DNA from: Porphyrobacter sp. SLTP
Lineage (GTDB): Bacteria; Pseudomonadota; Alphaproteobacteria; Sphingomonadales; Sphingomonadaceae
Direction: 5' to 3'
Assembly: GCF_009905735.1 (NCBI RefSeq)
Contig: NZ_JAAALE010000002.1
Coordinates: forward strand, 124,001 to 188,000
Length of the DNA stretch: 64,000 bases
The notes beneath the pieces are model-generated. The model was not told the origin of the DNA, did not search any database, and saw only the letters and a list, made by a program, of their open reading frames with translations. This document shows, piece after piece, positions 1 to 64,000 of the stretch. The position numbers and the translations under genes were made by a program. The stretch's first letter is position 1. Each line of letters begins with the position of its first letter.

Positions 1-668
1 ACCTCAAGCGTGCCGATCGGGATGCGATCGCCATAGCGCGCCTCGGGGGCGAGGAAGGCGACATTGTCCTCGAAATTGCGCTGCTGGAATCCCGCGCGGT
101 CACGCCGTTCAGCCAGGATCACCCCGCGTTCGCGCTCCACCGCGTCTTGCGAAATGGTCAGCTCGCTTGCCGTTTCGCGCATCAGCATCAGGGCCGTGCC
201 AAGCAGCGCTTCATCATTGCGCGGCAGATTGAGCATGTAGGTGATATTGTCGAACCCGGTCGAAGCATTGGTGTCAGCGCCGAAGGCAAGGCCTTCGCGT
301 TCGAGCAGCTTGATCATCTCGCCTTCGGGGATGCCCTTCGACCCATTGAAGGCCATATGTTCGAGATAGTGGGACAACCCGCGCTCGGTATCGGTCTCCT
401 CCAGCGCGCCGGAATCGATCCGCATCCGCACCAGCGCGGTGCCGGCGGGCGTTGCGTTCTGGCGGATGATGTAGCGCATCCCGTTGGGAAGCTGACCGAA
501 GGTGTATCCGGTGTCGACCGGGACGTCGCTGTCCTCGAAGGCCCAGACAGGCGCGGGCGCTTGAGTGGTGGCTTCGGCAGCGGGGGCATCCTGCGCGGCG
601 AGCGCGGTGGTGAAGGCAAGCGGCGACAGCGCCAGCAAGAGGCTGGCAGCAAGGGGGAAATTCCGCAT
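1..668 (-). CDS. M16 (insulinase-family) zinc peptidase, 3' part beyond the window
   Basis: The visible 222 residues are the N-terminal part of an M16 metallopeptidase. They start with a Sec signal peptide (MRNFPLAASLLLALS...), so the enzyme is probably periplasmic. The inverted zinc site is HYLEH in the context LSHYLEHMAFNGS, and the downstream acidic ligand region appears as RERGVILAE. The family degrades peptides; the substrate here is unknown. The gene continues past the left edge, so its length and the second M16 domain cannot be judged. It lies downstream of purC in the same direction, separated by 86 bp that hold an inverted repeat. The ATG at 668 directly opens the signal peptide. Confidence 0.9.
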   Translation of the reverse strand, partial: MRNFPLAASLLLALSPLAFTTALAAQDAPAAEATTQAPAPVWAFEDSDVPVDTGYTFGQLPNGMRYIIRQNATPAGTALVRMRIDSGALEETDTERGLSHYLEHMAFNGSKGIPEGEMIKLLEREGLAFGADTNASTGFDNITYMLNLPRNDEALLGTALMLMRETASELTISQDAVERERGVILAERRDRAGFQQRNFEDNVAFLAPEARYGDRIPIGTLE

Positions 669-682
669 GGAAATCAGGCGTC

Positions 683-712
683 TCTCTCAGGTCATTTGCG
701 ACGTCTGAGAGA
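683..712. repeat. Short perfect inverted repeat before the M16 peptidase
   Basis: TCTCTCAG (683-690) and CTGAGAGA (705-712) form a perfect 8-bp stem around a 14-nt spacer. It sits 15 bp before the M16 start codon. It may be an operator or an mRNA hairpin. There is no T tract that would make it an intrinsic terminator of purC. Confidence 0.4.
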
Positions 713-754
713 CTAGCGCGTCAATCCGGGCTGTCAGCCTATTTCTTGAGTGGC

Positions 755-1558
755 TTACTTCTTGAGTGGTGGCGGCCCACGCAGGCGCGAGCGGGCGTGG
801 GACAGGTCGAACACTTCGCCCGGGCTATTGTCCTCACCATTGAGCAGGCCAAGCCGGCGCGCGACTTCGCGGTAGGCTTCTTCCTCACCGCCCAGATCGC
901 GGCGGAAGCGGTCCTTGTCGAGCTTTTCGCCCGTCGCCATGTCCCACAACCGGCAGCCATCGGGGCTGATCTCGTCGGCGAGGATCACGCGGCTGTAATC
1001 GCCATCGTAAAGCCGCCCGAATTCGAGCTTGAAGTCCACCAGACGGATGTCGATCGCGGCGAACATCCCGCACAGGAAATCATTGATGCGGATCGCCATC
1101 GAGGAAATGTCATGCATCTCCTCGTTCGACGCCCAGTTGAAGCAGGCGATGTGCTCTTCGGCGACCAGCGGATCGCCCAGGGCATCGTCCTTGTAGTAAT
1201 ATTCGATCAGAGTATGCGGCAGCGGCTCGCCTTCCTCGATGCCGAGGCGCTTGCTGATGGAACCGGCGGCGACATTGCGCAGCACCACTTCGAGCGGAAT
1301 GATGTCGACCTGCCGGATCAGCTGCTCGCGCATGTTGAGGCGGCGGATAAAATGGGTCGGGATGCCGATATGGGCGAGGCGGGTGAACACATGCTCGCTG
1401 ATGCGATTGTTGATCACGCCCTTGCCGTTGATCGTGCCCTTCTTCTCGGCATTGAAGGCCGTCGCGTCATCCTTGAAATACTGGATAAGCGTGCCCGGTT
1501 CAGGACCCTCATAGAGGATCTTGGCCTTGCCTTCGTAGATCTTGGTGCGGCGGGACAT
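755..1558 (-). CDS. purC: Phosphoribosylaminoimidazole-succinocarboxamide synthase
   Basis: SAICAR synthase joins aspartate to CAIR with ATP in de novo purine synthesis (cytosol). The 267 residues begin with the family signature [17 protein letters not shown] and contain [18 protein letters not shown] and the [17 protein letters not shown] block. The length is slightly above the usual 235-260 because of a basic, proline-rich tail ending PPPLKK. About 14 bp around the stop codon are tandemly duplicated just past the gene (two copies of TTCTTGAGTGG on the plus strand near 744-771), probably a harmless slippage event. tRNA-Phe lies 40 bp upstream on the same strand. Confidence 0.97.
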
Positions 1559-1598
1559 CAGGTCGGCACTCCCAGCTCGCCTTTAGGCCTTTAGCGAA

Positions 1599-1673
1599 TG
1601 GTGCCCGGGGGCGGATTTGAACCACCGACACGCGGATTTTCAATCCGCTGCTCTACCCCTGAGCTACCCGGGC
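1599..1673 (-). tRNA. tRNA-Phe (GAA)
   Basis: Read on the minus strand, this 75-nt sequence folds as a cloverleaf. The acceptor stem is GCCCGGG/CCCGGGC, and the D stem is GCTC/GAGC. The anticodon arm is GCGGA-TTGAAAA-TCCGC with anticodon GAA. The variable loop is GTGTC, and the T arm is GGTGG-TTCAAAT-CCGCC. Discriminator A and an encoded CCA end complete it. All stems are fully paired. Confidence 0.98.
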
Positions 1674-1802
1674 ATTCGCTGCGAGCGACGGGATCGAGCC
1701 ATGTGGCTGCCCCGGCGAGCAAATGAGAGCGGCCCTATGGCGAAGGCGGCGGGGGTTGGCAAGTAGGTTTTGTGAAAGCCGCGCAGGATTATTGCGCCGC
1801 CA

Positions 1803-1991
1803 TCAATCCTGCTCGCGCCAGTCTTCGGACGCCAGCGTTTCCGGGTCGGCTGGCGCACCGGGCAGGGCGTAGGAATCGGAGAACCAACGCGCCAGATCGC
1901 GGTCCTTGCAGCGCTGCGAGCAGAAGGGGTGGAACGTCTCCGACCGCGGCTTGCGGCAGATCGGGCAGGGCTTGCTGGCAGAGAAGGTCAT
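1803..1991 (-). CDS. yacG: DNA gyrase inhibitor YacG (zinc-binding)
   Basis: This 62-residue protein is a YacG-type zinc finger: KPCPICRKP near the N terminus, then FHPFCSQRCKDRDLARWFSDSYALPG. The four zinc ligands are CPIC and CSQRC. Family members bind GyrB and inhibit gyrase. The start chosen is ATG at 1991, which overlaps the stop of the upstream RNase E/G gene by 4 nt (ATGA), implying translational coupling. The frame is open further upstream, but that part lies inside the RNase gene and does not resemble the family. The acidic tail ending SEDWREQD is usual. Confidence 0.9.
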   Translation of the reverse strand: MTFSASKPCPICRKPRSETFHPFCSQRCKDRDLARWFSDSYALPGAPADPETLASEDWREQD

Positions 1992-2971
1992 CGCACGATA
2001 AGCTGGGCATTGGCGGCCTCGATGGCAAGAGCCGGATCGACCGCAATCTCCACCAGCCGCCCGGTGCGGCGGGCAAGTTCGTCGAGCCATTCGGGCTTGA
2101 GCTTGGCCTTGAGCGCCGGGTGCACGGTCAGTTGCAGGACCCGGCCCGTGCCGTCATCCGCTGCCAGCTCCGCGCGCCGCAGCGCCATGCGGGCCGCTGC
2201 CCCGAGCCGCGCGGTGGCAAAGCGGTGGAGCAGCGAGGGGCCTTCGAGCCGTGCGACCAGTTGCACGAAGCCGAATCCATTCATCGCGGTGCGTTCATGC
2301 GGCCAGCCTGCCAGTGCGGCCTCCAGCGCTTCATCGACCGCGCGGCGATCGGCCTTGGCGGCGAGCGTGGGGAAGTCGATCCCGATATTCCCGCCGATCT
2401 CAAACCACGCCAATGCGCGGGCAATCGCGGGCACTGCCGCGAGGGCCACGTCGCGCGGCGAGCCGATGCCGTCGATGTCGATCACGGTCATGGCCGGGGT
2501 GACGCTGACCAGCACCTCGCCGTTCGGAAAGTCGAAGCTGGCAGAGGAAGCCGCCTGCCACACCTCTTCCCACAGCCCGGTCGGCAAGCGGCGGACAGTG
2601 CGGCCTTCTGCGAGTGGTAAGGGCAAGGCGATGTTGTGCGCTCCCGCCACCCGGGCCTGCGCGCGCTTCAACCGGCCCCGTTCGGCGAGGGGCGCGCGAG
2701 TGATCACGAGGTCGAGCATCTGTCCTTCGGTGACGGCTGGCGGCAAATGATCGACCAGCGCCTCCCCGCCGCTTTCAAGCAGCGCCACACCGCGGCGGGA
2801 ACCTTTGAGTTTGGCGGTAAGCTTGCCGCGCGCAGGCTGCCCGGCCCGCAACTCGCCCGGCCAGATCATTTTCGCTGCCAGCACCTGCTCGCCTGCGATC
2901 AGCAAGGCACGGGTTTCGCCGATGCCATCCTCGATCAGCCACTCGGGCGATGCTGGCCTAGCCAATGGCAA
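1988..2971 (-). CDS. Single-domain ribonuclease E/G family protein
   Basis: The 327-residue protein resembles the catalytic half of RNase G/E. An S1-like N-terminal part comes first (residues about 10-100). It is followed by TVIDIDG, matching the TxIDxN active-site segment, and GGNIGIDF, matching GGxxxIDF with the second metal-binding Asp. It is far shorter than E. coli RNase G (489 residues) and lacks the CPxC Zn-link and C-terminal region. It would process or degrade RNA in the cytosol, but its oligomeric state without a Zn-link is uncertain. The start overlaps the end of maf by 14 nt and its stop overlaps yacG, giving the order infA-maf-rng-yacG. Confidence 0.85.
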   Translation of the reverse strand: MPLARPASPEWLIEDGIGETRALLIAGEQVLAAKMIWPGELRAGQPARGKLTAKLKGSRRGVALLESGGEALVDHLPPAVTEGQMLDLVITRAPLAERGRLKRAQARVAGAHNIALPLPLAEGRTVRRLPTGLWEEVWQAASSASFDFPNGEVLVSVTPAMTVIDIDGIGSPRDVALAAVPAIARALAWFEIGGNIGIDFPTLAAKADRRAVDEALEAALAGWPHERTAMNGFGFVQLVARLEGPSLLHRFATARLGAAARMALRRAELAADDGTGRVLQLTVHPALKAKLKPEWLDELARRTGRLVEIAVDPALAIEAANAQLIVR

Positions 2972-3530
2972 ACCCGGCGGCTTTCAGCAGCGCGCGCGTT
3001 TCATGGAGCGGCAGGCCCATGACACCGGAATGGCTGCCTCTGATCCACTCGATCAGGCCCTCAGCCGCGCCCTGGATGGCATAGCCACCCGCCTTGCCCT
3101 GCCATTCACCTCCGGCGAGGTAGGCGGCGGTTTCCTCGGCGGAGAGGCGTTTGAAATGCACCACGGTCTCGGACAATCGCTCCCGCACCGAGCCATCGGG
3201 CGCCCGCAGCACAACGCTGGTGAGCACCTGATGCCGCCGCCCGCTCATCAGATCGAGGCAGGCGCGCGCTTCGGCTTCGGATTCGGTCTTGGGCAGGATG
3301 CGCCGCCCTACCGCCACCACCGTATCGCCCGCCAGCACATGGCCCGGTGCAACCACCGCCAGCGCTTTCTCCCGTCCCATACGCAAGGCATAGGCGCGGG
3401 GGAGTTCGCCCTTCAGCGGGGTCTCGTCGATATCGGCAGGGGTGACAGCGTCAGGCGCAAGCCCGAGCCGCCCGAGCAACTCGCGCCGCCGGGGCGATGC
3501 CGAAGCCAGGGTGAGGTGAAGCGTGCCCAT
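2958..3530 (-). CDS. maf: Maf-family nucleoside triphosphate pyrophosphatase
   Basis: Maf proteins hydrolyse non-canonical or bulk nucleoside triphosphates to monophosphates and are linked to septum control. The 190 residues show the family signature LTLASASPRRRELLGRLGL, the catalytic segment VLAGDTVVAVGRRILPK and GKAGGYAIQGAAEGLIEWIRGSHSGVMGLPL. The ATG at 3530 is chosen because the family begins just before the LASxSPRR motif. Another ATG lies five codons upstream at 3545, directly abutting the infA stop. It shares a tight minus-strand cluster with infA upstream and the RNase gene downstream. Confidence 0.95.
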   Translation of the reverse strand: MGTLHLTLASASPRRRELLGRLGLAPDAVTPADIDETPLKGELPRAYALRMGREKALAVVAPGHVLAGDTVVAVGRRILPKTESEAEARACLDLMSGRRHQVLTSVVLRAPDGSVRERLSETVVHFKRLSAEETAAYLAGGEWQGKAGGYAIQGAAEGLIEWIRGSHSGVMGLPLHETRALLKAAGFAIG

Positions 3531-3545
3531 CAGGGCCGCCCGCAA

Positions 3546-3791
3546 TTATTGCGGGCCGGGGCCGCCGCGACCCGGCATGAAGCGATAGGTGATGCGTGCC
3601 TTGGTCAGATCGTAGGGCGTCAGCTCGCACAGCACTTCGTCACCCACCAGCACGCGGATGCGATTCTTGCGCATCTTGCCTGCGGTGTGGCCGAGCACTT
3701 CATGGCCGTTTTCAAGCTCCACCCGGAACATCGCATTGGGCAGCAACTCAACCACGCGCCCGCGCATTTCGAGGAGTTCTTCCTTGGCCAT
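3546..3791 (-). CDS. infA: Translation initiation factor IF-1
   Basis: The 81-residue S1/OB-fold protein starts [20 protein letters not shown] and contains [32 protein letters not shown] and [12 protein letters not shown], typical of IF-1. It occupies the A site of the 30S subunit during initiation. An AAAGGA ribosome binding site lies 6 nt before the ATG. The C terminus is about nine residues longer than E. coli IF-1 and ends GRGGPGPQ. It is the first gene of the cluster with maf, the RNase gene and yacG. Confidence 0.98.
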
Positions 3792-4026
3792 GTAATTCCT
3801 TTTGTCCGTTGCGGCGCACAATACGCCCGTCGATGTGGGGCTGCGCTTTAGCGATGCGGGAACCAAAAGGGAAGGCTCGTGCGTTAGGCCCTCGAACTTC
3901 GGGAATTTGCAGGTTCGGTTCAGGGTGTGTCGCGCATCCCTGGGCCGATCGACTGCGTAGTCAGTCTGCCCCCAAGGGAGCGGTAACAAGCCGCCCCGTC
4001 ACAAGAATTGTCATTAAAGGGACTCC

Positions 4027-7000
4027 ATGAACCTCTCCCCGCTTTCCCGCGCCGGCCTGCGCGCTGGCACCTGCGCTCTTGCCCTTGCCTTGACCCTGCC
4101 GCTGGCAGCCAAGGAAACGGCGACCGCGCAGCCGCAGCCCGAACCGGCCGCCCAGCCCGAACAGGAAGACCTCGACAGCGCCAGCGACACGACCACGGAT
4201 GGTGGCGAGATCGTTGTGCGTTCGGGGCGACTGCGGGGGCAGCTGTTCGTCGATCAGGCCCCGCTGCTTGAGCTGGATGAAACCGCGATTGCTTCTGAGG
4301 GCGTCACCTCCATCACCGACCTGATCGCCCAGATCAGCGCGCGCACCGGTTCGGCGCGCGGGCGTGGCGGCGGCGGGCAGCCGGTGATTCTCGTCAACGG
4401 CATCCGGATCGGAAGCTTCCGTGAATTTGCCAACTATCCTCCAGAAGCCCTTGCCCGGGTTGAGGTCTTTCCCGAAGAAGTCGCCCAGCGCTTCGGCTTT
4501 CCGCCTGATCGCCGGGTGATCAATCTCATCCTCAAGGACAATTATTCCAACCGTCAGGTCGATCTGGAATATGAGATGCCGTCGCGCGGCGGCTATGCCC
4601 GCAACGAACAGCAGCTCGGCATCCTCAAGATCGCCAATGGCGGCCGGATCAACGCCAATATCGAGGTTCAGGACACTTCGATTCTGACCGAAGCCGAGCG
4701 CAACATCGAGCAGACCGATGGCTCGCAGTCCCTGGTCGCGGGCGATCCCGATCAGGCCGAATTCCGCAGCCTGCTGGCTGACACCTTCGGGATCGACGCC
4801 AATGTCTCGTGGGCCAAGGCGATTGTCGAAAGCGGGACGTCGCTCAGCGCCAACCTCAATTACGCTCGCAACGAAAGCCGCAGCCTCGACGGGCTCAACA
4901 CCGTCACGCTGACCTCGCCGACGGGCACCAGCGCGCTGCGCACGTTCGGCGCGGACACTCCGCTCGCCCGGCGCTCCGCGAGCGACACGGTCTCGGCTGC
5001 CGGATCGATCAACCAGCCGATCAATGCCTTCCGGCTCACCACCACCTTCGACGGCTCCTTCAGCGAGACCGAGACCGAGATCGACCGGCGGCTGGGGACC
5101 GCGCAGCTCCAGGCCTTCCGCGATGCCGCGGCGGCAGGCACGCTGGCGATCACCGGTCCGCTGCCGACCAGCGCCGACAACGGCTTCGATGTCGCGCTGC
5201 GCCGGACGATTACCACGGAGACCCTGGCGACGCTCGAGGGCCCGCTCGCCGAGCTGCCTGCGGGCGAGGTGCTAGCGACCTTTGACCTCGGTCTCGACTG
5301 GCGCAGGATCGAAAGCAGCGACACGCGCTCGCTGACGGGCGCCGAGCTGACCCGCCGCCGCCTGTCGACCGGTGCCAATCTGGTGGTGCCGCTGACCAGT
5401 GTGCGCGAGGAATTCCTCGACGGATTGGGCGACTTCACCCTGAACCTTCAGGCCGGGCTCGAGGACCTCAGCGATTTTGGCCTTCTCGGTGACTGGAACG
5501 CCGGGATCACATGGAAGCCCACTGACGGTCTTGACCTGTCGGCGACCTATATCTTGCGCGAGGTTGCGCCCTCGCTCTCGGCGCTGGGCGATCCGCAGGT
5601 CACCAATTTCAACGTCCCCGTGTTCGATTTCGTGCGCGGCGAGACGGTGTTGGCCGAGGTGTTGACCGGGGGCAATCCGACCCTGCCGCCTGAGACCCAG
5701 CGCGACTGGAAGTTCTCGGCCAATTGGGAACTGCCGTTCTGGGAGAATTCGCGGCTGACGGTCGATTACATCATGAACCGCTCGGATGACGTGGTGAGCA
5801 GCTTCCCGCAGATCACTGCCGAGACCGAGGCCGCCTTCCCCGGCCGGGTGACGCGCGATGCGAGCGGCCGCGTGCTGCGGGTCGACCGTCGCTCGGTGAG
5901 CTTTGCCGAGACGCGGGCGGACCGGATCCAGTTCACCTTCTCGACAAATGGCAGCATCGGCGCCCCGGCTGAAGGCGCAGGCGGTCGTGGTGGTGGCGGC
6001 GGTGGTCGCTTTGGCGGTGGCGGCGGTGCGCCTCCTGCCGCTGCGCCAGCTGCGCCAACCACAGGTCCGGCCCCGCAAGCAGGCGCGGGCGGCCCTCCGG
6101 CGGGCGGCTTCGCTGCGCCGACAGCCGAACAGCGTGAGCAGTTCATGGCCTTCCGTGCGCGCCTGTGCGCCGACGATGGTCAGGCCTTCCTCGAAAAGCT
6201 CGTGGCGGCGATTGATAGCGGTGCGGATATCTCGGCGGAGTTCCCCGGCATTGACCCGGCGCGGCTTGCCCCGATGCTGGCGCGCATCCGCGGTGCGGAC
6301 GGTAAAGTCGATCCGGCGCGGCTGGCGCAGTTCCGCACGCGGATCTGTAGCATCGATCCTGCCATGATGGGCGGCGGTGCACCGGGCGCTCCGGCAGGCA
6401 CGGTTTCAGCGGCCATCCCGCCGCAGCTCGCCGCTTTCCGTGAGCGCGCTTGCGGCCCGGACGGTACGACTGCGATTGCCGAACTGGTCGCCAAGATCGA
6501 ACGCGGCGAAGATGTTTCGGCCGAGCTGCCGGGCGTCGATCCCGCCTTCATCAAGATGGCACTCGACCGGTCGCGCCTCCCCGATGGTACCATCCCGCCT
6601 GAGGCGCTGGCGCAGTTCCAGCAGCGCTTCTGCGCGGCGGCTCCCCCCGCTCAGACTCCGGGCGGCGCTCCCGCGTCGGCTGGCGGTGCGCCTGCGGGTG
6701 GCCCGGCCTTCAATCCGCTGGGAGGGCGCAACTTCCAGGGCTGGCGGTACTTCTTCAACCTGACCCACACGATCGAGCTCGCCAATGAGATCCTGATCGC
6801 CCCCGGCCTGCAACCGCTCGACCAGCTTGACGGTCAGGCGACAGGCGCCTTCGGCCAGCCCCGCCATTCGAGCCGCCTCGAAGCGGGCCTGTTCGGCAAG
6901 GGCCTCGGCTTCCGCCTGTCGGGCATCTACACCGGGACAACCCGCCTCGACGGGGCCGTCGGCACCAGCGATCTGTTTTTCGACGACATTGCCACCTTCA

Positions 7001-7209
7001 ACCTGCGCATCTTTGCCAATCTCGGAGAAGTGACGGGCAAGAACGAAGGCCTGCTCAAGGACTTCCGCGTGAGCTTGGTCGCCGACAACGTGTTCGACGC
7101 GCAGCGCAAGGTGCGCGATTCGGCGGGTGAGACGCCGATCAACTACCAGCCCTTCGTGATCGACCCGCTGGGGCTGTATCTCGGGATCGATCTGCGAAAG
7201 TTGTTCTAG
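4027..7209 (+). CDS. TonB-dependent receptor with a duplicated Cys-pair insert
   Basis: The 1060-residue protein is an outer-membrane TonB-dependent receptor. It has a signal peptide (about 1-30) and a TonB-box-like EIVVRSG at 61-67. The plug region (about 75-175) includes VILVNGIRIGSFREFANYPPEALARVEVFPEE. A beta-barrel runs to a C-terminal Phe (DLRKLF). Its ligand is unknown. Odd feature: after a Gly-rich stretch (about 650-670) and an Ala/Pro linker there are two related units. Unit 1 runs from C714 to C774 and unit 2 from C809 to C869, both starting FRxRxC and ending (F)xxRxC. The barrel resumes near 903 (FQGWRYFFNL). The insert of about 250 residues probably forms an extracellular loop. 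AAAGGGA precedes the ATG. No clustered transporter or enzyme hints at the substrate. Confidence 0.9.
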   Translation: MNLSPLSRAGLRAGTCALALALTLPLAAKETATAQPQPEPAAQPEQEDLDSASDTTTDGGEIVVRSGRLRGQLFVDQAPLLELDETAIASEGVTSITDLIAQISARTGSARGRGGGGQPVILVNGIRIGSFREFANYPPEALARVEVFPEEVAQRFGFPPDRRVINLILKDNYSNRQVDLEYEMPSRGGYARNEQQLGILKIANGGRINANIEVQDTSILTEAERNIEQTDGSQSLVAGDPDQAEFRSLLADTFGIDANVSWAKAIVESGTSLSANLNYARNESRSLDGLNTVTLTSPTGTSALRTFGADTPLARRSASDTVSAAGSINQPINAFRLTTTFDGSFSETETEIDRRLGTAQLQAFRDAAAAGTLAITGPLPTSADNGFDVALRRTITTETLATLEGPLAELPAGEVLATFDLGLDWRRIESSDTRSLTGAELTRRRLSTGANLVVPLTSVREEFLDGLGDFTLNLQAGLEDLSDFGLLGDWNAGITWKPTDGLDLSATYILREVAPSLSALGDPQVTNFNVPVFDFVRGETVLAEVLTGGNPTLPPETQRDWKFSANWELPFWENSRLTVDYIMNRSDDVVSSFPQITAETEAAFPGRVTRDASGRVLRVDRRSVSFAETRADRIQFTFSTNGSIGAPAEGAGGRGGGGGGRFGGGGGAPPAAAPAAPTTGPAPQAGAGGPPAGGFAAPTAEQREQFMAFRARLCADDGQAFLEKLVAAIDSGADISAEFPGIDPARLAPMLARIRGADGKVDPARLAQFRTRICSIDPAMMGGGAPGAPAGTVSAAIPPQLAAFRERACGPDGTTAIAELVAKIERGEDVSAELPGVDPAFIKMALDRSRLPDGTIPPEALAQFQQRFCAAAPPAQTPGGAPASAGGAPAGGPAFNPLGGRNFQGWRYFFNLTHTIELANEILIAPGLQPLDQLDGQATGAFGQPRHSSRLEAGLFGKGLGFRLSGIYTGTTRLDGAVGTSDLFFDDIATFNLRIFANLGEVTGKNEGLLKDFRVSLVADNVFDAQRKVRDSAGETPINYQPFVIDPLGLYLGIDLRKLF

Positions 7210-8411
7210 GATCGCGCTTGGGCGAGCGCTTCGGCGCAGGCATAACCGCTCGCCCAAGCCCATTGGAAGTTATAGCCGCCGAGCCACCCGGTGACGTCCA
7301 CGGCTTCGCCAATGGCGTAGAGGCCGGGGACCTTGCTCGCCTCCATCGTCCGGCTGGAAAGTTCCGCCGTGGCGATGCCGCCAGCGGTGACTTCGGCTTT
7401 GGCGAGACCCTCGGTGCCGTTGGGGGCAAAGCGCCAATCGCCCAGCTTTGTCTGCGCGGCGCGCAGGTCCTTGTCCGACAGATTCCCCAATTCCCGCTCC
7501 AGCGCCAACCGATCCGCGAGCGCATCCGCCAACCGTGCGGGCAGGCGTTCGCGCAGCAGGGTGCGCAGGTGCGTGCGGGGGCGATCGCGCTTGGCCTCGA
7601 CCAGCCAGTCACTGGCAGCATCGGGCAGAAAGGTGATGCCGACCTCCTCGCCATGCCGCCAATAGCTTGAGACTTGCAGGATCGCGGGGCCGGAGAGACC
7701 CTTGTGGGTGAACAGCGCGGCCTCGGCGAATTCGGCCTTGCCTTTGCCGCTGCCAGCCCGCGCGCGGACCGGCGCGGCGACGCCGGACAGTTCACGGAAC
7801 AGCGCATCCTCGCCCCCCAGCGTCAGCGGGACGAGGGCAGGGCGCGGCTCAACCACCTTCAGCCCGAATTGCCGTGCCAGACCGTAGGCGAAGTCGCTCG
7901 CCCCCATCTTGGGGATAGAGGGCCCGCCCGTGGCAATCACCAGCGCGGGCGCGCGCCACGCGCGGCCATCACCGGCCGTGACGCTGAACACGCCGTCCTC
8001 ACCGCGCGCAACGCTCGCCACCTCGACCTCGCAGGTGAGGGTGACCTTATCAGGCGGGCATTCGTCCAGCAGCATCGCCACGATCTGCTTGGCCGAACCG
8101 TCGCAGAACAATTGCCCCAGCGTCTTTTCGTGCCACGCGATCCCGTAGCGTTCCACCAACGCAATGAAATCGGCAGGCGTGTAGCGCGCCAAAGCGCTCT
8201 TCGCGAAATGTGGGTTGGCCGAGAGGTAATTCGCTGGCCCCGCGCCCAGATTGGTGAAGTTGCAGCGCCCCCCGCCCGAGATCAGGATCTTCTTCCCCGG
8301 CGCCTCCGCCTTCTCCAGCAGCGCCACGCGCAATCCGCGTTGCCCCGCCTGACCTGCGCAAAACAGCCCGGCCGCGCCCGCGCCGAGAATGATGACGTCA
8401 TGCTGATCCAT
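7206..8411 (-). CDS. HI0933/YhiN-type NAD(P)/FAD-dependent oxidoreductase
   Basis: The 401-residue flavoprotein starts MDQHDVIILGAGAAGLFCAGQAGQRG, a GxGxxG FAD-binding Rossmann motif. It continues with KKILISGGGRCNFTNL, the hallmark of the HI0933/BaiN family. Further family blocks are LVIATGGPSIPKMGASDFAYGLARQFG and the C-terminal GEAVDVTGWLGGYNFQWAWASGYACAEAL. The exact reaction is uncharacterised in most members; some reduce enoate double bonds. The ATG at 8411 is preferred because the FAD motif normally begins at once. The frame stays open 24 codons upstream into the uvrC leader. It is divergent from uvrC, and its stop overlaps the end of the receptor gene by 4 nt. Confidence 0.92.
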   Translation of the reverse strand: MDQHDVIILGAGAAGLFCAGQAGQRGLRVALLEKAEAPGKKILISGGGRCNFTNLGAGPANYLSANPHFAKSALARYTPADFIALVERYGIAWHEKTLGQLFCDGSAKQIVAMLLDECPPDKVTLTCEVEVASVARGEDGVFSVTAGDGRAWRAPALVIATGGPSIPKMGASDFAYGLARQFGLKVVEPRPALVPLTLGGEDALFRELSGVAAPVRARAGSGKGKAEFAEAALFTHKGLSGPAILQVSSYWRHGEEVGITFLPDAASDWLVEAKRDRPRTHLRTLLRERLPARLADALADRLALERELGNLSDKDLRAAQTKLGDWRFAPNGTEGLAKAEVTAGGIATAELSSRTMEASKVPGLYAIGEAVDVTGWLGGYNFQWAWASGYACAEALAQARS

Positions 8412-8476
8412 CCCGGTGCGGATAGGCGTGCTTGCGGCAATTGCCAATCGCCCCCCGCAGTCCCTATCTGCACCTG

Positions 8477-10438
8477 ATGTCAAAGACCCCCGCAGGCACC
8501 CCCCACGATCCGCGCGGTGGCGATCGCTTCAATGAGGAGCGCGCCGCCTACACCGTGTCGAGCGCCAAGCCCGATCTGGAAGGCGGGGTGCAGGCGATCC
8601 GTGAGGTGGTGAAGGTGCTGAAGCCTTCGCCGGGCGTCTACCGGATGCTCGATGCGCGCGGCGAGGTGCTCTATGTCGGCAAGGCGCGGAGCCTGAAAGC
8701 GCGGGTCGCGAATTACACGCAGATCGCGGGGCTATCGGGTCGCTTGCAGCGCATGGTCAGCCAGACCCGCAGCATGGAAATCATCACCACCAATTCCGAG
8801 GCCGAGGCGCTGCTGCTGGAAGCGCAGCTGATCAAGCGCTTCCGTCCGCCGTTCAACGTGCTGCTGCGTGATGACAAGAGCTTCCCCTTCATCCTGCTGC
8901 GCGCCGATCACGCCTTCCCGCGTATTCAGAAGCACCGTGGCGCGCGGCGGGCGAAGGGCAACTACTACGGGCCCTTCGCCAGCGCTGGCAGCGTCAACAC
9001 CACATTGAACGCGCTGCAAAAACTGTTCCTGCTGCGGAGCTGCACCGACAGCTTCTTCAACAACCGCGACCGGCCCTGCCTGCTGTATCAGATCAAGCGC
9101 TGCTCGGCCCCCTGTGTCGGGCGGGTCAGCGAGGCGGATTATGACGCGCTCGTCAGGCAGGCCAAGGACTTCCTCTCGGGAAAGTCGGGCGCGGTGCAGG
9201 CCGATCTTGAGCGGCAGATGGCCGAGGCGGCGGACAACCTGCAATTCGAGACCGCGGCGATGCTGCGGGACCGGCTGCGGGCGGCGACCTTCATTCAGGG
9301 TTCGCAGGCGATCAATGCGCAAGGGCTTGGCGATGCGGATATCTTCGCGCTGGCGTCCAAGAACGGGCAGATGAGCGTCCAGTCCTTCTTTATTCGCGGG
9401 GGGCAGAACTGGGGCCACCGCGCGCTGTTCCCGCGCCACACCAATGATGTGGAAGAGGCGCAGGTGCTCGCCGATGTGATGCTGCAATTCTACGAGGAAG
9501 TCCCGCCGCCGGCCACGATCCTCGTCGACCGCGAGCTGCCCGAAACCGAGTTGATGGAAGCGGCGCTGTCCGAAGTCGCGGGCCGCAAGGTGCGCATTTC
9601 CGTTCCCGAACGCGGTGATCGGCGCAAGCTGATGGCACAGGCGCAGCGCAATGCGATCGAGGCGTTGGAGCGCAGGCTGGCCGAGACCGGCACCAAGGCC
9701 AAGCTCAACCGCGAGTTGGCCGAGTTTCTGGAACTCGACGCGGCGCCGCAGCGGATCGAGGTCTATGACAACAGCCACATTCAGGGCACCAAGGCCGTTG
9801 GTGCGATGGTGGTCGCCGGGCCGGATGGGTTCGAGAAGGGCCAATACCGCAAGTTCAACATCCGCGAGGCGCAGACCAATGATGACTTCGCGATGATGCG
9901 CGAGGTGATGGCGCGGCGGTTCCGCAACTTTGCGGATGGCGAGGAGAACCCGGAGGCCAAGCCGGGCGGGCACGAAACCGTGCTCCCCGATCTGATCCTG
10001 ATCGATGGCGGGAAGGGGCAACTGTCCAGCGTCATGCGCGTGCTGACGGAGATCGGCATCGCCGACGAGATTGCCGTCGTCGGTGTCGCCAAGGGTCCGC
10101 ATCACGGGCGCGATGGGCGGGAGGTGTTCCACTTCCCGGACGGGCGCGAGAAGATGCTGCCGGTCAATTCACCGCTCCTGTTCCACTTGCAGAACCTGCG
10201 CGACGAAGTGCACCGCTATGTCATCGGCGCGCACCGGGCCAAGCGCTCCAAGGCGATCACCGCCTCGCCGTTGGACGAGATCGCGGGTATCGGCCCGGCG
10301 CGGAAGCGTGCGCTGCTGCTGCATTTCGGCACGGCATCGAAGGTGCGTGCGGCATCACTGGAAGACCTTCAGCGTGCCCCCGGCGTCAGCGCCACGGTGG
10401 CGCGCAAGGTCTATGATTTCTATCATGCGGGCGGCTAG
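8477..10438 (+). CDS. uvrC: Excinuclease ABC subunit C
   Basis: UvrC makes both incisions in nucleotide excision repair after UvrAB loading. The 653 residues contain the GIY-YIG nuclease (PGVYRMLDARGEVLYVGKARSLKARVANY), the UvrB-interaction (UVR) segment (DLERQMAEAADNLQFETAAMLRDRL), and the RNase H-like C-terminal nuclease (YDNSHIQGTKAVGAMVV, LPDLILIDGGKGQL). Tandem helix-hairpin-helix motifs close it (LDEIAGIGPARKRALLLHFG, APGVSATVARKVYDF). The start is ATG at 8477; an in-frame ATG 15 codons earlier is less likely. It is followed 11 nt later by the oxygenase-like gene. Confidence 0.97.
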   Translation: MSKTPAGTPHDPRGGDRFNEERAAYTVSSAKPDLEGGVQAIREVVKVLKPSPGVYRMLDARGEVLYVGKARSLKARVANYTQIAGLSGRLQRMVSQTRSMEIITTNSEAEALLLEAQLIKRFRPPFNVLLRDDKSFPFILLRADHAFPRIQKHRGARRAKGNYYGPFASAGSVNTTLNALQKLFLLRSCTDSFFNNRDRPCLLYQIKRCSAPCVGRVSEADYDALVRQAKDFLSGKSGAVQADLERQMAEAADNLQFETAAMLRDRLRAATFIQGSQAINAQGLGDADIFALASKNGQMSVQSFFIRGGQNWGHRALFPRHTNDVEEAQVLADVMLQFYEEVPPPATILVDRELPETELMEAALSEVAGRKVRISVPERGDRRKLMAQAQRNAIEALERRLAETGTKAKLNRELAEFLELDAAPQRIEVYDNSHIQGTKAVGAMVVAGPDGFEKGQYRKFNIREAQTNDDFAMMREVMARRFRNFADGEENPEAKPGGHETVLPDLILIDGGKGQLSSVMRVLTEIGIADEIAVVGVAKGPHHGRDGREVFHFPDGREKMLPVNSPLLFHLQNLRDEVHRYVIGAHRAKRSKAITASPLDEIAGIGPARKRALLLHFGTASKVRAASLEDLQRAPGVSATVARKVYDFYHAGG

Positions 10439-10449
10439 AGAGAGAGGGC

Positions 10450-11133
10450 ATGATCCTCCCCGATGCCTCCATCACGGTCGAACGGCTGGGCCGTGAGGGC
10501 GAGCCGCTTGTGATCATCGACAACTTTACCGGCCAGCCCGAGCGGCTGCGCGCAATGGGGATGGCGGCGCAGTATCATCCCGCGGGGGTCGATTATCCGG
10601 GCCGACGCGCGCTGGCTGATCCGTCCTATCTCAGTCTCAGGCGCGAGTTGATGATGCAGGTTATGGGGCGGGTGTTCGGCCTGACGCACACAATCAGTTG
10701 CGAAATCGCCGCGTTCTCGCTGGTGACCCTGCCGCCGGAGCGACTCTCACCCCGCCAGCGCATCCCGCATCACGATCATTCAGACGCGGGGCGGGTGGCG
10801 ATCATGCATTATCTCGACGGGCCGAAGAGCGGCGGCACCGCGTTCTACCGTCACCGCCGCACCGGGTTTGAAGCCATCACGCCTGAGCGTGAGGCCGCCT
10901 ATGCCGCGGCGCTGGCTGAGGACGAACGCGAATATGGTCCGCCGCCGCCAGGCTACCCCTTGGGGGACAGTGATGCGTTCGAGCAGATCGGCGCGGTCGA
11001 GGCGCGGCCTGACCGAATGGCGCTGTATCGCGGGCGGCAGCTGCATTCGGGCATCATTCCCGATCCCGCGGCCCTGTCTGATGATCCGGCGCAGGGGCGG
11101 CTGACGGTCAACATGTTCCTCTACGGGCAGTAA
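10450..11133 (+). CDS. DUF6445-like protein, probable 2OG-Fe(II) oxygenase fold
   Basis: The 227-residue protein is not a named enzyme. The sequence has IPHHDHSDAGRVAIMHYLDGPKSGGTAFYRHRRTGFE and ALYRGRQLHSGII...GRLTVNMFL. These supply H110-x-D112, a distal H199 and R217, 18 residues further on. That is the HxD...H...R layout of prolyl-hydroxylase-like iron/2-oxoglutarate oxygenases. Proteins of this look (DUF6445) are frequent in Caulobacter and sphingomonads near TonB-receptor gene sets; that association is general knowledge, not shown here. It begins 11 nt after uvrC, so it is probably cotranscribed, and is followed by a hairpin terminator. The function is unknown; the oxygenase assignment rests on motif order only. 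Confidence 0.7.
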   Translation: MILPDASITVERLGREGEPLVIIDNFTGQPERLRAMGMAAQYHPAGVDYPGRRALADPSYLSLRRELMMQVMGRVFGLTHTISCEIAAFSLVTLPPERLSPRQRIPHHDHSDAGRVAIMHYLDGPKSGGTAFYRHRRTGFEAITPEREAAYAAALAEDEREYGPPPPGYPLGDSDAFEQIGAVEARPDRMALYRGRQLHSGIIPDPAALSDDPAQGRLTVNMFLYGQ

Positions 11134-11162
11134 GGGGCAGACCAGCGAAGGCCTGCCCCTTT
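11134..11162 (+). terminator. Rho-independent terminator after the uvrC pair
   Basis: GGGGCAG (11134-11140) pairs with CTGCCCC (11153-11159), with an inner CC/GG extension, and is followed by TTT. It lies immediately after the stop codon of the oxygenase-like gene and before the convergent OmpA-family gene. Confidence 0.7.
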
Positions 11163-11171
11163 GCGCACCTC

Positions 11172-12077
11172 TTACTGGCCGTCGAGCGCCTTGCTCACCA
11201 GCACGTTGACCGACACGCGGCGGTTCTGCGCGCGGCCGGCGGCGGTGGTGTTGTCGGCAGCTGGATCAGACGTGGCCATGCCCGTCGGGGTCAGCATCCG
11301 GTAGGGCTTCCACTTGCAGACCTGCTGAAGGTGGTTGACCACCGCCGCTGCGCGCTTTTCCGACAGCGTCTGGTTCACTTCCTGCGACCCGGTCGAGTCG
11401 GTGTAGCCCAGCACCAGCATCAGCGAGTTTTCGTTGGCGCCTGCGGTTTGCGCTGCGGCGCAGAGTTCCGACTTGGCACCGGGCGTCAGCACGGACTTGC
11501 CGGTGTCGAAATAGACGTTGGTGGTGCTCTTGAGGTTGTACTTGTCGATATCGCCAAGGCGGCCGCGCAGGGCTTCGGTGGCGGCGGCGTTCTGCTTGAT
11601 CGCAGCGCCCTGTTCGCCGAACTGCTGTTGGGTGCCGCCGCGGATCATCGCTGCGATCTGGCGATCATCGCTGGTGAAGCGGACTTCGCTGGCCACCAGA
11701 CCTTCGCCGTACTGGCCGGTCTTCACGATCACCGGCAGGCCGTTGATCAGCGCGCTCTGATCGAACGCCTTGTTGCCGATGCCGAGGAACCCGCCGCGGG
11801 TGCGGATTTCGGTTTCGGGGTGGAGCGTGATCATGGTGGTCGTGCCATCGTCAGCCGTCACTTGCAGACGCGAACCCTTGCGCGCCGAGATGATGCCGGT
11901 GACCTTGGGCCCCTCGGTCATTTCGGCAAGCGGGGGCAGCGAGCCATAGACGGTGGTCAACACCTCGCCCTGGTCTTCGACGGGTACCTGCGTCTGGGCG
12001 GCAAGGCCGGTGGCAGATACAGCGCCCAAAAGGGCGATCAGCGCGAGGTTACGCGCCTTATGCTTAGTGGTGGTCAC
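11172..12077 (-). CDS. OmpA-family peptidoglycan-associated protein
   Basis: The 301-residue protein has a signal peptide (about 1-27, ending TGLAAQ). A beta-rich middle region contains SRLQVTADDGTTTMITLHPETEIRTRGG, resembling a DUF5666-like single-domain fold. A C-terminal OmpA domain follows: VYFDTGKSVLTPGAKSELCAAA, LVLGYTDSTGSQEVNQTLSEKRAAAVVNHL and AGRAQNRRVSVNVL. The D and R that bind diaminopimelate (TDSTG and NRRV) are present, so it should bind peptidoglycan in the periplasm. The start is GTG at 12077, with AGGAG 10 nt upstream. It lacks an eight-strand barrel, so it is not OmpA itself. Confidence 0.85.
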   Translation of the reverse strand: MTTTKHKARNLALIALLGAVSATGLAAQTQVPVEDQGEVLTTVYGSLPPLAEMTEGPKVTGIISARKGSRLQVTADDGTTTMITLHPETEIRTRGGFLGIGNKAFDQSALINGLPVIVKTGQYGEGLVASEVRFTSDDRQIAAMIRGGTQQQFGEQGAAIKQNAAATEALRGRLGDIDKYNLKSTTNVYFDTGKSVLTPGAKSELCAAAQTAGANENSLMLVLGYTDSTGSQEVNQTLSEKRAAAVVNHLQQVCKWKPYRMLTPTGMATSDPAADNTTAAGRAQNRRVSVNVLVSKALDGQ

Positions 12078-12264
12078 AGTGGTATTGCTCCTGTGGTGCG
12101 GGCCGCGATCCCGTGCGATGCCCTTGTTGAATTAAGTGCGCGAGGCGTGGTTGTTCAGCCACACCTTGCTCGCAGGTTAACGTCAATTCCCCGGCTGCCA
12201 CAGGAGCGGGCAACCGGGGATAGGATGCGGTGAGTTGAGGCGCGAGGGGCTCCCGCGCGCTCGA

Positions 12265-14088
12265 TCACTTACCGGATTGGGCGGTGATCCAGCGGTCGAT
12301 CTTGGCTTCAAGCACCGCCAGCGGCAGGCCGCCGGTGTTCAGAACCTGCTCGTGGAAGGCCTTGATGTCGAACTTACTGCCCAGCGTGGTTTCGGCCCGC
12401 TGGCGCAGTTTCTGGATTGTCAGCGCCCCGATCTTGTAGGCGAGCGCCTGCGAAGGGATGGCGATGTAACGATCCACCTCGGCCACGACTTCGGTGCGGG
12501 TCATGCCCGAATTGTCCATCATGAAGGCAATCGCCTGATCCCGGGTCCAGCCCTTGGCATGGATGCCGGTGTCCACCACCAGCCGCATCGCGCGCAGCTG
12601 TTCGTCCTGCAAGGTGCCGTAACGGTTCCACGGGTCCTTGTAGAAGCCCATCTCGTAACCCAGCGTCTCGGCATAGAGCGCCCAGCCTTCGACATAGGCG
12701 GTCGTCCCGCCATAGCGCATGAAGGCGGGCAGCGCCTCGTTCTCCTGCGCCAGGCTGATCTGGAAGTGGTGCCCCGGTGCGCCTTCATGCAGGTACAGCG
12801 TGACATTGCCCGGCGTCAGGCGGCTCGGCAGGTCATAGGCGTTGAAGTAGAACACGCCCGGACGCGCCCCGTCAGCTGAGCCGGACTGGTACGACCCGCC
12901 CGCTTCGAACTCCTCGGTCGAAGGATCATAGGGACGGATTTCCAGCGGCGACTTGGGGATCAGCGAGAAGTAGTCGCCGATCTTGGCATCGACCTGCTTG
13001 CCGATGTCGTAATAGGACTGCGTCAGCGCTTCGCGGGTCTTGGGCTGGAACTTGGGGTCGGTGCGGACATAGTCGAAGAACTGGGTCAGCGTGCCCTTGA
13101 ACTTCACTTCCTTCTTGAGCTTTTCCAGATCGGCCTTGATCCGTGCGACTTCCGACAGGCCGAGCTGGTGGATCGTCTCGGGGTCCATCGGCAGGGTGGT
13201 CGAATCCTCGACCAGACGGGCGTAAAGCTTGTCGCCGCCCTTCATCTGGGACAGGCCGATGCTGTCGCGCGCGGCGGGGAGATATTCGTCGCGCAGGAAA
13301 TCGCGCAGCCGCGTGTTGGCGGCATAGAGTTCGGCGGTCTTGGCCGCGTAGGCTGCGGTGAGGCGGGTGCGGTCAGCCTCGGCAATAGTGTCGGGGAAGG
13401 CCTTAGTCGGGGCCATGAACATCGAGTCTGCCAGCGGGGTCTTCAGCTGCGTGTCGAGCTGGGTGACCATGATGCCGACGGTCAGCTTGGTTTCCACCAC
13501 GCCGCTCGCCATGCCTTCGCGGAACTTGGCAATCGCGCGGTCGATGAAGTCGATATAGTCATTGTGGCGTGAGAGGTTGTCCTCGTAATTCGCGAGCGTC
13601 TTGAACGGGGCGACCCCGGTGCCGCTGGCGAATTGCGGGTAGAAGGTGTGCAGGCCGAAGAAGTGGTTGAGCGGGCGCACTTCGGTCAGCGCGCGCATTT
13701 CGTCACTGACGCCGTCAAGCGCGCGCTGCTGCGTGTACTGGAACACGTCATAGGCGAGCTGGTCGGTCTCGGACAATTTGCTGCGGTCGATCTGGGCCAG
13801 CAGCGCGAGGTTCAGCTTGATGTCGGTGCGGCTGGCGAGAAAGCTGGAATCGGTCAGCAGGTCGCCAAGCCGCCCGGCATTTTCTTCCTCACCCCGGAAC
13901 AGGCGGCTGAGCGGATTGAGCGCCAGCTCGCGCGCGTCGGCATCCGCGAACAGCGCGAACAGCTTGTCGTGTTCGGACTGCTCGGCAGAGGTGGTGGCTG
14001 CGGCGGGTGCAGCAGCCGTCTGAGCGAGCGCCGGGGCAGCCGTCAGGAACAGCGCGGTCGAGGCGGCAAGAGCAAGGCGAAAGGTCAT
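12265..14088 (-). CDS. DUF885-family periplasmic metallopeptidase-like protein
   Basis: The 607-residue protein has a signal peptide (MTFRLALAASTALFLTAAPALAQT) and an otherwise helical DUF885 body. The diagnostic motif is LHEGAPGHHFQISLAQE, where HE...GHH resembles a zinc-metallopeptidase site. A second conserved block is YVEGWALYAETLGYEMG...DPWNRYGTLQDEQLRAMRLVVDTGIHAKGWT. Members are thought to be peptidases. The substrate is unknown. The first gene upstream on the same strand is the carotenoid oxygenase, 107 bp away, with a hairpin (CCCCGGG 14098-14104 / CCCGGGG 14119-14125) between them, so the two are probably not one operon. Confidence 0.88.
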   Translation of the reverse strand: MTFRLALAASTALFLTAAPALAQTAAAPAAATTSAEQSEHDKLFALFADADARELALNPLSRLFRGEEENAGRLGDLLTDSSFLASRTDIKLNLALLAQIDRSKLSETDQLAYDVFQYTQQRALDGVSDEMRALTEVRPLNHFFGLHTFYPQFASGTGVAPFKTLANYEDNLSRHNDYIDFIDRAIAKFREGMASGVVETKLTVGIMVTQLDTQLKTPLADSMFMAPTKAFPDTIAEADRTRLTAAYAAKTAELYAANTRLRDFLRDEYLPAARDSIGLSQMKGGDKLYARLVEDSTTLPMDPETIHQLGLSEVARIKADLEKLKKEVKFKGTLTQFFDYVRTDPKFQPKTREALTQSYYDIGKQVDAKIGDYFSLIPKSPLEIRPYDPSTEEFEAGGSYQSGSADGARPGVFYFNAYDLPSRLTPGNVTLYLHEGAPGHHFQISLAQENEALPAFMRYGGTTAYVEGWALYAETLGYEMGFYKDPWNRYGTLQDEQLRAMRLVVDTGIHAKGWTRDQAIAFMMDNSGMTRTEVVAEVDRYIAIPSQALAYKIGALTIQKLRQRAETTLGSKFDIKAFHEQVLNTGGLPLAVLEAKIDRWITAQSGK

Positions 14089-14195
14089 ATGAAAAGTCCC
14101 CGGGAACGATAGTCCAAGCCCGGGGCGCTAGGCGTGGGGGCGGTCAGGCGCAAGCGCGCGCGCGACGAGCGTTCAAGTCACCTCGACCGGTGACG

Positions 14196-15692
14196 TCATG
14201 CCGCCGCGAAACGCTGCGCGTGGAACGCCGCGTCGGAGCGCAGTTGAGCGTGTTCGACCCACACCGAGTGCGTCCCTGAACAGATCTTGTGCGGCAGCGC
14301 GAGGCGGCAGATCGGGCCCTTGGTCACGTCGCTCGCATCCATGATCGCACATTCGGAGGTGCCGGTGTTCTCGTCGATCAGGAAGGTGACGAGGTAGCCA
14401 TCATCCTCCGACGTTGCACCCTTTCTCGGGATCATCGGGCTTTCGCTGGCATAGACACCCTCGGGAAGCTGGAACACCTGCTCCTCGCCCGTCTCAGTGT
14501 CGTGCCGGACATAGCCGTTGAACAGGAACCAGCCGGGGCGGGTGGTGGTGGACCAGACGTAGCGGCTCTTGCGCATGGCGTATTGCGGGTTGATCATCCC
14601 GAATTCGACGATGCGGTCGGTCAGCCGCTCCTCGCGCGTCTCGCCGGTCTTTAAGTTGAAGCGCCAGCGGTGCAGGCGGGACTGGAACGAGTGTTCGTCC
14701 ACATAGGCCATCATGTGGCTGTAGCGGCCCATTTCCTCCAAGGGATCGGGCATCGGCTTGGCCTGATGATAGCCTTCGAGGATCACCTCGTCCCCTTCTT
14801 CCCAGGCATTGGTCCAGTGGAGCACATAGGTCGGCGCGGCCTCGAACCAGCGGATGTCCTGCGGTTGCCCGTGACGCGGGATCAGGGCGAAGCGGGTCGG
14901 TACGCCATCGTGAATGCGCGCCGCATGGATGTTCCGCCCGAGCAATTCTTCGTCCCAATAGAGCGGCATGTCGTTGAGGATCGACCAGTTGGGCGTGATC
15001 GCCATGTCATGCGGCAGGCGCGGGCCGGGCAGGGGGATGGGAACGTAATGCACCAGCTGACCGGTGCGATCGACCACGCCGTAATGCATGAACGGGGCGT
15101 GCTTGGAGTAGTTGAAGAACATCAACTCGCCGGTCGCCTCGTCCACCTTGGGATGGGCCGAAATGCCGTCGAGCGGCACCCACGGCGCCTTGCCCCGGCT
15201 GCCGAGCGTGACGGGGTCGAGCATCCACGCCTCGCCGCATTGGTAGAGCGTGGCATAGGCCGTCCCGGCATGAACGATGATGTCGGTCGAGCCGGTATCC
15301 TTCAGCCCGCCATGCGCGCCAAAGCCGGGCCGTACGCTGGTGCCCCACGGGTCCATCAGCCCGCCCCATAGCGAACGCCCGGCAATCTGCTCGGCCTCGA
15401 AACAATGGGTGCGCACGAAGCGGTTGCGATAGCTCGCCTTGCCGCCGGAGATATTGACCTGATGGATCATCGCGTCGCCATCGAAGGGGTGATGCCGACC
15501 CAATGGCTGGTGAACCTGGTTCTCGGTGTTGCGCAGGTAAATGCCGTCAATGTCTGCCGGAATCGCGCCCTCAATCACCGGCAGTTCGGCGACGTCGGTC
15601 TCTTCGTGCAGCGGCGTCCACGGCCCGGTGAGGTAGGGGTGGTTCGACGGTTCCAGCGACGTCTTCACCGGCGGATGGCGCGTGATCTGCAT
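14196..15692 (-). CDS. Carotenoid cleavage oxygenase family protein
   Basis: The 498-residue protein belongs to the carotenoid/retinal-pigment-epithelium oxygenase family. These are seven-bladed propellers that cleave carotenoid or stilbene double bonds with Fe(II) and O2. Four candidate iron-binding histidines sit in the family blocks ISAHPKVDEATGEL, LPHDMAITPNW, VLHWTNAWEEGDEV and GTHSVWVEHA. The FDGDAMIHQV block is also typical. The ATG at 15692 is preceded by GGGAGA and opens directly on the conserved N-terminal region; the long upstream open frame is intergenic. The substrate (carotenoid, apocarotenoid or lignostilbene) cannot be told from sequence. It is divergent from the stress-protein gene, with an FNR-type box between them. 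Confidence 0.9.
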   Translation of the reverse strand: MQITRHPPVKTSLEPSNHPYLTGPWTPLHEETDVAELPVIEGAIPADIDGIYLRNTENQVHQPLGRHHPFDGDAMIHQVNISGGKASYRNRFVRTHCFEAEQIAGRSLWGGLMDPWGTSVRPGFGAHGGLKDTGSTDIIVHAGTAYATLYQCGEAWMLDPVTLGSRGKAPWVPLDGISAHPKVDEATGELMFFNYSKHAPFMHYGVVDRTGQLVHYVPIPLPGPRLPHDMAITPNWSILNDMPLYWDEELLGRNIHAARIHDGVPTRFALIPRHGQPQDIRWFEAAPTYVLHWTNAWEEGDEVILEGYHQAKPMPDPLEEMGRYSHMMAYVDEHSFQSRLHRWRFNLKTGETREERLTDRIVEFGMINPQYAMRKSRYVWSTTTRPGWFLFNGYVRHDTETGEEQVFQLPEGVYASESPMIPRKGATSEDDGYLVTFLIDENTGTSECAIMDASDVTKGPICRLALPHKICSGTHSVWVEHAQLRSDAAFHAQRFAAA

Positions 15693-15776
15693 GATGGTCT
15701 CTCCCTGTCCGCAGAATGAGCGCGCGCTCTGGTTAAGGCAAGATGCTATGGAGACCGCAGGGGCGCGGGCGAGAAA

Positions 15777-15790
15777 TTGATCTCTGTCAA
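15777..15790. promoter_or_regulatory. FNR-type operator TTGAT-CTCT-GTCAA
   Basis: TTGATCTCTGTCAA is a perfect-dyad FNR/FixK-class site (TTGAY-N4-RTCAA). Its centre is at 15783.5. A class-II promoter (centre at -41.5) would start near 15825, and GATTAT occupies 15813-15818, exactly the -10 position, before the stress-protein ATG at 15844. The box is 85 bp upstream of the carotenoid oxygenase start on the other strand, with no comparable -10 match there. The cognate regulator is encoded at 54770-55459. Confidence 0.75.
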
Positions 15791-15843
15791 AGCCAGTTCC
15801 GATGATCGGGGCGATTATCCGCATCATGAATGGGAGACACGCC

Positions 15844-16659
15844 ATGAAATCGATTTTGCTGCACATTGACCATGACCGCGCCATGACGGCGCGCCTGCAA
15901 GTGGCGCTCGATATTGCCCGCGCAACCAACGGTCACCTCACCTGCCTTCAGGCGGTCAGTTACGAGGTCTTCGCGCCGGGCGATTTCTATGGCTCGGCGA
16001 TCGCGGCCGCGATGCCCGTAATCAAGGAAAACGCCGAGAACCTGCGCGCGCAGATCGAGAAGGAATTGGAGCATGAAGGCGTGCCGTGGGACTGGCGCTT
16101 TGTCTATGGCATCGCCCCGCACCGCCTGTTGGAAGCGTCCCCACTGGCCGATATCGTGATCCTCGGCCCGGCTGAGGCTGGCACGGATGGGCGCGGGCCT
16201 TCGGCCTTGGTGGGCGATGTGGTGATGAAGGCGCCGGTGCCGGTGCTGGTGGTGCCGGAGGGCGCCAAGAGCTTCGATATCGGCGCGCCGATGCTGGTGG
16301 CGTGGAACGGGTCGTCCGAAGGCGCCCACGCATTGCGCGCGGCGGTGCCGCTGCTCGCCTGTTCGTGCAAGGTGACGCTGGCGAGCGTCGTCGAAGAAGC
16401 GGACAAGGCGCGCTTTGACCTGCCTTCGACCGACGGAGCCAAATACCTCAGCCGCCACGGGATCGAATGCGAGATCGTCGAACTTCCCCGCGGGGAGGCC
16501 AGCATCGCCGACACGCTGTTTTCAGCGGCGCAGATGCGCGATTGTTCGCTGATGGTGATGGGCGCCTATGGCCACTCGCGCCTTGCTGAGCTGCTGCTGG
16601 GCGGGGTCACGCGCCGGATGCTAAGCGAACCGCAGATGCCGGTGTTTCTGGCTCACTAG
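15844..16659 (+). CDS. Universal stress protein, tandem Usp domains
   Basis: The 271-residue protein has two Usp domains. Domain 1 (about 1-140) starts MKSILLHIDHDRAMTARLQVALDIARA. Domain 2 (about 145-271) ends with the nucleotide-binding motif GAYGHSRLAELLLGGVTRRML, matching G-x2-G-x9-G(S/T). Domain 1 lacks a clean copy of that motif (LGPAEAGTDGRGPSALVGDVVM), so ATP binding is expected mainly in the second half. Such tandem Usp proteins are often induced at low oxygen, which agrees with the FNR box 54 bp upstream. The ATG at 15844 follows GGGAGA and is chosen over the in-frame ATG at 15802, which would include the promoter. Confidence 0.92.
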   Translation: MKSILLHIDHDRAMTARLQVALDIARATNGHLTCLQAVSYEVFAPGDFYGSAIAAAMPVIKENAENLRAQIEKELEHEGVPWDWRFVYGIAPHRLLEASPLADIVILGPAEAGTDGRGPSALVGDVVMKAPVPVLVVPEGAKSFDIGAPMLVAWNGSSEGAHALRAAVPLLACSCKVTLASVVEEADKARFDLPSTDGAKYLSRHGIECEIVELPRGEASIADTLFSAAQMRDCSLMVMGAYGHSRLAELLLGGVTRRMLSEPQMPVFLAH

Positions 16660-16663
16660 CCTT

Positions 16664-16761
16664 GTCATTGCGAGGTGCGTAGCGACGCGGCATTCCATGG
16701 AGGAACGTCACCGCACGCGGATGGCTCGGTTCATGGATTGCTTCGCTACGCTCGCAATGAC
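16664..16761. repeat. Interspersed palindromic repeat with GTCATTGCGAG ends
   Basis: The ends GTCATTGCGAG (16664-16674) and CTCGCAATGAC (16751-16761) are perfect inverted repeats. Internal arms include GCGTAGCGA and TCGCTACGC. This is the common extragenic GTCATTGCGAG palindrome of many proteobacteria. It lies between two convergent genes (usp and tesB), where it may act as a transcript-end hairpin. Confidence 0.75.
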
Positions 16762-16772
16762 GACGGGGTGGT

Positions 16773-17696
16773 TTAACCCTTCACCCTTTTCCGCATCATC
16801 CCCTCTTGCGCGACGCTGGCCACCAGCTTGCCGGAGAGGTTGAAGATCCGCCCGCGGTTGAACCCGCGCCCGCCGCCGCTCCAAGGCGCGTCGGTGGCGT
16901 AGAGCAGCCATTCGTCAGCGCGCGCATCGCGGTGGAACCACAGCGCGTGATCGAGGCTCGCGCCGACCAGTTCGTTGCGCATCCAGCTGAGCCCATGCGG
17001 GAGCGCGCTGGTGCCGAGCAGGGTGTAGTCGCTGGCATAGGTGATGATCGCGCGGTGGAGTTCGGGCGTATCGTCCGCGCCGGTGATCGGTGCGCAGACC
17101 CGGAACCACGAATGCGCGCGCGGTTCGCGCGGTTCGCTGCTCATCCAATGAAGGCGATCAGTGGTGCGCATCTCGATCGGACGCGGGCGCAGCATCATAC
17201 GGCGTTGCTGATCGTTCAAACGGTCGGCCCATGCCTCGGCAATTTCCCGGCGCTGCTCCCTGTCAGAGCGCAGATCATCGGGGAAGGGCACATCCGGCAT
17301 CGGCGAATCGATATGCTCAAGGCCATCTTCCGGTTGTTGGAAGCTGGCGGTGAGGTTGAAGATCGGCACCGCGATGCCGTCTTCATTCTCCTGCGCAGCG
17401 ACCACCCTGCGGTTGGCGAAGCTGCGCCCATCAAAGTCGCGCTCAATGCGATATTCGATCGGCACACCCTCACGCCCACCGCGCAGGAAATAGGCGTGGA
17501 GCGAGTGCGCGCGCTTGCCATCGGTGACGCTGGCCTGCGCCGCCTGAAGCGCCTGGGCGAGCACCTGCCCGCCAAACACGCGCCCGATGCCATCAGCCTG
17601 AGGCGGCCCGGCGTAAACGTCTGCGGCGCGTTTTTCGACGGTCAGCAGCCGGATCAGGCTGGCGACCAGTTCTTCAGGGGTTGGTGTCTCACTCAT
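16773..17696 (-). CDS. tesB: Acyl-CoA thioesterase II
   Basis: TesB hydrolyses medium- and long-chain acyl-CoA in the cytosol. The 307-residue double-hotdog protein has RVFGGQVLAQALQAAQASV, HSLHAYFLRGG, the FDGRSFANRRVVAAQ block and the second-half blocks ASDYTLLGTSALPHG, ASLDHALWFHRDARADEWLLYATDAPWSGGGRGFNRGRIFN. The catalytic Asp of TesB is expected in ASDYTLLG. It starts 22 nt after the stop of the cupin gene and is the third gene of a GNAT-cupin-tesB run. Confidence 0.95.
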   Translation of the reverse strand: MSETPTPEELVASLIRLLTVEKRAADVYAGPPQADGIGRVFGGQVLAQALQAAQASVTDGKRAHSLHAYFLRGGREGVPIEYRIERDFDGRSFANRRVVAAQENEDGIAVPIFNLTASFQQPEDGLEHIDSPMPDVPFPDDLRSDREQRREIAEAWADRLNDQQRRMMLRPRPIEMRTTDRLHWMSSEPREPRAHSWFRVCAPITGADDTPELHRAIITYASDYTLLGTSALPHGLSWMRNELVGASLDHALWFHRDARADEWLLYATDAPWSGGGRGFNRGRIFNLSGKLVASVAQEGMMRKRVKG

Positions 17697-17718
17697 GGCG
17701 CAGGGCCATGCGAGGCGC

Positions 17719-18597
17719 TTACGAACCCGTCAAGCCAAGCTTGCGCATGATGCGGAAGGCATAGGCCTTGCCATAATTCTGATGCGGCCAGCGACCGGGG
17801 GCGGCAGGCTTGAACCCGCGCTCCCGCAGGATCGCGTTGAAGATGCGCGCGTCGCTTTCGCGGTAGCTCCATTCTGAGCGCCAGGTGATCGACAGCGAGA
17901 CCGACGGGGCGGGGCCGTTCTTCACGAAATGCGGCGCCATTACCGGCACAAACAATGCCTCGCCGGGGTTGAGCGGGAATTCGCGCCCGTGGGCCAGGAA
18001 GCTGTCATCCCACTTCAATTCGCGCGGACCGCCCGAATGGTAGGTCTCGTGGGCTTCATCGGGCACGAAGCGGGTGTCGCCGGCCGGGAACTGCGTCATC
18101 ACCTTGCTGCCCCGGATCTGGAGCAGGATGTTGTGTTCCGGATCGAAATGATAGGGCGTGACCGAATTGGGGCTGGAGACGAAGATGAAGCCCTGCGGGG
18201 TCAGCATCGCGCCGGTCGCGGCTTCGATTTCGGGGCGGATTTCTTCCAGCAAGCCATGCAGCAGGTCTTCATAGGCCGGCACCTGCTCGATATTCTTGAG
18301 CACCGCCCAGCTTTCCGCCTCGGCTACGCGGCGGATGGTTTCGGCGATGGTCAGCCCGTTGGAACCGGGTTTGCCATCGACCCCGATCGGCAGGTCGCCG
18401 CGGTTGTATTCGACGCTGGTGATCGGCAGTCGCTCGGCCAGCTGCGCCAACGCCTCGATTTCCAGCAGCGGGTGGCTGGTGAGGCTGTGGGCGAGGATAT
18501 GCGGCTGTTCGGGATAATGCGCGGCAAAGCGAGTGCGCGATGCTTGCGCGAACACGGGTGCGGACAGCGCGTCGGCAAAGTGGGCGGGGGCGTTCAT
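17719..18597 (-). CDS. JmjC-like cupin (probable Fe(II)/2OG-dependent)
   Basis: The 292-residue protein has a C-terminal cupin of the JmjC/cupin-8 type. TPYHFDPEHNILLQIRGSK supplies H150-x-D152, and LFVPVMAPHFVKNG supplies H223, the complete iron triad. An upstream helical region (about 30-130) resembles the family's N-terminal helices. Relatives hydroxylate protein or small-molecule targets. The target here is unknown. The start at 18597 overlaps the stop of the GNAT gene by 4 nt (ATGA), indicating coupled translation. tesB follows 22 nt later. The longer open frame upstream lies inside the GNAT gene and is rejected. Confidence 0.82.
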   Translation of the reverse strand: MNAPAHFADALSAPVFAQASRTRFAAHYPEQPHILAHSLTSHPLLEIEALAQLAERLPITSVEYNRGDLPIGVDGKPGSNGLTIAETIRRVAEAESWAVLKNIEQVPAYEDLLHGLLEEIRPEIEAATGAMLTPQGFIFVSSPNSVTPYHFDPEHNILLQIRGSKVMTQFPAGDTRFVPDEAHETYHSGGPRELKWDDSFLAHGREFPLNPGEALFVPVMAPHFVKNGPAPSVSLSITWRSEWSYRESDARIFNAILRERGFKPAAPGRWPHQNYGKAYAFRIMRKLGLTGS

Positions 18598-19757
18598 GAA
18601 GACCTCCTCGGGCGGGTTTCGTAAGCCATCAGCAGGCGGAACAGGCCGCGCCGCATCGGTCCGCCAATGGCGATGTTGCGGCTGATCATGCGGCGCTTGT
18701 CGCGCCACAGGCGTTCGATCATCGGGTGGCCTTCCACCGCGCAGCTATCGGCCCATTGGATTGCAGGCCGTTCCAGCAGCGCGAGATTTTCGAGCTGCAA
18801 CAGCATCCCGGGCGAAAAGCGCGCGTAATCCTCGTCAAAGGCGGTCTTGAAGCTGTAGGCGCCCGGGGCGGTGACGAAGTTCACCAGCATCGCAATCGCC
18901 CGGCCATCGAGCCGGAGCGCAAGCCGTTCCAGACGCCCCGCCGCCGCAGCGCCTGTCAGCGATTGTTCGAACAGGCTGCGCGTGTCCGGCGCGCTGGAGA
19001 GGGCCGAACCAGCCTCGCCCTTCCATCCGGCCGCTTCCAGCGCGAGGAATTCTGCGGTCCATTCTGCGAGGCCGGCGTCGTCTTCCAACCGTTCAAAGAC
19101 GAGAGCACCTTCCTCGGCCAAACGGTTGTGCTGGCGGCGCAATTCCTTGCGCTTCTTGGCGCTCATCGCGGCTGCGAGATAGGCTTCGGCCGAGGTCTCG
19201 CCGGTCAGGAGCGCACGATTTTCCTCGGTGACGGTGTAATGCGCGCGGGGCCAGGCCGCGAGCACGCGGTCAAGCGCGGCGTTGGCAGGGTCATCGGCGG
19301 GCAGCAGCGGCAGGTGCAGGAACAGGGCCCGCCGCGCCCGGCGGTCGAAATGGGCGAGCATGTCGCGCCAGAAAGCCTCCTCGTTCCCCGCCGCAATCAG
19401 GGGCACGCCGCAGAAGGCATTGTCGTGGAGCCACCCGGTCGCATGGGTGATGATGTGGCTGTAATACTTGGCGCTGCGGACCACGGGCAGCAGGCCTGCA
19501 AGCCGTCCGTCGTGGAACCACGCCTTGGTGACAACCCGGTCCGTTCCGCCCCACTGGCGCAGGGCTGGCAGCAGGAACCACGGTTCGAAGAAGGGATTGG
19601 GCTCAGCGGCGCGGGCGACGAGGCGCTCCCACGCGGTGAGGAAGGCGGGATCGGCCAGTTCCTCGGTGGTCAGCAGTTGCAATCGGCCATGCGGAAGCGC
19701 GGCGGGCGCAGAGCCGGTTTCGCCGGTGCGAAAGCTGTCCGCACGTGCCATGTCCAT
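18594..19757 (-). CDS. GNAT/BcsL-like (Acetyltransf_6) protein
   Basis: The 387-residue protein looks like the CelD/BcsL-type GNAT family, double-GNAT proteins used in cell-envelope or polysaccharide modification. Supporting segments are AMSAKKRKELRRQHNRLAEEGALVFERL, the core FLALEAAGWKGEAGSALSS, and the acyltransferase end YSFKTAFDEDYARFSPGMLLQLENLALL. No catalytic residues can be assigned with confidence. ATG at 19757 (MDMARADS) follows AGGG at 10-13 nt. An upstream in-frame ATG at 19808 and a downstream ATG at 19751 are alternatives. It is coupled to the JmjC-like cupin downstream, which suggests joint modification chemistry (inference). Confidence 0.75.
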   Translation of the reverse strand: MDMARADSFRTGETGSAPAALPHGRLQLLTTEELADPAFLTAWERLVARAAEPNPFFEPWFLLPALRQWGGTDRVVTKAWFHDGRLAGLLPVVRSAKYYSHIITHATGWLHDNAFCGVPLIAAGNEEAFWRDMLAHFDRRARRALFLHLPLLPADDPANAALDRVLAAWPRAHYTVTEENRALLTGETSAEAYLAAAMSAKKRKELRRQHNRLAEEGALVFERLEDDAGLAEWTAEFLALEAAGWKGEAGSALSSAPDTRSLFEQSLTGAAAAGRLERLALRLDGRAIAMLVNFVTAPGAYSFKTAFDEDYARFSPGMLLQLENLALLERPAIQWADSCAVEGHPMIERLWRDKRRMISRNIAIGGPMRRGLFRLLMAYETRPRRSS

Positions 19758-19882
19758 TGCCGTTAACCCTGCCTTGCCGCGCCGATCCGGGCGCTGTGGC
19801 AGGGTCATGCCACAGGGCCGTTAAGAAAGCCTCAGCGCGAGGCGCGGCTGTCCGATGCAGGGACAGGGCGCCGGGCAAAATT

Positions 19883-19914
19883 AAACCCCGCCGGAATTGC
19901 TCCCGGCGGGGTTT
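19883..19914 (-). terminator. Rho-independent terminator after hppA
   Basis: AAACCCCGCCGG and CCGGCGGGGTTT form a perfect 12-bp stem with an 8-nt loop. Read on the minus strand it is followed by an AT-rich TTTAATTTT run. It lies about 30 bp past the hppA stop codon, and it may also act on the other strand. Confidence 0.88.
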
Positions 19915-19944
19915 GTGATCTTCAACGATTAGGCTGGATCAGGT

Positions 19945-22032
19945 TCAGCCCGCCGCCAAAGCCGCCAGCAGCAGCAGGGCGACGATATTGGTGATCTTGA
20001 TCATCGGGTTGACCGCCGGGCCAGCGGTGTCCTTGTAGGGATCGCCGACCGTATCGCCTGTCACCGCCGCCTTGTGCGCGTCGGAACCCTTGCCACCGTG
20101 ATGGCCGTCCTCGATGTACTTCTTGGCATTGTCCCATGCGCCGCCACCCGAGGTCATCGAGATCGCGACGAACAGCCCGCCGACGATCACGCCGAGCAGC
20201 AGGGCGCCCAGCGCGGCAAAGCCGTTGGCCTGCCCCGCAACAGCAGTGATCACGAAATACACCACGATCGGTGCCGCCACCGGCAGCAGCGAGGGGATGA
20301 TCATCTCCTTGATCGCCGCCTTGGTGACGAGATCGACGGTACGGGCGTAGTCGGGCTTGACCTCATAGGTCATGATGCCCGGGTTCTTGGCGAACTGGTC
20401 GCGCACGTCCTTCACCACTTCGCCCGCAGCCCGGCCCACTGCCGTCATGCCCATCGCGCCGAACAGGTACGGCAGCAAGGCGCCGAGCAGCAGCCCGACG
20501 ATGACGTAGGGGTTTTCGAGGCTGAAATCGACCGTTACACCCTCGAACAGCTCGCGCAGGTCGGCGGTGTAGGTGGCGAACAGCACGAGTGCGGCAAGGC
20601 CCGCCGATCCAATGGCATAGCCCTTGGTCACGGCCTTGGTGGTGTTGCCCACGGCGTCGAGCGCATCGGTCTTTTCGCGCACGCTTTCGTCCAGCCCCGC
20701 CATTTCGGCGATGCCGCCGGCATTGTCGGTGACCGGGCCATAGGCGTCGAGCGCCACGACCATGCCCGCCAGCGCCAGCATCGACGTGGCCGCATAGGCG
20801 ATCCCCATCAGCCCAGCGAGTTGGAAGGCGATGATGATGCCGCCGCAGATCACCAGCGTCGGCAGTGCGGTCGATTCCATGCTGATCGCAAGGCCCTGGA
20901 TCACGTTGGTGCCGTGGCCCGTTTCCGAAGCCTTGGCGATCGAGCGCACCGGGCGGTAGTTGGTGCCGGTGTAGTACTCGGTGATCCAGATGATGAGGCC
21001 CGTGATGACGAGGCCCAGGAACCCGCAATAGAACAGGGTGCGGCCATTATAGGCCTGCTCTGCAATCGCGCTCTCCATATCGCCCAGCGTGGCGCTGATC
21101 GCGAACCAGATCGCCGGAACCGAAAGGACGGCGGTGACAAGGAAGCCCTTGTACATCGCGCCCATGATGTTGGTCCCGCCGCCGAGGCGCACGAAGTATG
21201 TTCCGATGATCGAGGTGACGATGCACACGCCGCCAATCAGCAGCGGCAGCACCATCAGCGCGAAGAGGTTCTCAGCCCCGCTCAGCAGCAGTGCGGTCAG
21301 CACCATCGTAGCGCCGACGGTGACGACGTAGGTTTCGAACAGGTCGGCCGCCATCCCGGCGCAGTCGCCGACATTGTCACCGACGTTGTCGGCAATCACG
21401 GCGGGGTTGCGCGGGTCATCTTCGGGGATGCCTGCCTCGACCTTGCCGACAAGGTCGGCACCGACGTCAGCCGCCTTGGTGAAAATCCCGCCGCCGAGGC
21501 GTGCGAAGATCGACACCAGCGAAGCGCCGAGCGCCAGCGCGGTGAGGCCGATCACCACCGGACGGCTATCAGCCGCAAGGCCCGCAGGGCCGGTGAGATA
21601 CCAGAAGAAGCACGCAATCGCGAGGAGCGCGAGGCCAGCCACCAGCATTCCGGTGATCGCCCCGGCGCGGAACGCCAGCGTCAGGCCCTCTTGCAGCCCC
21701 TTCATCGCGGCGGCCGCTGTGCGAACGTTGGAGCGCACCGACACGTTCATGCCGATAAAGCCCGCCACGCCCGAAAGCACCGCGCCGATCACAAAGCCCA
21801 CCGCCGGGATCGCGCCCAGCGTGACGGCGACGATCACCGCGACAATCACGCCGACAATCGCAATCGCGGTATATTGGCGCTTAAGATAAGCCTGCGCGCC
21901 TTCCTGAATGGCGGCGGCAATTTCCTGCATTTTGGCATTCCCGGCGTCTGCGCCGAGCACCTGCCGACTGGTGATGAAGCCATACACAATGGCAAGCAGC
22001 CCCAGCCCAATTGAAATGAGCAATAGATTCAC
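19945..22032 (-). CDS. hppA: Membrane-bound proton-translocating pyrophosphatase
   Basis: HppA couples PPi hydrolysis to ion pumping across the inner membrane. The 695 residues form about 16 membrane helices. They carry the substrate site [45 protein letters not shown] and the distal [14 protein letters not shown]...[21 protein letters not shown]. The segment [16 protein letters not shown] has Lys where K+-dependent enzymes carry Ala, so it should be a K+-independent H+ pump (family rule). The best start is GTG at 22032, because GAGGGG lies 7 nt upstream; a TTG two codons earlier would abut that site. It ends the hisG-hisD-nusB-thiL-hppA run. Confidence 0.97.
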
Positions 22033-22208
22033 GAGCAATCCCCTCTCGTCTTATGTTGCTTCCCCTTGCGGGGCGCGTGCGCCTCGTTTTGATCCCGCGG
22101 GCGCAGGGGTGCCAGTCATAGGCGCTCGCAGGGTGCTGGCAAGCCTCCCGCCCGCCGGAGGCGCGGTTTTGCGCCGCTTTCAGCAGTTTTGGCAGGCAGA
22201 GCGGGGTG

Positions 22209-23066
22209 TCAGCCGTGCTGGTAGCCGAGGGAGGCGGGGTCGCGGAGCGGCTCATCGCCCAGCACCAGCGGCGCATCAGCGCGTTCGATGACGGTGCCGA
22301 TGCGGTGCACTGCAACCGGCAAGCGGACAGCGGGCGGGGCGGTGAACAACAGCTCGTAATCATCGCCCCAGCGAATGCAGGCATCGCGCTGGGCAGGATC
22401 AGCGACCGGGATGGAGGCCGGTTCAAGCGCGAAGGTCACGCCGCTCGCCTGCGCCATGCGCCAGCTATCGAGCAGCAGCCCGTCCGACACATCCATCATC
22501 GCGCTGACATGGGGAGCGAGGGCTTGTCCTTCGGCACAGCGCGGCTGTGGGCGATTGAAGGCAGCGAGGTGCTCGGCATCGCCTGTGAAGCCCAGCATCG
22601 CGCGTCCGACCGGGCCGGTGAGGTAGATGGAGTCGCCCGGTCGCGCGCCTGATCGCGACGGGAGAGGCTGGCAGGTCGCCCGCCCGATTGCGGTGAGGCC
22701 GAAACTGCGCGCGCCTTGCGCCGCGACCGTATCCCCGCCGAACAGCGGCGCGCCAAAGGCAGCGAGCGCCTCATGCAGTCCTGCCAGAAAGCGCGCATCA
22801 TCGCGGCCCAGCATATGCCCGAGCAATACGCCGACCGGCTCTGCTCCCTTGGCAGCAAGGTCCGAAAGGTTAGAAGCGACCAGCTTCCACGCGACATCGG
22901 CCATGTCAGCGTCGGCACGGAAATGCGTGCCCTCGGCCATCATGTCGTGGGTGATGACCAGCGTTTCGCTTCCGATGGTCAGCACCGCGCAATCATCCGC
23001 CAGCTCCCGCGCACCGGGGTGGAGCGGGAGCAAGCGCAGGGCGGCAATGAAGTCGGGTTCGTTCAT
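22209..23066 (-). CDS. thiL: Thiamine-monophosphate kinase
   Basis: ThiL phosphorylates thiamine monophosphate to the pyrophosphate cofactor. The 285 residues show the AIR-synthase-like fold motifs: DDCAVL, THDMMAEGTHF, VASNLSDLAAKGAEP, FGGDTV and MDVSDGLLLDS, then WGDDYELLFTAP. The N terminus is somewhat shorter than in E. coli. The start is ATG at 23066. The ribosome binding site GAGGGAC, 4 nt upstream, is the terminal arm of the palindromic element that fills the space between nusB and thiL. Confidence 0.95.
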   Translation of the reverse strand: MNEPDFIAALRLLPLHPGARELADDCAVLTIGSETLVITHDMMAEGTHFRADADMADVAWKLVASNLSDLAAKGAEPVGVLLGHMLGRDDARFLAGLHEALAAFGAPLFGGDTVAAQGARSFGLTAIGRATCQPLPSRSGARPGDSIYLTGPVGRAMLGFTGDAEHLAAFNRPQPRCAEGQALAPHVSAMMDVSDGLLLDSWRMAQASGVTFALEPASIPVADPAQRDACIRWGDDYELLFTAPPAVRLPVAVHRIGTVIERADAPLVLGDEPLRDPASLGYQHG

Positions 23067-23070
23067 CAAA

Positions 23071-23203
23071 GTCCCTCACCGTTGCGCAGCAATGGGGAGG
23101 TGGCAGCCCGCAGGGCTGACGGAGGGGTGTGCGGAGAAGGCCTAACCCCTCCGACCGCGCTCACGCGCGGCCACCTCCCCATTCGTTCCGAACGGAGAGG
23201 GAC
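23071..23203. repeat. Palindromic extragenic element, copy 1
   Basis: This 133-bp element begins GTCCCTCACCGTT and ends AACGGAGAGGGAC. Its outer arms run AATGGGGAGGTGGC on one side and GCCACCTCCCCATT on the other. It shares a 38-bp identical block (AATGGGG... to ...GGAGGGGT) with copy 2 at 26784-26922 in the opposite orientation. It fills almost the entire nusB-thiL gap and its terminal arm forms the thiL ribosome binding site. There is no coding capacity, so it behaves as a non-autonomous repeat. Confidence 0.85.
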
Positions 23204-23204
23204 G

Positions 23205-23669
23205 TTACCGCGCATCCCTCGCCACAGCATCCAGAATGCCATTGACAAACTTCGCCTGCCCATCATCGAAGAACGCCTTGGCGACCTCGACATATTCGTT
23301 GATCGTCACCGCTGCGGGCACATCGACGCGGGCGATCAGTTCATAGGTGCCGGCGCGCAGCACTTGCAGCATGGTCTTGTCGAGCCGCGCGATGCTCCAT
23401 CCGGCGGCCAGCTTGTCCGCCACCAGCGCGTCGATCTCGTCCTTCCGGGCGTCCACACCGCGCACGACATCATCGAAGAACGGCACTTCGGCGTCGGCAT
23501 ATTCGGCATCGTCGAAGTCGTCATCGTCGATGGTGCGGCCCAGCCGGTGCTGGTGGAATTCGTCGAGCAGCCGCACCACTGCGGTGCCTTCCATATGCTG
23601 CTGATACAGCGCCTGCACGGCGGCGAGACGCGCAGCCGAGCGGGCTTTTGAACGGGCGGGATGGTTCAT
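23205..23669 (-). CDS. nusB: Transcription antitermination factor NusB
   Basis: NusB binds boxA RNA with S10 during rRNA antitermination. The 154-residue helical protein has the N-terminal RNA-binding segment SKARSAARLAAVQALYQQHM and the C-terminal signature LDKTMLQVLRAGTYELIARVDVPAAVTINEYVEVAKAFFDDGQAKFVNGILDAVAR. A short acidic insert (DDDDFDDAEYADAE, about residues 48-61) lies between the helical bundles. The start overlaps the hisD stop by 4 nt (ATGA). Confidence 0.96.
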   Translation of the reverse strand: MNHPARSKARSAARLAAVQALYQQHMEGTAVVRLLDEFHQHRLGRTIDDDDFDDAEYADAEVPFFDDVVRGVDARKDEIDALVADKLAAGWSIARLDKTMLQVLRAGTYELIARVDVPAAVTINEYVEVAKAFFDDGQAKFVNGILDAVARDAR

Positions 23670-24961
23670 GTGATCCTCAGTTCCACGGACTTGGCGTGGG
23701 CAGGCAGCCCCTCGGCATGGGCGAGGGTTGCGGCGGCGGGGCCAATCGCAGCGAAAGACGCCGCATCAAGCCCCAGAAAGCTGGTGCGTTTCATGAAATC
23801 GAGCACCGACAGCCCGCTGGAAAAGCGCGCGCGGCGCCCGGTCGGCAGCACGTGGTTCGGCCCGGCGACATAGTCGCCCACGGCTTCGGGCGTCATCCGG
23901 CCGAGGAAGATGCTCCCGGCGTGACGGATCGCCTTGAGGTAGGGCTCGGGATCATCGACCGCGATCTCGACGTGTTCGGCAGCAAGGCGGTTGGCGAGGG
24001 CGGGGGCTTCCGCCAGCAGATCATTGACCACGATCATCACGCCGTGCGCATCCCAGCTGGCGCGCGCGGTCTTGGCGGTCGAAAGCTGGCCGATCTGCAA
24101 ATCGATGCAGTCCTCCACCTGCCGCGCAAACCCGGCATCATCAGTGATCAGGATCGACTGCGAGGTCGGGTCGTGTTCAGCCTGGCTGAGCAGGTCGGCG
24201 GCGATCCAATCGGGATCGTTCTTGCCGTCTGCGATCACGAGAATTTCGGAAGGCCCGGCGACCATGTCGATCCCGACGACGCCGTAAAGCTGGCGCTTGG
24301 CTTCGGCCACCCAGGCATTGCCGGGCCCGGTGATGACATCGACCGGGCGAATACGCTTGGTGCCATAGGCGAGGGCACCCACGGCCTGCGCCCCGCCGAC
24401 GCGCCAAATCTCGTCCACGCCGGCGATGTGGGCGGCGGCGAGCACCATCGGGTTCGACTGGCCCTTGGGCGTCGGAGTGACGACCACCAACCGCTCGACG
24501 CCGGCAACCCGCGCGGGGATCGCGTTCATCAGCAGCGAGGAGGGATAGGCCGCGCGGCCGCCGGGAACATACAGCCCCGCTGCATCCACCGGCCGCCAGA
24601 TCGCCCCAAGCCTGACGCCTGCGGCATCCACATAGTCGCGGTCCTCGGGCAGCTGCGCCTCGTGATAGGCGCGGATGCGCGCCGCCGCGAGTTCGAGCGC
24701 GTCGCGCAGATCGGGGGCGAGTTCGTGATAGGCCTGCTCGCATCGCTCGCGCGTGATCAGCCAGTCACCATCGTCCGCCAGCGTATAGCCATCGAAGCGC
24801 TGGGTGTAATCCGACAGCGCTGCATCGCCGCGCAGCTTCACCGTCTGGAGAATATCGGCGACCTGCCCTGCGACTTCGCTGTCGGATTCGCGGCGGGCAT
24901 CGACGATGCGGTCGAACACCTTTGCGAAATCGGGCTGGAGGGTGGAAAGGATCGGGATCAT
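23666..24961 (-). CDS. hisD: Histidinol dehydrogenase
   Basis: HisD performs the last two oxidations of histidine synthesis (histidinol to histidine) with NAD and zinc. The 431 residues include [41 protein letters not shown], the signature [16 protein letters not shown], the catalytic [10 protein letters not shown] (Glu-His) and [15 protein letters not shown] near the end. The length is normal for the family. It overlaps hisG upstream and nusB downstream by 4 nt each, a tightly coupled run. Confidence 0.97.
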
Positions 24962-25650
24962 GCGGCGGCGGCCTTGTCAGTACGGTCCTGCGCCTCGCGC
25001 CGGAACGCGTCGACCAGCGCGGCCACGCGGGCGTCGGTCTTGAGCGCGGTGCGGTTGACGATCAGGCGGGCCGAAATGTCGAGGATCACATCGGTTTCGA
25101 CCAGCCCGTTTTCCTTCAGCGTCTTGCCGGTGGAAACAAGGTCAACGATCTGCCGCGCCAATCCGAGCGAGGGGGCAAGCTCCATCGCACCGTTGAGCTT
25201 GACGCATTCGGCCTGCACCCCGGCAGCTTCGAAATGGCGGCGGGTAAGGCTGGGATACTTGGTCGCGACCCGAAGGTGGCTGGCGCTGCCCGGCTCATCA
25301 AGGTCCGAAGCGAGGCGGGCGACCGACAGGCGGCACAGGCCGATGCCAAGATCGACCGGCGCGTAGAGATCGGCGTAGTCGAACTCCTCGATCACGTCCG
25401 AACCGACGATCCCGATCTGCGCTGCGCCATGGGCGACGAAGGTCGCCACGTCGAAGGCCCGTACGCGGATCATCCGCATGTCGTTGCGGGTGCATGCAAA
25501 GGCGAGCGCGCGGCTTTTGGGATCGTGGAACTCGGCGTCAGGCTCCACGCCGGCGCGCGCCATCACTGGCAGCGCTTCATCAAGAATGCGCCCCTTGGGG
25601 ACAGCGAAGGTCAGCTGTCCGGGATTGTCGTGGGTTCCATTGGTGGTCAT
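24958..25650 (-). CDS. hisG: ATP phosphoribosyltransferase, short form
   Basis: HisG catalyses the first, committed step of histidine synthesis (PRPP plus ATP). The 230 residues contain [47 protein letters not shown] and the PRPP-loop region [14 protein letters not shown]. The protein ends about 60-70 residues earlier than long-form HisG, without the regulatory domain, so it should need a HisZ partner, which is not in this window. The ATG at 25650 is chosen because the long upstream open frame crosses the divergent gene. Confidence 0.95.
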
Positions 25651-25695
25651 GATTGGCCGCGCACTTAAGGACGAGCGGGCAAAAGGGCAATGGTG

Positions 25696-26784
25696 ATGGC
25701 GATGGGTGAGCCTGGAATCATGGGGCTGGAGGACTTTACCACGGCGCTCGACTGGCAGGCCCGTCATGCCGAAGAAAATGGCGCGCCTGCCACCGCCCGC
25801 GTGATCCGGGCGCTCGCAGGGGTGCGGGCTAGCGATACGGCGACCGGCAGGCGGATCGCCGATTGGCCGGGGCTGACACTGAAAGATGCGATGCCCTTGC
25901 GGCTGGCCGGAGGCTTTCACCACCTGTTGCTGACGGGGGCGGATGACCGATTGGCTGCGGTTTACGCGGGGGCGATCACCGATCAGACGGCGGTTGACGC
26001 GCTAGTGCTCGATCTGACGCACAGGTTCGATACGCGGCTCTTGCCGTGGCTCGACGGCCCGCCGCAGACCAACGAAGCGGGGCGCTCCGCCAGCATCATG
26101 GCCGGATTGCTGTGGCTGGCACAGCGGGTGCGCGCGCCGCGGTTCGATCTGTTCGAGCTGGGAGCAAGCGCCGGGGTCAACACGATGATTGATCGCTATT
26201 TCTTCCGGTTGGGCGAGACCGAGGTTGGTCCGCAGGACTCGCCCATGCGGATCGTGCCCGCATGGCGCGGAGCCTCGCCGCCCGCGCCGCCCGCCGGGTT
26301 CGGCATCACCTCGGTAAAGGGCTGCGACATTGCCCCGATCAATCTTGCCGATCCTGACGCGGCCTTGCGGCTCAAGGCCTATGTTTGGCCTGATGCAGGG
26401 GAACGCATGGCGCGGATTGACGCCGCGATTGCGCTGGCAGGCGTGCAGCCGCCCGATCTCGTGGCTGCCGACGCTGGCGACTTCGCCGAAGCCATGCTGG
26501 CCCGGCCTGCACAGCAGGGTGTGGCGCGGGTGATGTTCCATTCGATCATGTGGCAATACATGCCCGCCGCCACCCAAGCGCGGATCACTGCCGCGTTTGA
26601 AGCATCGGGTGCCGAGGCGACGCCTGACACCCCCCTCGGCTGGATCGCGCTTGAAACCGACCCCGCGACTTTCCGCCACGAATTGCGGGTGCGGCTGTGG
26701 GACGGGAAGGCGCATCACGGCGAAGAACACCTGCTCTCCCACGCCCACCCGCACGGGGCATGGGTTGAGTGGCTGGCGGGTTAG
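25696..26784 (+). CDS. DUF2332-family protein
   Basis: The 362-residue protein has the DUF2332 pattern: [25 protein letters not shown] near the start, [24 protein letters not shown] in the middle and [28 protein letters not shown] near the end. ELGASAGVN resembles a methyltransferase motif I, so a SAM-dependent activity is possible but unproven. ATG at 25696 lies 8 nt after AAAAGGG; ATG at 25690 is also possible but too close to that site. It is divergent from hisG, with about 45 bp between starts. Its stop codon shares one base with the palindromic element that follows. Confidence 0.82.
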
Positions 26785-26922
26785 TCCCTCCCCGTTCCGC
26801 AGGAATGGGGAGGTGGGCGAGGCCGCAGGCCTCGGTCGGAGGGGTAAGCCGGCCGAGCGATGACCCCTCCGTCAGCCCTGCGGGCTGCCACCTCCCCATT
26901 CGCTGAGCGAACGGGGAGGGAC
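26784..26922. repeat. Palindromic extragenic element, copy 2 (inverted)
   Basis: This 139-bp element begins GTCCCTCCCCGTT and ends AACGGGGAGGGAC. Its reverse complement carries the same 38-bp block as copy 1. The centre differs between copies while the arms are conserved, as expected for a folded repeat under structural constraint. It lies between convergent genes, starting on the last base of the DUF2332 stop codon. Confidence 0.85.
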
Positions 26923-26931
26923 GTGCACGTT

Positions 26932-27825
26932 TTAACCCCCCAGAAACGCCTCCATCGCCGCATTCACCGCGTCCGGCGCCTCCCACGGCACGAAATGCCC
27001 ACAGTCTGGCACCCGGACGATAGTGAGCGGGTCGATGATGTGCTCCAGCCCGTCAAGGTTCTCAGGCGGCAGAGCGAGGTCGTCCAGCCCCCAGATCACC
27101 AGCGTCGGGATCGTCAGCTTGGGCAAGGCTGGGGGCGTCCAGCCTGCGGGGATTGCGAAAGGCGCGTCCATGGTCGGCACGTCGATCGGGCTCGCCCGGT
27201 AGTAGTTGAGCATCCCGAAGGCGGCATCGCGGTTCTGCCAGTCGAGCAGCAGCGCGTCGCGTTCCTCCGGCTCCATGGCGCTGGGGCGATCCCACTTTAC
27301 TTCCTTCAGCAGCAGGCCGGTGAGGCCGTGCTCCTTCACCAGCGCATCGTTGGCGGGATCACGGAAACCGCGGATATACTGGCTCGCCTCGCGCTGGCCG
27401 GGGTGGGTGTAGAGCAGGCGCTGGAAGGTCACGGGGTGCGGGGCATTGGCGATGATAGCGCGCGTCACCCGACTGTGCTGCCCGCCAAGTGCAACGCCCC
27501 AGGCAATCGCGCCGCCCCAATCGTGGCCGACGATGGTGAAATGCGCGATCCCCAGCGCGTCCGCCAGCAGGAACACATCGCCGATCAGCTTGTCGGGGGT
27601 GTAGGCGGCCACCTCTTGCGGCTTGGACGATCCGCGATAACCGCGCTGGTCGGGCGCGATGCAGCGGAACCGATCCTTGAAATGCGCGATCTGGTGACGC
27701 CAGGTGCGGTGGCTTTCGGGAAAGCCGTGGAGGAAGATCAGCACCGGCGCATCGACCGGGCCCTCATCGACGATGTTGAGGCTGATGCCGTTGGGCAATT
27801 GCACCCGCTTGAGATCGAAGCTCAT
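26932..27825 (-). CDS. Alpha/beta hydrolase, epoxide-hydrolase/dehalogenase-like
   Basis: The 297-residue protein has the oxyanion motif HGFPES, DQRGYRGSSKP, and the nucleophile elbow GHDWGG with Asp as nucleophile. The acid is probably in WGLDDLALPP, and the catalytic His is in DCGHFVPWEAPD. An Asp nucleophile indicates an epoxide hydrolase or haloacid/haloalkane dehalogenase-type reaction through an alkyl-enzyme ester. The substrate is unknown. The ATG at 27825 overlaps the SDR stop by 1 nt (TGATG); a GTG one codon upstream is an alternative. It forms a pair with the SDR gene. Confidence 0.9.
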   Translation of the reverse strand: MSFDLKRVQLPNGISLNIVDEGPVDAPVLIFLHGFPESHRTWRHQIAHFKDRFRCIAPDQRGYRGSSKPQEVAAYTPDKLIGDVFLLADALGIAHFTIVGHDWGGAIAWGVALGGQHSRVTRAIIANAPHPVTFQRLLYTHPGQREASQYIRGFRDPANDALVKEHGLTGLLLKEVKWDRPSAMEPEERDALLLDWQNRDAAFGMLNYYRASPIDVPTMDAPFAIPAGWTPPALPKLTIPTLVIWGLDDLALPPENLDGLEHIIDPLTIVRVPDCGHFVPWEAPDAVNAAMEAFLGG

Positions 27826-28634
27826 CACTGCTGCTCCAGCTTGTCCATGTAACCCTTGGCGACCATGCCGGCGACCTGATCGAACAGCGCCTCGGGAGTG
27901 CGGCGCGCCTCGCCCATGGCGAGTTCCATGCCTTCCGCGACGATGATCTCACGCTCCCCATTGGCGATCCCGTCGAGCATCTGGCGGGCCGCGACGTCGG
28001 CGGGGATGCCTTCGTCAATCGCCTTGTCCGAGCGCCCGCGCTGGGTGCCGTCAGCGTTAAGCGCGTTGCGCGAGACATTGGTGGCGACCGATCCGGGGTA
28101 GATGGTGTGGACGCTGACGCCGTTGATCGACAGCTCGGCCCGAAGCGCATCGGCATAGCCCGCAAGGCCGAACTTGGCGGCGCTGTAAGCGGTGCGCATC
28201 GGCACCCCGACCTTACCCGCGATCGACGAGATGAACCCGAGCGCCCCCGACCCGCGCTCCGCCATGTGACCGATCAGCCCTTGGGTGAACGCGATCTGGG
28301 CAAGGAGGTCGACTTCGATAATGTCGCGATAGACCTGCATCGAGGTCTTGAGCGCGCGGCTGCGCTGCGAAATGCCCGCATTGGCGAAGGCGAGGTCGAC
28401 ATGGCCTTTCCACGCGATCGCCTTGGCCGTGGCTTCGGCGAGCGCGGCGTCGTCACGTACATCGAAAGCGAGGATCAATGTCTCGCCGCAGGTTGCCGCC
28501 ACTTCGGCCAGACGGGCTTCGTCCCGACCCGACAGCACCACGTGCGCGCCGCGTGCTGCCAGTTCCTGCGCCAGCGCGGCGCCGATGCCCGATGAAGCCC
28601 CGGTGATCCAAGCCACCTTGCCCGCATAATCCAT
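27825..28634 (-). CDS. Short-chain dehydrogenase/reductase
   Basis: The 269-residue classical SDR has the NAD(P) motif TGASSGIGAALAQELAARGAHVV, the structural NAG (FANAGISQ), the catalytic Ser in ISSIAGKVG and the YxxxK pair in YSAAKFGLAGYADALRAEL. An Arg after the second strand (SGRDEARL) points to NADP(H). The substrate cannot be inferred. The ATG at 28634 follows GGGAGAGAGC. It is translationally coupled to the alpha/beta hydrolase gene downstream. Confidence 0.92.
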   Translation of the reverse strand: MDYAGKVAWITGASSGIGAALAQELAARGAHVVLSGRDEARLAEVAATCGETLILAFDVRDDAALAEATAKAIAWKGHVDLAFANAGISQRSRALKTSMQVYRDIIEVDLLAQIAFTQGLIGHMAERGSGALGFISSIAGKVGVPMRTAYSAAKFGLAGYADALRAELSINGVSVHTIYPGSVATNVSRNALNADGTQRGRSDKAIDEGIPADVAARQMLDGIANGEREIIVAEGMELAMGEARRTPEALFDQVAGMVAKGYMDKLEQQ

Positions 28635-28685
28635 TGCTCTCTCCCTTTGCGAAAGAGGACTAGCGAGCAGGCGACCGGCGCGCAA

Positions 28686-29141
28686 TCAGGTTGCGGTTTG
28701 CGACCTAATCATGTCGGCAAGGTTCACCGGAAACACGGCTTCGGGCCAATCGTTGAGCTCGTCCAGCGTGAACCAGCGATGCTGCGTCATCAGCGCCTGT
28801 TCGGTTTCTGTATGGCGGCTGGTATCGATCACCGCCTCGGCCACGCGCACCAGAAAGAAGCGTTCATCCGCCTGCACCGGCTCGCCTTCGACGGTGATGA
28901 ACTCCGGTGTCATCCGGGCGATCTGCGGCCCCGGATCGGCGGTGAAGCCCGTCTCCTCCAGCAATTCGCGCCGTGCGGCATCTTCGAAGCTTTCGTCCGC
29001 CTCGCACTCGCCGCCCGCCGTCACCCAGAAGGGATCGCGCCCCGGCACGTCATAGCGGAACATCAGCGCGCGGCCTTTCGGGTCGAGCACGATCAGACGC
29101 GCCGCGCGGCGCAGGCGCAGGTCGGGGTTGATCGTGTTCAC
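28686..29141 (-). CDS. NUDIX hydrolase
   Basis: The 151-residue protein carries a complete Nudix box: GGECEADESFEDAARRELLEETGF (G-x5-E-x7-RELLEETG). It therefore hydrolyses a nucleoside diphosphate linked to another moiety; the substrate is undefined. The start overlaps the bolA stop by 4 nt, so the two are cotranscribed. Confidence 0.92.
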   Translation of the reverse strand: MNTINPDLRLRRAARLIVLDPKGRALMFRYDVPGRDPFWVTAGGECEADESFEDAARRELLEETGFTADPGPQIARMTPEFITVEGEPVQADERFFLVRVAEAVIDTSRHTETEQALMTQHRWFTLDELNDWPEAVFPVNLADMIRSQTAT

Positions 29142-29404
29142 GCCTCCGGCACGCCCGCCTTGATCGCCACGGCATGGACCCGCTGGCCGACGATATCGCC
29201 CAGCACCGCAATCACCGCGCGCTGGCGGGCGAGGCGGTTCATGTCGGCAAAGGCCGCCGCGTCGATTTCGATGGTGAAGTGCGATTCGCCCGAGCCATCG
29301 TCGCCCATATGGCCCGAATGCTTGGCGCTATCATTGATGATCGCCAGCCGTGCGGGCGCGAAGGCCTCGGTCAGCAGAACGTGCATTTCCTCGGCGACAC
29401 TCAT
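29138..29404 (-). CDS. BolA-family protein
   Basis: The 88-residue protein has the BolA core: LTEAFAPARLAIINDSAKHSGH, then ESHFTIEIDAAAFADMNRLARQRAVIAVLGDIV...VHAVAIKAGVPE. BolA proteins work with monothiol glutaredoxins in Fe-S and iron homeostasis; the conserved His is in KHSGH and VHAVAI. The ATG at 29404 (MSVAEEMH) is favoured, preceded by AAGGAAAG. It is divergent from a J-domain gene. A bolA/J-domain/cobS neighbourhood recurs in alphaproteobacteria (general knowledge). Confidence 0.93.
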   Translation of the reverse strand: MSVAEEMHVLLTEAFAPARLAIINDSAKHSGHMGDDGSGESHFTIEIDAAAFADMNRLARQRAVIAVLGDIVGQRVHAVAIKAGVPEA

Positions 29405-29483
29405 CGGGACTTTCCTTCTTTGCAAGCTGATCGGCCAAATTCAGGCTTGGAACTTGGGAGCCTGATCGCCATTCTCAAGGGCT

Positions 29484-30080
29484 ATGCCTTCACCACGATT
29501 TCACGGCCGCGTCGAGAGCGAGGGACGCCCATGCGAAGCGCCCGGCTGCCGTGAGGCGGGTGAGTTCCGCGCGCCCGGACGCCGCCCCAACGGGTTCGAC
29601 GGGCCGGGTGAGTGGCGCTGGTTCTGCCTTCAACATGTGCGCGAATTCAACGCGGGCTATGACTGGTTCGAGGGCATGAGCGCCGAAGAAATCATTGCCG
29701 CACAGTCGCCCATTGCCGGATGGCGCACCGAAACCCGCGCCTTCCGCCCAGACGCGGGCGTGGACGGGGTACCGCGCTGGGCCGACTATGCCGACCCATT
29801 GGACGCAATCGCTGCTCGCGCACGCGGTATCCGCAACCGGGCCGAAGGGCGCGCGCGGGACGCTGCGGCGCAGGTGCGCTTCTCGGCCGATGAAGCCCGC
29901 GCGCTTGAGGTGATGGGGCTGGGCAGCGACATTGATCGCACCCGGCTGCGGCGGCGCTATTCCGAGTTGGTGCGGCGGTATCACCCCGACCGGAACGGCG
30001 GCGATCGGCAGCATGAGGCCAAGCTGGGTGCGGTGGTCGAAGCCTATCAGCTGCTCAAGGGCAGCGCCGCGCTGGCTTAG
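29484..30080 (+). CDS. J-domain protein with N-terminal Cys/His motif
   Basis: The 198-residue protein has a C-terminal J domain (about 140-195): LEVMGLGSDIDRTRLRRRYSELVRRYHPDRNGG, with the HPD tripeptide needed to stimulate a DnaK ATPase. The N-terminal half holds C17-x4-C22 and C48-x2-H51, a likely small zinc site, followed by FNAGYDWFEGMSAEEI. It lacks the G/F and zinc-finger domains of DnaJ, so it is a class C co-chaperone with an unknown client. It is divergent from bolA, 79 bp apart. Confidence 0.88.
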   Translation: MPSPRFHGRVESEGRPCEAPGCREAGEFRAPGRRPNGFDGPGEWRWFCLQHVREFNAGYDWFEGMSAEEIIAAQSPIAGWRTETRAFRPDAGVDGVPRWADYADPLDAIAARARGIRNRAEGRARDAAAQVRFSADEARALEVMGLGSDIDRTRLRRRYSELVRRYHPDRNGGDRQHEAKLGAVVEAYQLLKGSAALA

Positions 30081-30083
30081 GCG

Positions 30084-30758
30084 CTACCAGCTACCTGCTT
30101 CGATCCGCGCTTGCCGCGCCAATTCGCGCTCGCTGATGATCGGGATCGGCGCTTCGGGCGGATAGGGCGGCAGCGCGCCGCCGGGCGCGTAGCTTGCGAT
30201 CACCGTTCCCTTGGCCGTCACCCGGTGCTCTGTCATCGTCAGGGTTGCAACCGGGGTGCCTTCGCCGAAGATGCGTTTGCCCGAGCCGATGATCACCGGA
30301 TAGGTCATGGTGATCAGCTCGTCGATCAACCCGGCGGCGAGCAGGGCGGGATAGAGCGTGCTTGATCCCTGGATGATCATCTTCGGCCCATCGCCAGCCT
30401 TCAGCGCAGCGACATCCTCTACCGAGGACAGCCGGTGGCTGTTCTCCCATTCAAGCGGCAGGTCACCGCGCGTCAGGACATATTTGTTCGCAGCATTGAA
30501 AGCGTCGCGCATCGGGGCATTGTCGCCCTCGGCATAGGGCCAGTAGGCGGCGAAAATGTCATAGGTTCTCCGCCCCAGCAACAAATCGTAATCGCCCGCA
30601 AACAGCGTGCCGAGCGTTGCCTCGACCCCTTCATCCCAGACGCTGAACACCCAGCCGCCCTGATCGAACCCGCCGGTCGGGTCTTCGGTCGGGCCACCGG
30701 GGGCCTGCATCACCCCGTCGAGTGACAGGAAAGCGGCAGCGACGATGTGGCGAGCCAT
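30084..30758 (-). CDS. Dihydrofolate-reductase-like (RibD C-terminal) protein
   Basis: The 224-residue protein belongs to the RibD C-terminal/DHFR-like superfamily: HIVAAAFLSLDGVMQAPGG at the start, YDLLLGRRTYDIFAAYWP, then GPKMIIQGSSTLYPALLAAGLIDELITMTYPVIIGSGKRIFGEGTP. The GSSTLYPALL segment forms the NADP-binding turn. Most such stand-alone proteins lack a known substrate, and riboflavin synthesis is unlikely without RibD partners here. It is 4 nt downstream of the GST gene on the same strand. Confidence 0.88.
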   Translation of the reverse strand: MARHIVAAAFLSLDGVMQAPGGPTEDPTGGFDQGGWVFSVWDEGVEATLGTLFAGDYDLLLGRRTYDIFAAYWPYAEGDNAPMRDAFNAANKYVLTRGDLPLEWENSHRLSSVEDVAALKAGDGPKMIIQGSSTLYPALLAAGLIDELITMTYPVIIGSGKRIFGEGTPVATLTMTEHRVTAKGTVIASYAPGGALPPYPPEAPIPIISERELARQARIEAGSW

Positions 30759-30762
30759 AGCC

Positions 30763-31392
30763 TTAACCCTCCTGTGCTGCCTTGATGATCGCTGCGTCGA
30801 TCGCGTTGGCTTCTATGTAGGCGGGGCGCTGGGTGATCCGGTCGACATAGGCGCGGAACGAGGGCCGTTCGGGAATCGAACCGAAGCGCAGGCCCCAGAC
30901 GAACTGGCTGCCGACGTAAGTATCGGCCATTGTGAAACGGCTGCCGGCGATAAAGTCGTTGGCCGAAAGCCAGCCGTCGAGCGCGTCGAGCGCCAGTTCA
31001 AGGCTGCCAAAGCCCGCCATGTCGGTCTTGCCCTCGGGCACTTCCCAGCCCATCGCCTTGCCGACCACCGCCTGTTCGAGCGGCCCGGCGGCGAAGAACA
31101 GCCAGCGGAAATAGGACGCCTTTTCGTGCGCGTCCGGCAGCAGGCCTTTGTCCGGGTGGGTTTCGGCGAGGTAGTGATTGATTGCGGCGCACTCGGTGAT
31201 GACGTGATCGTGGCCGCCATGATGATGCACCAGCGTGGGCACCTTGTTCATCGGGTTGATGGTCTTGAACGTGTCCGGCCGGGTCGCCCAGTCGAACACC
31301 ACATGATCGTAGTCGGCGCCCGCCTCGTGCAGCGCCCAGCGCGATATCTGACCGCGGCTCATGGCGACGGTGTAGAAGGTGAATTCGGCCAT
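30763..31392 (-). CDS. Glutathione S-transferase family protein
   Basis: The 209-residue protein has a thioredoxin-like N-terminal domain (FTFYTVAMSRGQISRWALHEAG; cis-Pro in MNKVPTLV; then the HVITECAAINHYLAE segment) and a helical C-terminal domain with FTMADTYVGSQFVWGL. Ser rather than Tyr near the N terminus suggests a beta/theta-type enzyme. It is grouped on the minus strand with DUF1428 upstream (3-nt gap) and the DHFR-like gene downstream, a possible small detoxification operon. Confidence 0.88.
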   Translation of the reverse strand: MAEFTFYTVAMSRGQISRWALHEAGADYDHVVFDWATRPDTFKTINPMNKVPTLVHHHGGHDHVITECAAINHYLAETHPDKGLLPDAHEKASYFRWLFFAAGPLEQAVVGKAMGWEVPEGKTDMAGFGSLELALDALDGWLSANDFIAGSRFTMADTYVGSQFVWGLRFGSIPERPSFRAYVDRITQRPAYIEANAIDAAIIKAAQEG

Positions 31393-31395
31393 GTT

Positions 31396-31767
31396 TTACG
31401 CCTCACCGATGAACAGGGGATCAAACCCGCCGATGATCATGCGCTTGCCATCGAAGGGCATGTCGCTGCCGTCGGGATTGCCGAATTGTTCGGCCATGCG
31501 CGGATCGGCCATGATCTTTTCCTGACTGGCCTCGGCGGTTTCGCGGTCTGGCCAGGTCATCCAGGCAAACACGATCTTCTCGCCCGGCTCGGCTTTGACC
31601 GCCATGCGGAAATCGGTGCTGGTGCCGTCCTTGATGTCAGCTTCCCAGCATTCGATCTGTGAAAGCGCCCCGTAATCCTTGGCGATCGGCCAGAATTTCC
31701 GGGCGACCTCGCGATAGGCTTCCTGCTTGCCTGCGGGCACGGGAATGACAAAACCTTGAACATACAT
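31396..31767 (-). CDS. DUF1428-family protein
   Basis: The 123-residue protein has the family look: [70 protein letters not shown] and MPFDGKRMIIGGFDPLF. It has a dimeric alpha/beta-barrel (ferredoxin-like) fold in relatives, with no known reaction. The start is ATG at 31767, with GGGAGAG just upstream; the upstream open frame has no such site. It precedes the GST gene by 3 nt. Confidence 0.88.
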   Translation of the reverse strand: MYVQGFVIPVPAGKQEAYREVARKFWPIAKDYGALSQIECWEADIKDGTSTDFRMAVKAEPGEKIVFAWMTWPDRETAEASQEKIMADPRMAEQFGNPDGSDMPFDGKRMIIGGFDPLFIGEA

Positions 31768-31822
31768 CGGCACTCTCCCTCCATCGCCGAACATGCCTCA
31801 CGTTCAGGACCGAGGGAAGGCG

Positions 31823-32659
31823 CTATTGCCGGAACGCCCAACGCAGCGTCCGGCCCATGCCCCAAGTCGCCGCACGCGCGGGCAGGGCGGTCAGCATCGG
31901 GCGCTGCAACCGCAGCATCTGCCGTGCCCAGTCGGGCAGCATCGCGACGGCATCGGCGGTGACCATGGTCTGCACCGCCTGCGGGGTGCCTTGCGGGCGC
32001 TGGCTGAGGACCAGCTGCGCAACTTCGCGCGCGGCGGGTGAGGCACTGAGATCACGGCGCAATTCGCGGAAGATGGCGTCTGCCTCGGCGCGGGTCTCAG
32101 GCACCGGATCGGCACCCAGCGCGCGGGCGATGACCGCGAACTGGCGGTAATATTCGTCCTGCTCGGCGCCGGGCATATTGGGCCGCACATGACGGAGGTA
32201 ACCGGCAAGGAAACTCTGCGCTTCAGTGACATGAACCCAGGCGAGGGTGCGCGGATTGGTCGCCTCGTAGCGCGATCCATCAGGCAATGTCCCGCCGACC
32301 TTGGCGTGGATACGGTTGACCCGGTCGATCGCCTTCATCGCCTCCTCGTGGTGGCCGAAGGTCGTCACCGCAATGAAGCGCGCGGTGCGCCGCAGCCGCC
32401 CGTGCATATCCTCGCGGAAATTGGAGTGGTCGAGCACGCCTTGCAACGCATGGGGGTGGAGCATCTGGAGCAGCAGCGCGCGCACGCCGCCGGTCATCAT
32501 GCCCACGATATCGGCGTGCACCTGCCGGATCGGCGTATCGCGTTCAAACAGCGCTTCGTCTGACGGCGGGGTCGGCGTCTGGCCCGCGCTCGCATCGTGA
32601 AACACGCCGCGCACCTGAGAGACCAGTTTGAGGCGCAGCGATTCGACGGGATCGGGCAT
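31823..32659 (-). CDS. MpaB/DUF2236-family oxygenase-like protein
   Basis: The 278-residue protein matches the MpaB (DUF2236) family. Visible are RQVHADIVGMMTGGVRALLLQMLHPHALQGVLDHSNFREDMHGRLRRTARFIAVTTFG, DPRTLAWVHVTEAQSFLAGYL (written here as NPRTLAWVH) and PLTMLPDWARQ-like text (MLPDWARQMLRL). Conserved His residues in this family bind heme in latex oxygenase relatives, but the roles in bacteria are unclear. The start is ATG at 32659. It is the first of four minus-strand genes running to the DHFR-like gene. Confidence 0.85.
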   Translation of the reverse strand: MPDPVESLRLKLVSQVRGVFHDASAGQTPTPPSDEALFERDTPIRQVHADIVGMMTGGVRALLLQMLHPHALQGVLDHSNFREDMHGRLRRTARFIAVTTFGHHEEAMKAIDRVNRIHAKVGGTLPDGSRYEATNPRTLAWVHVTEAQSFLAGYLRHVRPNMPGAEQDEYYRQFAVIARALGADPVPETRAEADAIFRELRRDLSASPAAREVAQLVLSQRPQGTPQAVQTMVTADAVAMLPDWARQMLRLQRPMLTALPARAATWGMGRTLRWAFRQ

Positions 32660-32774
32660 GGGTAGGATATAGGCGCGCAGCGGAGGCGAGGGAAACGAAC
32701 TCGCCAAATTGCCAGCGATTTGCTGCAAACCACTGCTTGCGGCCAAGCGACTTGCGCTCTAACCGAAATCCACG

Positions 32775-33764
32775 ATGACTGCACCCTCCAGAACCAATGT
32801 CACCGGCGATAGCGCCATGCCCAATCAGCCCGACACCACGGTCGACGTCCGCGAGATGTTCGGCATTGATGTCGATTGGCAGGTTCCCGCGTTCAGCCAA
32901 GCCGAAGAGCATGTGCCTGACACCGACGGCGCCTATGTGTTCGATCCGGACACGACCTTGGCGATCCTCGCAGGTTTTGCGCATAACCGCCGGGTGATGG
33001 TCCAGGGCTATCACGGCACGGGCAAATCGACGCACATCGAACAGGTGGCCGCGCGCCTCAACTGGCCGAGCATCCGGGTGAACCTCGATGCGCATATCAG
33101 CCGTATCGACCTGATCGGCCGCGATGCAATTGTGCTGAAGGACGGGTTGCAGGTCACCGAGTTCAAGGAAGGCATCCTGCCGTGGGCGCTCCAGCACCCG
33201 GTCGCGCTGACCTTCGACGAATATGACGCAGGCCGCCCGGACGTGATGTTCGTGATCCAGCGCATCCTCGAATTTGATGGCCGTCTGACCCTGCTCGATC
33301 AGAACCGGGTGATCACGCCGAACCCGTGGTTCCGCCTGTTCGCCACCACCAACACCGTCGGCCTCGGCGACACCAGCGGCCTCTATCACGGCACGCAGGC
33401 GATCAATCAGGCGCAGATGGACCGTTGGAACATCGTGGTGGCGCTCAACTACCTCGCGCCCGAGGTTGAACAGCAGATCGTCAAGTCCAAGACCCCGGCG
33501 ACCGATGACAAGCTGATCGCCGACATGGTCAAGGTGGCCGAACTGACCCGTCAGGGCTTTATCAATGGTGATATCTCGACCGTGATGAGCCCGCGCACGG
33601 TGATCACCTGGGCCCAGAACGCGACCATCTTCAAGTCTGTCGGCTTTGCCTTCCGTCTCAGCTTCCTCAACAAGTGCGACGAGGCGGAGCGTACGCTGGT
33701 GGCCGAATACTACCAGCGCGTGTTTGGCGAAGACCTGCCCGAAGGCGCAGCGAAGAAGCGGTAA
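32775..33764 (+). CDS. cobS: CobS-type AAA+ ATPase (cobaltochelatase subunit)
   Basis: CobS is the AAA+ motor of the aerobic cobaltochelatase CobNST. The 329 residues contain [21 protein letters not shown], the Walker [10 protein letters not shown], the Walker [18 protein letters not shown], the sensor-like [31 protein letters not shown] and the helical lid. The usual partner cobT is not adjacent: the next gene, 49 bp on, is a penicillin-binding protein. The ATG at 32775 is used; ATG at 32817 is also possible, and neither has a strong ribosome binding site. Whether it serves B12 synthesis depends on cobT/cobN elsewhere. Confidence 0.93.
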
Positions 33765-33813
33765 GCAAGTCGCTTGCAGGTCAGTGTCCTAGGCTGGTAA
33801 CACAGCAGGTACG

Positions 33814-35997
33814 ATGGCGCTGTTCGACCGATTCTGGAAAGGCTCACGCTCCGGCGCTCCCGAGGGGGATGGCACGCCTGCGGGGTTCTTCCCGCTCTAC
33901 GAATCGACCCGTCCCTTGGACGACGAGGAAGACGACAGACCGCGCCCGCGCGCCGCTGCCTCGCCTTCATTCGATGAATGGGACGCGAAGCTCGCCAGCA
34001 TTGATGACGCGCTGGTCGTCGAGGAGAAGCGTCGCCTGCGCTGGTGGCAGCGCGATTACTGGCGCGCGCGGTCGAAATGGTGGTGGACCGGACGCAGTGT
34101 CATGGCGACGGTGGCGGTTCTCGCGCTGCTGATCGGCTGGCTGACCATCACCGCGCCGCTCTCCAAAAGCCTTGAGCCTATTGCCCCGCCGCAAGTCACC
34201 CTGCTCGCCAGCGACGGCACGCCGATTGCGCGGCAGGGCGCGGTGGTCGAGGCGCCGGTCAAGGTCGCCGATCTGCCGCCGCATGTCACCCAAGCCTTCC
34301 TCGCGATCGAGGACCGGCGGTTCTATTCGCATTGGGGCATTGACCCGCGCGGGATCGCCCGGGCGGCGTGGACGGGCTATGGTGGCGGCTCGACGATCAC
34401 CCAGCAGCTCGCCAAGTTCACCTTTCTCACCCCCGAACAATCGCTCACCCGCAAGGCGCGCGAGGCGCTGATCGCGGTGTGGCTGGAAAGCTGGCTGACC
34501 AAGGACGAGATCCTCGAACGCTATCTCTCCAACGCCTATTTCGGCGACAACCAGTATGGCCTGCGCGCGGCGAGCCTGCACTATTTCTACCGCCAGCCCG
34601 AAAAGCTGCGTCCCGAACAGGCGGCGATGCTGGCGGGACTGTTGCAGGCGCCCTCGCGCTATGCGCCGACCAAGCATTACGACAAGGCCAAGAAGCGGAT
34701 GGAGCTGGTGATCCAGTCGATGGTCGATGTCGGCTATCTGACCGCTGCCGAAGCCGCGGCCCTGCCCGATCCGCGTGTCGATGTGCGCAAGCGCGATGAT
34801 AACCTGCCGACGGGCACCTATTTCGCCGACTGGGCGCTGCCGCTCGCACGCGAGGGGATGGACGCGAGCTACTCGCAGCAGGTGCTCACCACCACGCTCG
34901 ATTCCCGGCTTCAGGCGCTGGCCAATCGCATCGTTGCGCGCGCGCCCTTGGGCGGGGCGCAGGTCGCGCTGGTGGCGATGCGGCGCAATGGTGAGGTCGT
35001 GGCGATGGTCGGCGGGCGCGATTACGCCAAGTCGCCCTTCAACCGGGTGACGCAGGCCCGCCGCCAGCCCGGATCGACCTTCAAGACGATTGTCTATCTG
35101 ACTGCGTTGGAGGCCGGGTGGGAGCCGGATGATACCATCCCCAACACGCCGATCACCCAAGGCAGCTATCGCCCGAAGAATTCGCGCGAGCAGTATTCCG
35201 ACCAGATCACGCTCGAAAACGCCTTCGCCCAATCGAGCAACGTCGCCGCGGTGCGCCTGTTTCAGGCGGTGGGCAGTGACAAGGTGATCCGCACCGCGCG
35301 CAAGCTCGGCATTACTGCGCCCATGACCGAAGGCGATCCCAGCCTTGCGCTCGGCACGTCATCAATGACGCTGATGGAGCTGACCGCGGCCTATGCCGGG
35401 ATTGCGGCCAACGATTATCCGGTCGAACCCCATGCCTTTGCGCGCGGTGAGCAGGGGTGGTGGGAGTGGCTGACCACGCCCAAGGATTCCATGTCATCGG
35501 ACACCCACGAAGACCTTGAAGGGATGCTGCGCGCCGCGATCAATCGCGGCACCGGGCGCAATGCGGTGCTGCCGGTCGCCAATTTCGGCAAGACCGGCAC
35601 AACGCAGGATTACCGCGACGCGCTGTTCGTGGGCTATGCGGGCGATCTGGTGGTCGGCGTGTGGGTGGGCAATGACGACAACACGCCGCTCAACGGCGTC
35701 ACGGGCGGCAGCACGCCCGCTCGCATCTGGCGCGATTTCATGCGCGGCGCGCTCAAGGTTGAAGCGGCGCCCAAGCCCCAAGCGTCAGACACGCCCGATC
35801 CCGAAGGGCCGGTGCAGCCGCTCGACGTGCTCGAAGGCGAGGAAATTCCCTTGGGACAGGACGGCACCAGCCTGCGGATCGAGGAGGGCGGCGTCACCAT
35901 CCGGCAGGACGGCGTACCGGTGGAAGTCCGGCTGAACGAGGGCGGGGTGGTGGTGCAGCCCTCAGCATCGCCATCACCGGGTCAGCCCCCGCTTTAG
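33814..35997 (+). CDS. Class A penicillin-binding protein (transglycosylase/transpeptidase)
   Basis: The 727-residue protein is anchored by one membrane helix (about 95-115: VMATVAVLALLIGWLTITA). The GT51 transglycosylase carries the catalytic EDRRFYSHWGID and GGSTITQQLAKFTFL. The transpeptidase has QPGSTFKTI (SxxK), AQSSNVAA (SxN) and the KTGTTQDYRDALFVGY motif (KTG). The C-terminal tail is acidic and Pro-rich. The N-terminal cytoplasmic part is long (about 90 residues) and charged. It resembles PBP1A/1C-type enzymes without an OB insert. It polymerises and crosslinks peptidoglycan in the periplasm. Its stop overlaps the convergent thioesterase gene by 4 nt. Confidence 0.95.
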   Translation: MALFDRFWKGSRSGAPEGDGTPAGFFPLYESTRPLDDEEDDRPRPRAAASPSFDEWDAKLASIDDALVVEEKRRLRWWQRDYWRARSKWWWTGRSVMATVAVLALLIGWLTITAPLSKSLEPIAPPQVTLLASDGTPIARQGAVVEAPVKVADLPPHVTQAFLAIEDRRFYSHWGIDPRGIARAAWTGYGGGSTITQQLAKFTFLTPEQSLTRKAREALIAVWLESWLTKDEILERYLSNAYFGDNQYGLRAASLHYFYRQPEKLRPEQAAMLAGLLQAPSRYAPTKHYDKAKKRMELVIQSMVDVGYLTAAEAAALPDPRVDVRKRDDNLPTGTYFADWALPLAREGMDASYSQQVLTTTLDSRLQALANRIVARAPLGGAQVALVAMRRNGEVVAMVGGRDYAKSPFNRVTQARRQPGSTFKTIVYLTALEAGWEPDDTIPNTPITQGSYRPKNSREQYSDQITLENAFAQSSNVAAVRLFQAVGSDKVIRTARKLGITAPMTEGDPSLALGTSSMTLMELTAAYAGIAANDYPVEPHAFARGEQGWWEWLTTPKDSMSSDTHEDLEGMLRAAINRGTGRNAVLPVANFGKTGTTQDYRDALFVGYAGDLVVGVWVGNDDNTPLNGVTGGSTPARIWRDFMRGALKVEAAPKPQASDTPDPEGPVQPLDVLEGEEIPLGQDGTSLRIEEGGVTIRQDGVPVEVRLNEGGVVVQPSASPSPGQPPL

Positions 35998-36389
35998 ACC
36001 ATCAGGATATTCATCACCGCCGTTGCAATCGGGCGGGACCGGTCATTCTGCCACGCCTCGACAGTGACATTGGCATTGCGCCGCCCCAATCGAGTGATGC
36101 GGCCCACAGCGAAACTGGCCTGGGATTTGCCTGCGGCGAGGTATTGCACGGTGATGTTGATCGGCTTCAGCTGCGGATCGCGGCCCGCCGCCAGCAACGC
36201 GGCACCGAGCGCAGCATAGCCCGCCGCCTCCAGCAACCCGGCGGTCGCCCCGCCGTGGAAATGCTGCGGGCGGCCTTCGACCATCGGCCCGAAATCGACC
36301 GAGAGGACGGGCATTTCACCCTCGACCTGGCCCGTCGACACGATCCCCAATGAGCGGGCATAGGCGGGCAGTTCCAGTGCGTCAGCCAT
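35994..36389 (-). CDS. PaaI-type hotdog thioesterase A
   Basis: The 131-residue single-hotdog protein has RPQHFHGGATAGLLEAAGYAALGAALLAAGRDPQLKPINITVQYLAAGKSQ, with HFHGGATAGLLE as the family's active-site region. It probably hydrolyses an acyl-CoA. It overlaps the stop of thioesterase B upstream by 8 nt. Confidence 0.88.
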   Translation of the reverse strand: MADALELPAYARSLGIVSTGQVEGEMPVLSVDFGPMVEGRPQHFHGGATAGLLEAAGYAALGAALLAAGRDPQLKPINITVQYLAAGKSQASFAVGRITRLGRRNANVTVEAWQNDRSRPIATAVMNILMV

Positions 36390-36873
36390 GATCGCCGCCC
36401 TTCAGCGCCGGGTTGGCTTCGCGCGGATCAGCCGCAATTGTCATGAACACGCCCGCGACATGGGCGACCGGATCGTCCGGATCGCCATCATGCGCAATCC
36501 CGCGCACAAATGCCGCCGAGCGCGTGCGGCGATAGCATTCGACCCGTCCGCGCACGCTCGCCCGTTCTCGCGCAGGGCGCTGGTAATCGACTCTGAGATC
36601 GAGCGTCGCGACCGGATTGAAGCTGCCGCTCGCCTGCCAGATCGCCATGCCGCTCGCCATGTCCATCAGGCTGATGATCGGACCGGAGGCAAGCACGAGG
36701 CGGCTGGCATCGCCCAGCAAATCCTCACGCCAAGGCAGTTCGAGCTCGACCCAATTGTCGCCCTGATCGGCGAATTTGAGTCCGAGCCAACCTGTATGGC
36801 CATGACGGAAAAACCAGCGCGAGGCTTCGCGGGCGTCGAACCGGGCAGGGGGCGTGGTCATGGCATCGCGCAT
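36382..36873 (-). CDS. PaaI-type hotdog thioesterase B
   Basis: The 163-residue single-hotdog protein shows LPWREDLLGDASRLVLASGPIISLMDMASGMAIWQASGSFNPVATLDLRVDYQRPA. The His-Gly active-site pair of many PaaI proteins is replaced here by ASGPIISLMDMASG, with Asp as the likely catalytic residue. ATG at 36873 or 36861 could be the start and neither has a strong ribosome binding site. It is coupled to thioesterase A, so the two may act as a heteromer (inference). The upstream region holds a palindromic repeat. Confidence 0.85.
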   Translation of the reverse strand: MRDAMTTPPARFDAREASRWFFRHGHTGWLGLKFADQGDNWVELELPWREDLLGDASRLVLASGPIISLMDMASGMAIWQASGSFNPVATLDLRVDYQRPARERASVRGRVECYRRTRSAAFVRGIAHDGDPDDPVAHVAGVFMTIAADPREANPALKGGDHG

Positions 36874-36927
36874 AGGGGCGAGGAGACGGGGGTGGCAACG
36901 CACAAATTTGCCGGAACGGCACCACAT

Positions 36928-36992
36928 CCGTTTATGTCGAGCGAAGTCGAGACACCCGGACAGCGCCTCTCGACTTCGCTCGATGCGAACGG
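36928..36992. repeat. GTCGAGCGAAGTCGAGAC-type palindromic repeat, copy A
   Basis: GTCGAGCGAAGTCGAGA and TCTCGACTTCGCTCGA are inverted arms inside flanks CCGTTTATG and GCGAACGG. The same family recurs at 60077-60141. It lies between ruvX and thioesterase B, which share the minus strand, so it interrupts that run without gene content. Confidence 0.75.
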
Positions 36993-36998
36993 ATCGCG

Positions 36999-37487
36999 TT
37001 AGAGCACACCCCCCGCTAGCCGGTCGATCGCGCCTTGCAGGATCACTGCTGCGGCATGGGCGTCGATTGCGGCGGCGCGTTTGGCGCGGCTCATGTCCTG
37101 CCCGATCATTGCGGCTTCGGCGGCCTGGGTCGACCAGCGTTCGTCCCACAGCAGCAGCGGCAGGCCGAACGCCTCGGCGCAATTGCGGGCATAGGCGCGA
37201 GATGCCTGCGCACGCGGACCTTCGCTGCCGTCCATGTTGCGCGGAAGGCCGAGCACGATCCCCTTGATGCCGCGCGCCTTGATCAAGGTGGTGAGCGTTT
37301 CGCGATCACGCCCCCACTTGCCGCGCTGGATCGTGGTGCCGTTGGTGGCGAACCGCCATCCGGCATCGCAGGTCGCCGTGCCCAACGTCTTGGTGCCAAG
37401 GTCGAGCCCGAGCAGCACGCCGCCGCTCTCTCCGACAGCGTCGGCAAAGCCGCGTGCGTCCTCGAAGATCAGCTCTGCGGTTTCCAC
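36999..37487 (-). CDS. ruvX: Putative pre-16S rRNA nuclease / Holliday junction resolvase YqgF
   Basis: The 162-residue RNase H-fold protein has GVLLGLDLGTKTLGTATCD (first catalytic Asp), IKGIVLGLPRNMDGSEGPRAQASRAYA, LLLWDERWSTQAAE (Glu) and DAHAAAVILQGAID (last Asp). It matures the 16S 5' end in E. coli. It overlaps the end of the DUF3089 gene by 19 nt and ends the pyrE-to-ruvX run. Confidence 0.93.
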   Translation of the reverse strand: METAELIFEDARGFADAVGESGGVLLGLDLGTKTLGTATCDAGWRFATNGTTIQRGKWGRDRETLTTLIKARGIKGIVLGLPRNMDGSEGPRAQASRAYARNCAEAFGLPLLLWDERWSTQAAEAAMIGQDMSRAKRAAAIDAHAAAVILQGAIDRLAGGVL

Positions 37488-38614
37488 GCATTCGCCCGGT
37501 TGTTCACGTCAGCCTTGGTGTTCGCCCAGAACAGCGGCAGGTCATAGACGTGGTAATTGTTCCCCGGCAGCACATAGGAGCCCATTTCGGGCGGCGGGCC
37601 GATCAGCAGCAACCCACGCGCATCGCATGTGGCGGGGACGAAGCCGGGGCGCAATTCGCCCTTTTCCATGCTGTCTTCGGGCACCAGCGTGCCGAGATTG
37701 GCGCTGGCCGGGGCCTTGCCGCCGATCCGGCCTGTGAGGGGATTGGAGCACATCATCGGATCCTTGCCGGGCGCCTTGCCATCAAGCGCGGGCGTGCTGC
37801 CATAGGCGTTCAGAACCGGCGCCGGATCGGCCGGTTCGGCAAAGCTCGACCAGCTGATGATGCACCCGGTCTGGCCCGGTGCGGCGCAAGCGGGAAATCC
37901 GATGACAGGCAGATCATGGGTCATCGATACCGGCCAGCCGATCAGATAGGCCGCCACCAGCCGCTTTGCCACGGGCGATCCCTTGACCTCTTCGGCAAGC
38001 AGGCGCTTCAAATGCAGCGCGCCTTGCGAATGGCCTGCCAGCACGATCGGCGTGGCCGGGTCAACGCTGGAGAGGAAAAAGCGGTAAGCTTCGCGCACAT
38101 CGGCATAGGCGGCCTCGATCGCCTGCCTGCCTTGGGGCGCATCGGTCAGGAAGGCGCCCATCGTGGCCTGGCGGTAACGCGGCGCCCAGATTTCGGTCGC
38201 GGCGTTGAACGGGCTGGCCATGCCGCGCAGATAGACGCGGGCGATCCGCTCAGCCTCAGGATCGCCGCCGTTTTCCAACGGGGCGTTCCAGCGTGTGCGG
38301 TTGAGATAGCTGGTGGGATGGACGAAAAAGACGGCGAAGGGCCTGGCGGTTGTGGTGAGCGCCGGCACCGGTTCCGCGTCACCGCTCCACGCCGGCTGCC
38401 AGCGTGCCGGGTCGCTCACGCCGATGCCGGGCCGCGAGTACCACAGCGTCGGGTCTTCATAGGCATTGGCCTGAAGCGGTGGGATCGGCGTAAACTCAGC
38501 CGAGGGCACCAGCGCGATCTGGGCCAATTCTTCCTGAAACAATTCGTAGGCAATCCGACCGCTGATCACCAACACGATGCAGAACGCAATGAAATAGAGG
38601 AACTTGCGGGCCAT
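37469..38614 (-). CDS. DUF3089 lipase-like membrane-anchored hydrolase
   Basis: The 381-residue protein starts with an N-terminal membrane anchor (KFLYFIAFCIVLVISGRIAYELF). It contains FFVHPTSYLNRTRWNAPL, the nucleophile elbow VLAGHSQGALHLKRLL and a conserved CIISWSSF segment. The catalytic Ser is in GHSQG. It is probably exported, facing the periplasm. It lies 30 bp downstream of lepB. The position normally taken by rnc-era in many proteobacterial lepB operons is occupied here by this gene. Confidence 0.87.
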   Translation of the reverse strand: MARKFLYFIAFCIVLVISGRIAYELFQEELAQIALVPSAEFTPIPPLQANAYEDPTLWYSRPGIGVSDPARWQPAWSGDAEPVPALTTTARPFAVFFVHPTSYLNRTRWNAPLENGGDPEAERIARVYLRGMASPFNAATEIWAPRYRQATMGAFLTDAPQGRQAIEAAYADVREAYRFFLSSVDPATPIVLAGHSQGALHLKRLLAEEVKGSPVAKRLVAAYLIGWPVSMTHDLPVIGFPACAAPGQTGCIISWSSFAEPADPAPVLNAYGSTPALDGKAPGKDPMMCSNPLTGRIGGKAPASANLGTLVPEDSMEKGELRPGFVPATCDARGLLLIGPPPEMGSYVLPGNNYHVYDLPLFWANTKADVNNRANAWKPQS

Positions 38615-38644
38615 TCTTGTTGCCTCAGTTCACGTTCGCACAGG

Positions 38645-39547
38645 TCACTTGGCCGCAGCGCCTTCGGCCAGCGGCGGACGCAGGGTGGTCCACGCCCGGT
38701 CACCGCGCAGGCTGGAGAACCAGCTTGCCGGGTTCCAGGTGGTCGACCCGTCGAGGCTGAAGGTGATGAACTCGGCTCGCCCGCCGATATTGGCCATTGG
38801 CACCGGCCCGCCCAGCCCGTCAGCAATCGCCAGCGCGCGGCTGTCAGCGGAAAGATCGCGGTTGTCGCCCATCACGAACACGCTGTCTTCGGGCACCGTG
38901 ATCGGGCCGTAATTGTCGAGCTCCTGATCGCGATAGTCGATGGTGAGATAGGTCGCGCCATTGGGCAGGGTTTCGCGCCAGGTCGGCGGATCGAAATAGT
39001 CGCGCCCGTCGGGGCCGGTCTTGCGGAACGCTTCGAAGGCCTGGAGGCAGGGACGCTCACCCGTGCCATCCTCACACATCAGCTCAGGCTCGAACGGGAG
39101 GCGCACCGAGGGCACCGCTTCGCGCTTGATGGCCTTGCCATTGAGGATGATCTGACCGCCGCGCACTTCGATGGTATCGCCCGGCAGAGCGACCACGCGC
39201 TTGATATAGTCCACGTCCTGATCCGGGTGCACCGGGATCACGATATCGCCATATTCCGGGGTCGAAGGCAGCACCCGCCAGCTGGCACGCGGCAGAATAT
39301 GGAAGCTCGCCGACGCCCATGACCAACCGTAGGGATACTTGCTCACCACCAACCGGTCCCCCACCCACAGGCTCGGCATCATCGAGGTCGAGGGAATGTA
39401 GAACGGCTTGGCGACCAGGCTGTGGAACGCCAGCACGGCGAGCAGCATCAGCCCAAGACCGCGAATTTCGGCGAGCCAATTGACCTTGTCCGGAGCGCTG
39501 CTGTCAGTCACGTGCGGGCTTTCGATTGTTGTCACGGGGGGTGCCAT
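38645..39547 (-). CDS. lepB: Signal peptidase I
   Basis: LepB cleaves signal peptides on the outer face of the inner membrane. The 300-residue protein has one N-terminal anchor (about 28-48), the catalytic Ser in IPSTSMMPSL (S55), the catalytic Lys in DYIKRVVALPGD, and the box GDNRDLSADSR. The start is ATG at 39547; an upstream in-frame ATG would extend into the preceding gap. It follows acpS by 11 nt and is followed 30 nt later by DUF3089. Confidence 0.96.
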   Translation of the reverse strand: MAPPVTTIESPHVTDSSAPDKVNWLAEIRGLGLMLLAVLAFHSLVAKPFYIPSTSMMPSLWVGDRLVVSKYPYGWSWASASFHILPRASWRVLPSTPEYGDIVIPVHPDQDVDYIKRVVALPGDTIEVRGGQIILNGKAIKREAVPSVRLPFEPELMCEDGTGERPCLQAFEAFRKTGPDGRDYFDPPTWRETLPNGATYLTIDYRDQELDNYGPITVPEDSVFVMGDNRDLSADSRALAIADGLGGPVPMANIGGRAEFITFSLDGSTTWNPASWFSSLRGDRAWTTLRPPLAEGAAAK

Positions 39548-39558
39548 GGGGCGGCCTG

Positions 39559-39960
39559 TCAAAGGGGGATGGCTTCGATGATCACAAAGGCCTGCGCCCA
39601 CGGGTGATCGTCAGTGAGAGTAAGGTGAATGCGCGCCTCATGGCCCTTTGGCGTGATTTCTTCAAGCCGCAAAGCCGCGCCGCCGGTCAACGCCAGCGTT
39701 GGCGCGCCCGAGGGTGCGTTCACCACACCAATGTCCTTCATGAACACGCCGCGCTTGAACCCGGTGCCGACCGCCTTGCTGAACGCCTCCTTGGCAGCGA
39801 AACGCTTGGCGTAGGTGCCCGCGATGGTGAAAGGGCGGCGGCGGGCCTTGGCGATTTCGGTTTCGGTGAAAACGCGGTTCTCGAACCGCTCGCCATAGCG
39901 GGCGAGCGAGTTGGCGATCCGTTCGATATTGCAGAGGTCGGAGCCCATGCCGATTATCAT
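39559..39960 (-). CDS. acpS: Holo-[acyl-carrier-protein] synthase
   Basis: AcpS transfers 4'-phosphopantetheine from CoA to ACP. The 133 residues start [15 protein letters not shown] (Asp of the magnesium site) and include [24 protein letters not shown] (Glu, Lys). The ATG at 39960 overlaps the upstream membrane-protein stop by 4 nt. The longer upstream open frame is inside that gene. Confidence 0.96.
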
Positions 39961-40241
39961 TTGAACGCTCTCAGTATAACCGCGACCAGCAGCCCGACAG
40001 CAACGACATGAAGCATCACCTGTGACTTGAACAGCGGGTGCGCAAAGTCGCCCTTGGCCATTTTCAGCGCGCCGACATAGCCGAAGATCATCAGCGCCAG
40101 CCACCCAACCGCGAAGACCACCATCACCTGCGCATTGAGCGCAAAGCCGAGAAAGCCAACCGCCAGCAGAAACAGCGCCGCCGCCGCAAAGGCCCAGCGT
40201 TTCTGTTCGCCGGTCAGGGGAGGCAGATCAGGGTTACTCAA
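39957..40241 (-). CDS. Small three-helix membrane protein of unknown function
   Basis: The 94-residue protein has about three membrane helices: [39 protein letters not shown] and [19 protein letters not shown]. It is not a named family to me. It overlaps pdxJ (upstream) and acpS (downstream) by 4 nt each, so it is translated in step with both. Confidence 0.75.
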
Positions 40242-40993
40242 CGCACGTCATCCATCAGTTCGCGCATCCGGCGGATCGCGTTTTCGAGGCCGACGAAGAC
40301 TGCCTCTCCGATCAGGTAGTGACCGATGTTGAGTTCTGCAATTTGCGGGATAGCGGCAATCGGCTGGACGTTTTCAAACGTGAGGCCGTGGCCCGCGTGC
40401 GGCTCGATCCCGTTCTTGGCGGCAAGCGCAGCCATATCGGTGATGCGGCGCAGCTCGCGCTCCACCCGTTCACGGTCACCGTCAAGGAAGGCATGGGCAT
40501 ATTCGCCGGTGTGGAACTCCACCACCGGCGCGCCGAGACGCAGCGCGGCGTCAAGCTGGCGCTCGTCCGCCTCGATAAACAGCGAGACGCGAATGCCCGC
40601 CGCGCGCAATTCCTCGGCAATCGGGGCGAGGGTGTTGTGCATTCCCGCGGCATCGAGCCCGCCTTCGGTGGTGCGCTCCTCGCGCTTTTCGGGGACGATG
40701 CAGGCGGCGTGCGGTTTGTGACGCAGGGCGATGGCGAGCATTTCGCGGGTCGCGGCCATTTCGAGGTTGAGCGGGAGGTTGGTCGCTGCCTGAATGCGCG
40801 CCAGATCCTCGTCGCGGATATGGCGGCGGTCTTCGCGCAGGTGCGCGGTAATGCCGTCACCGCCGACCGCCGCGACAATCTCCGCCGCGCGCACCGGATC
40901 GGGATGATCCCCGCCGCGCGCATTCCTGATCGTGGCGACGTGATCTATGTTCACGCCGAGGCGCAGGGGACGGGGATGGAGGGTCTGGTTCAT
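40238..40993 (-). CDS. pdxJ: Pyridoxine 5'-phosphate synthase
   Basis: PdxJ condenses 1-deoxyxylulose-5-phosphate with 3-amino-2-oxopropyl phosphate to make PNP in the DXP-dependent B6 pathway. The 251 residues show [61 protein letters not shown] and [12 protein letters not shown]. The ATG at 40993 is chosen; it overlaps the serine-hydrolase stop by 4 nt. Confidence 0.96.
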
Positions 40994-42063
40994 GGGGTTC
41001 CTTGCGGGCAAGCGGCGGCAGCGAGCAGGTCGTGACTGAAGCCGCTTCCTTGCCAGACCTCACCAAAATCGAACGGCTTTTCCTGGCTGAAGGCGACCAC
41101 CGCCATCTGCTTGTCGGGCAGGATGAAGTTGCGCACCTGCACCGCGCCGACATCGCCGCGACGCTCAACGATCCGCACCGGCTCGGCACAGCCCTTGAGC
41201 GGTACCTCGAACACCCATTGGCCCAGCGCCATGTAGCCCAACGCCGGATCGCCCTTCCACATCTCGGCAAGCGCCTCAGGGCCGAGCAGGTCGCCGCGCA
41301 TCAGGGCGTTGTCGATGGCGAGGATATCGTCCGGCTCGCCATAAAGTCCGGCGGATGCGCCATAGGCTGACAAGTCGGAAGGTTGCTCCCTCACGCCGTC
41401 GATGACGCCCCAGCGGGTGAATTGCTCACCGGGATAGGCACCCGCGAACTCGAAGCCGAGCGGCCCGGCAATGTCGCGGATGAAGAGCTTGTCCCAGCTG
41501 AGGCCTGCCACGGCTTCGAGCACCGCCCCCAGCACCATGTAGTCGCAATTGTTGTAGGCCCAGTCGCCCCCGGGCGCGCCGGTGACGGGGCCGGCACAGA
41601 ATCCGTTCAGCGGATCGCGGCTGCCTTTGAACTCGGCACTATAGAACTCCGGCACGTCGGCGGGATTGGGCAGCCCTGCACGGTGCTGGAGCAGGTTGCG
41701 CACCGTCGCCGTACCCGCGTTGGCCGAGCGGAAGGCGGGCAGGTAAGTCGCGACTGGCTGGTCCAGATCGATCGTCCCGCGCTCGACCTCGCGCATGACG
41801 AGGATCGCTATGACCTGCTTTGTGACCGACGCCCAGCGCCACGTCAGCCCGTCCGGCCAACCGCGGTCAGGTTCCGGAAGCAGGCCTGTCCATGAAAAGC
41901 GCGGGCCGCCAATCTCCAGATCGTCAAGGCCCGACGAGATCACGATGTCGCCTTCGAACTTTGCGGCATTAATGACCGCGCCGACCTGATCGATCGGAAA
42001 TTCCTCCGCCACCGCTGCAACGGGCAGGCTCAGAGCCAGAAGGGCGGCGAGGGGGCGGATCAT
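40990..42063 (-). CDS. Serine hydrolase, beta-lactamase-related (class C/DD-peptidase fold)
   Basis: The 357-residue protein has a signal peptide ([20 protein letters not shown]) and the serine beta-lactamase fold: [16 protein letters not shown] (SxxK) and [20 protein letters not shown] (YxN). The KTG-like third motif is not obvious. It probably acts in the periplasm on peptides or esters; there is no evidence for antibiotic resistance. It is 7 bp downstream of pyrE and coupled to pdxJ. Confidence 0.85.
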
Positions 42064-42069
42064 GCGGCG

Positions 42070-42651
42070 CTATTCCTTCCGGCTGCCGGGTTTGGTTACC
42101 TCTACGCGGGCCAGAGCTTCAGGGATGTCGTTTTCGTCATAGGTGGGGAAATCAATGGCGAGCAGCGGGTAGAACGGCACGCCCAGATCGACCGACCCGC
42201 AAGACCGGTCGATGATCGCGCATTCGGCAATCACTTCGCCGCCCTCACGCGCGACGGCGGCGATGGCTTCGCGGCTGGAGAGGCCGGTGGTGACCACGTC
42301 CTCAACCATCAGCACTTTTGCGCCCTTAGCCAAAGCAAAGCCGCGGCGCAGATGAAACACGCCATCGGGCCGCTCAAGGAACAGCGCATCCTTGCCCAGC
42401 GCGCGGCCAACTTCGTGGCCGATGATGATCCCGCCCATCGCCGGTGAGACGACAACATCAATCTGATCAAGCACTTCGGCAGGAATGCCTGCCACGACGG
42501 CTTCGGCCAGCCGCGCAGCCCGTGCGGGGTTCATCAGCACCCGGGCGCATTGTAGGTAATGTCCGCTATGCCGACCGGACGAAAGCTTGAAATGGCCTTC
42601 GAGCAGAGCGCCCGAGGCGCGGAATTCGGCCAGAACTTCATCTTGCGTCAC
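42070..42651 (-). CDS. pyrE: Orotate phosphoribosyltransferase
   Basis: PyrE makes OMP from orotate and PRPP. The 193 residues have GHFKLSSGRHSGHYLQCARVL at the orotate/PRPP end, DVVVSPAMGGIIIGHEVGRALGKDALFLER and the PRPP loop VLMVEDVVTTGLSS. It is the first gene of the minus-strand run that ends with ruvX. It is divergent from the oxidase operon, with about 245 bp between starts. Confidence 0.96.
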   Translation of the reverse strand: MTQDEVLAEFRASGALLEGHFKLSSGRHSGHYLQCARVLMNPARAARLAEAVVAGIPAEVLDQIDVVVSPAMGGIIIGHEVGRALGKDALFLERPDGVFHLRRGFALAKGAKVLMVEDVVTTGLSSREAIAAVAREGGEVIAECAIIDRSCGSVDLGVPFYPLLAIDFPTYDENDIPEALARVEVTKPGSRKE

Positions 42652-42895
42652 GGAGGAACCCCTTAGAAAACATGAAAGAAAGCGCCGACTTGCGTTGGCG
42701 ACATGGAGCCTTGCATAATTTTCTCCCTAGAAGCGCTTGAGGCCCTCGGCAAGCGGGGCTAAGGGCAGGATTGAAGCTGGCCCTAGGGCTAGCCAAACGC
42801 TGTCTGCACCGGGTCTCGAGGGGGCTGAGTGGTGGGCGGTATGGGATCAGATTAGAACCACTTGGACACATGTGATGGGTCAAAGGCACACCCGT

Positions 42896-43915
42896 ATGAA
42901 AAATGCTATTCTGGCGGCGATTGCTGCCGGGCTCGCGGCGTTCGCTCCGCTGAGCGTTGCGGCGCAGGACGCGCCGACGACCACTCCGGTTGAAGCGACC
43001 GCTCCGGCGGCTGAAGCTGCGCCTGCCGCAGCCGCGCCCGCTGATGCTGCGCCCGCCGAAGCGGCAAGCGCCTACACCCCGATGGCTCCGACCAAGGGCA
43101 AGGGGATGCCGACCTCTTACGAAGATGGCGCGCTTAAGAGCATGACCTTCCAGGACCAGTATTCCGAAAACGGCAAGTACGCCCAGTGGATGCACGACGG
43201 CATTCTGATGCCGGTGATCACCGCGATCAGCCTGCTGGTGCTCGGCCTGCTGCTCTATGTGGTGGTGCGGTTCAACCGCCGCCGCAACCCGGTCGCCTCG
43301 CGCACCACGCACAACACCGCGATCGAAGTGATCTGGACGATCGTTCCGGTGATCATCCTGGTCGTGATTGCTGTGCCGTCCATCACGCTGCTGGCCCGCC
43401 AGTACGAAACTCCGCCCGCTGACGCCGTCACCATCAAGGCGACCGGTTATCAGTGGTACTGGGGCTACACCTATCCCGACCACGGCGAGATCGAAGTGAT
43501 CTCGAACATGCTCGATGAAGGTGAGGCTGTGCGCCGGGGTGAGCCGGGTCAGCTGGCCGTCGACAACCGCATGGTCGTCCCTGCCGGCGTGCCGCTGCGC
43601 ATCCAGACCACCGCGAGCGATGTGATCCACGCCTTTGCCGTGCCGTCGCTGTGGTTCAAGATGGACGCCGTTCCGGGTCGCCTCAACGAAAAGCTGCTGA
43701 CCATCGAGGAGCCGGGCGTGTACTACGGCCAGTGTTCCGAGCTGTGCGGCGCACGTCACGCCTACATGCCGATCGCCATCGAAGCGCTTCCCCCGGCTGA
43801 ATTCGCCGCTTGGGTGAAGGCCCAGGGCGGCTCGATGCCGGGCGAAGAAGCGGCGGCTCCGGCTGCTGCGCCCCCTGCCGATGCTGCCGCCGCCGCTCCG
43901 GCTGCGGCGCGCTGA
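42896..43915 (+). CDS. ctaC: Cytochrome c oxidase subunit II
   Basis: Subunit II carries the CuA centre that receives electrons from cytochrome c. The 339 residues have a signal peptide (about 1-23), an Ala/Pro-rich linker, two membrane helices (about 105-125 and 142-165) and the periplasmic cupredoxin. The CuA ligands lie in ASDVIHAFAVPSLWFKMDAVPG (His) and YYGQCSELCGARHAYMPI (Cys, Cys, His, Met). The aromatic ramp YQWYWGYTYP is present. The C terminus is again Ala/Pro-rich. The ATG at 42896 opens a good signal peptide; an ATG at 42875 is the alternative. Confidence 0.96.
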   Translation: MKNAILAAIAAGLAAFAPLSVAAQDAPTTTPVEATAPAAEAAPAAAAPADAAPAEAASAYTPMAPTKGKGMPTSYEDGALKSMTFQDQYSENGKYAQWMHDGILMPVITAISLLVLGLLLYVVVRFNRRRNPVASRTTHNTAIEVIWTIVPVIILVVIAVPSITLLARQYETPPADAVTIKATGYQWYWGYTYPDHGEIEVISNMLDEGEAVRRGEPGQLAVDNRMVVPAGVPLRIQTTASDVIHAFAVPSLWFKMDAVPGRLNEKLLTIEEPGVYYGQCSELCGARHAYMPIAIEALPPAEFAAWVKAQGGSMPGEEAAAPAAAPPADAAAAAPAAAR

Positions 43916-43952
43916 GACTGAACAAGAAATAGAAGCAGAAGAGTAGCTGACC

Positions 43953-45677
43953 ATGGCAACCACCGCAGAAGGCTTCGACGCCCACCACGACCAAGGGCAT
44001 GGGCACGGGCATGACGCCCACGACCACGCGGACCACAAGCCGGGCTTCTTTGCCCGGTGGTTCATGTCGACCAACCACAAGGACATCGGCACGATGTACC
44101 TGATCTTCGCGATCATCGCGGGGATCGTGGGTGGCGCGATTTCGGGCATCATGCGCGTCGAACTCGCCGAGCCGGGTATCCAGTACCTGCAATGGTGGGC
44201 GCAGTTCATGGGTGGCGGCAATGATCTGAACACCGCGCTCCACATGTGGAACGTGTTCATCACTGCACACGGCCTGATCATGGTGTTCTTCATGGTCATG
44301 CCCGCGATGATCGGCGGCTTCGGAAATTGGTTCGTGCCGCTGATGATCGGCGCGCCGGACATGGCCTTCCCGCGCATGAACAACGTGTCGTTCTGGCTGA
44401 CGGTGGCGGGCTTCTTCAGCCTGCTGTTCTCGCTGTTCGTTCCCGGCGGCACCGGCCCCGGTGCGGGCACCGGCTGGACGGTCTATGCCCCGCTGTCGAC
44501 CAGCGGTTCGGTTGGCCCGGCGGTCGACTTCGCGATCTTCTCGCTCCACCTTGCGGGCGCAGGCTCGATCCTGGGTGCGACTAACTTCATCACCACCATC
44601 TTCAACATGCGCGCGCCGGGGATGACCCTGCACAAGATGCCGCTGTTCGTGTGGTCGGTGCTGGTCACCGCCTTCCTGCTGCTGCTGGCGCTGCCGGTTC
44701 TGGCAGCTGCCATCACCATGCTGCTGACCGACCGTAACTTCGGCACGACCTTCTTCAACCCGGCTGGCGGCGGCGATCCGGTGCTTTACCAGCACCTGTT
44801 CTGGTTCTTCGGCCACCCGGAAGTCTACATCATGATCCTGCCGGGCTTCGGCATGATCTCGCAGATCATCGCAACCTTCTCCAAGAAGCCGGTGTTCGGC
44901 TACCTCGGCATGGCCTACGCGATGGTCGCGATCGGTGTCGTCGGCTTCATCGTCTGGGCGCACCACATGTACACCGTGGGCCTCGACGTGAACACGAAGA
45001 TGTACTTCACCGCGGCGACGATGGTGATCGCGGTGCCGACCGGCGTGAAGATCTTCAGCTGGATCGCGACGATGTGGGGCGGCAGCCTCAGCTTCAAGTC
45101 GCCGATGGTCTGGTCGATGGGCTTCATCTTCCTGTTCACCGTAGGCGGCGTGACCGGCGTGGTTCTGGCCAATGGCGGGATCGACGATAACCTGCACGAC
45201 ACCTACTACGTGGTCGCGCACTTCCACTACGTGCTGTCGATGGGCGCCGTGTTCTCGATGTTCGCCGGCTTCTATTACTGGTTCCCGAAGATGAGCGGCC
45301 GGATGCACAGCGAGCTCCTCTCGCACCTGCACTTCTGGACCTTCTTCATCGGCGTGAACGTGATCTTCTTCCCGCAACACTTCCTCGGGATGCAGGGGAT
45401 GCCGCGCCGCTATCCGGATTACGCGGAAGCCTTCACCTTCTGGCACCAGGTCAGCACCTACGGGTACTACATCATGGCCGGTTCGATGGTGTTCTTCTTC
45501 GTCAACATCGCCTACGCGCTGCTGGCGGGCAAGAAGGCGGCTGCCAACCCGTGGGGCGAAGGTGCGACGACGCTCGAATGGACCCTGCCGAGCCCGCCGC
45601 CCTATCACCAGTTCGAGACGCTGCCGGTGATCACCGACGCGCATGACTACCACGATCACCGTCCGGTGACGGCCTGA
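43953..45677 (+). CDS. ctaD: Cytochrome c oxidase subunit I (A1/aa3-type)
   Basis: Subunit I reduces oxygen at heme a3-CuB and pumps protons. The 574 residues carry [13 protein letters not shown] (heme a ligand), [17 protein letters not shown] (CuB His, crosslinked Tyr and D-channel Glu), [10 protein letters not shown] (CuB His pair) and [20 protein letters not shown] (heme a3 and heme a His). HPEVY marks the A1 proton-channel type. An unusual N-terminal run has eight His between residues 11 and 28. GAAGAG lies 7 nt before the ATG. Confidence 0.98.
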
Positions 45678-45790
45678 TCGCGGCCAGGCGGCGGGGCTGG
45701 TGACAGCTGCGCCGCACTGACCGGACGCGAGCACAAGCAGGGGGCGCGGCTTTTCAAGGGCCGCGCTCCTTGCCGATGGAACCCAAGAGT

Positions 45791-46717
45791 ATGGCTACGA
45801 CCGCACCTCAGACCACCGCAACGCTGCCGACGGAATGGCGCGATTTCTTTGCGCTGACCAAGCCGCGGGTGATGACGCTGGTGATCTTCACCGCGATCTG
45901 CGGCGTGCTGGCTGCGCCGGGCTCGATCCATCCAGTGCTTGGCTTTACCGCGATTCTTGCAATTGCGATGGGCGCGGGCGGCTCAGCCGTGCTCAACATG
46001 TGGTGGGAAGCCGACCTTGACGCTGGGATGAAGCGCACGATGAACCGTCCGCTCCCCGGCGGGCGGATGCGGCGCGAGGATGCGCGCGATTTCGGGATTT
46101 TCCTGTCGGCGGTCTCGGTCGGCCTGATGGGCGTGGCGATCGGCTGGCTGGCCGCATCGCTGCTGTTTGGCGCAATCATCTACTACGCCGTGATCTATAC
46201 CATGTGGCTGAAGCCGCGCACCCCGCAGAACATCGTCATCGGTGGCGGCGCGGGCGCGTTTCCGCCGCTGATCGGCTGGGTTGCGGTGACGGGCGAGATA
46301 ACCGCCATGCCGATCCTGCTGTTCGCGATCATCTTCTTCTGGACCCCGCCGCACTTCTGGGCGCTCGCGCTGTTCGTGCAGTCGGATTACGCCAAGGTCG
46401 GCATTCCGATGCTACCGGTGGTCGCGGGCGAAAAACCGACCCGTCGCCAGATCATGATCTACACCCTGCTGCTGGCCCCGATCGCGATTGCGCCTTGGGC
46501 GATTGGCGGGACGAGCTGGATCTACGGCTCGGTCGCGGTGGTGCTTTCGGTGATCTTCTTGGTGTTGGCGATGCCGGTCTTCACCCGAATGCGCGCCGAG
46601 GTTGACGCCATGACGCCGGAAAAGACCCTGTTCAAATATTCGATCGTCTATCTCTTCGTGCTGTTCGCCGCGTTGGTGGCGGACCGCGTCGCCGCCTATC
46701 AGGGGTGGATCGCATGA
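45791..46717 (+). CDS. ctaB: Heme O synthase (protoheme IX farnesyltransferase)
   Basis: CtaB farnesylates heme b to heme O, on the way to heme a for the oxidase. The 308-residue UbiA-type membrane enzyme has [18 protein letters not shown], the Asp-rich [25 protein letters not shown] motif and [13 protein letters not shown]. The start is ATG at 45791; ATG 45776 is an alternative. Its stop overlaps the small ORF by ATGA. Confidence 0.96.
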
Positions 46718-46845
46718 CGCCGGAGGAAGAGCGCGAATTCCTGCGCCGCCGCAAGGCGCGCAACTGGGTTGTGGCGGGCACGCTGATCTTCTTCGTGGTG
46801 CTGTTCTACGCCATCACCATCGTGCGCATCGGAGGCCAGAGCTGA
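46714..46845 (+). CDS. CoxF-like 43-residue membrane protein
   Basis: A short ORF (43 residues, [22 protein letters not shown]...) overlaps the ctaB stop by ATGA and the ctaG start by one base. It has a charged N terminus and one membrane helix ([21 protein letters not shown]). Tiny proteins of this shape sit between ctaB and ctaG in many alphaproteobacteria and are sometimes called CoxF. No catalytic function is known. Its place and double overlap make it a real gene. Confidence 0.85.
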
Positions 46846-47444
46846 TGGCCACCCTGCCGCCCGTTGCTGACGATGCCGCTCGCCGCAATCTGCGCGTCGG
46901 GCTGATGGCGTTCGCGGGCGCGCTGGCGATGCTGGGGCTGGGCTATGCCTCAGTGCCGCTCTACCGGCTGTTCTGTCAGGTTACGGGCTTCGGCGGGACG
47001 ACCATGCAAGCGACCGAAAGCGACGCCGCGCGCGCAGCTACGCTCGCCACCGGGCAGAAGATTTCGATCCGCTTCGATGCATCGGTGCCCGCTGACATGC
47101 CGTGGACCTTCCACCCGAGCGCGCCGACGGACACCATCACCATCGGTGAGCGCGACATTGCCACCTATGTCGCCCGCAACCTCGGCACCACCCCGGTGAC
47201 CGGCATGGCGACTTTCAACGTGACGCCGGAACAGGCGGGCAAGTATTTCAACAAGATCCAGTGCTTCTGCTTTACCGAGCAAACTTTGCAGCCCGGACAG
47301 GAAGTGATCATGCCGGTGCTCTACTATGTCGATCCGGCGATGCTGGATGATCCGAACATGCAGGGCGTCGAACAGATCACGCTCAGCTACACTTTTCACC
47401 GCGCCAAGGACCCGGTAAACCCGACGTCCTCCGGCACCAACTGA
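46845..47444 (+). CDS. ctaG: Cytochrome c oxidase assembly protein CtaG (Cox11)
   Basis: Cox11/CtaG delivers copper to CuB of subunit I. The 199-residue protein has one N-terminal membrane helix (about 20-40) and a periplasmic immunoglobulin-like domain. The copper-binding motif is KIQCFCFTEQTL (CFCF), and VPLYRLFCQVTGFGG gives the third conserved Cys near the membrane. It starts one base inside the small upstream ORF stop codon, so it is translated in series. Confidence 0.97.
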   Translation: MATLPPVADDAARRNLRVGLMAFAGALAMLGLGYASVPLYRLFCQVTGFGGTTMQATESDAARAATLATGQKISIRFDASVPADMPWTFHPSAPTDTITIGERDIATYVARNLGTTPVTGMATFNVTPEQAGKYFNKIQCFCFTEQTLQPGQEVIMPVLYYVDPAMLDDPNMQGVEQITLSYTFHRAKDPVNPTSSGTN

Positions 47445-47478
47445 ACCTTCAAGCACAACCCAGGGACGGGAACGACCA

Positions 47479-48348
47479 ATGGCTGGCAAGGCAAACCACG
47501 ATTACCACATTCTTGAACCCGATATCTGGCCGCTGATCGGCTCGTTCTCGGCGCTCACCTTCACCAGCGGCATGGTGCTGAGCTTCCACCCCGATCTGTT
47601 CGGCTCGTCCGCCAGCATCGTGATGTGGGCAGGGCTTGCCGGCCTGATCGCGACCTTCTTCATGTGGTTCAAGAACATCGTCATCGAAGCCCAGCGCGGC
47701 GACCACACCCCCGTGGTGCAGCTGCACATGCGCTACGGCATGATCCTGTTCATCGCCTCCGAAGTGATGTTCTTCGTCGGCTGGTTCTGGAGCTTCTTCG
47801 ACTTCGCGCTGTTCCCGACCCCGCTGACCTATGACCACACGACCGGTGCGACCACCAGCCTGTTCGGCGAAACGGGCGCGATTGCGGCATTCATCCCTGA
47901 AGGTATGGAAGTGCTCGATCCCTTCGCGCTACCGCTGCTCAACACGCTGATCCTGCTGTGTTCGGGCACCACTGTGACCTGGGCGCACCACTCGCTGATC
48001 CATGGCGACCGCGTGGGTCTGAAGCAGGGCCTGTGGGCGACCATCGCGCTCGGCGTGCTGTTCAGCTCGATCCAGGCCTACGAATACAGCGCGGCGCCGT
48101 TCGGCTTCGGTGGGAACACCTATTCGAGCGCCTTCTACATGGCGACCGGGTTCCACGGTTTCCACGTGCTCATCGGGACGATCTTCCTCGCGGTGTGCCT
48201 CTACCGCGCCTATCTCGGCCACTTCACCCCGCGCCAGCACTTCGGCTTCGAAGCAGCCGCGTGGTACTGGCACTTCGTCGACGTGGTGTGGCTGTTCCTG
48301 TTCGTCGCCATCTATGTGTGGGGCGGCTGGGGCGCTGAATACCACTGA
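47479..48348 (+). CDS. ctaE: Cytochrome c oxidase subunit III
   Basis: The 289-residue seven-helix protein completes the oxidase core. It contains HDYHILEPDIWPLIGSFSAL, MRYGMILFIASEVMFFVGWFWSFFDFAL with the conserved Glu, LLCSGTTVTWAHHSLIHGDR and FYMATGFHGFHVLIGTIFLAVC. WYWHFVDVVWLFLFVAIYVWGGWG is the C-terminal signature. Its stop overlaps the DUF983 start by one base. Confidence 0.97.
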   Translation: MAGKANHDYHILEPDIWPLIGSFSALTFTSGMVLSFHPDLFGSSASIVMWAGLAGLIATFFMWFKNIVIEAQRGDHTPVVQLHMRYGMILFIASEVMFFVGWFWSFFDFALFPTPLTYDHTTGATTSLFGETGAIAAFIPEGMEVLDPFALPLLNTLILLCSGTTVTWAHHSLIHGDRVGLKQGLWATIALGVLFSSIQAYEYSAAPFGFGGNTYSSAFYMATGFHGFHVLIGTIFLAVCLYRAYLGHFTPRQHFGFEAAAWYWHFVDVVWLFLFVAIYVWGGWGAEYH

Positions 48349-48722
48349 TGAACGCGGACCCCGGTCCGACGGAAAAGAAGGGGCAGCCGGGATTGGTCTC
48401 GGCTGCCCTTTCCGGTTTGTGCCCCCGGTGCGGCGCCGAGACCCTGTTCGAAGCGCCCGCCGGGCTGGCTGAGACTTGCGCGAATTGCGGGCTCGACATC
48501 GTCAGCCTTGAACGCGGCGGCCGGTTCGTCGGCGTGGTGACGATGCTGTTGGCGCTGGTGCTGATCCTCGCCGCGATGGGCGTGGACGAATGGTTGCGGC
48601 CGCCGATCTGGGCGTCGCTGGTGTTCTGGGCGCCGGTGACGGTCGGCACGGTGATCTTCGGCCTGAGGTTCTACAAGACCATGTGGGTCTACCACCAATA
48701 CGAAGAGAGCCAGCAGCCATGA
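48348..48722 (+). CDS. DUF983 membrane protein of the oxidase operon
   Basis: The 124-residue protein has a zinc-ribbon-like GLCPRCGAETLFEAPAGLAETCANCGLDI (two CxxC motifs) followed by two membrane helices (about 60-80 and 90-110). DUF983 genes regularly sit between coxC and surf1 in alphaproteobacteria. The role is not established. It overlaps ctaE by 1 nt and surf1 by 4 nt. Confidence 0.9.
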   Translation: MNADPGPTEKKGQPGLVSAALSGLCPRCGAETLFEAPAGLAETCANCGLDIVSLERGGRFVGVVTMLLALVLILAAMGVDEWLRPPIWASLVFWAPVTVGTVIFGLRFYKTMWVYHQYEESQQP

Positions 48723-49288
48723 CCCGCCGTGTTCCGATACTTTCGACCATCGTCGTGATCGCGGCTGTCCTGACGATGATCGGGCTCGGCATCTGGCAGC
48801 TTGGCCGCAAGACCGAGAAAGAGGCGCTGATCGCGCAGTATCAGGCGGCGTTGCAGGACGACACCGTGGTGCCGTGGCCCGCTCCTGCCGATTACGAGCG
48901 CGACCTGTTTCGCCGCACGACCATCGATTGCCTTGCCGTGCGCGGCACCGATCCGATTTCCGGCAAGTCCGCCACCGGCCGCTCGGGCTGGGTGCATGTT
49001 GCGCGGTGCAGCCATGCGGGCGGGGGTGAGGCGGACGTCACGATGGGCTGGTCACGCTCGCCCGAATCCCCGCAATGGAGCGGCGGGCCAGTGACCGGAC
49101 GCATCGCAAGCTATGGTGACACCATCCGGCTCGTCGCCGAAACGCCGCAGGCCGGGCTTGAGCCGCTCGCCAAGCCCGATCCGGGCGATCTGCCCAACAA
49201 CCACTTGGCCTATGCCGGACAGTGGTTCTTCTTCGCTCTGACCGCGCTGGTGATCTACGTGCTGGCATTGCGGCGGCGTCAGCGCTAG
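48719..49288 (+). CDS. SURF1-family oxidase assembly protein
   Basis: Surf1 helps insert heme a into subunit I. The 189 residues have an N-terminal helix (VPILSTIVVIAAVLTMIGLGIWQLGRKTEK), the periplasmic domain with VTMGWSRSPE, and a C-terminal helix (NNHLAYAGQWFFFALTALVIYVLALRR). This is short compared with the usual 220-250 residues, the loss being in the periplasmic domain. The ATG at 48719 overlaps the DUF983 stop (ATGA). Confidence 0.9.
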   Translation: MTRRVPILSTIVVIAAVLTMIGLGIWQLGRKTEKEALIAQYQAALQDDTVVPWPAPADYERDLFRRTTIDCLAVRGTDPISGKSATGRSGWVHVARCSHAGGGEADVTMGWSRSPESPQWSGGPVTGRIASYGDTIRLVAETPQAGLEPLAKPDPGDLPNNHLAYAGQWFFFALTALVIYVLALRRRQR

Positions 49289-49299
49289 GCGGCTGCCCC

Positions 49300-50712
49300 A
49301 TGCAATACGTCTCGACACGCGGTAGCGCACCGGCGCTCGATTTCGAAGGGGTGACGCTCGCGGGCCTCGCCAGCGATGGCGGCCTTTATGTGCCTGCCGA
49401 ATGGCCCCGGTTCAGCCAAAGCGAAATCCGCGACATGCGCGGCCTCGCCTATCCCGATCTGGCCGCCCGGATCATGGCGCCCTTCGTCACGCCCAGCCTG
49501 ACCGAGGATGAGCTGCTCGCCCTGTGCCACACGGTCTATGGCGATTTCGGCCACGCCGCCGTCACGCCGCTGGTGCAGCTCGATCAGCAGCATTGGCTGC
49601 TCGAACTGTTCCACGGCCCCACGCTCGCCTTCAAGGACGTGGCGCTGCAACTGCTTGGCCGCCTGTTCGAGACCTTCCTGGAGCGCCGGGGCGAGCGCCT
49701 CACCATCGTCGGCGCGACCAGCGGGGACACGGGCTCTGCGGCGATCCAGGCGGTTGCCGGGCTGGAGCGGGTGGAAATCTTCATGCTCCATCCCAGCGGA
49801 CGGGTCAGCGATGTGCAGCGCCGCCAGATGACCACGGTGCTGAGCCCCAACGTCCACAACCTCGCGATTGATGGCAGCTTCGATGATGCGCAGGCGCATG
49901 TGAAGCGGATGTTCAATGATGGCGATGTGACCGCCACGCTCAACCTTGGCGCGGTCAATTCGATCAACTGGGCGCGGCTGATGGCGCAGGTGGTCTATTA
50001 TTTCGCATCCGCGCTGCAACTCGGCGCGCCCGACCGGACCGTGGCTTATTCGGTGCCGACCGGCAATTTCGGCGACGTGTTCGCGGGCTATGTCGCGGCG
50101 AAGATGGGCCTCCCGATCGAGAAGCTGATCGTTGCCACCAACATCAACGACATCCTCCACCGCGCGCTGTCTTCCGGCGATTACTCGGCGGGCGGGGTGA
50201 CGGCCACGATCACGCCGTCGATGGACATTCAGGTGTCCTCCAACTTCGAGCGCCTGCTGTTTGACGCAGGCGGGCGCGATGGCACTGCGATGGCGGCCCA
50301 GATGCGCGCCTTTGAAGCGACCAAGGCGATGACCCTCACCAACGCGCAGGCTGAGGGCGCGTCGGCGCTGTTCACCAGCGCGCGGGCTGATCAGGTTGAA
50401 ACTGCCCGCGCACTGCAATGGGCCTATCGTTCGGCCGGACAGGTGATCGACCCGCACACCGGCGTCGGCCTGCACTGCGCGCAGGCCGTGGCGGCGACAG
50501 TGGCTGCGGGCGTTCCGATCGTCACCCTCGCCACCGCGCACCCCGCCAAGTTCCCCGACGCGGTCGAACGCGCCATCGGCGTGCGCCCCTCGCTACCCGC
50601 GCGGGTCGGCGATCTGTTCGGGCGGGAAGAAAGCTTCATTGAGCTGGCCGGTGATTACGCCACCACCCGCGATCATGTGCTGAGCCATGCGGCCTCGACC
50701 AGCGCCGGATAA
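49300..50712 (+). CDS. thrC: Threonine synthase
   Basis: ThrC makes threonine from phosphohomoserine with PLP. The 470 residues show MQYVSTRGSAPALDFEGVTLAGLASDGGLYVPA, the PLP-Lys in HGPTLAFKDVALQLLG, VGATSGDTGSAAIQAVAG for phosphate binding and SVPTGNFGDVFAGYVA. The start is ATG at 49300, 11 nt after surf1; the longer open frame lies inside surf1. It follows the oxidase operon without a visible terminator. Confidence 0.96.
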   Translation: MQYVSTRGSAPALDFEGVTLAGLASDGGLYVPAEWPRFSQSEIRDMRGLAYPDLAARIMAPFVTPSLTEDELLALCHTVYGDFGHAAVTPLVQLDQQHWLLELFHGPTLAFKDVALQLLGRLFETFLERRGERLTIVGATSGDTGSAAIQAVAGLERVEIFMLHPSGRVSDVQRRQMTTVLSPNVHNLAIDGSFDDAQAHVKRMFNDGDVTATLNLGAVNSINWARLMAQVVYYFASALQLGAPDRTVAYSVPTGNFGDVFAGYVAAKMGLPIEKLIVATNINDILHRALSSGDYSAGGVTATITPSMDIQVSSNFERLLFDAGGRDGTAMAAQMRAFEATKAMTLTNAQAEGASALFTSARADQVETARALQWAYRSAGQVIDPHTGVGLHCAQAVAATVAAGVPIVTLATAHPAKFPDAVERAIGVRPSLPARVGDLFGREESFIELAGDYATTRDHVLSHAASTSAG

Positions 50713-51596
50713 TGGCTGACCTCATTCAGCAACCGCTGGTGATGGAATGCACCGGCTGGGACGCCTATCGCCTGCTCGACAGCGGGTTGGGACGCAAGTG
50801 GGAGGCCTTCGGCCAGCGCGCCTTCATCCGCCCCGAACCTCAGGCGATGTGGCACCCGCGTCTGCCCGACTGGCCTGCGGCGGGCGAGTTCATCCCCGGC
50901 TCGGACGAGGATGGCGGCGGCCGCTGGCAATTCCGGGAGCGGCTGCCCGATGATGGCTGGCCGCTGGCGTGGAACGACGTCCGCTTCACTGCGCGCCCGA
51001 CCCCCTTCCGCCACCTGCAATTCTTCCCCGACATGGCCCCGGTGTGGGACTGGATGCGCGCACAGCTGGGCGACATGACCGAGGCGGAAACGCTCAACCT
51101 GTTTGGCTATACCGGCCTCGGCACGCTGGCGCTGTCCGGCCATGGGCGGGTGACCCACGTGGACGCCTCGAAAAAATCCGTGGCCCAGGCGCGTGAGAAC
51201 GCTGTGCTGTCTGACATGGCGGAACGTCCGATCCGTTGGCTCACCGATGACGCCGCCAAGTTCACCGCGCGCGAGGTGCGGCGGCAGAAACGCTACGACG
51301 GCATCATCCTCGATCCCCCCAAGTTCGGGCGCGGGCCGGATGGCGAAGTGTGGCGGCTGGAAGAACACCTTGCCGGGCTCGTCACCGATTGCGCGCGGCT
51401 GCTCGACAATGACAGCCGGTTCCTGTTCCTCACGGTCTATGCCGTGCGGATGAGCAGCCTTGCGATTGCGGGCCTGCTGGAGGAGGCGCTATCGCATCTG
51501 CCGGGCCGGATCGAGCATGGCGACCTCGCCGTGCGGGAGGAGGGGGAGGGCGGTCGCCTGCTCCCCACCGCGATCTTCGCGCGCTGGAGCCGCTAG
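50712..51596 (+). CDS. Class I SAM methyltransferase, RlmI/RlmK-like
   Basis: The 294-residue protein has the Rossmann methyltransferase core: TLNLFGYTGLGTLALSGHGRVTHVDASKKSVAQARENAVL and the catalytic-type ILDPPKFGRGPDGEVWRLEEHLAGL. DPPKFGRG is the signature shared with 23S rRNA (cytosine/guanine) methyltransferases such as RlmI and RlmK. Which rRNA site it modifies is unclear. It overlaps thrC by 1 nt. Confidence 0.88.
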   Translation: MADLIQQPLVMECTGWDAYRLLDSGLGRKWEAFGQRAFIRPEPQAMWHPRLPDWPAAGEFIPGSDEDGGGRWQFRERLPDDGWPLAWNDVRFTARPTPFRHLQFFPDMAPVWDWMRAQLGDMTEAETLNLFGYTGLGTLALSGHGRVTHVDASKKSVAQARENAVLSDMAERPIRWLTDDAAKFTAREVRRQKRYDGIILDPPKFGRGPDGEVWRLEEHLAGLVTDCARLLDNDSRFLFLTVYAVRMSSLAIAGLLEEALSHLPGRIEHGDLAVREEGEGGRLLPTAIFARWSR

Positions 51597-51656
51597 GCCG
51601 CGCGCCGGTCAGGACTGCACTGGACTTCACCGCCCCATCCTGCCAACGGCCTCGCG

Positions 51657-52043
51657 ATGCGCGATACCCTTACCCTTGAAGTCAATGATCTCGTCGTCGA
51701 TGTCCTGACCGGCATCTATTCCGAGGAGACCGGCAAACCCCAGCCGCTGCGCATCTCGATCGCGGCGCGGTACCAGATTGCGGATCGCTACGAACCCGAT
51801 ACCCCTCTCGATGCGTCCAAGAATTACATGGACCTGAAGTTCGCCGCCTCGGGCGGGTTGCCGCAGGGGGTACATTTCAAGCTGATCGAGGCGGTGGCGG
51901 ATCACATCTGCACCACGCTGTTCGTGCAGGACGCGCGGGTTGAGGCGGTGACGGTCAAGATCGTCAAGCTCGCCATTGCCGAGGCAGACGAGCAGATCGG
52001 CATCACGCTCCACCGTGAACGGCCTGCGGCCCACGGGGCGTAA
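51657..52043 (+). CDS. folB: Dihydroneopterin aldolase-like protein
   Basis: The 128-residue protein has the T-fold of FolB: LEVNDLVVDVLTGIYSEETGKPQPLRISIAARYQIADRY, NYMDLKFAASGG for the dimer region and VKIVKLAIAEADEQIGITLHRERP. The catalytic Glu is in YSEET and the Lys in IVKL. FolB makes 6-hydroxymethyl-dihydropterin for folate. Divergence at the Tyr-Lys region leaves some doubt between FolB and FolX-like activity. Confidence 0.85.
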   Translation: MRDTLTLEVNDLVVDVLTGIYSEETGKPQPLRISIAARYQIADRYEPDTPLDASKNYMDLKFAASGGLPQGVHFKLIEAVADHICTTLFVQDARVEAVTVKIVKLAIAEADEQIGITLHRERPAAHGA

Positions 52044-52047
52044 GGGC

Positions 52048-52365
52048 ATGATGCGGCAGATCGAAGTCGGATTGCTGCCGGACAACGCGCTGGATGCCGC
52101 GGGCGCGTTCATGGCCTTCCACCTCGAAGCCGCGCGTGCGGCCTTGGCGGAGGCGCAAACCACCGCGCTCGCGATCATTCTGCCACCCGCCGCTCACGAT
52201 CACCGCGACTGGCGTCTGGCGCTCGCCCGCGATCTGGCCCGCGAAGCTGCGCCCAAGCGCGTGAATGTTGTTGCCGGCCCTCAAGGCGAGGCGCGCGCGG
52301 CGACGTTACGCTTTTTGTCAGATGCGCCCGGGGTGACAGGGCAGTATCTCGTGTGCCATGAATGA
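52048..52365 (+). CDS. Small Rossmann-like protein of unknown function
   Basis: The 105-residue protein (MMRQIEVGLLPDNALDAAGAFMAFH...) sits between folB and moaA. It overlaps moaA by 8 nt and starts 5 nt after folB. It has no recognisable catalytic motif. The second half (ALAIILPPAAHDHRDWRLALARDLAREAAPKRVNVVAG) looks like the end of a Rossmann fold with a helix-strand pair, reminiscent of a shortened SDR. It is positionally tied to pterin chemistry on both sides. I do not recognise the family. Confidence 0.7.
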   Translation: MMRQIEVGLLPDNALDAAGAFMAFHLEAARAALAEAQTTALAIILPPAAHDHRDWRLALARDLAREAAPKRVNVVAGPQGEARAATLRFLSDAPGVTGQYLVCHE

Positions 52366-53425
52366 CAATGTGCCGCGCAACCCTCCTCGCAAGCCTGATC
52401 TGATCGTTCTGCGCGACGCGGCGGACAGCGCGCCGCCGCTGATCGACAGCTTCCAGCGCCGGATCACCTATCTGCGCCTGTCCGTGACAGACCGCTGCGA
52501 TCTGCGCTGTTCCTATTGCATGCCTGAACGCATGACCTTCCTGCCCAAGAAGGACGTTCTCAGCCTTGAGGAACTGTACGACCTCGCCACCGGCTTCATC
52601 GCCCGCGGCGTCACGAAGATCCGCATCACCGGGGGCGAGCCGCTGGTGCGGCGCGACATCATCGATCTGTTCACCGCGCTGGGGCGCAGGCTGGGGCATG
52701 ATCTGGCCGAATTGACGCTGACCACCAATGGCACCCAACTGGCCGAGCACGCCGAGGCGTTGGCCAAGGCAGGCGTGCGGCGGGTCAATGTCTCGCTCGA
52801 CACGCTCGACCGCGCGAAGTTTGCCGAACTGACCCGGCGCGATGCGCTGCCGCAGGTGCTCGAAGGCATCGCGGCGGCCAAGGCGGCGGGGCTCAAGGTC
52901 AAGTTGAACGCTGTGGCGCTGAAGGGCGTCAACGAGAGCGAATTGCCCGATCTGATCGCTTGGGGCCATGCCCAGGGCCACGACGTGACACTGATCGAGG
53001 TCATGCCGCTGGGCGATGTCGAGGAGGAACGGCTCGACCAATATCTCCCGCTCGATGATGTCCGCGCCGCGCTGGCGCAGCGCTGGACACTGAAGGACAT
53101 GGCATTCTCGACCGGCGGCCCGGCCCGCTATGTCGAGGTGGCCGAAACCGGGGGCAGGCTGGGCCTCATCACCCCGCACACCAACAATTTCTGCTCAGGC
53201 TGCAACCGGCTGCGGGTGACGGCCACTGGTCAGCTTTACCCTTGCCTTGGCGGGGGTGAGCGAGTCGATCTGCGCGCCGCGCTGCGGTCTGACGCGCCGG
53301 AGGAGAACCTCGCCGCTGCCCTGAACGAGGCGCTGCGGATCAAGCCCGAAAAGCACCACTTCCGCATGGACGCGCGCGGGGCCGATCCGGCTACTGCGCG
53401 GCATATGTCGATGACGGGGGGCTGA
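52358..53425 (+). CDS. moaA: GTP 3',8-cyclase MoaA
   Basis: MoaA is the radical-SAM enzyme of molybdenum-cofactor step 1. The 355 residues have the SAM cluster CDLRCSYC (C-x3-C-x2-C), TGGEPLVRRDII and LTTNGTQL. The C-terminal GTP-binding cluster is NFCSGCNRLRVTATGQLYPC. The C terminus ends in GG, needed for catalysis in the family. moaC is not adjacent; it must lie elsewhere if the pathway works. Confidence 0.96.
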   Translation: MNDNVPRNPPRKPDLIVLRDAADSAPPLIDSFQRRITYLRLSVTDRCDLRCSYCMPERMTFLPKKDVLSLEELYDLATGFIARGVTKIRITGGEPLVRRDIIDLFTALGRRLGHDLAELTLTTNGTQLAEHAEALAKAGVRRVNVSLDTLDRAKFAELTRRDALPQVLEGIAAAKAAGLKVKLNAVALKGVNESELPDLIAWGHAQGHDVTLIEVMPLGDVEEERLDQYLPLDDVRAALAQRWTLKDMAFSTGGPARYVEVAETGGRLGLITPHTNNFCSGCNRLRVTATGQLYPCLGGGERVDLRAALRSDAPEENLAAALNEALRIKPEKHHFRMDARGADPATARHMSMTGG

Positions 53426-53426
53426 G

Positions 53427-53678
53427 TTGGCCACCGTCGTCATGCTGGGCAAGCTGGCCGATCTGGCACAGGCAGGGACCATCGCCTTGCCGCTCCCCCT
53501 GTCCAAGCCGCTCGATTGGGAGGGGCTCAAGGCCGCACTGCCGCCCGCGCTGGCCGAAGCACTGGAGGATCCGCGCATCCGCGTGGCGATCAACGGCGCA
53601 TTGCTGCCCAACAAAACGAAATTGCAAGCCGGCGCGGGTGACGAGATTGCGCTGCTCCCACCGGTATCGGGGGGCTGA
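53427..53678 (+). CDS. moaD: Molybdopterin synthase small subunit
   Basis: The 83-residue ubiquitin-like protein ends PPVSGG, the thiocarboxylated terminus that supplies sulfur. The start is TTG at 53427, one base after the moaA stop with GGGGGC just upstream. The first ATG, at 53442, would cut the first strand. The stop overlaps moaE. Confidence 0.93.
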   Translation: MATVVMLGKLADLAQAGTIALPLPLSKPLDWEGLKAALPPALAEALEDPRIRVAINGALLPNKTKLQAGAGDEIALLPPVSGG

Positions 53679-54118
53679 TGCGCGACATCCGCCTGCTCGA
53701 CCAGATGTTCCTGCCCGGAATGCTGATCGGCCCCTTCACGCAGGCCAATCCGGGACTTGGCGGGGTGTGCACCTTTGTGGGCGAGGTGCGGTACGATGAA
53801 GGCGTCGAGGCGCTGGAGCTCACCCATTACGAGCCGCTGACTCTGCCGGGGATGCACGCCCTAGCCGACCGCGCGTTTGAACGCTTCACGCTGATGGGCC
53901 TGCTGATGGTCCACCGCGTCGGCCAGATGCGCCCCGGTGAGCCGATCGTCTGCGTCTCCGCCGCTGCGCTTCACCGCCGCGATGCGATTGATGCGGTCGA
54001 TTTCTGCATGGACCATCTCAAGAGCGCCGCATGGTTCTGGAAGCGCGAGAAGCGCGGCGGCGAGTGGCACTGGATCGAGCCGCGCGAACAGGACCACAGC
54101 GATCTTGCCCGCTGGTAA
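53678..54118 (+). CDS. moaE: Molybdopterin synthase catalytic subunit
   Basis: MoaE uses the MoaD thiocarboxylate to convert cPMP to molybdopterin. The 146 residues show GGVCTFVGEVRYDEGVEALELTHYEPL, LMVHRVGQMRPGEPIVCVSAAALHRRDAIDAVDFCMDHLKSAAWFWKREKR, with Lys in LKSAAWFWKRE. It overlaps moaD by one base and is followed by a hairpin. Confidence 0.96.
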   Translation: MRDIRLLDQMFLPGMLIGPFTQANPGLGGVCTFVGEVRYDEGVEALELTHYEPLTLPGMHALADRAFERFTLMGLLMVHRVGQMRPGEPIVCVSAAALHRRDAIDAVDFCMDHLKSAAWFWKREKRGGEWHWIEPREQDHSDLARW

Positions 54119-54139
54119 CCAAAGCTCCTTGAGCTTTGG
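54119..54139 (+). terminator. Hairpin after moaE
   Basis: CCAAAGCTC-CTT-GAGCTTTGG is a perfect 9-bp stem with a 3-nt loop, beginning at the base after the moaE stop. No T run follows, so it may slow decay or aid Rho-dependent ending rather than act as a classical intrinsic terminator. Confidence 0.6.
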
Positions 54140-54212
54140 TCAAGCCCGTGCGGCGCCTGAGCAAGTCCAGCGCGTGATGCGGTAGCATCTGGCGCGCTGC
54201 AAGAACGCTGAT

Positions 54213-54226
54213 TTGATCCGGGTCAA
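54213..54226 (+). promoter_or_regulatory. FNR-type operator TTGAT-CCGG-GTCAA with class-II -10
   Basis: TTGATCCGGGTCAA has the same half-sites as the box at 15777-15790. Its centre (54219.5) predicts a class-II start near 54261, and TAATCA at 54249-54254 is at the right -10 place. AAGGAGG at 54268-54274 and ATG at 54281 follow. This is the clearest FNR-activated promoter in the window. Confidence 0.8.
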
Positions 54227-54280
54227 AGCAGGGTCCCGCGCCGCGCGCTAATCATGCCTCCAACATCAAGGAGGATCACC

Positions 54281-54718
54281 ATGAGCCACATCGTCCACGA
54301 CCTGATCGCCCGCGGCGATGCCCGCGTTGTTGCCGCGCCCGCCGAAGCGCCCGTCCGCCATCAGGTGGAGAGCGACCGCAACTTCGGCCTGCCGACCGCG
54401 CTCTATGGCGCGACCGTTGGCTGCTATCTCGGTTTTCTGGTGATCGTCGGATCGGCCTTCGCCAACCCGGTGTTGGCGATCCCGATGGCGATCATTGTGC
54501 TGCTGATCGTGGCGGCCTTCGCGGTCCCGGCGGTCTGGACGCGGCTGCGTGACAATGCCTCCGAACCCCAGACGCTCGGCGAATTCGAGACGCGCGGGAT
54601 CATGACCAACACCGGACGGCTGGCACCGAAGGACGCGACCATTCAGGTGCTGATCCTGCCGGTGCTGCTGGTGGTCTGGGGCCTCGCTGTGGCTTTGATC
54701 GCCGCGATTGTGACCTGA
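54281..54718 (+). CDS. FNR-box-controlled small membrane protein
   Basis: The 145-residue protein has a soluble N terminus with HIVHDLIARGDARVVAAPAEAPVRHQVESDRNFGLP and three likely membrane helices (TALYGATVGCYLGFLVIVGSAF, VLAIPMAIIVLLIVAAFAVPAV, VLILPVLLVVWGLAVALIAAIV). It is not a named family to me. AGGAGG lies 6 nt before ATG 54281. It is convergent with the fnr gene, and a hairpin separates them. The FNR box upstream says it is made at low oxygen (inference). Confidence 0.8.
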   Translation: MSHIVHDLIARGDARVVAAPAEAPVRHQVESDRNFGLPTALYGATVGCYLGFLVIVGSAFANPVLAIPMAIIVLLIVAAFAVPAVWTRLRDNASEPQTLGEFETRGIMTNTGRLAPKDATIQVLILPVLLVVWGLAVALIAAIVT

Positions 54719-54730
54719 CAAACTCCCCTC

Positions 54731-54763
54731 GGGGCGGCGGACCCACTCCCTTGTCGCCGCCCC
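54731..54763. terminator. Bidirectional hairpin between convergent genes
   Basis: GGGGCGGCG (54731-54739) and CGCCGCCCC (54755-54763) pair perfectly (9 bp). The hairpin lies 13 bp past the membrane-protein stop and 7 bp past the fnr stop on the other strand. No long T run is seen. Confidence 0.65.
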
Positions 54764-54769
54764 GAACCC

Positions 54770-55459
54770 TTACCTTCCCGAGATGTCCTGCAACATCGTC
54801 GCATCCAGCAGCGTGATGCCGCGCTTACCTTCGCGCCGGATCGCGCCCATGTCTTCCAACTCGCCCAGCTTGCGGCTGACCGTCTCGATGGTGAGGCCCA
54901 GCATGTTGGCGATCTCGCCGCGGGTCAGCGGCAGTTCGAAAAACTTCGCCAGATGGCAGGAACTTTCACTCGCTGCCCCGGCAAAATCGTGGAGCAGGGC
55001 CGCCAGCCGCGCCTCGGCACTGGCGTGGCCGGTCAGCTCGAGCAGATTGCGGGTCGCCAGCAGATCGGCCTGACTGCGGCGCAGCAGCGCGCGGGCCAGC
55101 GCAGGATAATCCTCGATCGCGCGCTCGATATCGCGCTTGGCGAAGGTACACAGGCGGCTTTCGGTCAGCGCCACCACATCGTGATGCGCAAAGGGCGCAA
55201 ACAGCTCTCCGATGAAGCCCGCCGGGTGAACGAGGGCGAGGATCTGCTCGTTACCGTCCTGATCGATAGCCGAAACCTTCAAGGCGCCCGATTGCAACGT
55301 GGCACAGGCGGCATCCTCATCGCCCGCGGCAAACAGCATCTCGCCGCGCTTCAGCGTGCGGGTACGCCCAGCCGCGGCCATGGCATTGCGCTCTTCCGGG
55401 GTCAGTACCGCGCAGGCAGCGGTTTCGTTGACCGGACAGGTGCTGCACGCGAGGTTCAT
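54770..55459 (-). CDS. FNR-type oxygen-sensing transcription regulator
   Basis: The 229-residue Crp/Fnr protein has N-terminal cysteines C5, C8 and C16 (NLACSTCPVNETAAC, spacing C-x2-C-x7-C) and an internal C104 (ESRLCTF), giving the four ligands of an oxygen-labile 4Fe-4S cluster. The cyclic-nucleotide-like barrel is at about 20-115. The HTH reads TRGEIANMLGLTIETVSRKLGELEDMG, where E-T-V-S-R is the FNR-type recognition helix that reads TTGAT. The start is ATG at 55459, overlapping the lipoprotein stop by 4 nt. It is very probably the FnrL/FixK-like regulator of both boxes described. Confidence 0.93.
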   Translation of the reverse strand: MNLACSTCPVNETAACAVLTPEERNAMAAAGRTRTLKRGEMLFAAGDEDAACATLQSGALKVSAIDQDGNEQILALVHPAGFIGELFAPFAHHDVVALTESRLCTFAKRDIERAIEDYPALARALLRRSQADLLATRNLLELTGHASAEARLAALLHDFAGAASESSCHLAKFFELPLTRGEIANMLGLTIETVSRKLGELEDMGAIRREGKRGITLLDATMLQDISGR

Positions 55460-55956
55460 GATCCCATAGCCTTCCACAGCCGCGCGATCCCCTCGTCCTC
55501 ACGGGCGAGCAGAGCGGCGACTTCGGTTTGCGTCTGGCTGAGCGCCGGATCGGGGCTGAGCGCGGCGGCGGCTTCGGCGGCGAGCGTGTCGAGCGCGGCC
55601 AGCGTGCCGGCGGTCGCCCCGCGCTTCGAGTCCAGATCGGCCAGCGCGACCAAAGCGGCGGCGCGCGATGCGCTTTCGAACGGCTGACCGGCGGCGCTGC
55701 GCACGAGTCGTCCGGCGTCATCCTCGCGCGCCAGAAAGGCCGCGTGCGAGGCCGTGGCAGCACCGCGCAATTCAGCAAGGCGGGCCGCGGGCGTGGCCGG
55801 GCGAATCACCTGGGGCGGGGCAGGGGTTTCGGGCGCAGGGCCGCTCTCGAACGGGCGCATCGCCAGTGAAGGATAGCGTCCCGCATCCGCGGCGCACCCC
55901 GTCAGCACCGCGACAAGCAGCACCACACCCAGCGTATTTTTCGAATTTGCCTGCAT
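55456..55956 (-). CDS. Lipoprotein of unknown function, upstream of fnr
   Basis: The 166-residue protein starts MQANSKNTLGVVLLVAVLTGCAADAG, a lipobox (LTGC). The mature part is Ala-rich and probably alpha-helical (LAELRGAATASHAAFLARED..., SRAAALVALADLDS). The family is unknown. ATG at 55956 opens the signal peptide; the longer upstream frame is intergenic. Its stop overlaps fnr (ATGA), so the oxygen regulator is translated from the same message. Confidence 0.8.
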   Translation of the reverse strand: MQANSKNTLGVVLLVAVLTGCAADAGRYPSLAMRPFESGPAPETPAPPQVIRPATPAARLAELRGAATASHAAFLAREDDAGRLVRSAAGQPFESASRAAALVALADLDSKRGATAGTLAALDTLAAEAAAALSPDPALSQTQTEVAALLAREDEGIARLWKAMGS

Positions 55957-56056
55957 AAAAATCCCATGTCCTGTTAGCATGACACCTGGGGATGGCAAAT
56001 AGACCTCACACCTGAGCGCGTGATCCTTTTCAGGCGGCTTTCCCATCAAGCGGGCG

Positions 56057-56085
56057 TTGACTTGGCTCAGCCTTTCCCCTAACGG
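56057..56085 (+). promoter_or_regulatory. Possible sigma-70 promoter of rplU-rpmA
   Basis: TTGACT (56057-56062) and TAACGG (56080-56085) are spaced by 17 bp, about 105 bp upstream of the rplU start. The -35 is a good match. The -10 is weak, so this is tentative. The transcript would have a leader of about 100 nt. Confidence 0.4.
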
Positions 56086-56191
56086 CACGCATCTTTCCGG
56101 GGCTGCATCCGCGCACGCCTCGCATTGCCGTTCGGTTGGCTTGGCGTTTCCTGGCTGTTCCCGATTGGCTCAGACACGAGAGTATAAAGCC

Positions 56192-56572
56192 ATGTTCGCT
56201 GTAGTGCGCACTGGCGGCAAACAGTACCGCGTTGCCGCCGGAGACAAGATTGCCGTTGAAAAGCTCGCTGGCGAAGCCGGTGACACCATCACGCTGGGCG
56301 ACATCCTGCTCGCCGGCGAAGGCGACGATCTCGCCGACGCGAGCAAGGTGACCGTTTCGGCGGAAATCATCGCTCAGGCCAAGAGCGAGAAGGTGATCGT
56401 TTTCAAGAAGCGTCGCCGTCACAACTATCGCCGCAAGAACGGCCACCGCCAGCAGATGACGCTGCTGCGCATCACCGCCGTTGGTGCTGCTGAAGCCAAG
56501 CCCGCCAAGAAGGCGGCTGCCAAGAAGACCAAGACCGAAGCGCCGGCTGAAGCCGCGGCATCGGCCGAATAA
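56192..56572 (+). CDS. rplU: 50S ribosomal protein L21
   Basis: The 126 residues start [44 protein letters not shown] and include [28 protein letters not shown], the L21 RNA-binding segment. A Lys/Ala-rich C-terminal extension ([25 protein letters not shown]) exceeds the E. coli length by about 23 residues, typical of sphingomonads. The gene lies 14 bp before rpmA. Confidence 0.98.
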
Positions 56573-56586
56573 GGAGCGACTGAACC

Positions 56587-56856
56587 ATGGCACATAAGAA
56601 AGCAGGCGGTTCGTCGCGTAACGGTCGTGATTCGGCCGGTCGTCGCCTCGGCGTGAAGAAGTTCGGCGGTCAGGAAGTGATCGGCGGCAACATTATCATC
56701 CGTCAGCGCGGCACCCGCGTCTATCCCGGCGTCAATGTCGGCATGGGCAAGGATCACACGCTCTATTCGCTCGCCGAAGGCGTGGTCCGATTCCACTCGG
56801 GCAAGCTCGGCCGCAAATACGTCAGCGTAGATGCGATGGCTGAAGCCGCCGAATAA
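56587..56856 (+). CDS. rpmA: 50S ribosomal protein L27
   Basis: The 89 residues begin [29 protein letters not shown] and continue [41 protein letters not shown]27's N terminus reaches the peptidyl-transferase centre. It follows rplU directly and ends at the double hairpin. Confidence 0.98.
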
Positions 56857-56898
56857 GCGGGCGATTCGATAAAGGGATCGTCCGGCAAGGATGGTCCC

Positions 56899-56968
56899 GG
56901 CAGGTGCAAGACCTGCCATAAGAGGGAGACAGGACCGTCCTCACCAGAGGGGGTCCGTCTCCCTTTTT
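56899..56968 (+). terminator. Double-hairpin terminator of rplU-rpmA
   Basis: First hairpin: GGCAGGT-GCAAG-ACCTGCC (56899-56917). Second hairpin: GGGAGAC-A-GGACC (56924-56936) pairs with GGTCC-GTCTCCC (56952-56963), then TTTTT (56964-56968). The second is a strong intrinsic terminator. Confidence 0.9.
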
Positions 56969-57067
56969 GCTTTCTCCCTCACCAGCCGCGCGAATCACAA
57001 AGTTTCGCGGCCATGAAATTGTCATGCGTGGCCTCTAGGGGTGCGCCGGGCGAGGAAGGGAGTTCTC

Positions 57068-57604
57068 GTGTTCCATCGCAGCCAAAGACTGTTCCTGAGA
57101 CCCGCATTCCCCGAGGATTGCGAAGCCATTCTGGCGGGCATCAATGACGAGGCGGTCGTGCGCAATCTCGCACGCGCGCCGTGGCCCTATGGCATGGACG
57201 ATGCGCGGGCCTTTGCGGAGCTGCCGCAGGATATGCGCCTGCCGCATTTCCTCGTCACTCTGCCCGGCGTTGGCGTGATCGGGTCGGCCGGGATGGGCGA
57301 GCATGAGGGCCAGCCCGAAATCGGCTACTGGATCGCGCGCGACCACTGGGGCCGCGGCTATGCCACCGAAGCGGCGGGCGCGGTGCTGCGGATTGCCCGC
57401 ACGCTGGGCCACCGGCGCGTGACGGCGGGTCACTTCGTCGACAATCCCGCCTCGGGCAAGGTGCTGCGCAAGCTCGGCTTCGTGCCCACGGGCCGGACGG
57501 GCGGGCGGCATAGCCTGGCGCGCGGCGGCGCGGTCGAATCGGTCGAATACGCGCTCGATCTGGAGGCCGACATGGACCCGGCCCCGTTTGCCCGCGCGGC
57601 CTGA
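57068..57604 (+). CDS. GNAT acetyltransferase, RimJ/RimL type
   Basis: The 178-residue protein has the GNAT core: LRPAFPEDCEAILAGINDEAVVRNLARAPWPY, GEHEGQPEIGYWIARDHWGRGYATEAAGAVLRIAR (acetyl-CoA loop RGYATEAA), and VDNPASGKVLRKLGFVPTGRT. It resembles ribosomal N-acetyltransferases or small-molecule acetyltransferases. The start is GTG at 57068, with GGAAGGGAG 5 nt upstream; an upstream GTG at 57041 adds nine residues and lacks that site. Confidence 0.88.
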   Translation: MFHRSQRLFLRPAFPEDCEAILAGINDEAVVRNLARAPWPYGMDDARAFAELPQDMRLPHFLVTLPGVGVIGSAGMGEHEGQPEIGYWIARDHWGRGYATEAAGAVLRIARTLGHRRVTAGHFVDNPASGKVLRKLGFVPTGRTGGRHSLARGGAVESVEYALDLEADMDPAPFARAA

Positions 57605-57665
57605 ACCTGCGCCCACCTCCCGGCACCTTGTTCGCAACCGCAAAACCGATTAGTGCGGCGCACCT

Positions 57666-58262
57666 ATGGTCAGTCGCAAACGGTTAACGCCCGAGGAATC
57701 CCGCAGTTCTGCGCTCGCCGCCGCGCGTGCGCTGCTGATCGAGACCGGGCCGCAGGCGGTGACGCTGAAGGCGGTCTCGGCGCGGATCGGGCGGACGCAC
57801 GCAAACCTGCTGCACCATTTCGGTTCCGCATCCGGCCTGCAAAAGGCGCTGGCGGAACACATCGCACGCACGGTGTGCGAGACGATCCTGCAAGCCGTTC
57901 ACGCCAGTCGCGCCGGGATGGGTTCAGCGCGGGAAGTGGTGGATCTTGCCTTCGATGCCTTCGACCGTGAAGGCGCGGGCGCGCTGACGAGCTGGATGCT
58001 GCTGACCGGCAATGATGATGCGCTCGATCCGATCATCTCGACCATCCACGAACTGCTCGATGAGCTCGCCCCGGATGAGCCGGAGGAGCATCTGGCCGAG
58101 CGGCGCCTGCACCGCGATACGCTGTCGTTGGTGCTGATGGCGCTGGGTGATGCACTGATCGGCGGGGCGTTGGCCAAGTCGCTCGATCTGCCGCGCGATG
58201 CCGCGCGTGAGCGGGCGACCGCGATGCTCGAAGCGAGTCTCGCCGGGCACCAGAAGGCTTAG
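57666..58262 (+). CDS. TetR-family transcription regulator
   Basis: The 198-residue protein has an N-terminal HTH (SSALAAARALLIETGPQAVTLKAVSARIGRTHANLLHHFGSASGLQKALAEHIAR) and a helical effector domain. No ligand is evident. Its stop overlaps the end of the convergent ygfZ gene. It is not next to a clear target transporter. Confidence 0.88.
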   Translation: MVSRKRLTPEESRSSALAAARALLIETGPQAVTLKAVSARIGRTHANLLHHFGSASGLQKALAEHIARTVCETILQAVHASRAGMGSAREVVDLAFDAFDREGAGALTSWMLLTGNDDALDPIISTIHELLDELAPDEPEEHLAERRLHRDTLSLVLMALGDALIGGALAKSLDLPRDAARERATAMLEASLAGHQKA

Positions 58263-58990
58263 GCTTCGCTCGTCACGCCTGCGCGCTGCCAAGCGGGCAG
58301 GGCCGCAAGGTCGAGGTTCTCTACCCGCAGGTGATCGACCGCCAGCCCAAGCGCGGGATAGGCGGTCACGCGCCGCGCTTCATCCGATGCGGCCAGCGGC
58401 ACCACCATCAGCCGCCGGTTGACCTTCTGTCGCCAGTTCATCCGGGCGGTGTTCTCCTGCCCGACATAGCAGCCCTTGGTGAAGCTGACGCCGTTCAGTT
58501 CGACCGCGTTGGTTTCCAGCCACAGGATATCGGCGAGTTCCCCGCGCCCCTCGGGCACGCCGAGCGACAGGCGGTGGGCGAGCCATGCAGCATCGGCGGG
58601 TTCGCCTTGGGGCGCGGCGAGCCAGCGGTAGCCGAGGTCTGCGAGGCGCGGATCGGGGACCGCGCCGTCTCGGGCGTCCACGCTCCAATGCACCGCCAGC
58701 GCATCCTCGCGCGCGATCGCGATCTTGCGGCGCAGGCGGTACATCGACAGGCGCTTGATCAACTCGTCGGCATGGGCGGCCTCGCAATCGAGCAGCAGGC
58801 CCGCCGGGTCAGCCCACACCAGAAAATCGAACAGGTGCTTGCCCTGCGCCGAGAGCAGCGCGGCATAGCACGGTAGCGGCCCAGCCGTGTCATTGGTAAC
58901 GAGGCCCTGGAGGAAAGCGGCGACATCCTCGCCCTCGTCCAAGGGCGAGAGGCGGATCAGCGCGCGGGCGGTCAAATGGGTTGCAGTCAT
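58259..58990 (-). CDS. ygfZ: Folate-binding tRNA-modifying protein YgfZ-like
   Basis: YgfZ supports Fe-S enzymes such as MiaB through folate. The 243 residues have FLQGLVTNDTAGPLPCYAALLSAQGKHLFDFLVW and the signature FTKGCYVGQENTARMNWR, whose K-G-C-Y-x-G-Q-E motif contains the conserved Cys. It is shorter than E. coli YgfZ (326) but typical of alphaproteobacteria. It is divergent from pyrC, with about 38 bp between them. Confidence 0.93.
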   Translation of the reverse strand: MTATHLTARALIRLSPLDEGEDVAAFLQGLVTNDTAGPLPCYAALLSAQGKHLFDFLVWADPAGLLLDCEAAHADELIKRLSMYRLRRKIAIAREDALAVHWSVDARDGAVPDPRLADLGYRWLAAPQGEPADAAWLAHRLSLGVPEGRGELADILWLETNAVELNGVSFTKGCYVGQENTARMNWRQKVNRRLMVVPLAASDEARRVTAYPALGLAVDHLRVENLDLAALPAWQRAGVTSEA

Positions 58991-59028
58991 GCGTGACAGA
59001 TAGGCACCCGCAAAGCTAAGGGGAAGCC

Positions 59029-60066
59029 ATGACCGACCGCCTCACGATCCGCCGCCCTGATGATTGGCATCTGCATTTCCGCGATGGCGCGATCATGCGC
59101 GAGGTGGTGCCTTACACCGCGCGCCAGTTTGCCCGCGCGATCGTGATGCCCAACCTGACCCCGCCGGTGACGACCACGGAATTGGGCGCAGCCTATCGCG
59201 ACCGCATCCTCGCCGCCGTGCCTGAAGGCGTGCGGTTCGAGCCGCTGATGACCTGCTATCTCACCGACAACACCGACGCCGACGATCTGGCGCGCGGGGC
59301 GGCTGAGGGTGTCTTCACCGCCGCCAAGATGTACCCCGCCAACGCCACCACCAACTCGGCTGCGGGTGTCTCAAACATCGAGAACCTTTACCCCGTGCTG
59401 GCGCGGATGGAGGCCGAGGACATCGTGCTGTGCATCCACGGCGAGGTGACGGATCACAATGTCGACGTGTTCGATCGCGAAAAAGAATTTATCGAACGGC
59501 ACCTGCGCGCCATTGTTGCGAGCTTTCCGAAGCTGCGGGTGGTGTTTGAACACATCACCACGAGCGACGCGGTGGACTTCGTGATGGAGGCCGGGCCGCA
59601 GGTTGCCGCGACCATCACGCCGCAGCACCTCCACATCAATCGCAACGCCATGCTTGTCGGCGGCATCCAGCCGCACAATTACTGCCTGCCGGTCGCCAAG
59701 CGGGAGACGCACCGACTGGCGCTGCGCGCGGCGGCGACGGGCGGGTCGGGGAAGTTCTTCCTTGGCACCGACAGCGCCCCGCACCTGCGCAGCGCCAAGG
59801 AAAGCGCTTGCGGCTGCGCTGGCATCTTCGGCGCACCCACGGCGCTGGAAAGCTATATCACCGTATTCGACGAAGAAGGCGCGCTTGATCAGTTCGAAGG
59901 CTTCGCCTCGCTCCACGGCCCGGCGTTCTACAACCTGCCGGTGAATGAGGAGAGCGTGACGCTGGAACGCGCCGAATTCCCTGTCCCGCCGGTGCTGCAT
60001 GTGACCGGCGAGGAGATCGTACCGTGGCACGGCGGCCAGACGCTGGGGTGGAAGTTCCTCGGTTAA
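59029..60066 (+). CDS. pyrC: Dihydroorotase (class II)
   Basis: PyrC cyclises carbamoyl-aspartate to dihydroorotate. The 345 residues have the metal pair DWHLHFRDG (HxH), AAKMYPANATTNS (carboxylated Lys), CIHGEVTD, EHITTSDA, TPQHLHINRN and the LGTDSAPH Asp. These match the E. coli PyrC type. AAGGGGAAG lies just before the ATG. Confidence 0.97.
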   Translation: MTDRLTIRRPDDWHLHFRDGAIMREVVPYTARQFARAIVMPNLTPPVTTTELGAAYRDRILAAVPEGVRFEPLMTCYLTDNTDADDLARGAAEGVFTAAKMYPANATTNSAAGVSNIENLYPVLARMEAEDIVLCIHGEVTDHNVDVFDREKEFIERHLRAIVASFPKLRVVFEHITTSDAVDFVMEAGPQVAATITPQHLHINRNAMLVGGIQPHNYCLPVAKRETHRLALRAAATGGSGKFFLGTDSAPHLRSAKESACGCAGIFGAPTALESYITVFDEEGALDQFEGFASLHGPAFYNLPVNEESVTLERAEFPVPPVLHVTGEEIVPWHGGQTLGWKFLG

Positions 60067-60076
60067 ATCCCGGCAT

Positions 60077-60141
60077 CCGTTCGCCTCGAGCGTAGTCGAG
60101 AGGCCGAGTGCAGGTGTCTCGACTTCGCTCGACACGAACGG
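60077..60141. repeat. GTCGAGCGAAGTCGAGAC-type palindromic repeat, copy B
   Basis: Arms CTCGAGCGTAGTCGAGAG and GTCTCGACTTCGCTCGAC are enclosed by CCGTTCG and CGAACGG. This is the same family as 36928-36992. It lies between convergent pyrC and rarD, a typical site for a transcript-end palindrome. Confidence 0.75.
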
Positions 60142-60148
60142 CGGTGGA

Positions 60149-61054
60149 TCAGGCTGAAGCCGCCCGCCGCTTGGCCCACATATCCCAGACGAACACCCCG
60201 ACCGCGACCCAGATCAGCACGAAGCTCGCCAGTTTTGCGGGGGCCAGCGGCTGGTGGAACACGAACAGGCCGAGGAAAAACACGATCGTGGGCGAGAGGT
60301 ACTGGATGAAGCCCAGCGTCGAATAATCCATCCGCCGCGCGGCAATCGCAAACATCAGCAGCGGGACCGCGGTGACCACGCCCGAGAACATGATGAGGCC
60401 GCTCATCCACCAGTCCTGCCCGAAGGAGGAGCCTTGCGGGCTCATCGCATACCATGCCGCAATCCCGGCGGCGGGCAGCAACAGGATCGCGCTTTCAATG
60501 GTGAGGCCGGGCAGCGATCCCACGGCAACCTGTTTGCGAACAAGGCCATAGAGCGCAAAGCTGAAACCGAGTGTCAGGCTGATCCACAGGCTCGTCACCG
60601 CGCCTGCCGCCAGCAGCGCCACGGCGACGGCAGCGATGGCGACCGCCAGCCATTGGCGGCGCGACAGCTTCTCACCTAGCACCAAGGTGCCCAGCAGCAC
60701 ATTGACCAAGGGATTGAGGTAATAGCCGATGCTGGTCGCAAACACCTCGCCCTCCATGATCGCCCAGATATAGACGAACCAGTTGATCCCGATCAGCACC
60801 GCGCTTGCGAGCAGGGCCAGCAGACTGCGCGGGGATTTCAGGGCGGCGAGCAGCTCGGGAAACTGGCGGCGGTAGGCGACGATCAGCAGGCACAGCGGTA
60901 GCGTCCACACGATCCGCCAGCCGACGAATTCGAACGGCGGCACGGTCTTCACCAGGATCAAGTAGAGCGGCAGGAAGCCCCAGATGAGGTAGGCTCCCAG
61001 CGCTGGCGCAAGGCCGGAGACCACAGGGGCGGGTGAGGGGGCAGGGCTGGTCAT
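60149..61054 (-). CDS. rarD: EamA-family transporter RarD
   Basis: The 301-residue protein has about ten membrane helices in two EamA repeats: LGAYLIWGFLPLYLILVKTVPPFEFVGWRIVWTLPLC at the start, SIGYYLNPLVNVLLGTLVLGEKLSRRQWLAVAIAAVAVALL, and GFIQYLSPTIVFFLGLFVFHQPLAPAKLASFVLIW. This matches RarD. The substrate is unknown (drug/metabolite superfamily). Confidence 0.94.
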   Translation of the reverse strand: MTSPAPSPAPVVSGLAPALGAYLIWGFLPLYLILVKTVPPFEFVGWRIVWTLPLCLLIVAYRRQFPELLAALKSPRSLLALLASAVLIGINWFVYIWAIMEGEVFATSIGYYLNPLVNVLLGTLVLGEKLSRRQWLAVAIAAVAVALLAAGAVTSLWISLTLGFSFALYGLVRKQVAVGSLPGLTIESAILLLPAAGIAAWYAMSPQGSSFGQDWWMSGLIMFSGVVTAVPLLMFAIAARRMDYSTLGFIQYLSPTIVFFLGLFVFHQPLAPAKLASFVLIWVAVGVFVWDMWAKRRAASA

Positions 61055-61177
61055 GGCCGGGCGGCGTTAGGGGCCGCAGCGGCGCGGCGCAAGCGGCCCG
61101 GACCGCGCGCGCCGAATGAATGACGGCTGACAGGCGTGATGCCGATTCGTTCAGATTGAGCGCTCTATAAATGAACA

Positions 61178-61324
61178 ACAATTTGGAGACCCGCCAGCGC
61201 CGATCCCGGCTCTGGCGAGCGTTTCATCCTCTTGCGGCCGTTCCCACCTAATGGTCGCCAGCGCGCGGGCAACCTCGCCTTCGCGGAAAGCGCCTTCGAA
61301 GTCCTTGGACTTCGGGGGCGTTTT
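61178..61324 (+). ncRNA. Putative promoter-to-terminator small RNA
   Basis: Between divergent rarD and the lipoprotein gene there is a TATAAA (61166-61171) suitable as a -10, without a strong -35. A stable hairpin CGCCAG-C-GCCG-ATCC-CGGC-T-CTGGCG follows (about 61192-61217). A long terminator stem is at 61290-61320, then TTTT. The enclosed RNA would be about 147 nt. No ribosome binding site or convincing protein is present. The size and hairpin-rich form would suit a 6S-like or another regulatory RNA, but I cannot assign a family by eye. Confidence 0.4.
61290..61324 (+). terminator. Strong intrinsic terminator in the rarD-lipoprotein gap
   Basis: GCGCCTTCGAAGTC pairs with GACTTCGGGGGCG (perfect central GAAGTCC/GGACTTC, with wobble pairs outside) and is followed by TTTT at 61321-61324. 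It faces plus-strand transcription but lies upstream of the lipoprotein gene, so it must end a separate transcript or attenuate the leader of that gene. Confidence 0.65.
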
Positions 61325-61372
61325 CATGTCCGGGTAAGGCGCAAATTAACCATCCCGTGGCACAGCGATCCG

Positions 61373-62089
61373 ATGCGCCGGATGCTTGTCCCCTTGATGT
61401 GCCTGATGGCTGCCGCTTGCGCGGACCCGGCCGATGAGGTCGCCAATGAAGCGGCACTGATCGCGAGCGACCCGATCATCGCGCGCGCGCTGCACGATCC
61501 CTTGATGAGCGATCCCGATCTCGCCAGCCGGAACGAGGCAAACGCCGCGATCGGTTTTGTCGATTCGGGTGCGCTGCCCGTCATCACCGCCAGTCCCGAA
61601 GCGGCGAGCAAGGCGCGTGAGGCGCTGCGGCTTGACCTGCTCGAACGCGGATCGATCCCCGAACTGCCACCGCCCGCGCACAGTGCAAGCGGTAAGGAGA
61701 TGGGTCCACTAACCAGCGCCGCCGACCTGCTCGCCGCAGTCGGCGCTCCGACGGTATGCGAGCGCCAGCTGATCGAAGACTTCTCGCTCGCCGCCAAATT
61801 GCCGCGGGTCGCGGCGATTCCGCCGAGCGCCATGGTGATGCAGGCGGGCGGGGCCGATGGCGACACATGCGGGCTGCGGATCATCCGCTATCACACTGTC
61901 GCCCCGCGCGAGGATGTGGCGCAATATCACTACACCGAGGCGCTGCGGGGTGGACTCAGAGTTCTGCGCTATACCGAGCCGGACGACATCATCGCCGCCA
62001 CCGGCGAGGGCGGGGAGGCTTTGTTGGTCTATATCCGCACCGCCACCAATGGCCTCACTGGAGTGCTGCTGATCTATCGGGCACCGTGA
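61373..62089 (+). CDS. Lipoprotein of unknown function
   Basis: The 238-residue protein starts MRRMLVPLMCLMAAACADPADEVANEA, a signal peptide with lipobox AAAC. The mature part has a repeat-poor helical N terminus and a later domain with VCERQLIEDFSLAAKLPRVAAIPPSAMVMQAGGADGDTCGLRIIRYHTVAPRED. Two Cys (VCERQ and DTCGL) may form a disulfide in the periplasm. The family is unknown. ATG at 61373 opens the signal peptide; the upstream frame is inside the small RNA region. Confidence 0.8.
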   Translation: MRRMLVPLMCLMAAACADPADEVANEAALIASDPIIARALHDPLMSDPDLASRNEANAAIGFVDSGALPVITASPEAASKAREALRLDLLERGSIPELPPPAHSASGKEMGPLTSAADLLAAVGAPTVCERQLIEDFSLAAKLPRVAAIPPSAMVMQAGGADGDTCGLRIIRYHTVAPREDVAQYHYTEALRGGLRVLRYTEPDDIIAATGEGGEALLVYIRTATNGLTGVLLIYRAP

Positions 62090-62105
62090 GAATCAGGCCG
62101 AAGGA

Positions 62106-63530
62106 TCAGGGACGCAGGCCAACCATGATCGTGGCGCGCGGCTGGTCCATTTCGGTGCTGGCGACCGGATAGGCGCAGTAATCGGCGGCGTAATAGGCCG
62201 CGGGGCGGTGATTGCCCGACAGGCCGATCCCGCCAAACGGGGCCTTGGACGACGCGCCGTTGGTGGGCGAATTCCAGTTGATGATCCCGGCGCGGATATT
62301 GGCCCAGAACCGCCCATAATCCTCCGGACTGCCACCGATCAGCGAGGCTGACAGGCCAAAGCGGGTGTTGTTCGCCTCGGCAATCGCCGTGTCGAAATCG
62401 GGGACGCGGATCACTTGCAGCAGGGGGCCGAACAGCTCGATATCGGGCCGGTCGGGAATGTCGGTGACATCAATGATGCCGGGGCTGAGGAATGGCAGAT
62501 CGGGGACGCTGCGGCGCATATGCAGCAGCGCGCGGCCCCCGGCGGTGATCAGCGCGACGAAGCTTTCGGACAGGCGATCGGCGGTCTCGTTATCGATCAC
62601 CGGCCCCATGAAGGGCTGGGGTTCCCCCATCGGGTCGCCCACCATCAGCTTGCGCGCCATCGGCACGAGTTCAGCCATCAGATCGTCGTAGATGCTCTCT
62701 TTCACGATCAAGCGGCGCGCGGCGGTGCAGCGCTGCCCGGCGCTGGTGAAAGCGCTCTGGAGGATCACCGCCGCGGCATCGGCCAGCTTGGGTGTATCGA
62801 TCACCACGATCGGATTGTTGCCGCCCATTTCCAGCGCGACGATCTTGCCCGGATTGCTGGCGAGCTTGCGGTTGATCGCGATCCCGGCCTGGGCTGATCC
62901 GGTGAACAGCACCCCGTCGATCCCCGGATGGGCGACCAGCGCCTTGCCTTCCTCCGGCCCGCCGATGACGAGCTGGATCACGTCTTCGGGCACGCCCGCA
63001 CGGTGAAAGGCGGCGACGAGCGCCTCGCCCACAGCCGGGGTCTTTTCCGAAGGCTTGAACAGCACGGCGTTGCCCGCGATCAGCGCCGGGACGATGTGGC
63101 CATTGGGCAGGTGCGCAGGGAAGTTATAAGGGCCGAGCACCGCCATCACCCCATGCGGCTTGTGCCGGACGGCGGCGCTGCCATTGATCCCGGAATCGAA
63201 CTTCTTCTTCCCGGTGCGTTCGGCATAGGCCTGCACCGCGATATCGACCTTGTTCACCACCGCGTCGACTTCGCTGCGGGCTTCCCACAGCGGCTTGCCC
63301 GCTTCGCGCGCGATCAGGGTGGCGAGCTCTTCGTTGTCGCGCTTCACGATGTTGGAGAAGGTGCGCATCACCGTGATCCGGTCGGTCAGCGCGCGGCCAG
63401 CCCAGGCGGCCCAGGCGCGGCGCGCGGTGCTGACCGCCGCATCGACATCGCTGATCGGCCCACGCCATAATTCTTCACCGCTGGCCGGTTCGGTGGAGAT
63501 AAGGATATTGTCGGTCACTTTGCCGTCCAT
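62106..63530 (-). CDS. astD: Succinylglutamate-semialdehyde dehydrogenase
   Basis: AstD is the fourth enzyme of the arginine succinyltransferase pathway (N-succinylglutamate semialdehyde to N-succinylglutamate, with NAD). The 474-residue ALDH has VLGPYNFPAHLPNGHIVPALIAGNAVLFKPSEKTP, FTGSAQAGIAINRKLASNPGKIVALEMGGNNPIVV (catalytic Glu) and SAFTSAGQRCTAARRL (catalytic Cys), plus FGGIGLSGNHRPAAYYAADYCAYPVAS. The tail ending is typical of AstD rather than other ALDHs. It is followed 87 bp upstream on the same strand by the SelO-like gene. Confidence 0.92.
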   Translation of the reverse strand: MDGKVTDNILISTEPASGEELWRGPISDVDAAVSTARRAWAAWAGRALTDRITVMRTFSNIVKRDNEELATLIAREAGKPLWEARSEVDAVVNKVDIAVQAYAERTGKKKFDSGINGSAAVRHKPHGVMAVLGPYNFPAHLPNGHIVPALIAGNAVLFKPSEKTPAVGEALVAAFHRAGVPEDVIQLVIGGPEEGKALVAHPGIDGVLFTGSAQAGIAINRKLASNPGKIVALEMGGNNPIVVIDTPKLADAAAVILQSAFTSAGQRCTAARRLIVKESIYDDLMAELVPMARKLMVGDPMGEPQPFMGPVIDNETADRLSESFVALITAGGRALLHMRRSVPDLPFLSPGIIDVTDIPDRPDIELFGPLLQVIRVPDFDTAIAEANNTRFGLSASLIGGSPEDYGRFWANIRAGIINWNSPTNGASSKAPFGGIGLSGNHRPAAYYAADYCAYPVASTEMDQPRATIMVGLRP

Positions 63531-63617
63531 TGTGCCGCAATCCGCCTGATTGGTTTGCCCCCGCAGTCACCTTGCGCCCTATCGCGGCTGGGGCTGAAAA
63601 GATAGGGGCGGCGCTGG

Positions 63618-64000
63618 CTATCCATGACCGGCAGGGATCGGCGCCGCGCCGTGGGCAGCGCCCATGCGGCGTAGCGCGGCGACTTTGGCGGTGAGCGGCG
63701 CCCAGTCATCATTCTCGGCGATGGCCGCCCAGATCGCCTCGACCTCGTCGATCAGCATGGATTGCGGGGCGGGGTCGCTCCAGTATGGGTGGCTTGCTTC
63801 GACGGGCTGGTAGCTCGCCAGCACGTCGGCCACGGCCCCCGTCGCCGGCCCGCGCCCGCCGCGATGTTCGAAGAAGAAGGCATCGGGCTGCGCCTTGCTG
63901 TCGCGCATCGCCGCTTCGCAGGCGGCGACCAATTGCGTGTCAGCTTCAAGCCCCTGCGGCACAACGCCGAGCCGCCAGCACCACCGCCGCGCCACCGCCG
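63618..64000 (-). CDS. C-terminal part of a SelO/YdiU-like protein (cut by the window edge)
   Basis: The last roughly 127 residues of a gene entering from the right edge are visible. They contain KAQPDAFFFEHRGGRGP, ASHPYWSDPAPQSMLIDEVEAIWAAIAENDDWAPLTAKVAALRRMG, which resembles the C-terminal region of alphaproteobacterial SelO/YdiU (a pseudokinase that AMPylates proteins). The catalytic region is outside the window, so the assignment is moderate. The stop at 63618 is clear and the gene faces astD. Confidence 0.5.
   Translation of the reverse strand, partial: AVARRWCWRLGVVPQGLEADTQLVAACEAAMRDSKAQPDAFFFEHRGGRGPATGAVADVLASYQPVEASHPYWSDPAPQSMLIDEVEAIWAAIAENDDWAPLTAKVAALRRMGAAHGAAPIPAGHG

What the first reader, a model, noticed from the sequence alone, without database searches (positions are those of the whole stretch)
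6166..6633. Duplicated Cys-pair unit inserted in an outer-membrane receptor loop
In the TonB-dependent receptor, two units of 61 residues from Cys to Cys align without gaps. C714 to C774 and C809 to C869 lie 95 residues apart. Shared anchors are FRxRxC, a GADIS/GEDVS-type centre, (E)FPG(I)DP / (E)LPG(V)DP and a final DP/PP-xx-LAQF-xxR-xC. They sit after a Gly-rich stretch and an Ala/Pro linker, between barrel strands, in an insert of about 250 residues. A repeated, disulfide-capable domain on the cell surface suggests ligand capture or partner docking by the loop, which I do not know as a described arrangement.
Basis: partly seen in the sequence, partly recalled or inferred. Interest (0 to 1): 0.6.

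Follow-up and report, generated by a model that had tools for sequence, protein, structure and literature searches.

The report
Twin helical beads under nutrient receptor
A bacterial outer-membrane nutrient receptor carries two copies of a small helical domain, each apparently pinned by its own disulfide bond, on flexible arms that most likely hang on the inner side of the membrane next to the motor docking site rather than on the cell surface, and the domain matches no family searched here.

Summary
The duplication is real. In a 1060-residue TonB-dependent receptor of an Erythrobacter relative, two ungapped 61-residue Cys-to-Cys units (C714-C774, C809-C869) share 29/61 residues. Unit 1 alone is predicted as a compact four-helix domain (pLDDT 87.6, pTM 0.74); the Gly/Pro/Ala-rich linkers get very low confidence. 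Of 139 distinct inserts, 55 have 0, 26 have 2 and 58 have 4 cysteines, never an odd number; the 84 with units show no other cysteine in the mature sequence held. An intra-unit disulfide is therefore likely. The unit matches no Pfam, NCBIfam or solved-structure family above chance level, and its hits lie in the window's bacterial family except one weak partial match.

The surface placement is probably wrong. Profile alignment to seven E. coli TonB-dependent transporters runs to the C-terminal residue (E 2e-15) and puts the insert at the beta16-beta17 hairpin, periplasmic turn T8. A published FhuA-TonB interface figure labels T8 and T9. Best reading: a flexible periplasmic arm carrying one or two disulfide-pinned beads that dock a periplasmic partner, most plausibly the Ton machinery. 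Duplication, Cys pairing and constraint are shown; fold and side of the membrane are well supported but computed; disulfide chemistry and partner are inferred.

The parts
4027..7209 (+). TonB-dependent receptor, 1060 aa, between maf/infA (-) and an HI0933-like gene (-)
   Evidence: ORF; PF00593 27.8 bits over cut-off 27, plug PF07715 18.2 under cut-off 23.9; conserved neighbourhood
4204..4218 (+). TonB-box-like stretch GEIVV (residues 60-64) before the plug
   Evidence: family stretch (x)IVV aligns with BtuB (T)LVV in the profile comparisons; no functional test
5905..5958 (+). barrel strand 16 (residues 627-644), the last strand before the insert
   Evidence: strand in model (model 568-585); aligned with the BtuB stretch before TGPLT; the number 16 rests on recalled BtuB topology
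5959..6132 (+). N-terminal Gly/Ala/Pro linker (residues 645-702)
   Evidence: 36% G, 28% A, 17% P; model 587-644 pLDDT under 50; gap fraction 0.25 between relatives
6136..6354 (+). unit 1, four-helix domain (residues 704-776) with C714 (6166-6168) and C774 (6346-6348)
   Evidence: model of residues 700-779 pLDDT 87.6, pTM 0.74, helices 2-14, 19-32, 45-53, 64-76; dN/dS 0.11, no gaps
6355..6420 (+). middle linker (residues 777-798)
   Evidence: model 717-738 pLDDT under 50; least conserved part, identity 0.52
6421..6642 (+). unit 2, four-helix domain (residues 799-872) with C809 (6451-6453) and C869 (6631-6633)
   Evidence: four helices in the full-length model (not modelled alone); dN/dS 0.16, no gaps
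6643..6738 (+). C-terminal Gly/Pro/Ala linker (residues 873-904)
   Evidence: 25% G, 22% P, 22% A; model 813-844 pLDDT under 50
6742..6798 (+). barrel strand 17 (residues 906-924), the first strand after the insert
   Evidence: model 847-865; aligned with the BtuB stretch after TGPLT
7171..7206 (+). C-terminal strand 22 ending in Phe (residues 1049-1060), which anchors the topology count
   Evidence: K and F of R-K-x-F invariant in 23 of 23 rows of A4; aligned with the BtuB C-terminus; not called as a strand in the weak full-length model

Best explanation
The insert is a periplasmic appendage of the receptor. The beta16-beta17 turn (T8), only a few residues in BtuB, is expanded to 260 residues. 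It holds three flexible Gly/Pro/Ala linkers and two copies of an about 70-residue four-helix domain, each pinned by one disulfide from just after helix 1 to the end of helix 4. Most likely the beads hang beside the TonB-binding opening of the barrel and act as tethered docking modules that hold a periplasmic partner close to the receptor, with TonB/ExbD the first candidate. Shown: duplication, strict Cys pairing, purifying selection. Predicted with good support: folded units, periplasmic side. Inferred only: disulfide chemistry, docking role and partner identity.
For: Position: hhalign of the family (23 rows, insert columns left out) against a seven-member E. coli TBDT profile runs to the last residue in both modes (E 2.3e-15 local, 1.4e-23 global) and puts the insert at BtuB ..NFDTGPLTHTVSY... 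Barrel match to solved FhuA/BtuB: Z about 16, rmsd 6-9 A, from a weak model. Fold: unit 1 alone pLDDT 87.6, pTM 0.74, four helices; linkers pLDDT under 50. Disulfide: 0, 2 or 4 Cys in 55, 26 and 58 of 139 distinct inserts, never odd; no other Cys in the mature part held of the 84 with units (63 with at least 90% of that part held, 18 with 50-90%, 3 with under 50%). Constraint: dN/dS 0.11 and 0.16 in the units against 0.24 in the first barrel part, no gaps in 276 pairs. One or two matches in each of 89 family genomes with a match. Partner: the legend of a FhuA-TonB interface figure names FhuA periplasmic turns T8 and T9 (PMC11658791, passages seen).
Against: The full-length model is weak (mean pLDDT 55, pTM 0.37) and calls only five strands after the insert; the sixth (C-terminal) strand rests on sequence and alignment, and five would flip the side. 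Alignments to BtuB alone did not reach the C-terminus or placed the region differently in global mode. The units are not the most constrained part: plug dN/dS 0.09, second barrel part 0.155, C-terminal linker 0.18. 55 of 139 distinct relatives have no unit, so it is not needed for receptor function as such; presence/absence needs at least 9 changes on the tree. A general Ton-docking aid would be expected on other receptors too, yet I saw the unit on this one only.
Confidence: 0.4

Rival explanations
1. Periplasmic tether to the cell wall or to a substrate-binding protein: the beads hold the receptor to peptidoglycan or hand imported cargo to a soluble periplasmic protein, without touching the Ton motor.
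For: Same periplasmic placement; long flexible linkers plus small folded beads fit a reach-and-hold device.
Against: None of the weak Pfam matches of 59 units is a peptidoglycan-binding domain. No transporter or binding-protein gene among the neighbours tested: SAICAR synthase, Maf, HI0933-like, UvrC, DUF6445, OmpA and DUF885; the OmpA-family gene at 11172-12077 is 4 kb away.
Confidence: 0.25
2. Surface domain: the insert is an extracellular loop that captures a ligand or partner.
For: Long inserts in these receptors are usually extracellular loops (recalled); the full-length model calls only five strands after the insert.
Against: Alignment to seven E. coli TBDTs places it in the beta16-17 turn. 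The loops on either side of it (15-16 and 17-18) are long while the 14-15 and 18-19 turns are tight in the family alignment. The conserved C-terminal R-K-x-F strand makes six strands after the insert.
Confidence: 0.1
3. Assembly or stability element: the disulfide beads help the barrel fold or mature (by analogy with disulfide-dependent outer-membrane proteins, recalled) and have no docking role.
For: Pure Cys pairing and repeated gain/loss.
Against: 55 of 139 distinct relatives have no unit; the units join the barrel only through long low-confidence linkers.
Confidence: 0.13
4. Near-neutral passenger: a small foldable domain that duplicates and is lost easily in a permissive low-complexity turn.
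For: Unit number changes at least 16 times on the receptor tree; Cys-less Gly/Pro-rich T8 inserts are tolerated.
Against: Purifying selection on the units (dN/dS 0.11 and 0.16, no gaps in 276 pairs) while the linkers vary in length and sequence.
Confidence: 0.12

Closest known systems
BtuB and other 22-strand TonB-dependent transporters (E. coli)
   Same: Plug plus barrel architecture; the family aligns end to end with the profile of BtuB, FepA, CirA, FhuA, FecA, PqqU and FhuE; the weak model matches FhuA/BtuB structures.
   Different: BtuB has a short turn at beta16-17 (recalled topology; sequence TGPL); here that turn is 260 residues and carries two folded domains. The plug scores under the Pfam cut-off.
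FecA-type signalling transporters (N-terminal periplasmic STN domain, recalled)
   Same: A TBDT with an added periplasmic domain.
   Different: The added domain here is not N-terminal and not STN (no hit); it sits inside the barrel sequence; no FecI/FecR among the neighbours tested.
EF-hand proteins (lanmodulin, calmodulin)
   Same: Helix-loop-helix with a DGx(I/V)D turn; weak profile hits (E 0.68-1.1) and weak fold matches (calmodulin and caltractin, Z 2.1-2.5).
   Different: The metal-ligand positions 1 and 12 are mostly Leu and Arg/Lys; 0 of 59 units fit.

Membership tests
TonB-dependent transporter | TBDT beta-barrel domain (PF00593) | tested here: met
   27.8 bits, cut-off 27, residues 270-599; end-to-end alignment to E. 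coli TBDT profile, E 2.3e-15
TonB-dependent transporter | N-terminal plug domain (PF07715) | tested here: inconclusive
   18.2 bits, under cut-off 23.9, but profile alignment covers the BtuB plug from its TonB box on
TonB-dependent transporter | TonB box at the N-terminus | tested here: met
   IVV of the family aligned with BtuB LVV; by alignment only, not by function
TonB-dependent transporter | 22-strand barrel with C-terminal aromatic strand ending in the periplasm | tested here: inconclusive
   C-terminal F invariant in 23 of 23 rows and aligned with BtuB F614; full-length model pTM 0.37 does not resolve all strands
FecA-like signalling TBDT | STN domain before the plug | tested here: not met
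   no STN among Pfam matches up to E 10
EF-hand domain | acidic/polar residues at loop positions 1, 3, 5 and Glu/Asp at 12 | tested here: not met
   0 of 59 units
any named Pfam domain (for the unit) | match over the curated cut-off | tested here: inconclusive
   59 units scanned; best E 0.0025 in 2 of 59 (YppG), 18 scattered families with E up to 1; cut-offs are printed only for the window unit (13.9 bits, cut-off 27)

The most novel reading that the evidence does not exclude
A previously undescribed disulfide-pinned four-helix domain has been gained, duplicated and lost repeatedly inside a periplasmic turn of a TonB-dependent transporter, giving the receptor its own flexible docking arms beside the TonB entry site, a kind of appendage for which my searches found no report.
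Probability: 0.3. Interest if true: 0.75.

Novelty: new variant of a known kind. Interest (0 to 1): 0.5.

Why it matters
How TonB finds the right receptor across a crowded periplasm is, to my knowledge, an open question. A receptor that carries one or two folded, disulfide-pinned beads on flexible arms in the turn beside the TonB site would be a natural handle on it. Relatives with two, one or no unit in the same gene give a ready comparison set. If the partner is not TonB, the same constructs would reveal another periplasmic partner of a nutrient receptor. The domain would also be a new family to name.

Tried and rejected
Surface loop: considered first, set aside after the strand count. Alignments to BtuB as a single sequence were not enough: one stopped at BtuB 455, global runs placed the GGNP region at BtuB strands 18-19 (E 0.063), and a local run gave the T8 placement at only 10.7% probability, E 0.0029. 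They are superseded by the seven-sequence profile, where both modes agree; the disagreement is told because it counts against. EF-hand/lanmodulin: rejected. Named family for the unit: none found (PHROGs best E 0.057). Known fold: Foldseek best E 0.78, gasdermin-B; second look best Z 3.1, too weak to use and no evidence that the fold is new. A second gene with the unit in this genome: none seen, but the profile search scored 21 of 43 first-look candidates; the sequence search scored 25 of 25 and found this gene only. One match outside the family (G651, 32 residues, E 8.1e-4) was not followed and is taken as chance. Literature: no paper describing such an insert appeared in the searches (listings with titles and starts of abstracts seen; passages of PMC11658791 and PMC7142613 seen); most subscription papers are not held.

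Rows dropped: L093 (receptor cut by a contig end) from the Cys counts. For the receptor tree L001-L031, every second locus of L059-L083 and rows with under 600 residues were left out (126 rows kept). For the unit tree 88 units were kept. The relatives are not a random sample: they come from four searches, the first three with the insert as query, plus 60 places that I chose from the list.

Full report
Observation. The window holds a receptor gene at 4027-7209 (+), 1060 aa. Its cysteines are residues 16, 714, 774, 809 and 869. C714-C774 and C809-C869 are 61 residues each, lie 95 apart, align without gaps and share 29 of 61 residues; the ungapped score of the two 90-residue stretches is 177 against at most 50 in 500 shuffles. 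The nearest named locus is Erythrobacter ramosus, 99% over the insert.

The receptor. Pfam gives a TonB-dependent barrel just over its cut-off and a plug under it. The insert has no Pfam or NCBIfam match even at E 10. The gene lies between maf/infA and an HI0933-like gene followed by uvrC (infA is named from its sequence, recalled). Of 34 named relatives, infA and maf are found in 30 loci and the HI0933-like gene in 32; in five of these the HI0933-like gene lies 2.5-3 kb further off.

The units. Aligned as 59 diverse copies, the units keep four invariant positions (R7, C11, G56, C71 of the first row) and nearly invariant P37, R50 and R69. The Cys-to-Cys distance is 61 in all 92 distinct-insert units counted in the genus and 38 to 64 overall. 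The unit-1 model is confident (mean pLDDT 87.6, pTM 0.74) with four helices. In the full-length model (mean pLDDT 55, pTM 0.37) both units show four helices and the three linkers have pLDDT under 50, as do parts of plug and barrel. No solved fold stands out. No sequence match to solved structures is significant: best E 0.35, then EF-hand proteins at 0.68-1.1. The EF-hand ligand pattern is met by 0 of 59 units.

Cysteine pairing. Across 140 distinct insert regions 58 had four Cys, 26 two and 56 none; one of the 56 is truncated by a contig end, leaving 55 of 139. None had an odd number. The 84 with units show no Cys elsewhere in the mature part that is held: at least 90% of it in 63, 50-90% in 18, under 50% in 3. 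One of the 55 unit-less members has a single Cys elsewhere. Units come and go whole, which is what a bond inside each unit predicts.

Selection. Among 24 two-unit members (276 pairs), unit identity is 0.84 and 0.83, with no gaps and dN/dS 0.11 and 0.16. The plug shows 0.92 and 0.09, the first barrel part 0.76 and 0.24, the second barrel part 0.85 and 0.155. The linkers have identity 0.52-0.72, gap fractions 0.15-0.27 and dN/dS 0.18-0.41. The units are thus as constrained as the barrel, less than the plug, while the linkers drift. Linker dS is above 1, so those ratios are rough.

Distribution. In the same genus 87 of 100 genomes match the two-unit query. In the order 52 of 246 match it, while 155 of 246 match the receptor without insert. 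All 91 loci brought in by the insert query hold the receptor reading frame with units in it. With the unit profile 89 of 298 family genomes match (28 of 96 genera), each with one or two matches; I did not check gene by gene that these 89 are all in the receptor, and at most 20 first-look candidates per genome were scored. In the class 3 of 289 match, all in this family. In the phylum 8 of 398 match: seven in this family and one 32-residue match at E 8.1e-4 elsewhere. In its own genome the profile finds only these two units (21 of 43 candidates scored).

History. On a receptor tree of 126 thinned rows the number of units needs at least 16 changes and presence/absence at least 9 (FastTree, several long branches, some genomes present twice). 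With the root drawn at the midpoint, 34 unit-less rows form one side. Across the 55 unit-less members the Gly/Pro/Ala-rich T8 insert is 15-134 residues, so a long T8 is not tied to the units. A poorly resolved unit tree places nearly all second units of the genus together and the first units of most short-unit genera in another group, which suggests at least two duplications. Members with one unit next to two-unit relatives (L083-L087) keep the unit-1 type (56-68 of 73 identical, against 30-34 to unit 2), i.e. probably lost unit 2.

Which side of the membrane. A profile of 23 family members with the insert columns left out aligns with a seven-member E. coli TBDT profile from the TonB box to the C-terminal Phe, in local and global mode (E 2.3e-15 and 1.4e-23). 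The family's GGNP-x-L motif falls on BtuB GNPNLDPE; strands 14, 15 and 16 follow, and the insert falls at BtuB NFDTGPLTHTVSY, before six further strands. That the BtuB barrel has 22 strands with the C-terminus in the periplasm, and the strand numbers themselves, are recalled. In the family alignment the neighbouring 15-16 and 17-18 loops are long and the 14-15 and 18-19 turns tight. Against: the weak full-length model calls five strands after the insert, and single-sequence comparisons with BtuB were partial or misplaced. I put the periplasmic side at about 0.9.

How it may work. [quoted passage not shown] An arm in T8 would start near where TonB works. Two small beads on roughly 58-, 22- and 32-residue linkers could hold TonB, ExbD or another periplasmic protein near the plug. 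The own genome has five matches to the TonB C-domain family. This step is inference; nothing here tests binding. In the passages found of a review of TBDTs in sphingomonads (PMC7142613) no such insert is mentioned.

Verdict. It is a new variant of a known kind of transporter, with a domain that I could not name. Function is open; docking of a periplasmic partner is the leading guess.

Noticed in passing
L149, L154-L163, L171 (unit-less relatives), start of T8: Several unit-less clades carry a short Cys-free helical-looking stretch right after strand 16 (roughly PPS....(F/L)R.(R/Q)F), reminiscent of helix 1 of the unit.
   Followed up: no
4204-4536: The plug lacks the usual RGP-x-SALYGS-x-AIGGVINI motif (recalled; RGPRSAVYGSDAIGGVVNI in BtuB) and has FPEEVAQRFGFPPDRRVINLILK instead; Pfam plug score is under cut-off.
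   Followed up: partly
L072, L082, L089-L091: In these relatives about 2.5-3 kb of extra DNA lies between the receptor gene and the HI0933-like gene.
   Followed up: no
L170 (G241:C45:347000-351000): One genome has a second, unit-less copy of the receptor family besides its unit-bearing copy (L056).
   Followed up: no
G000 (own genome): Five matches to the TonB C-terminal domain family, so several TonB-like partners are possible.
   Followed up: no
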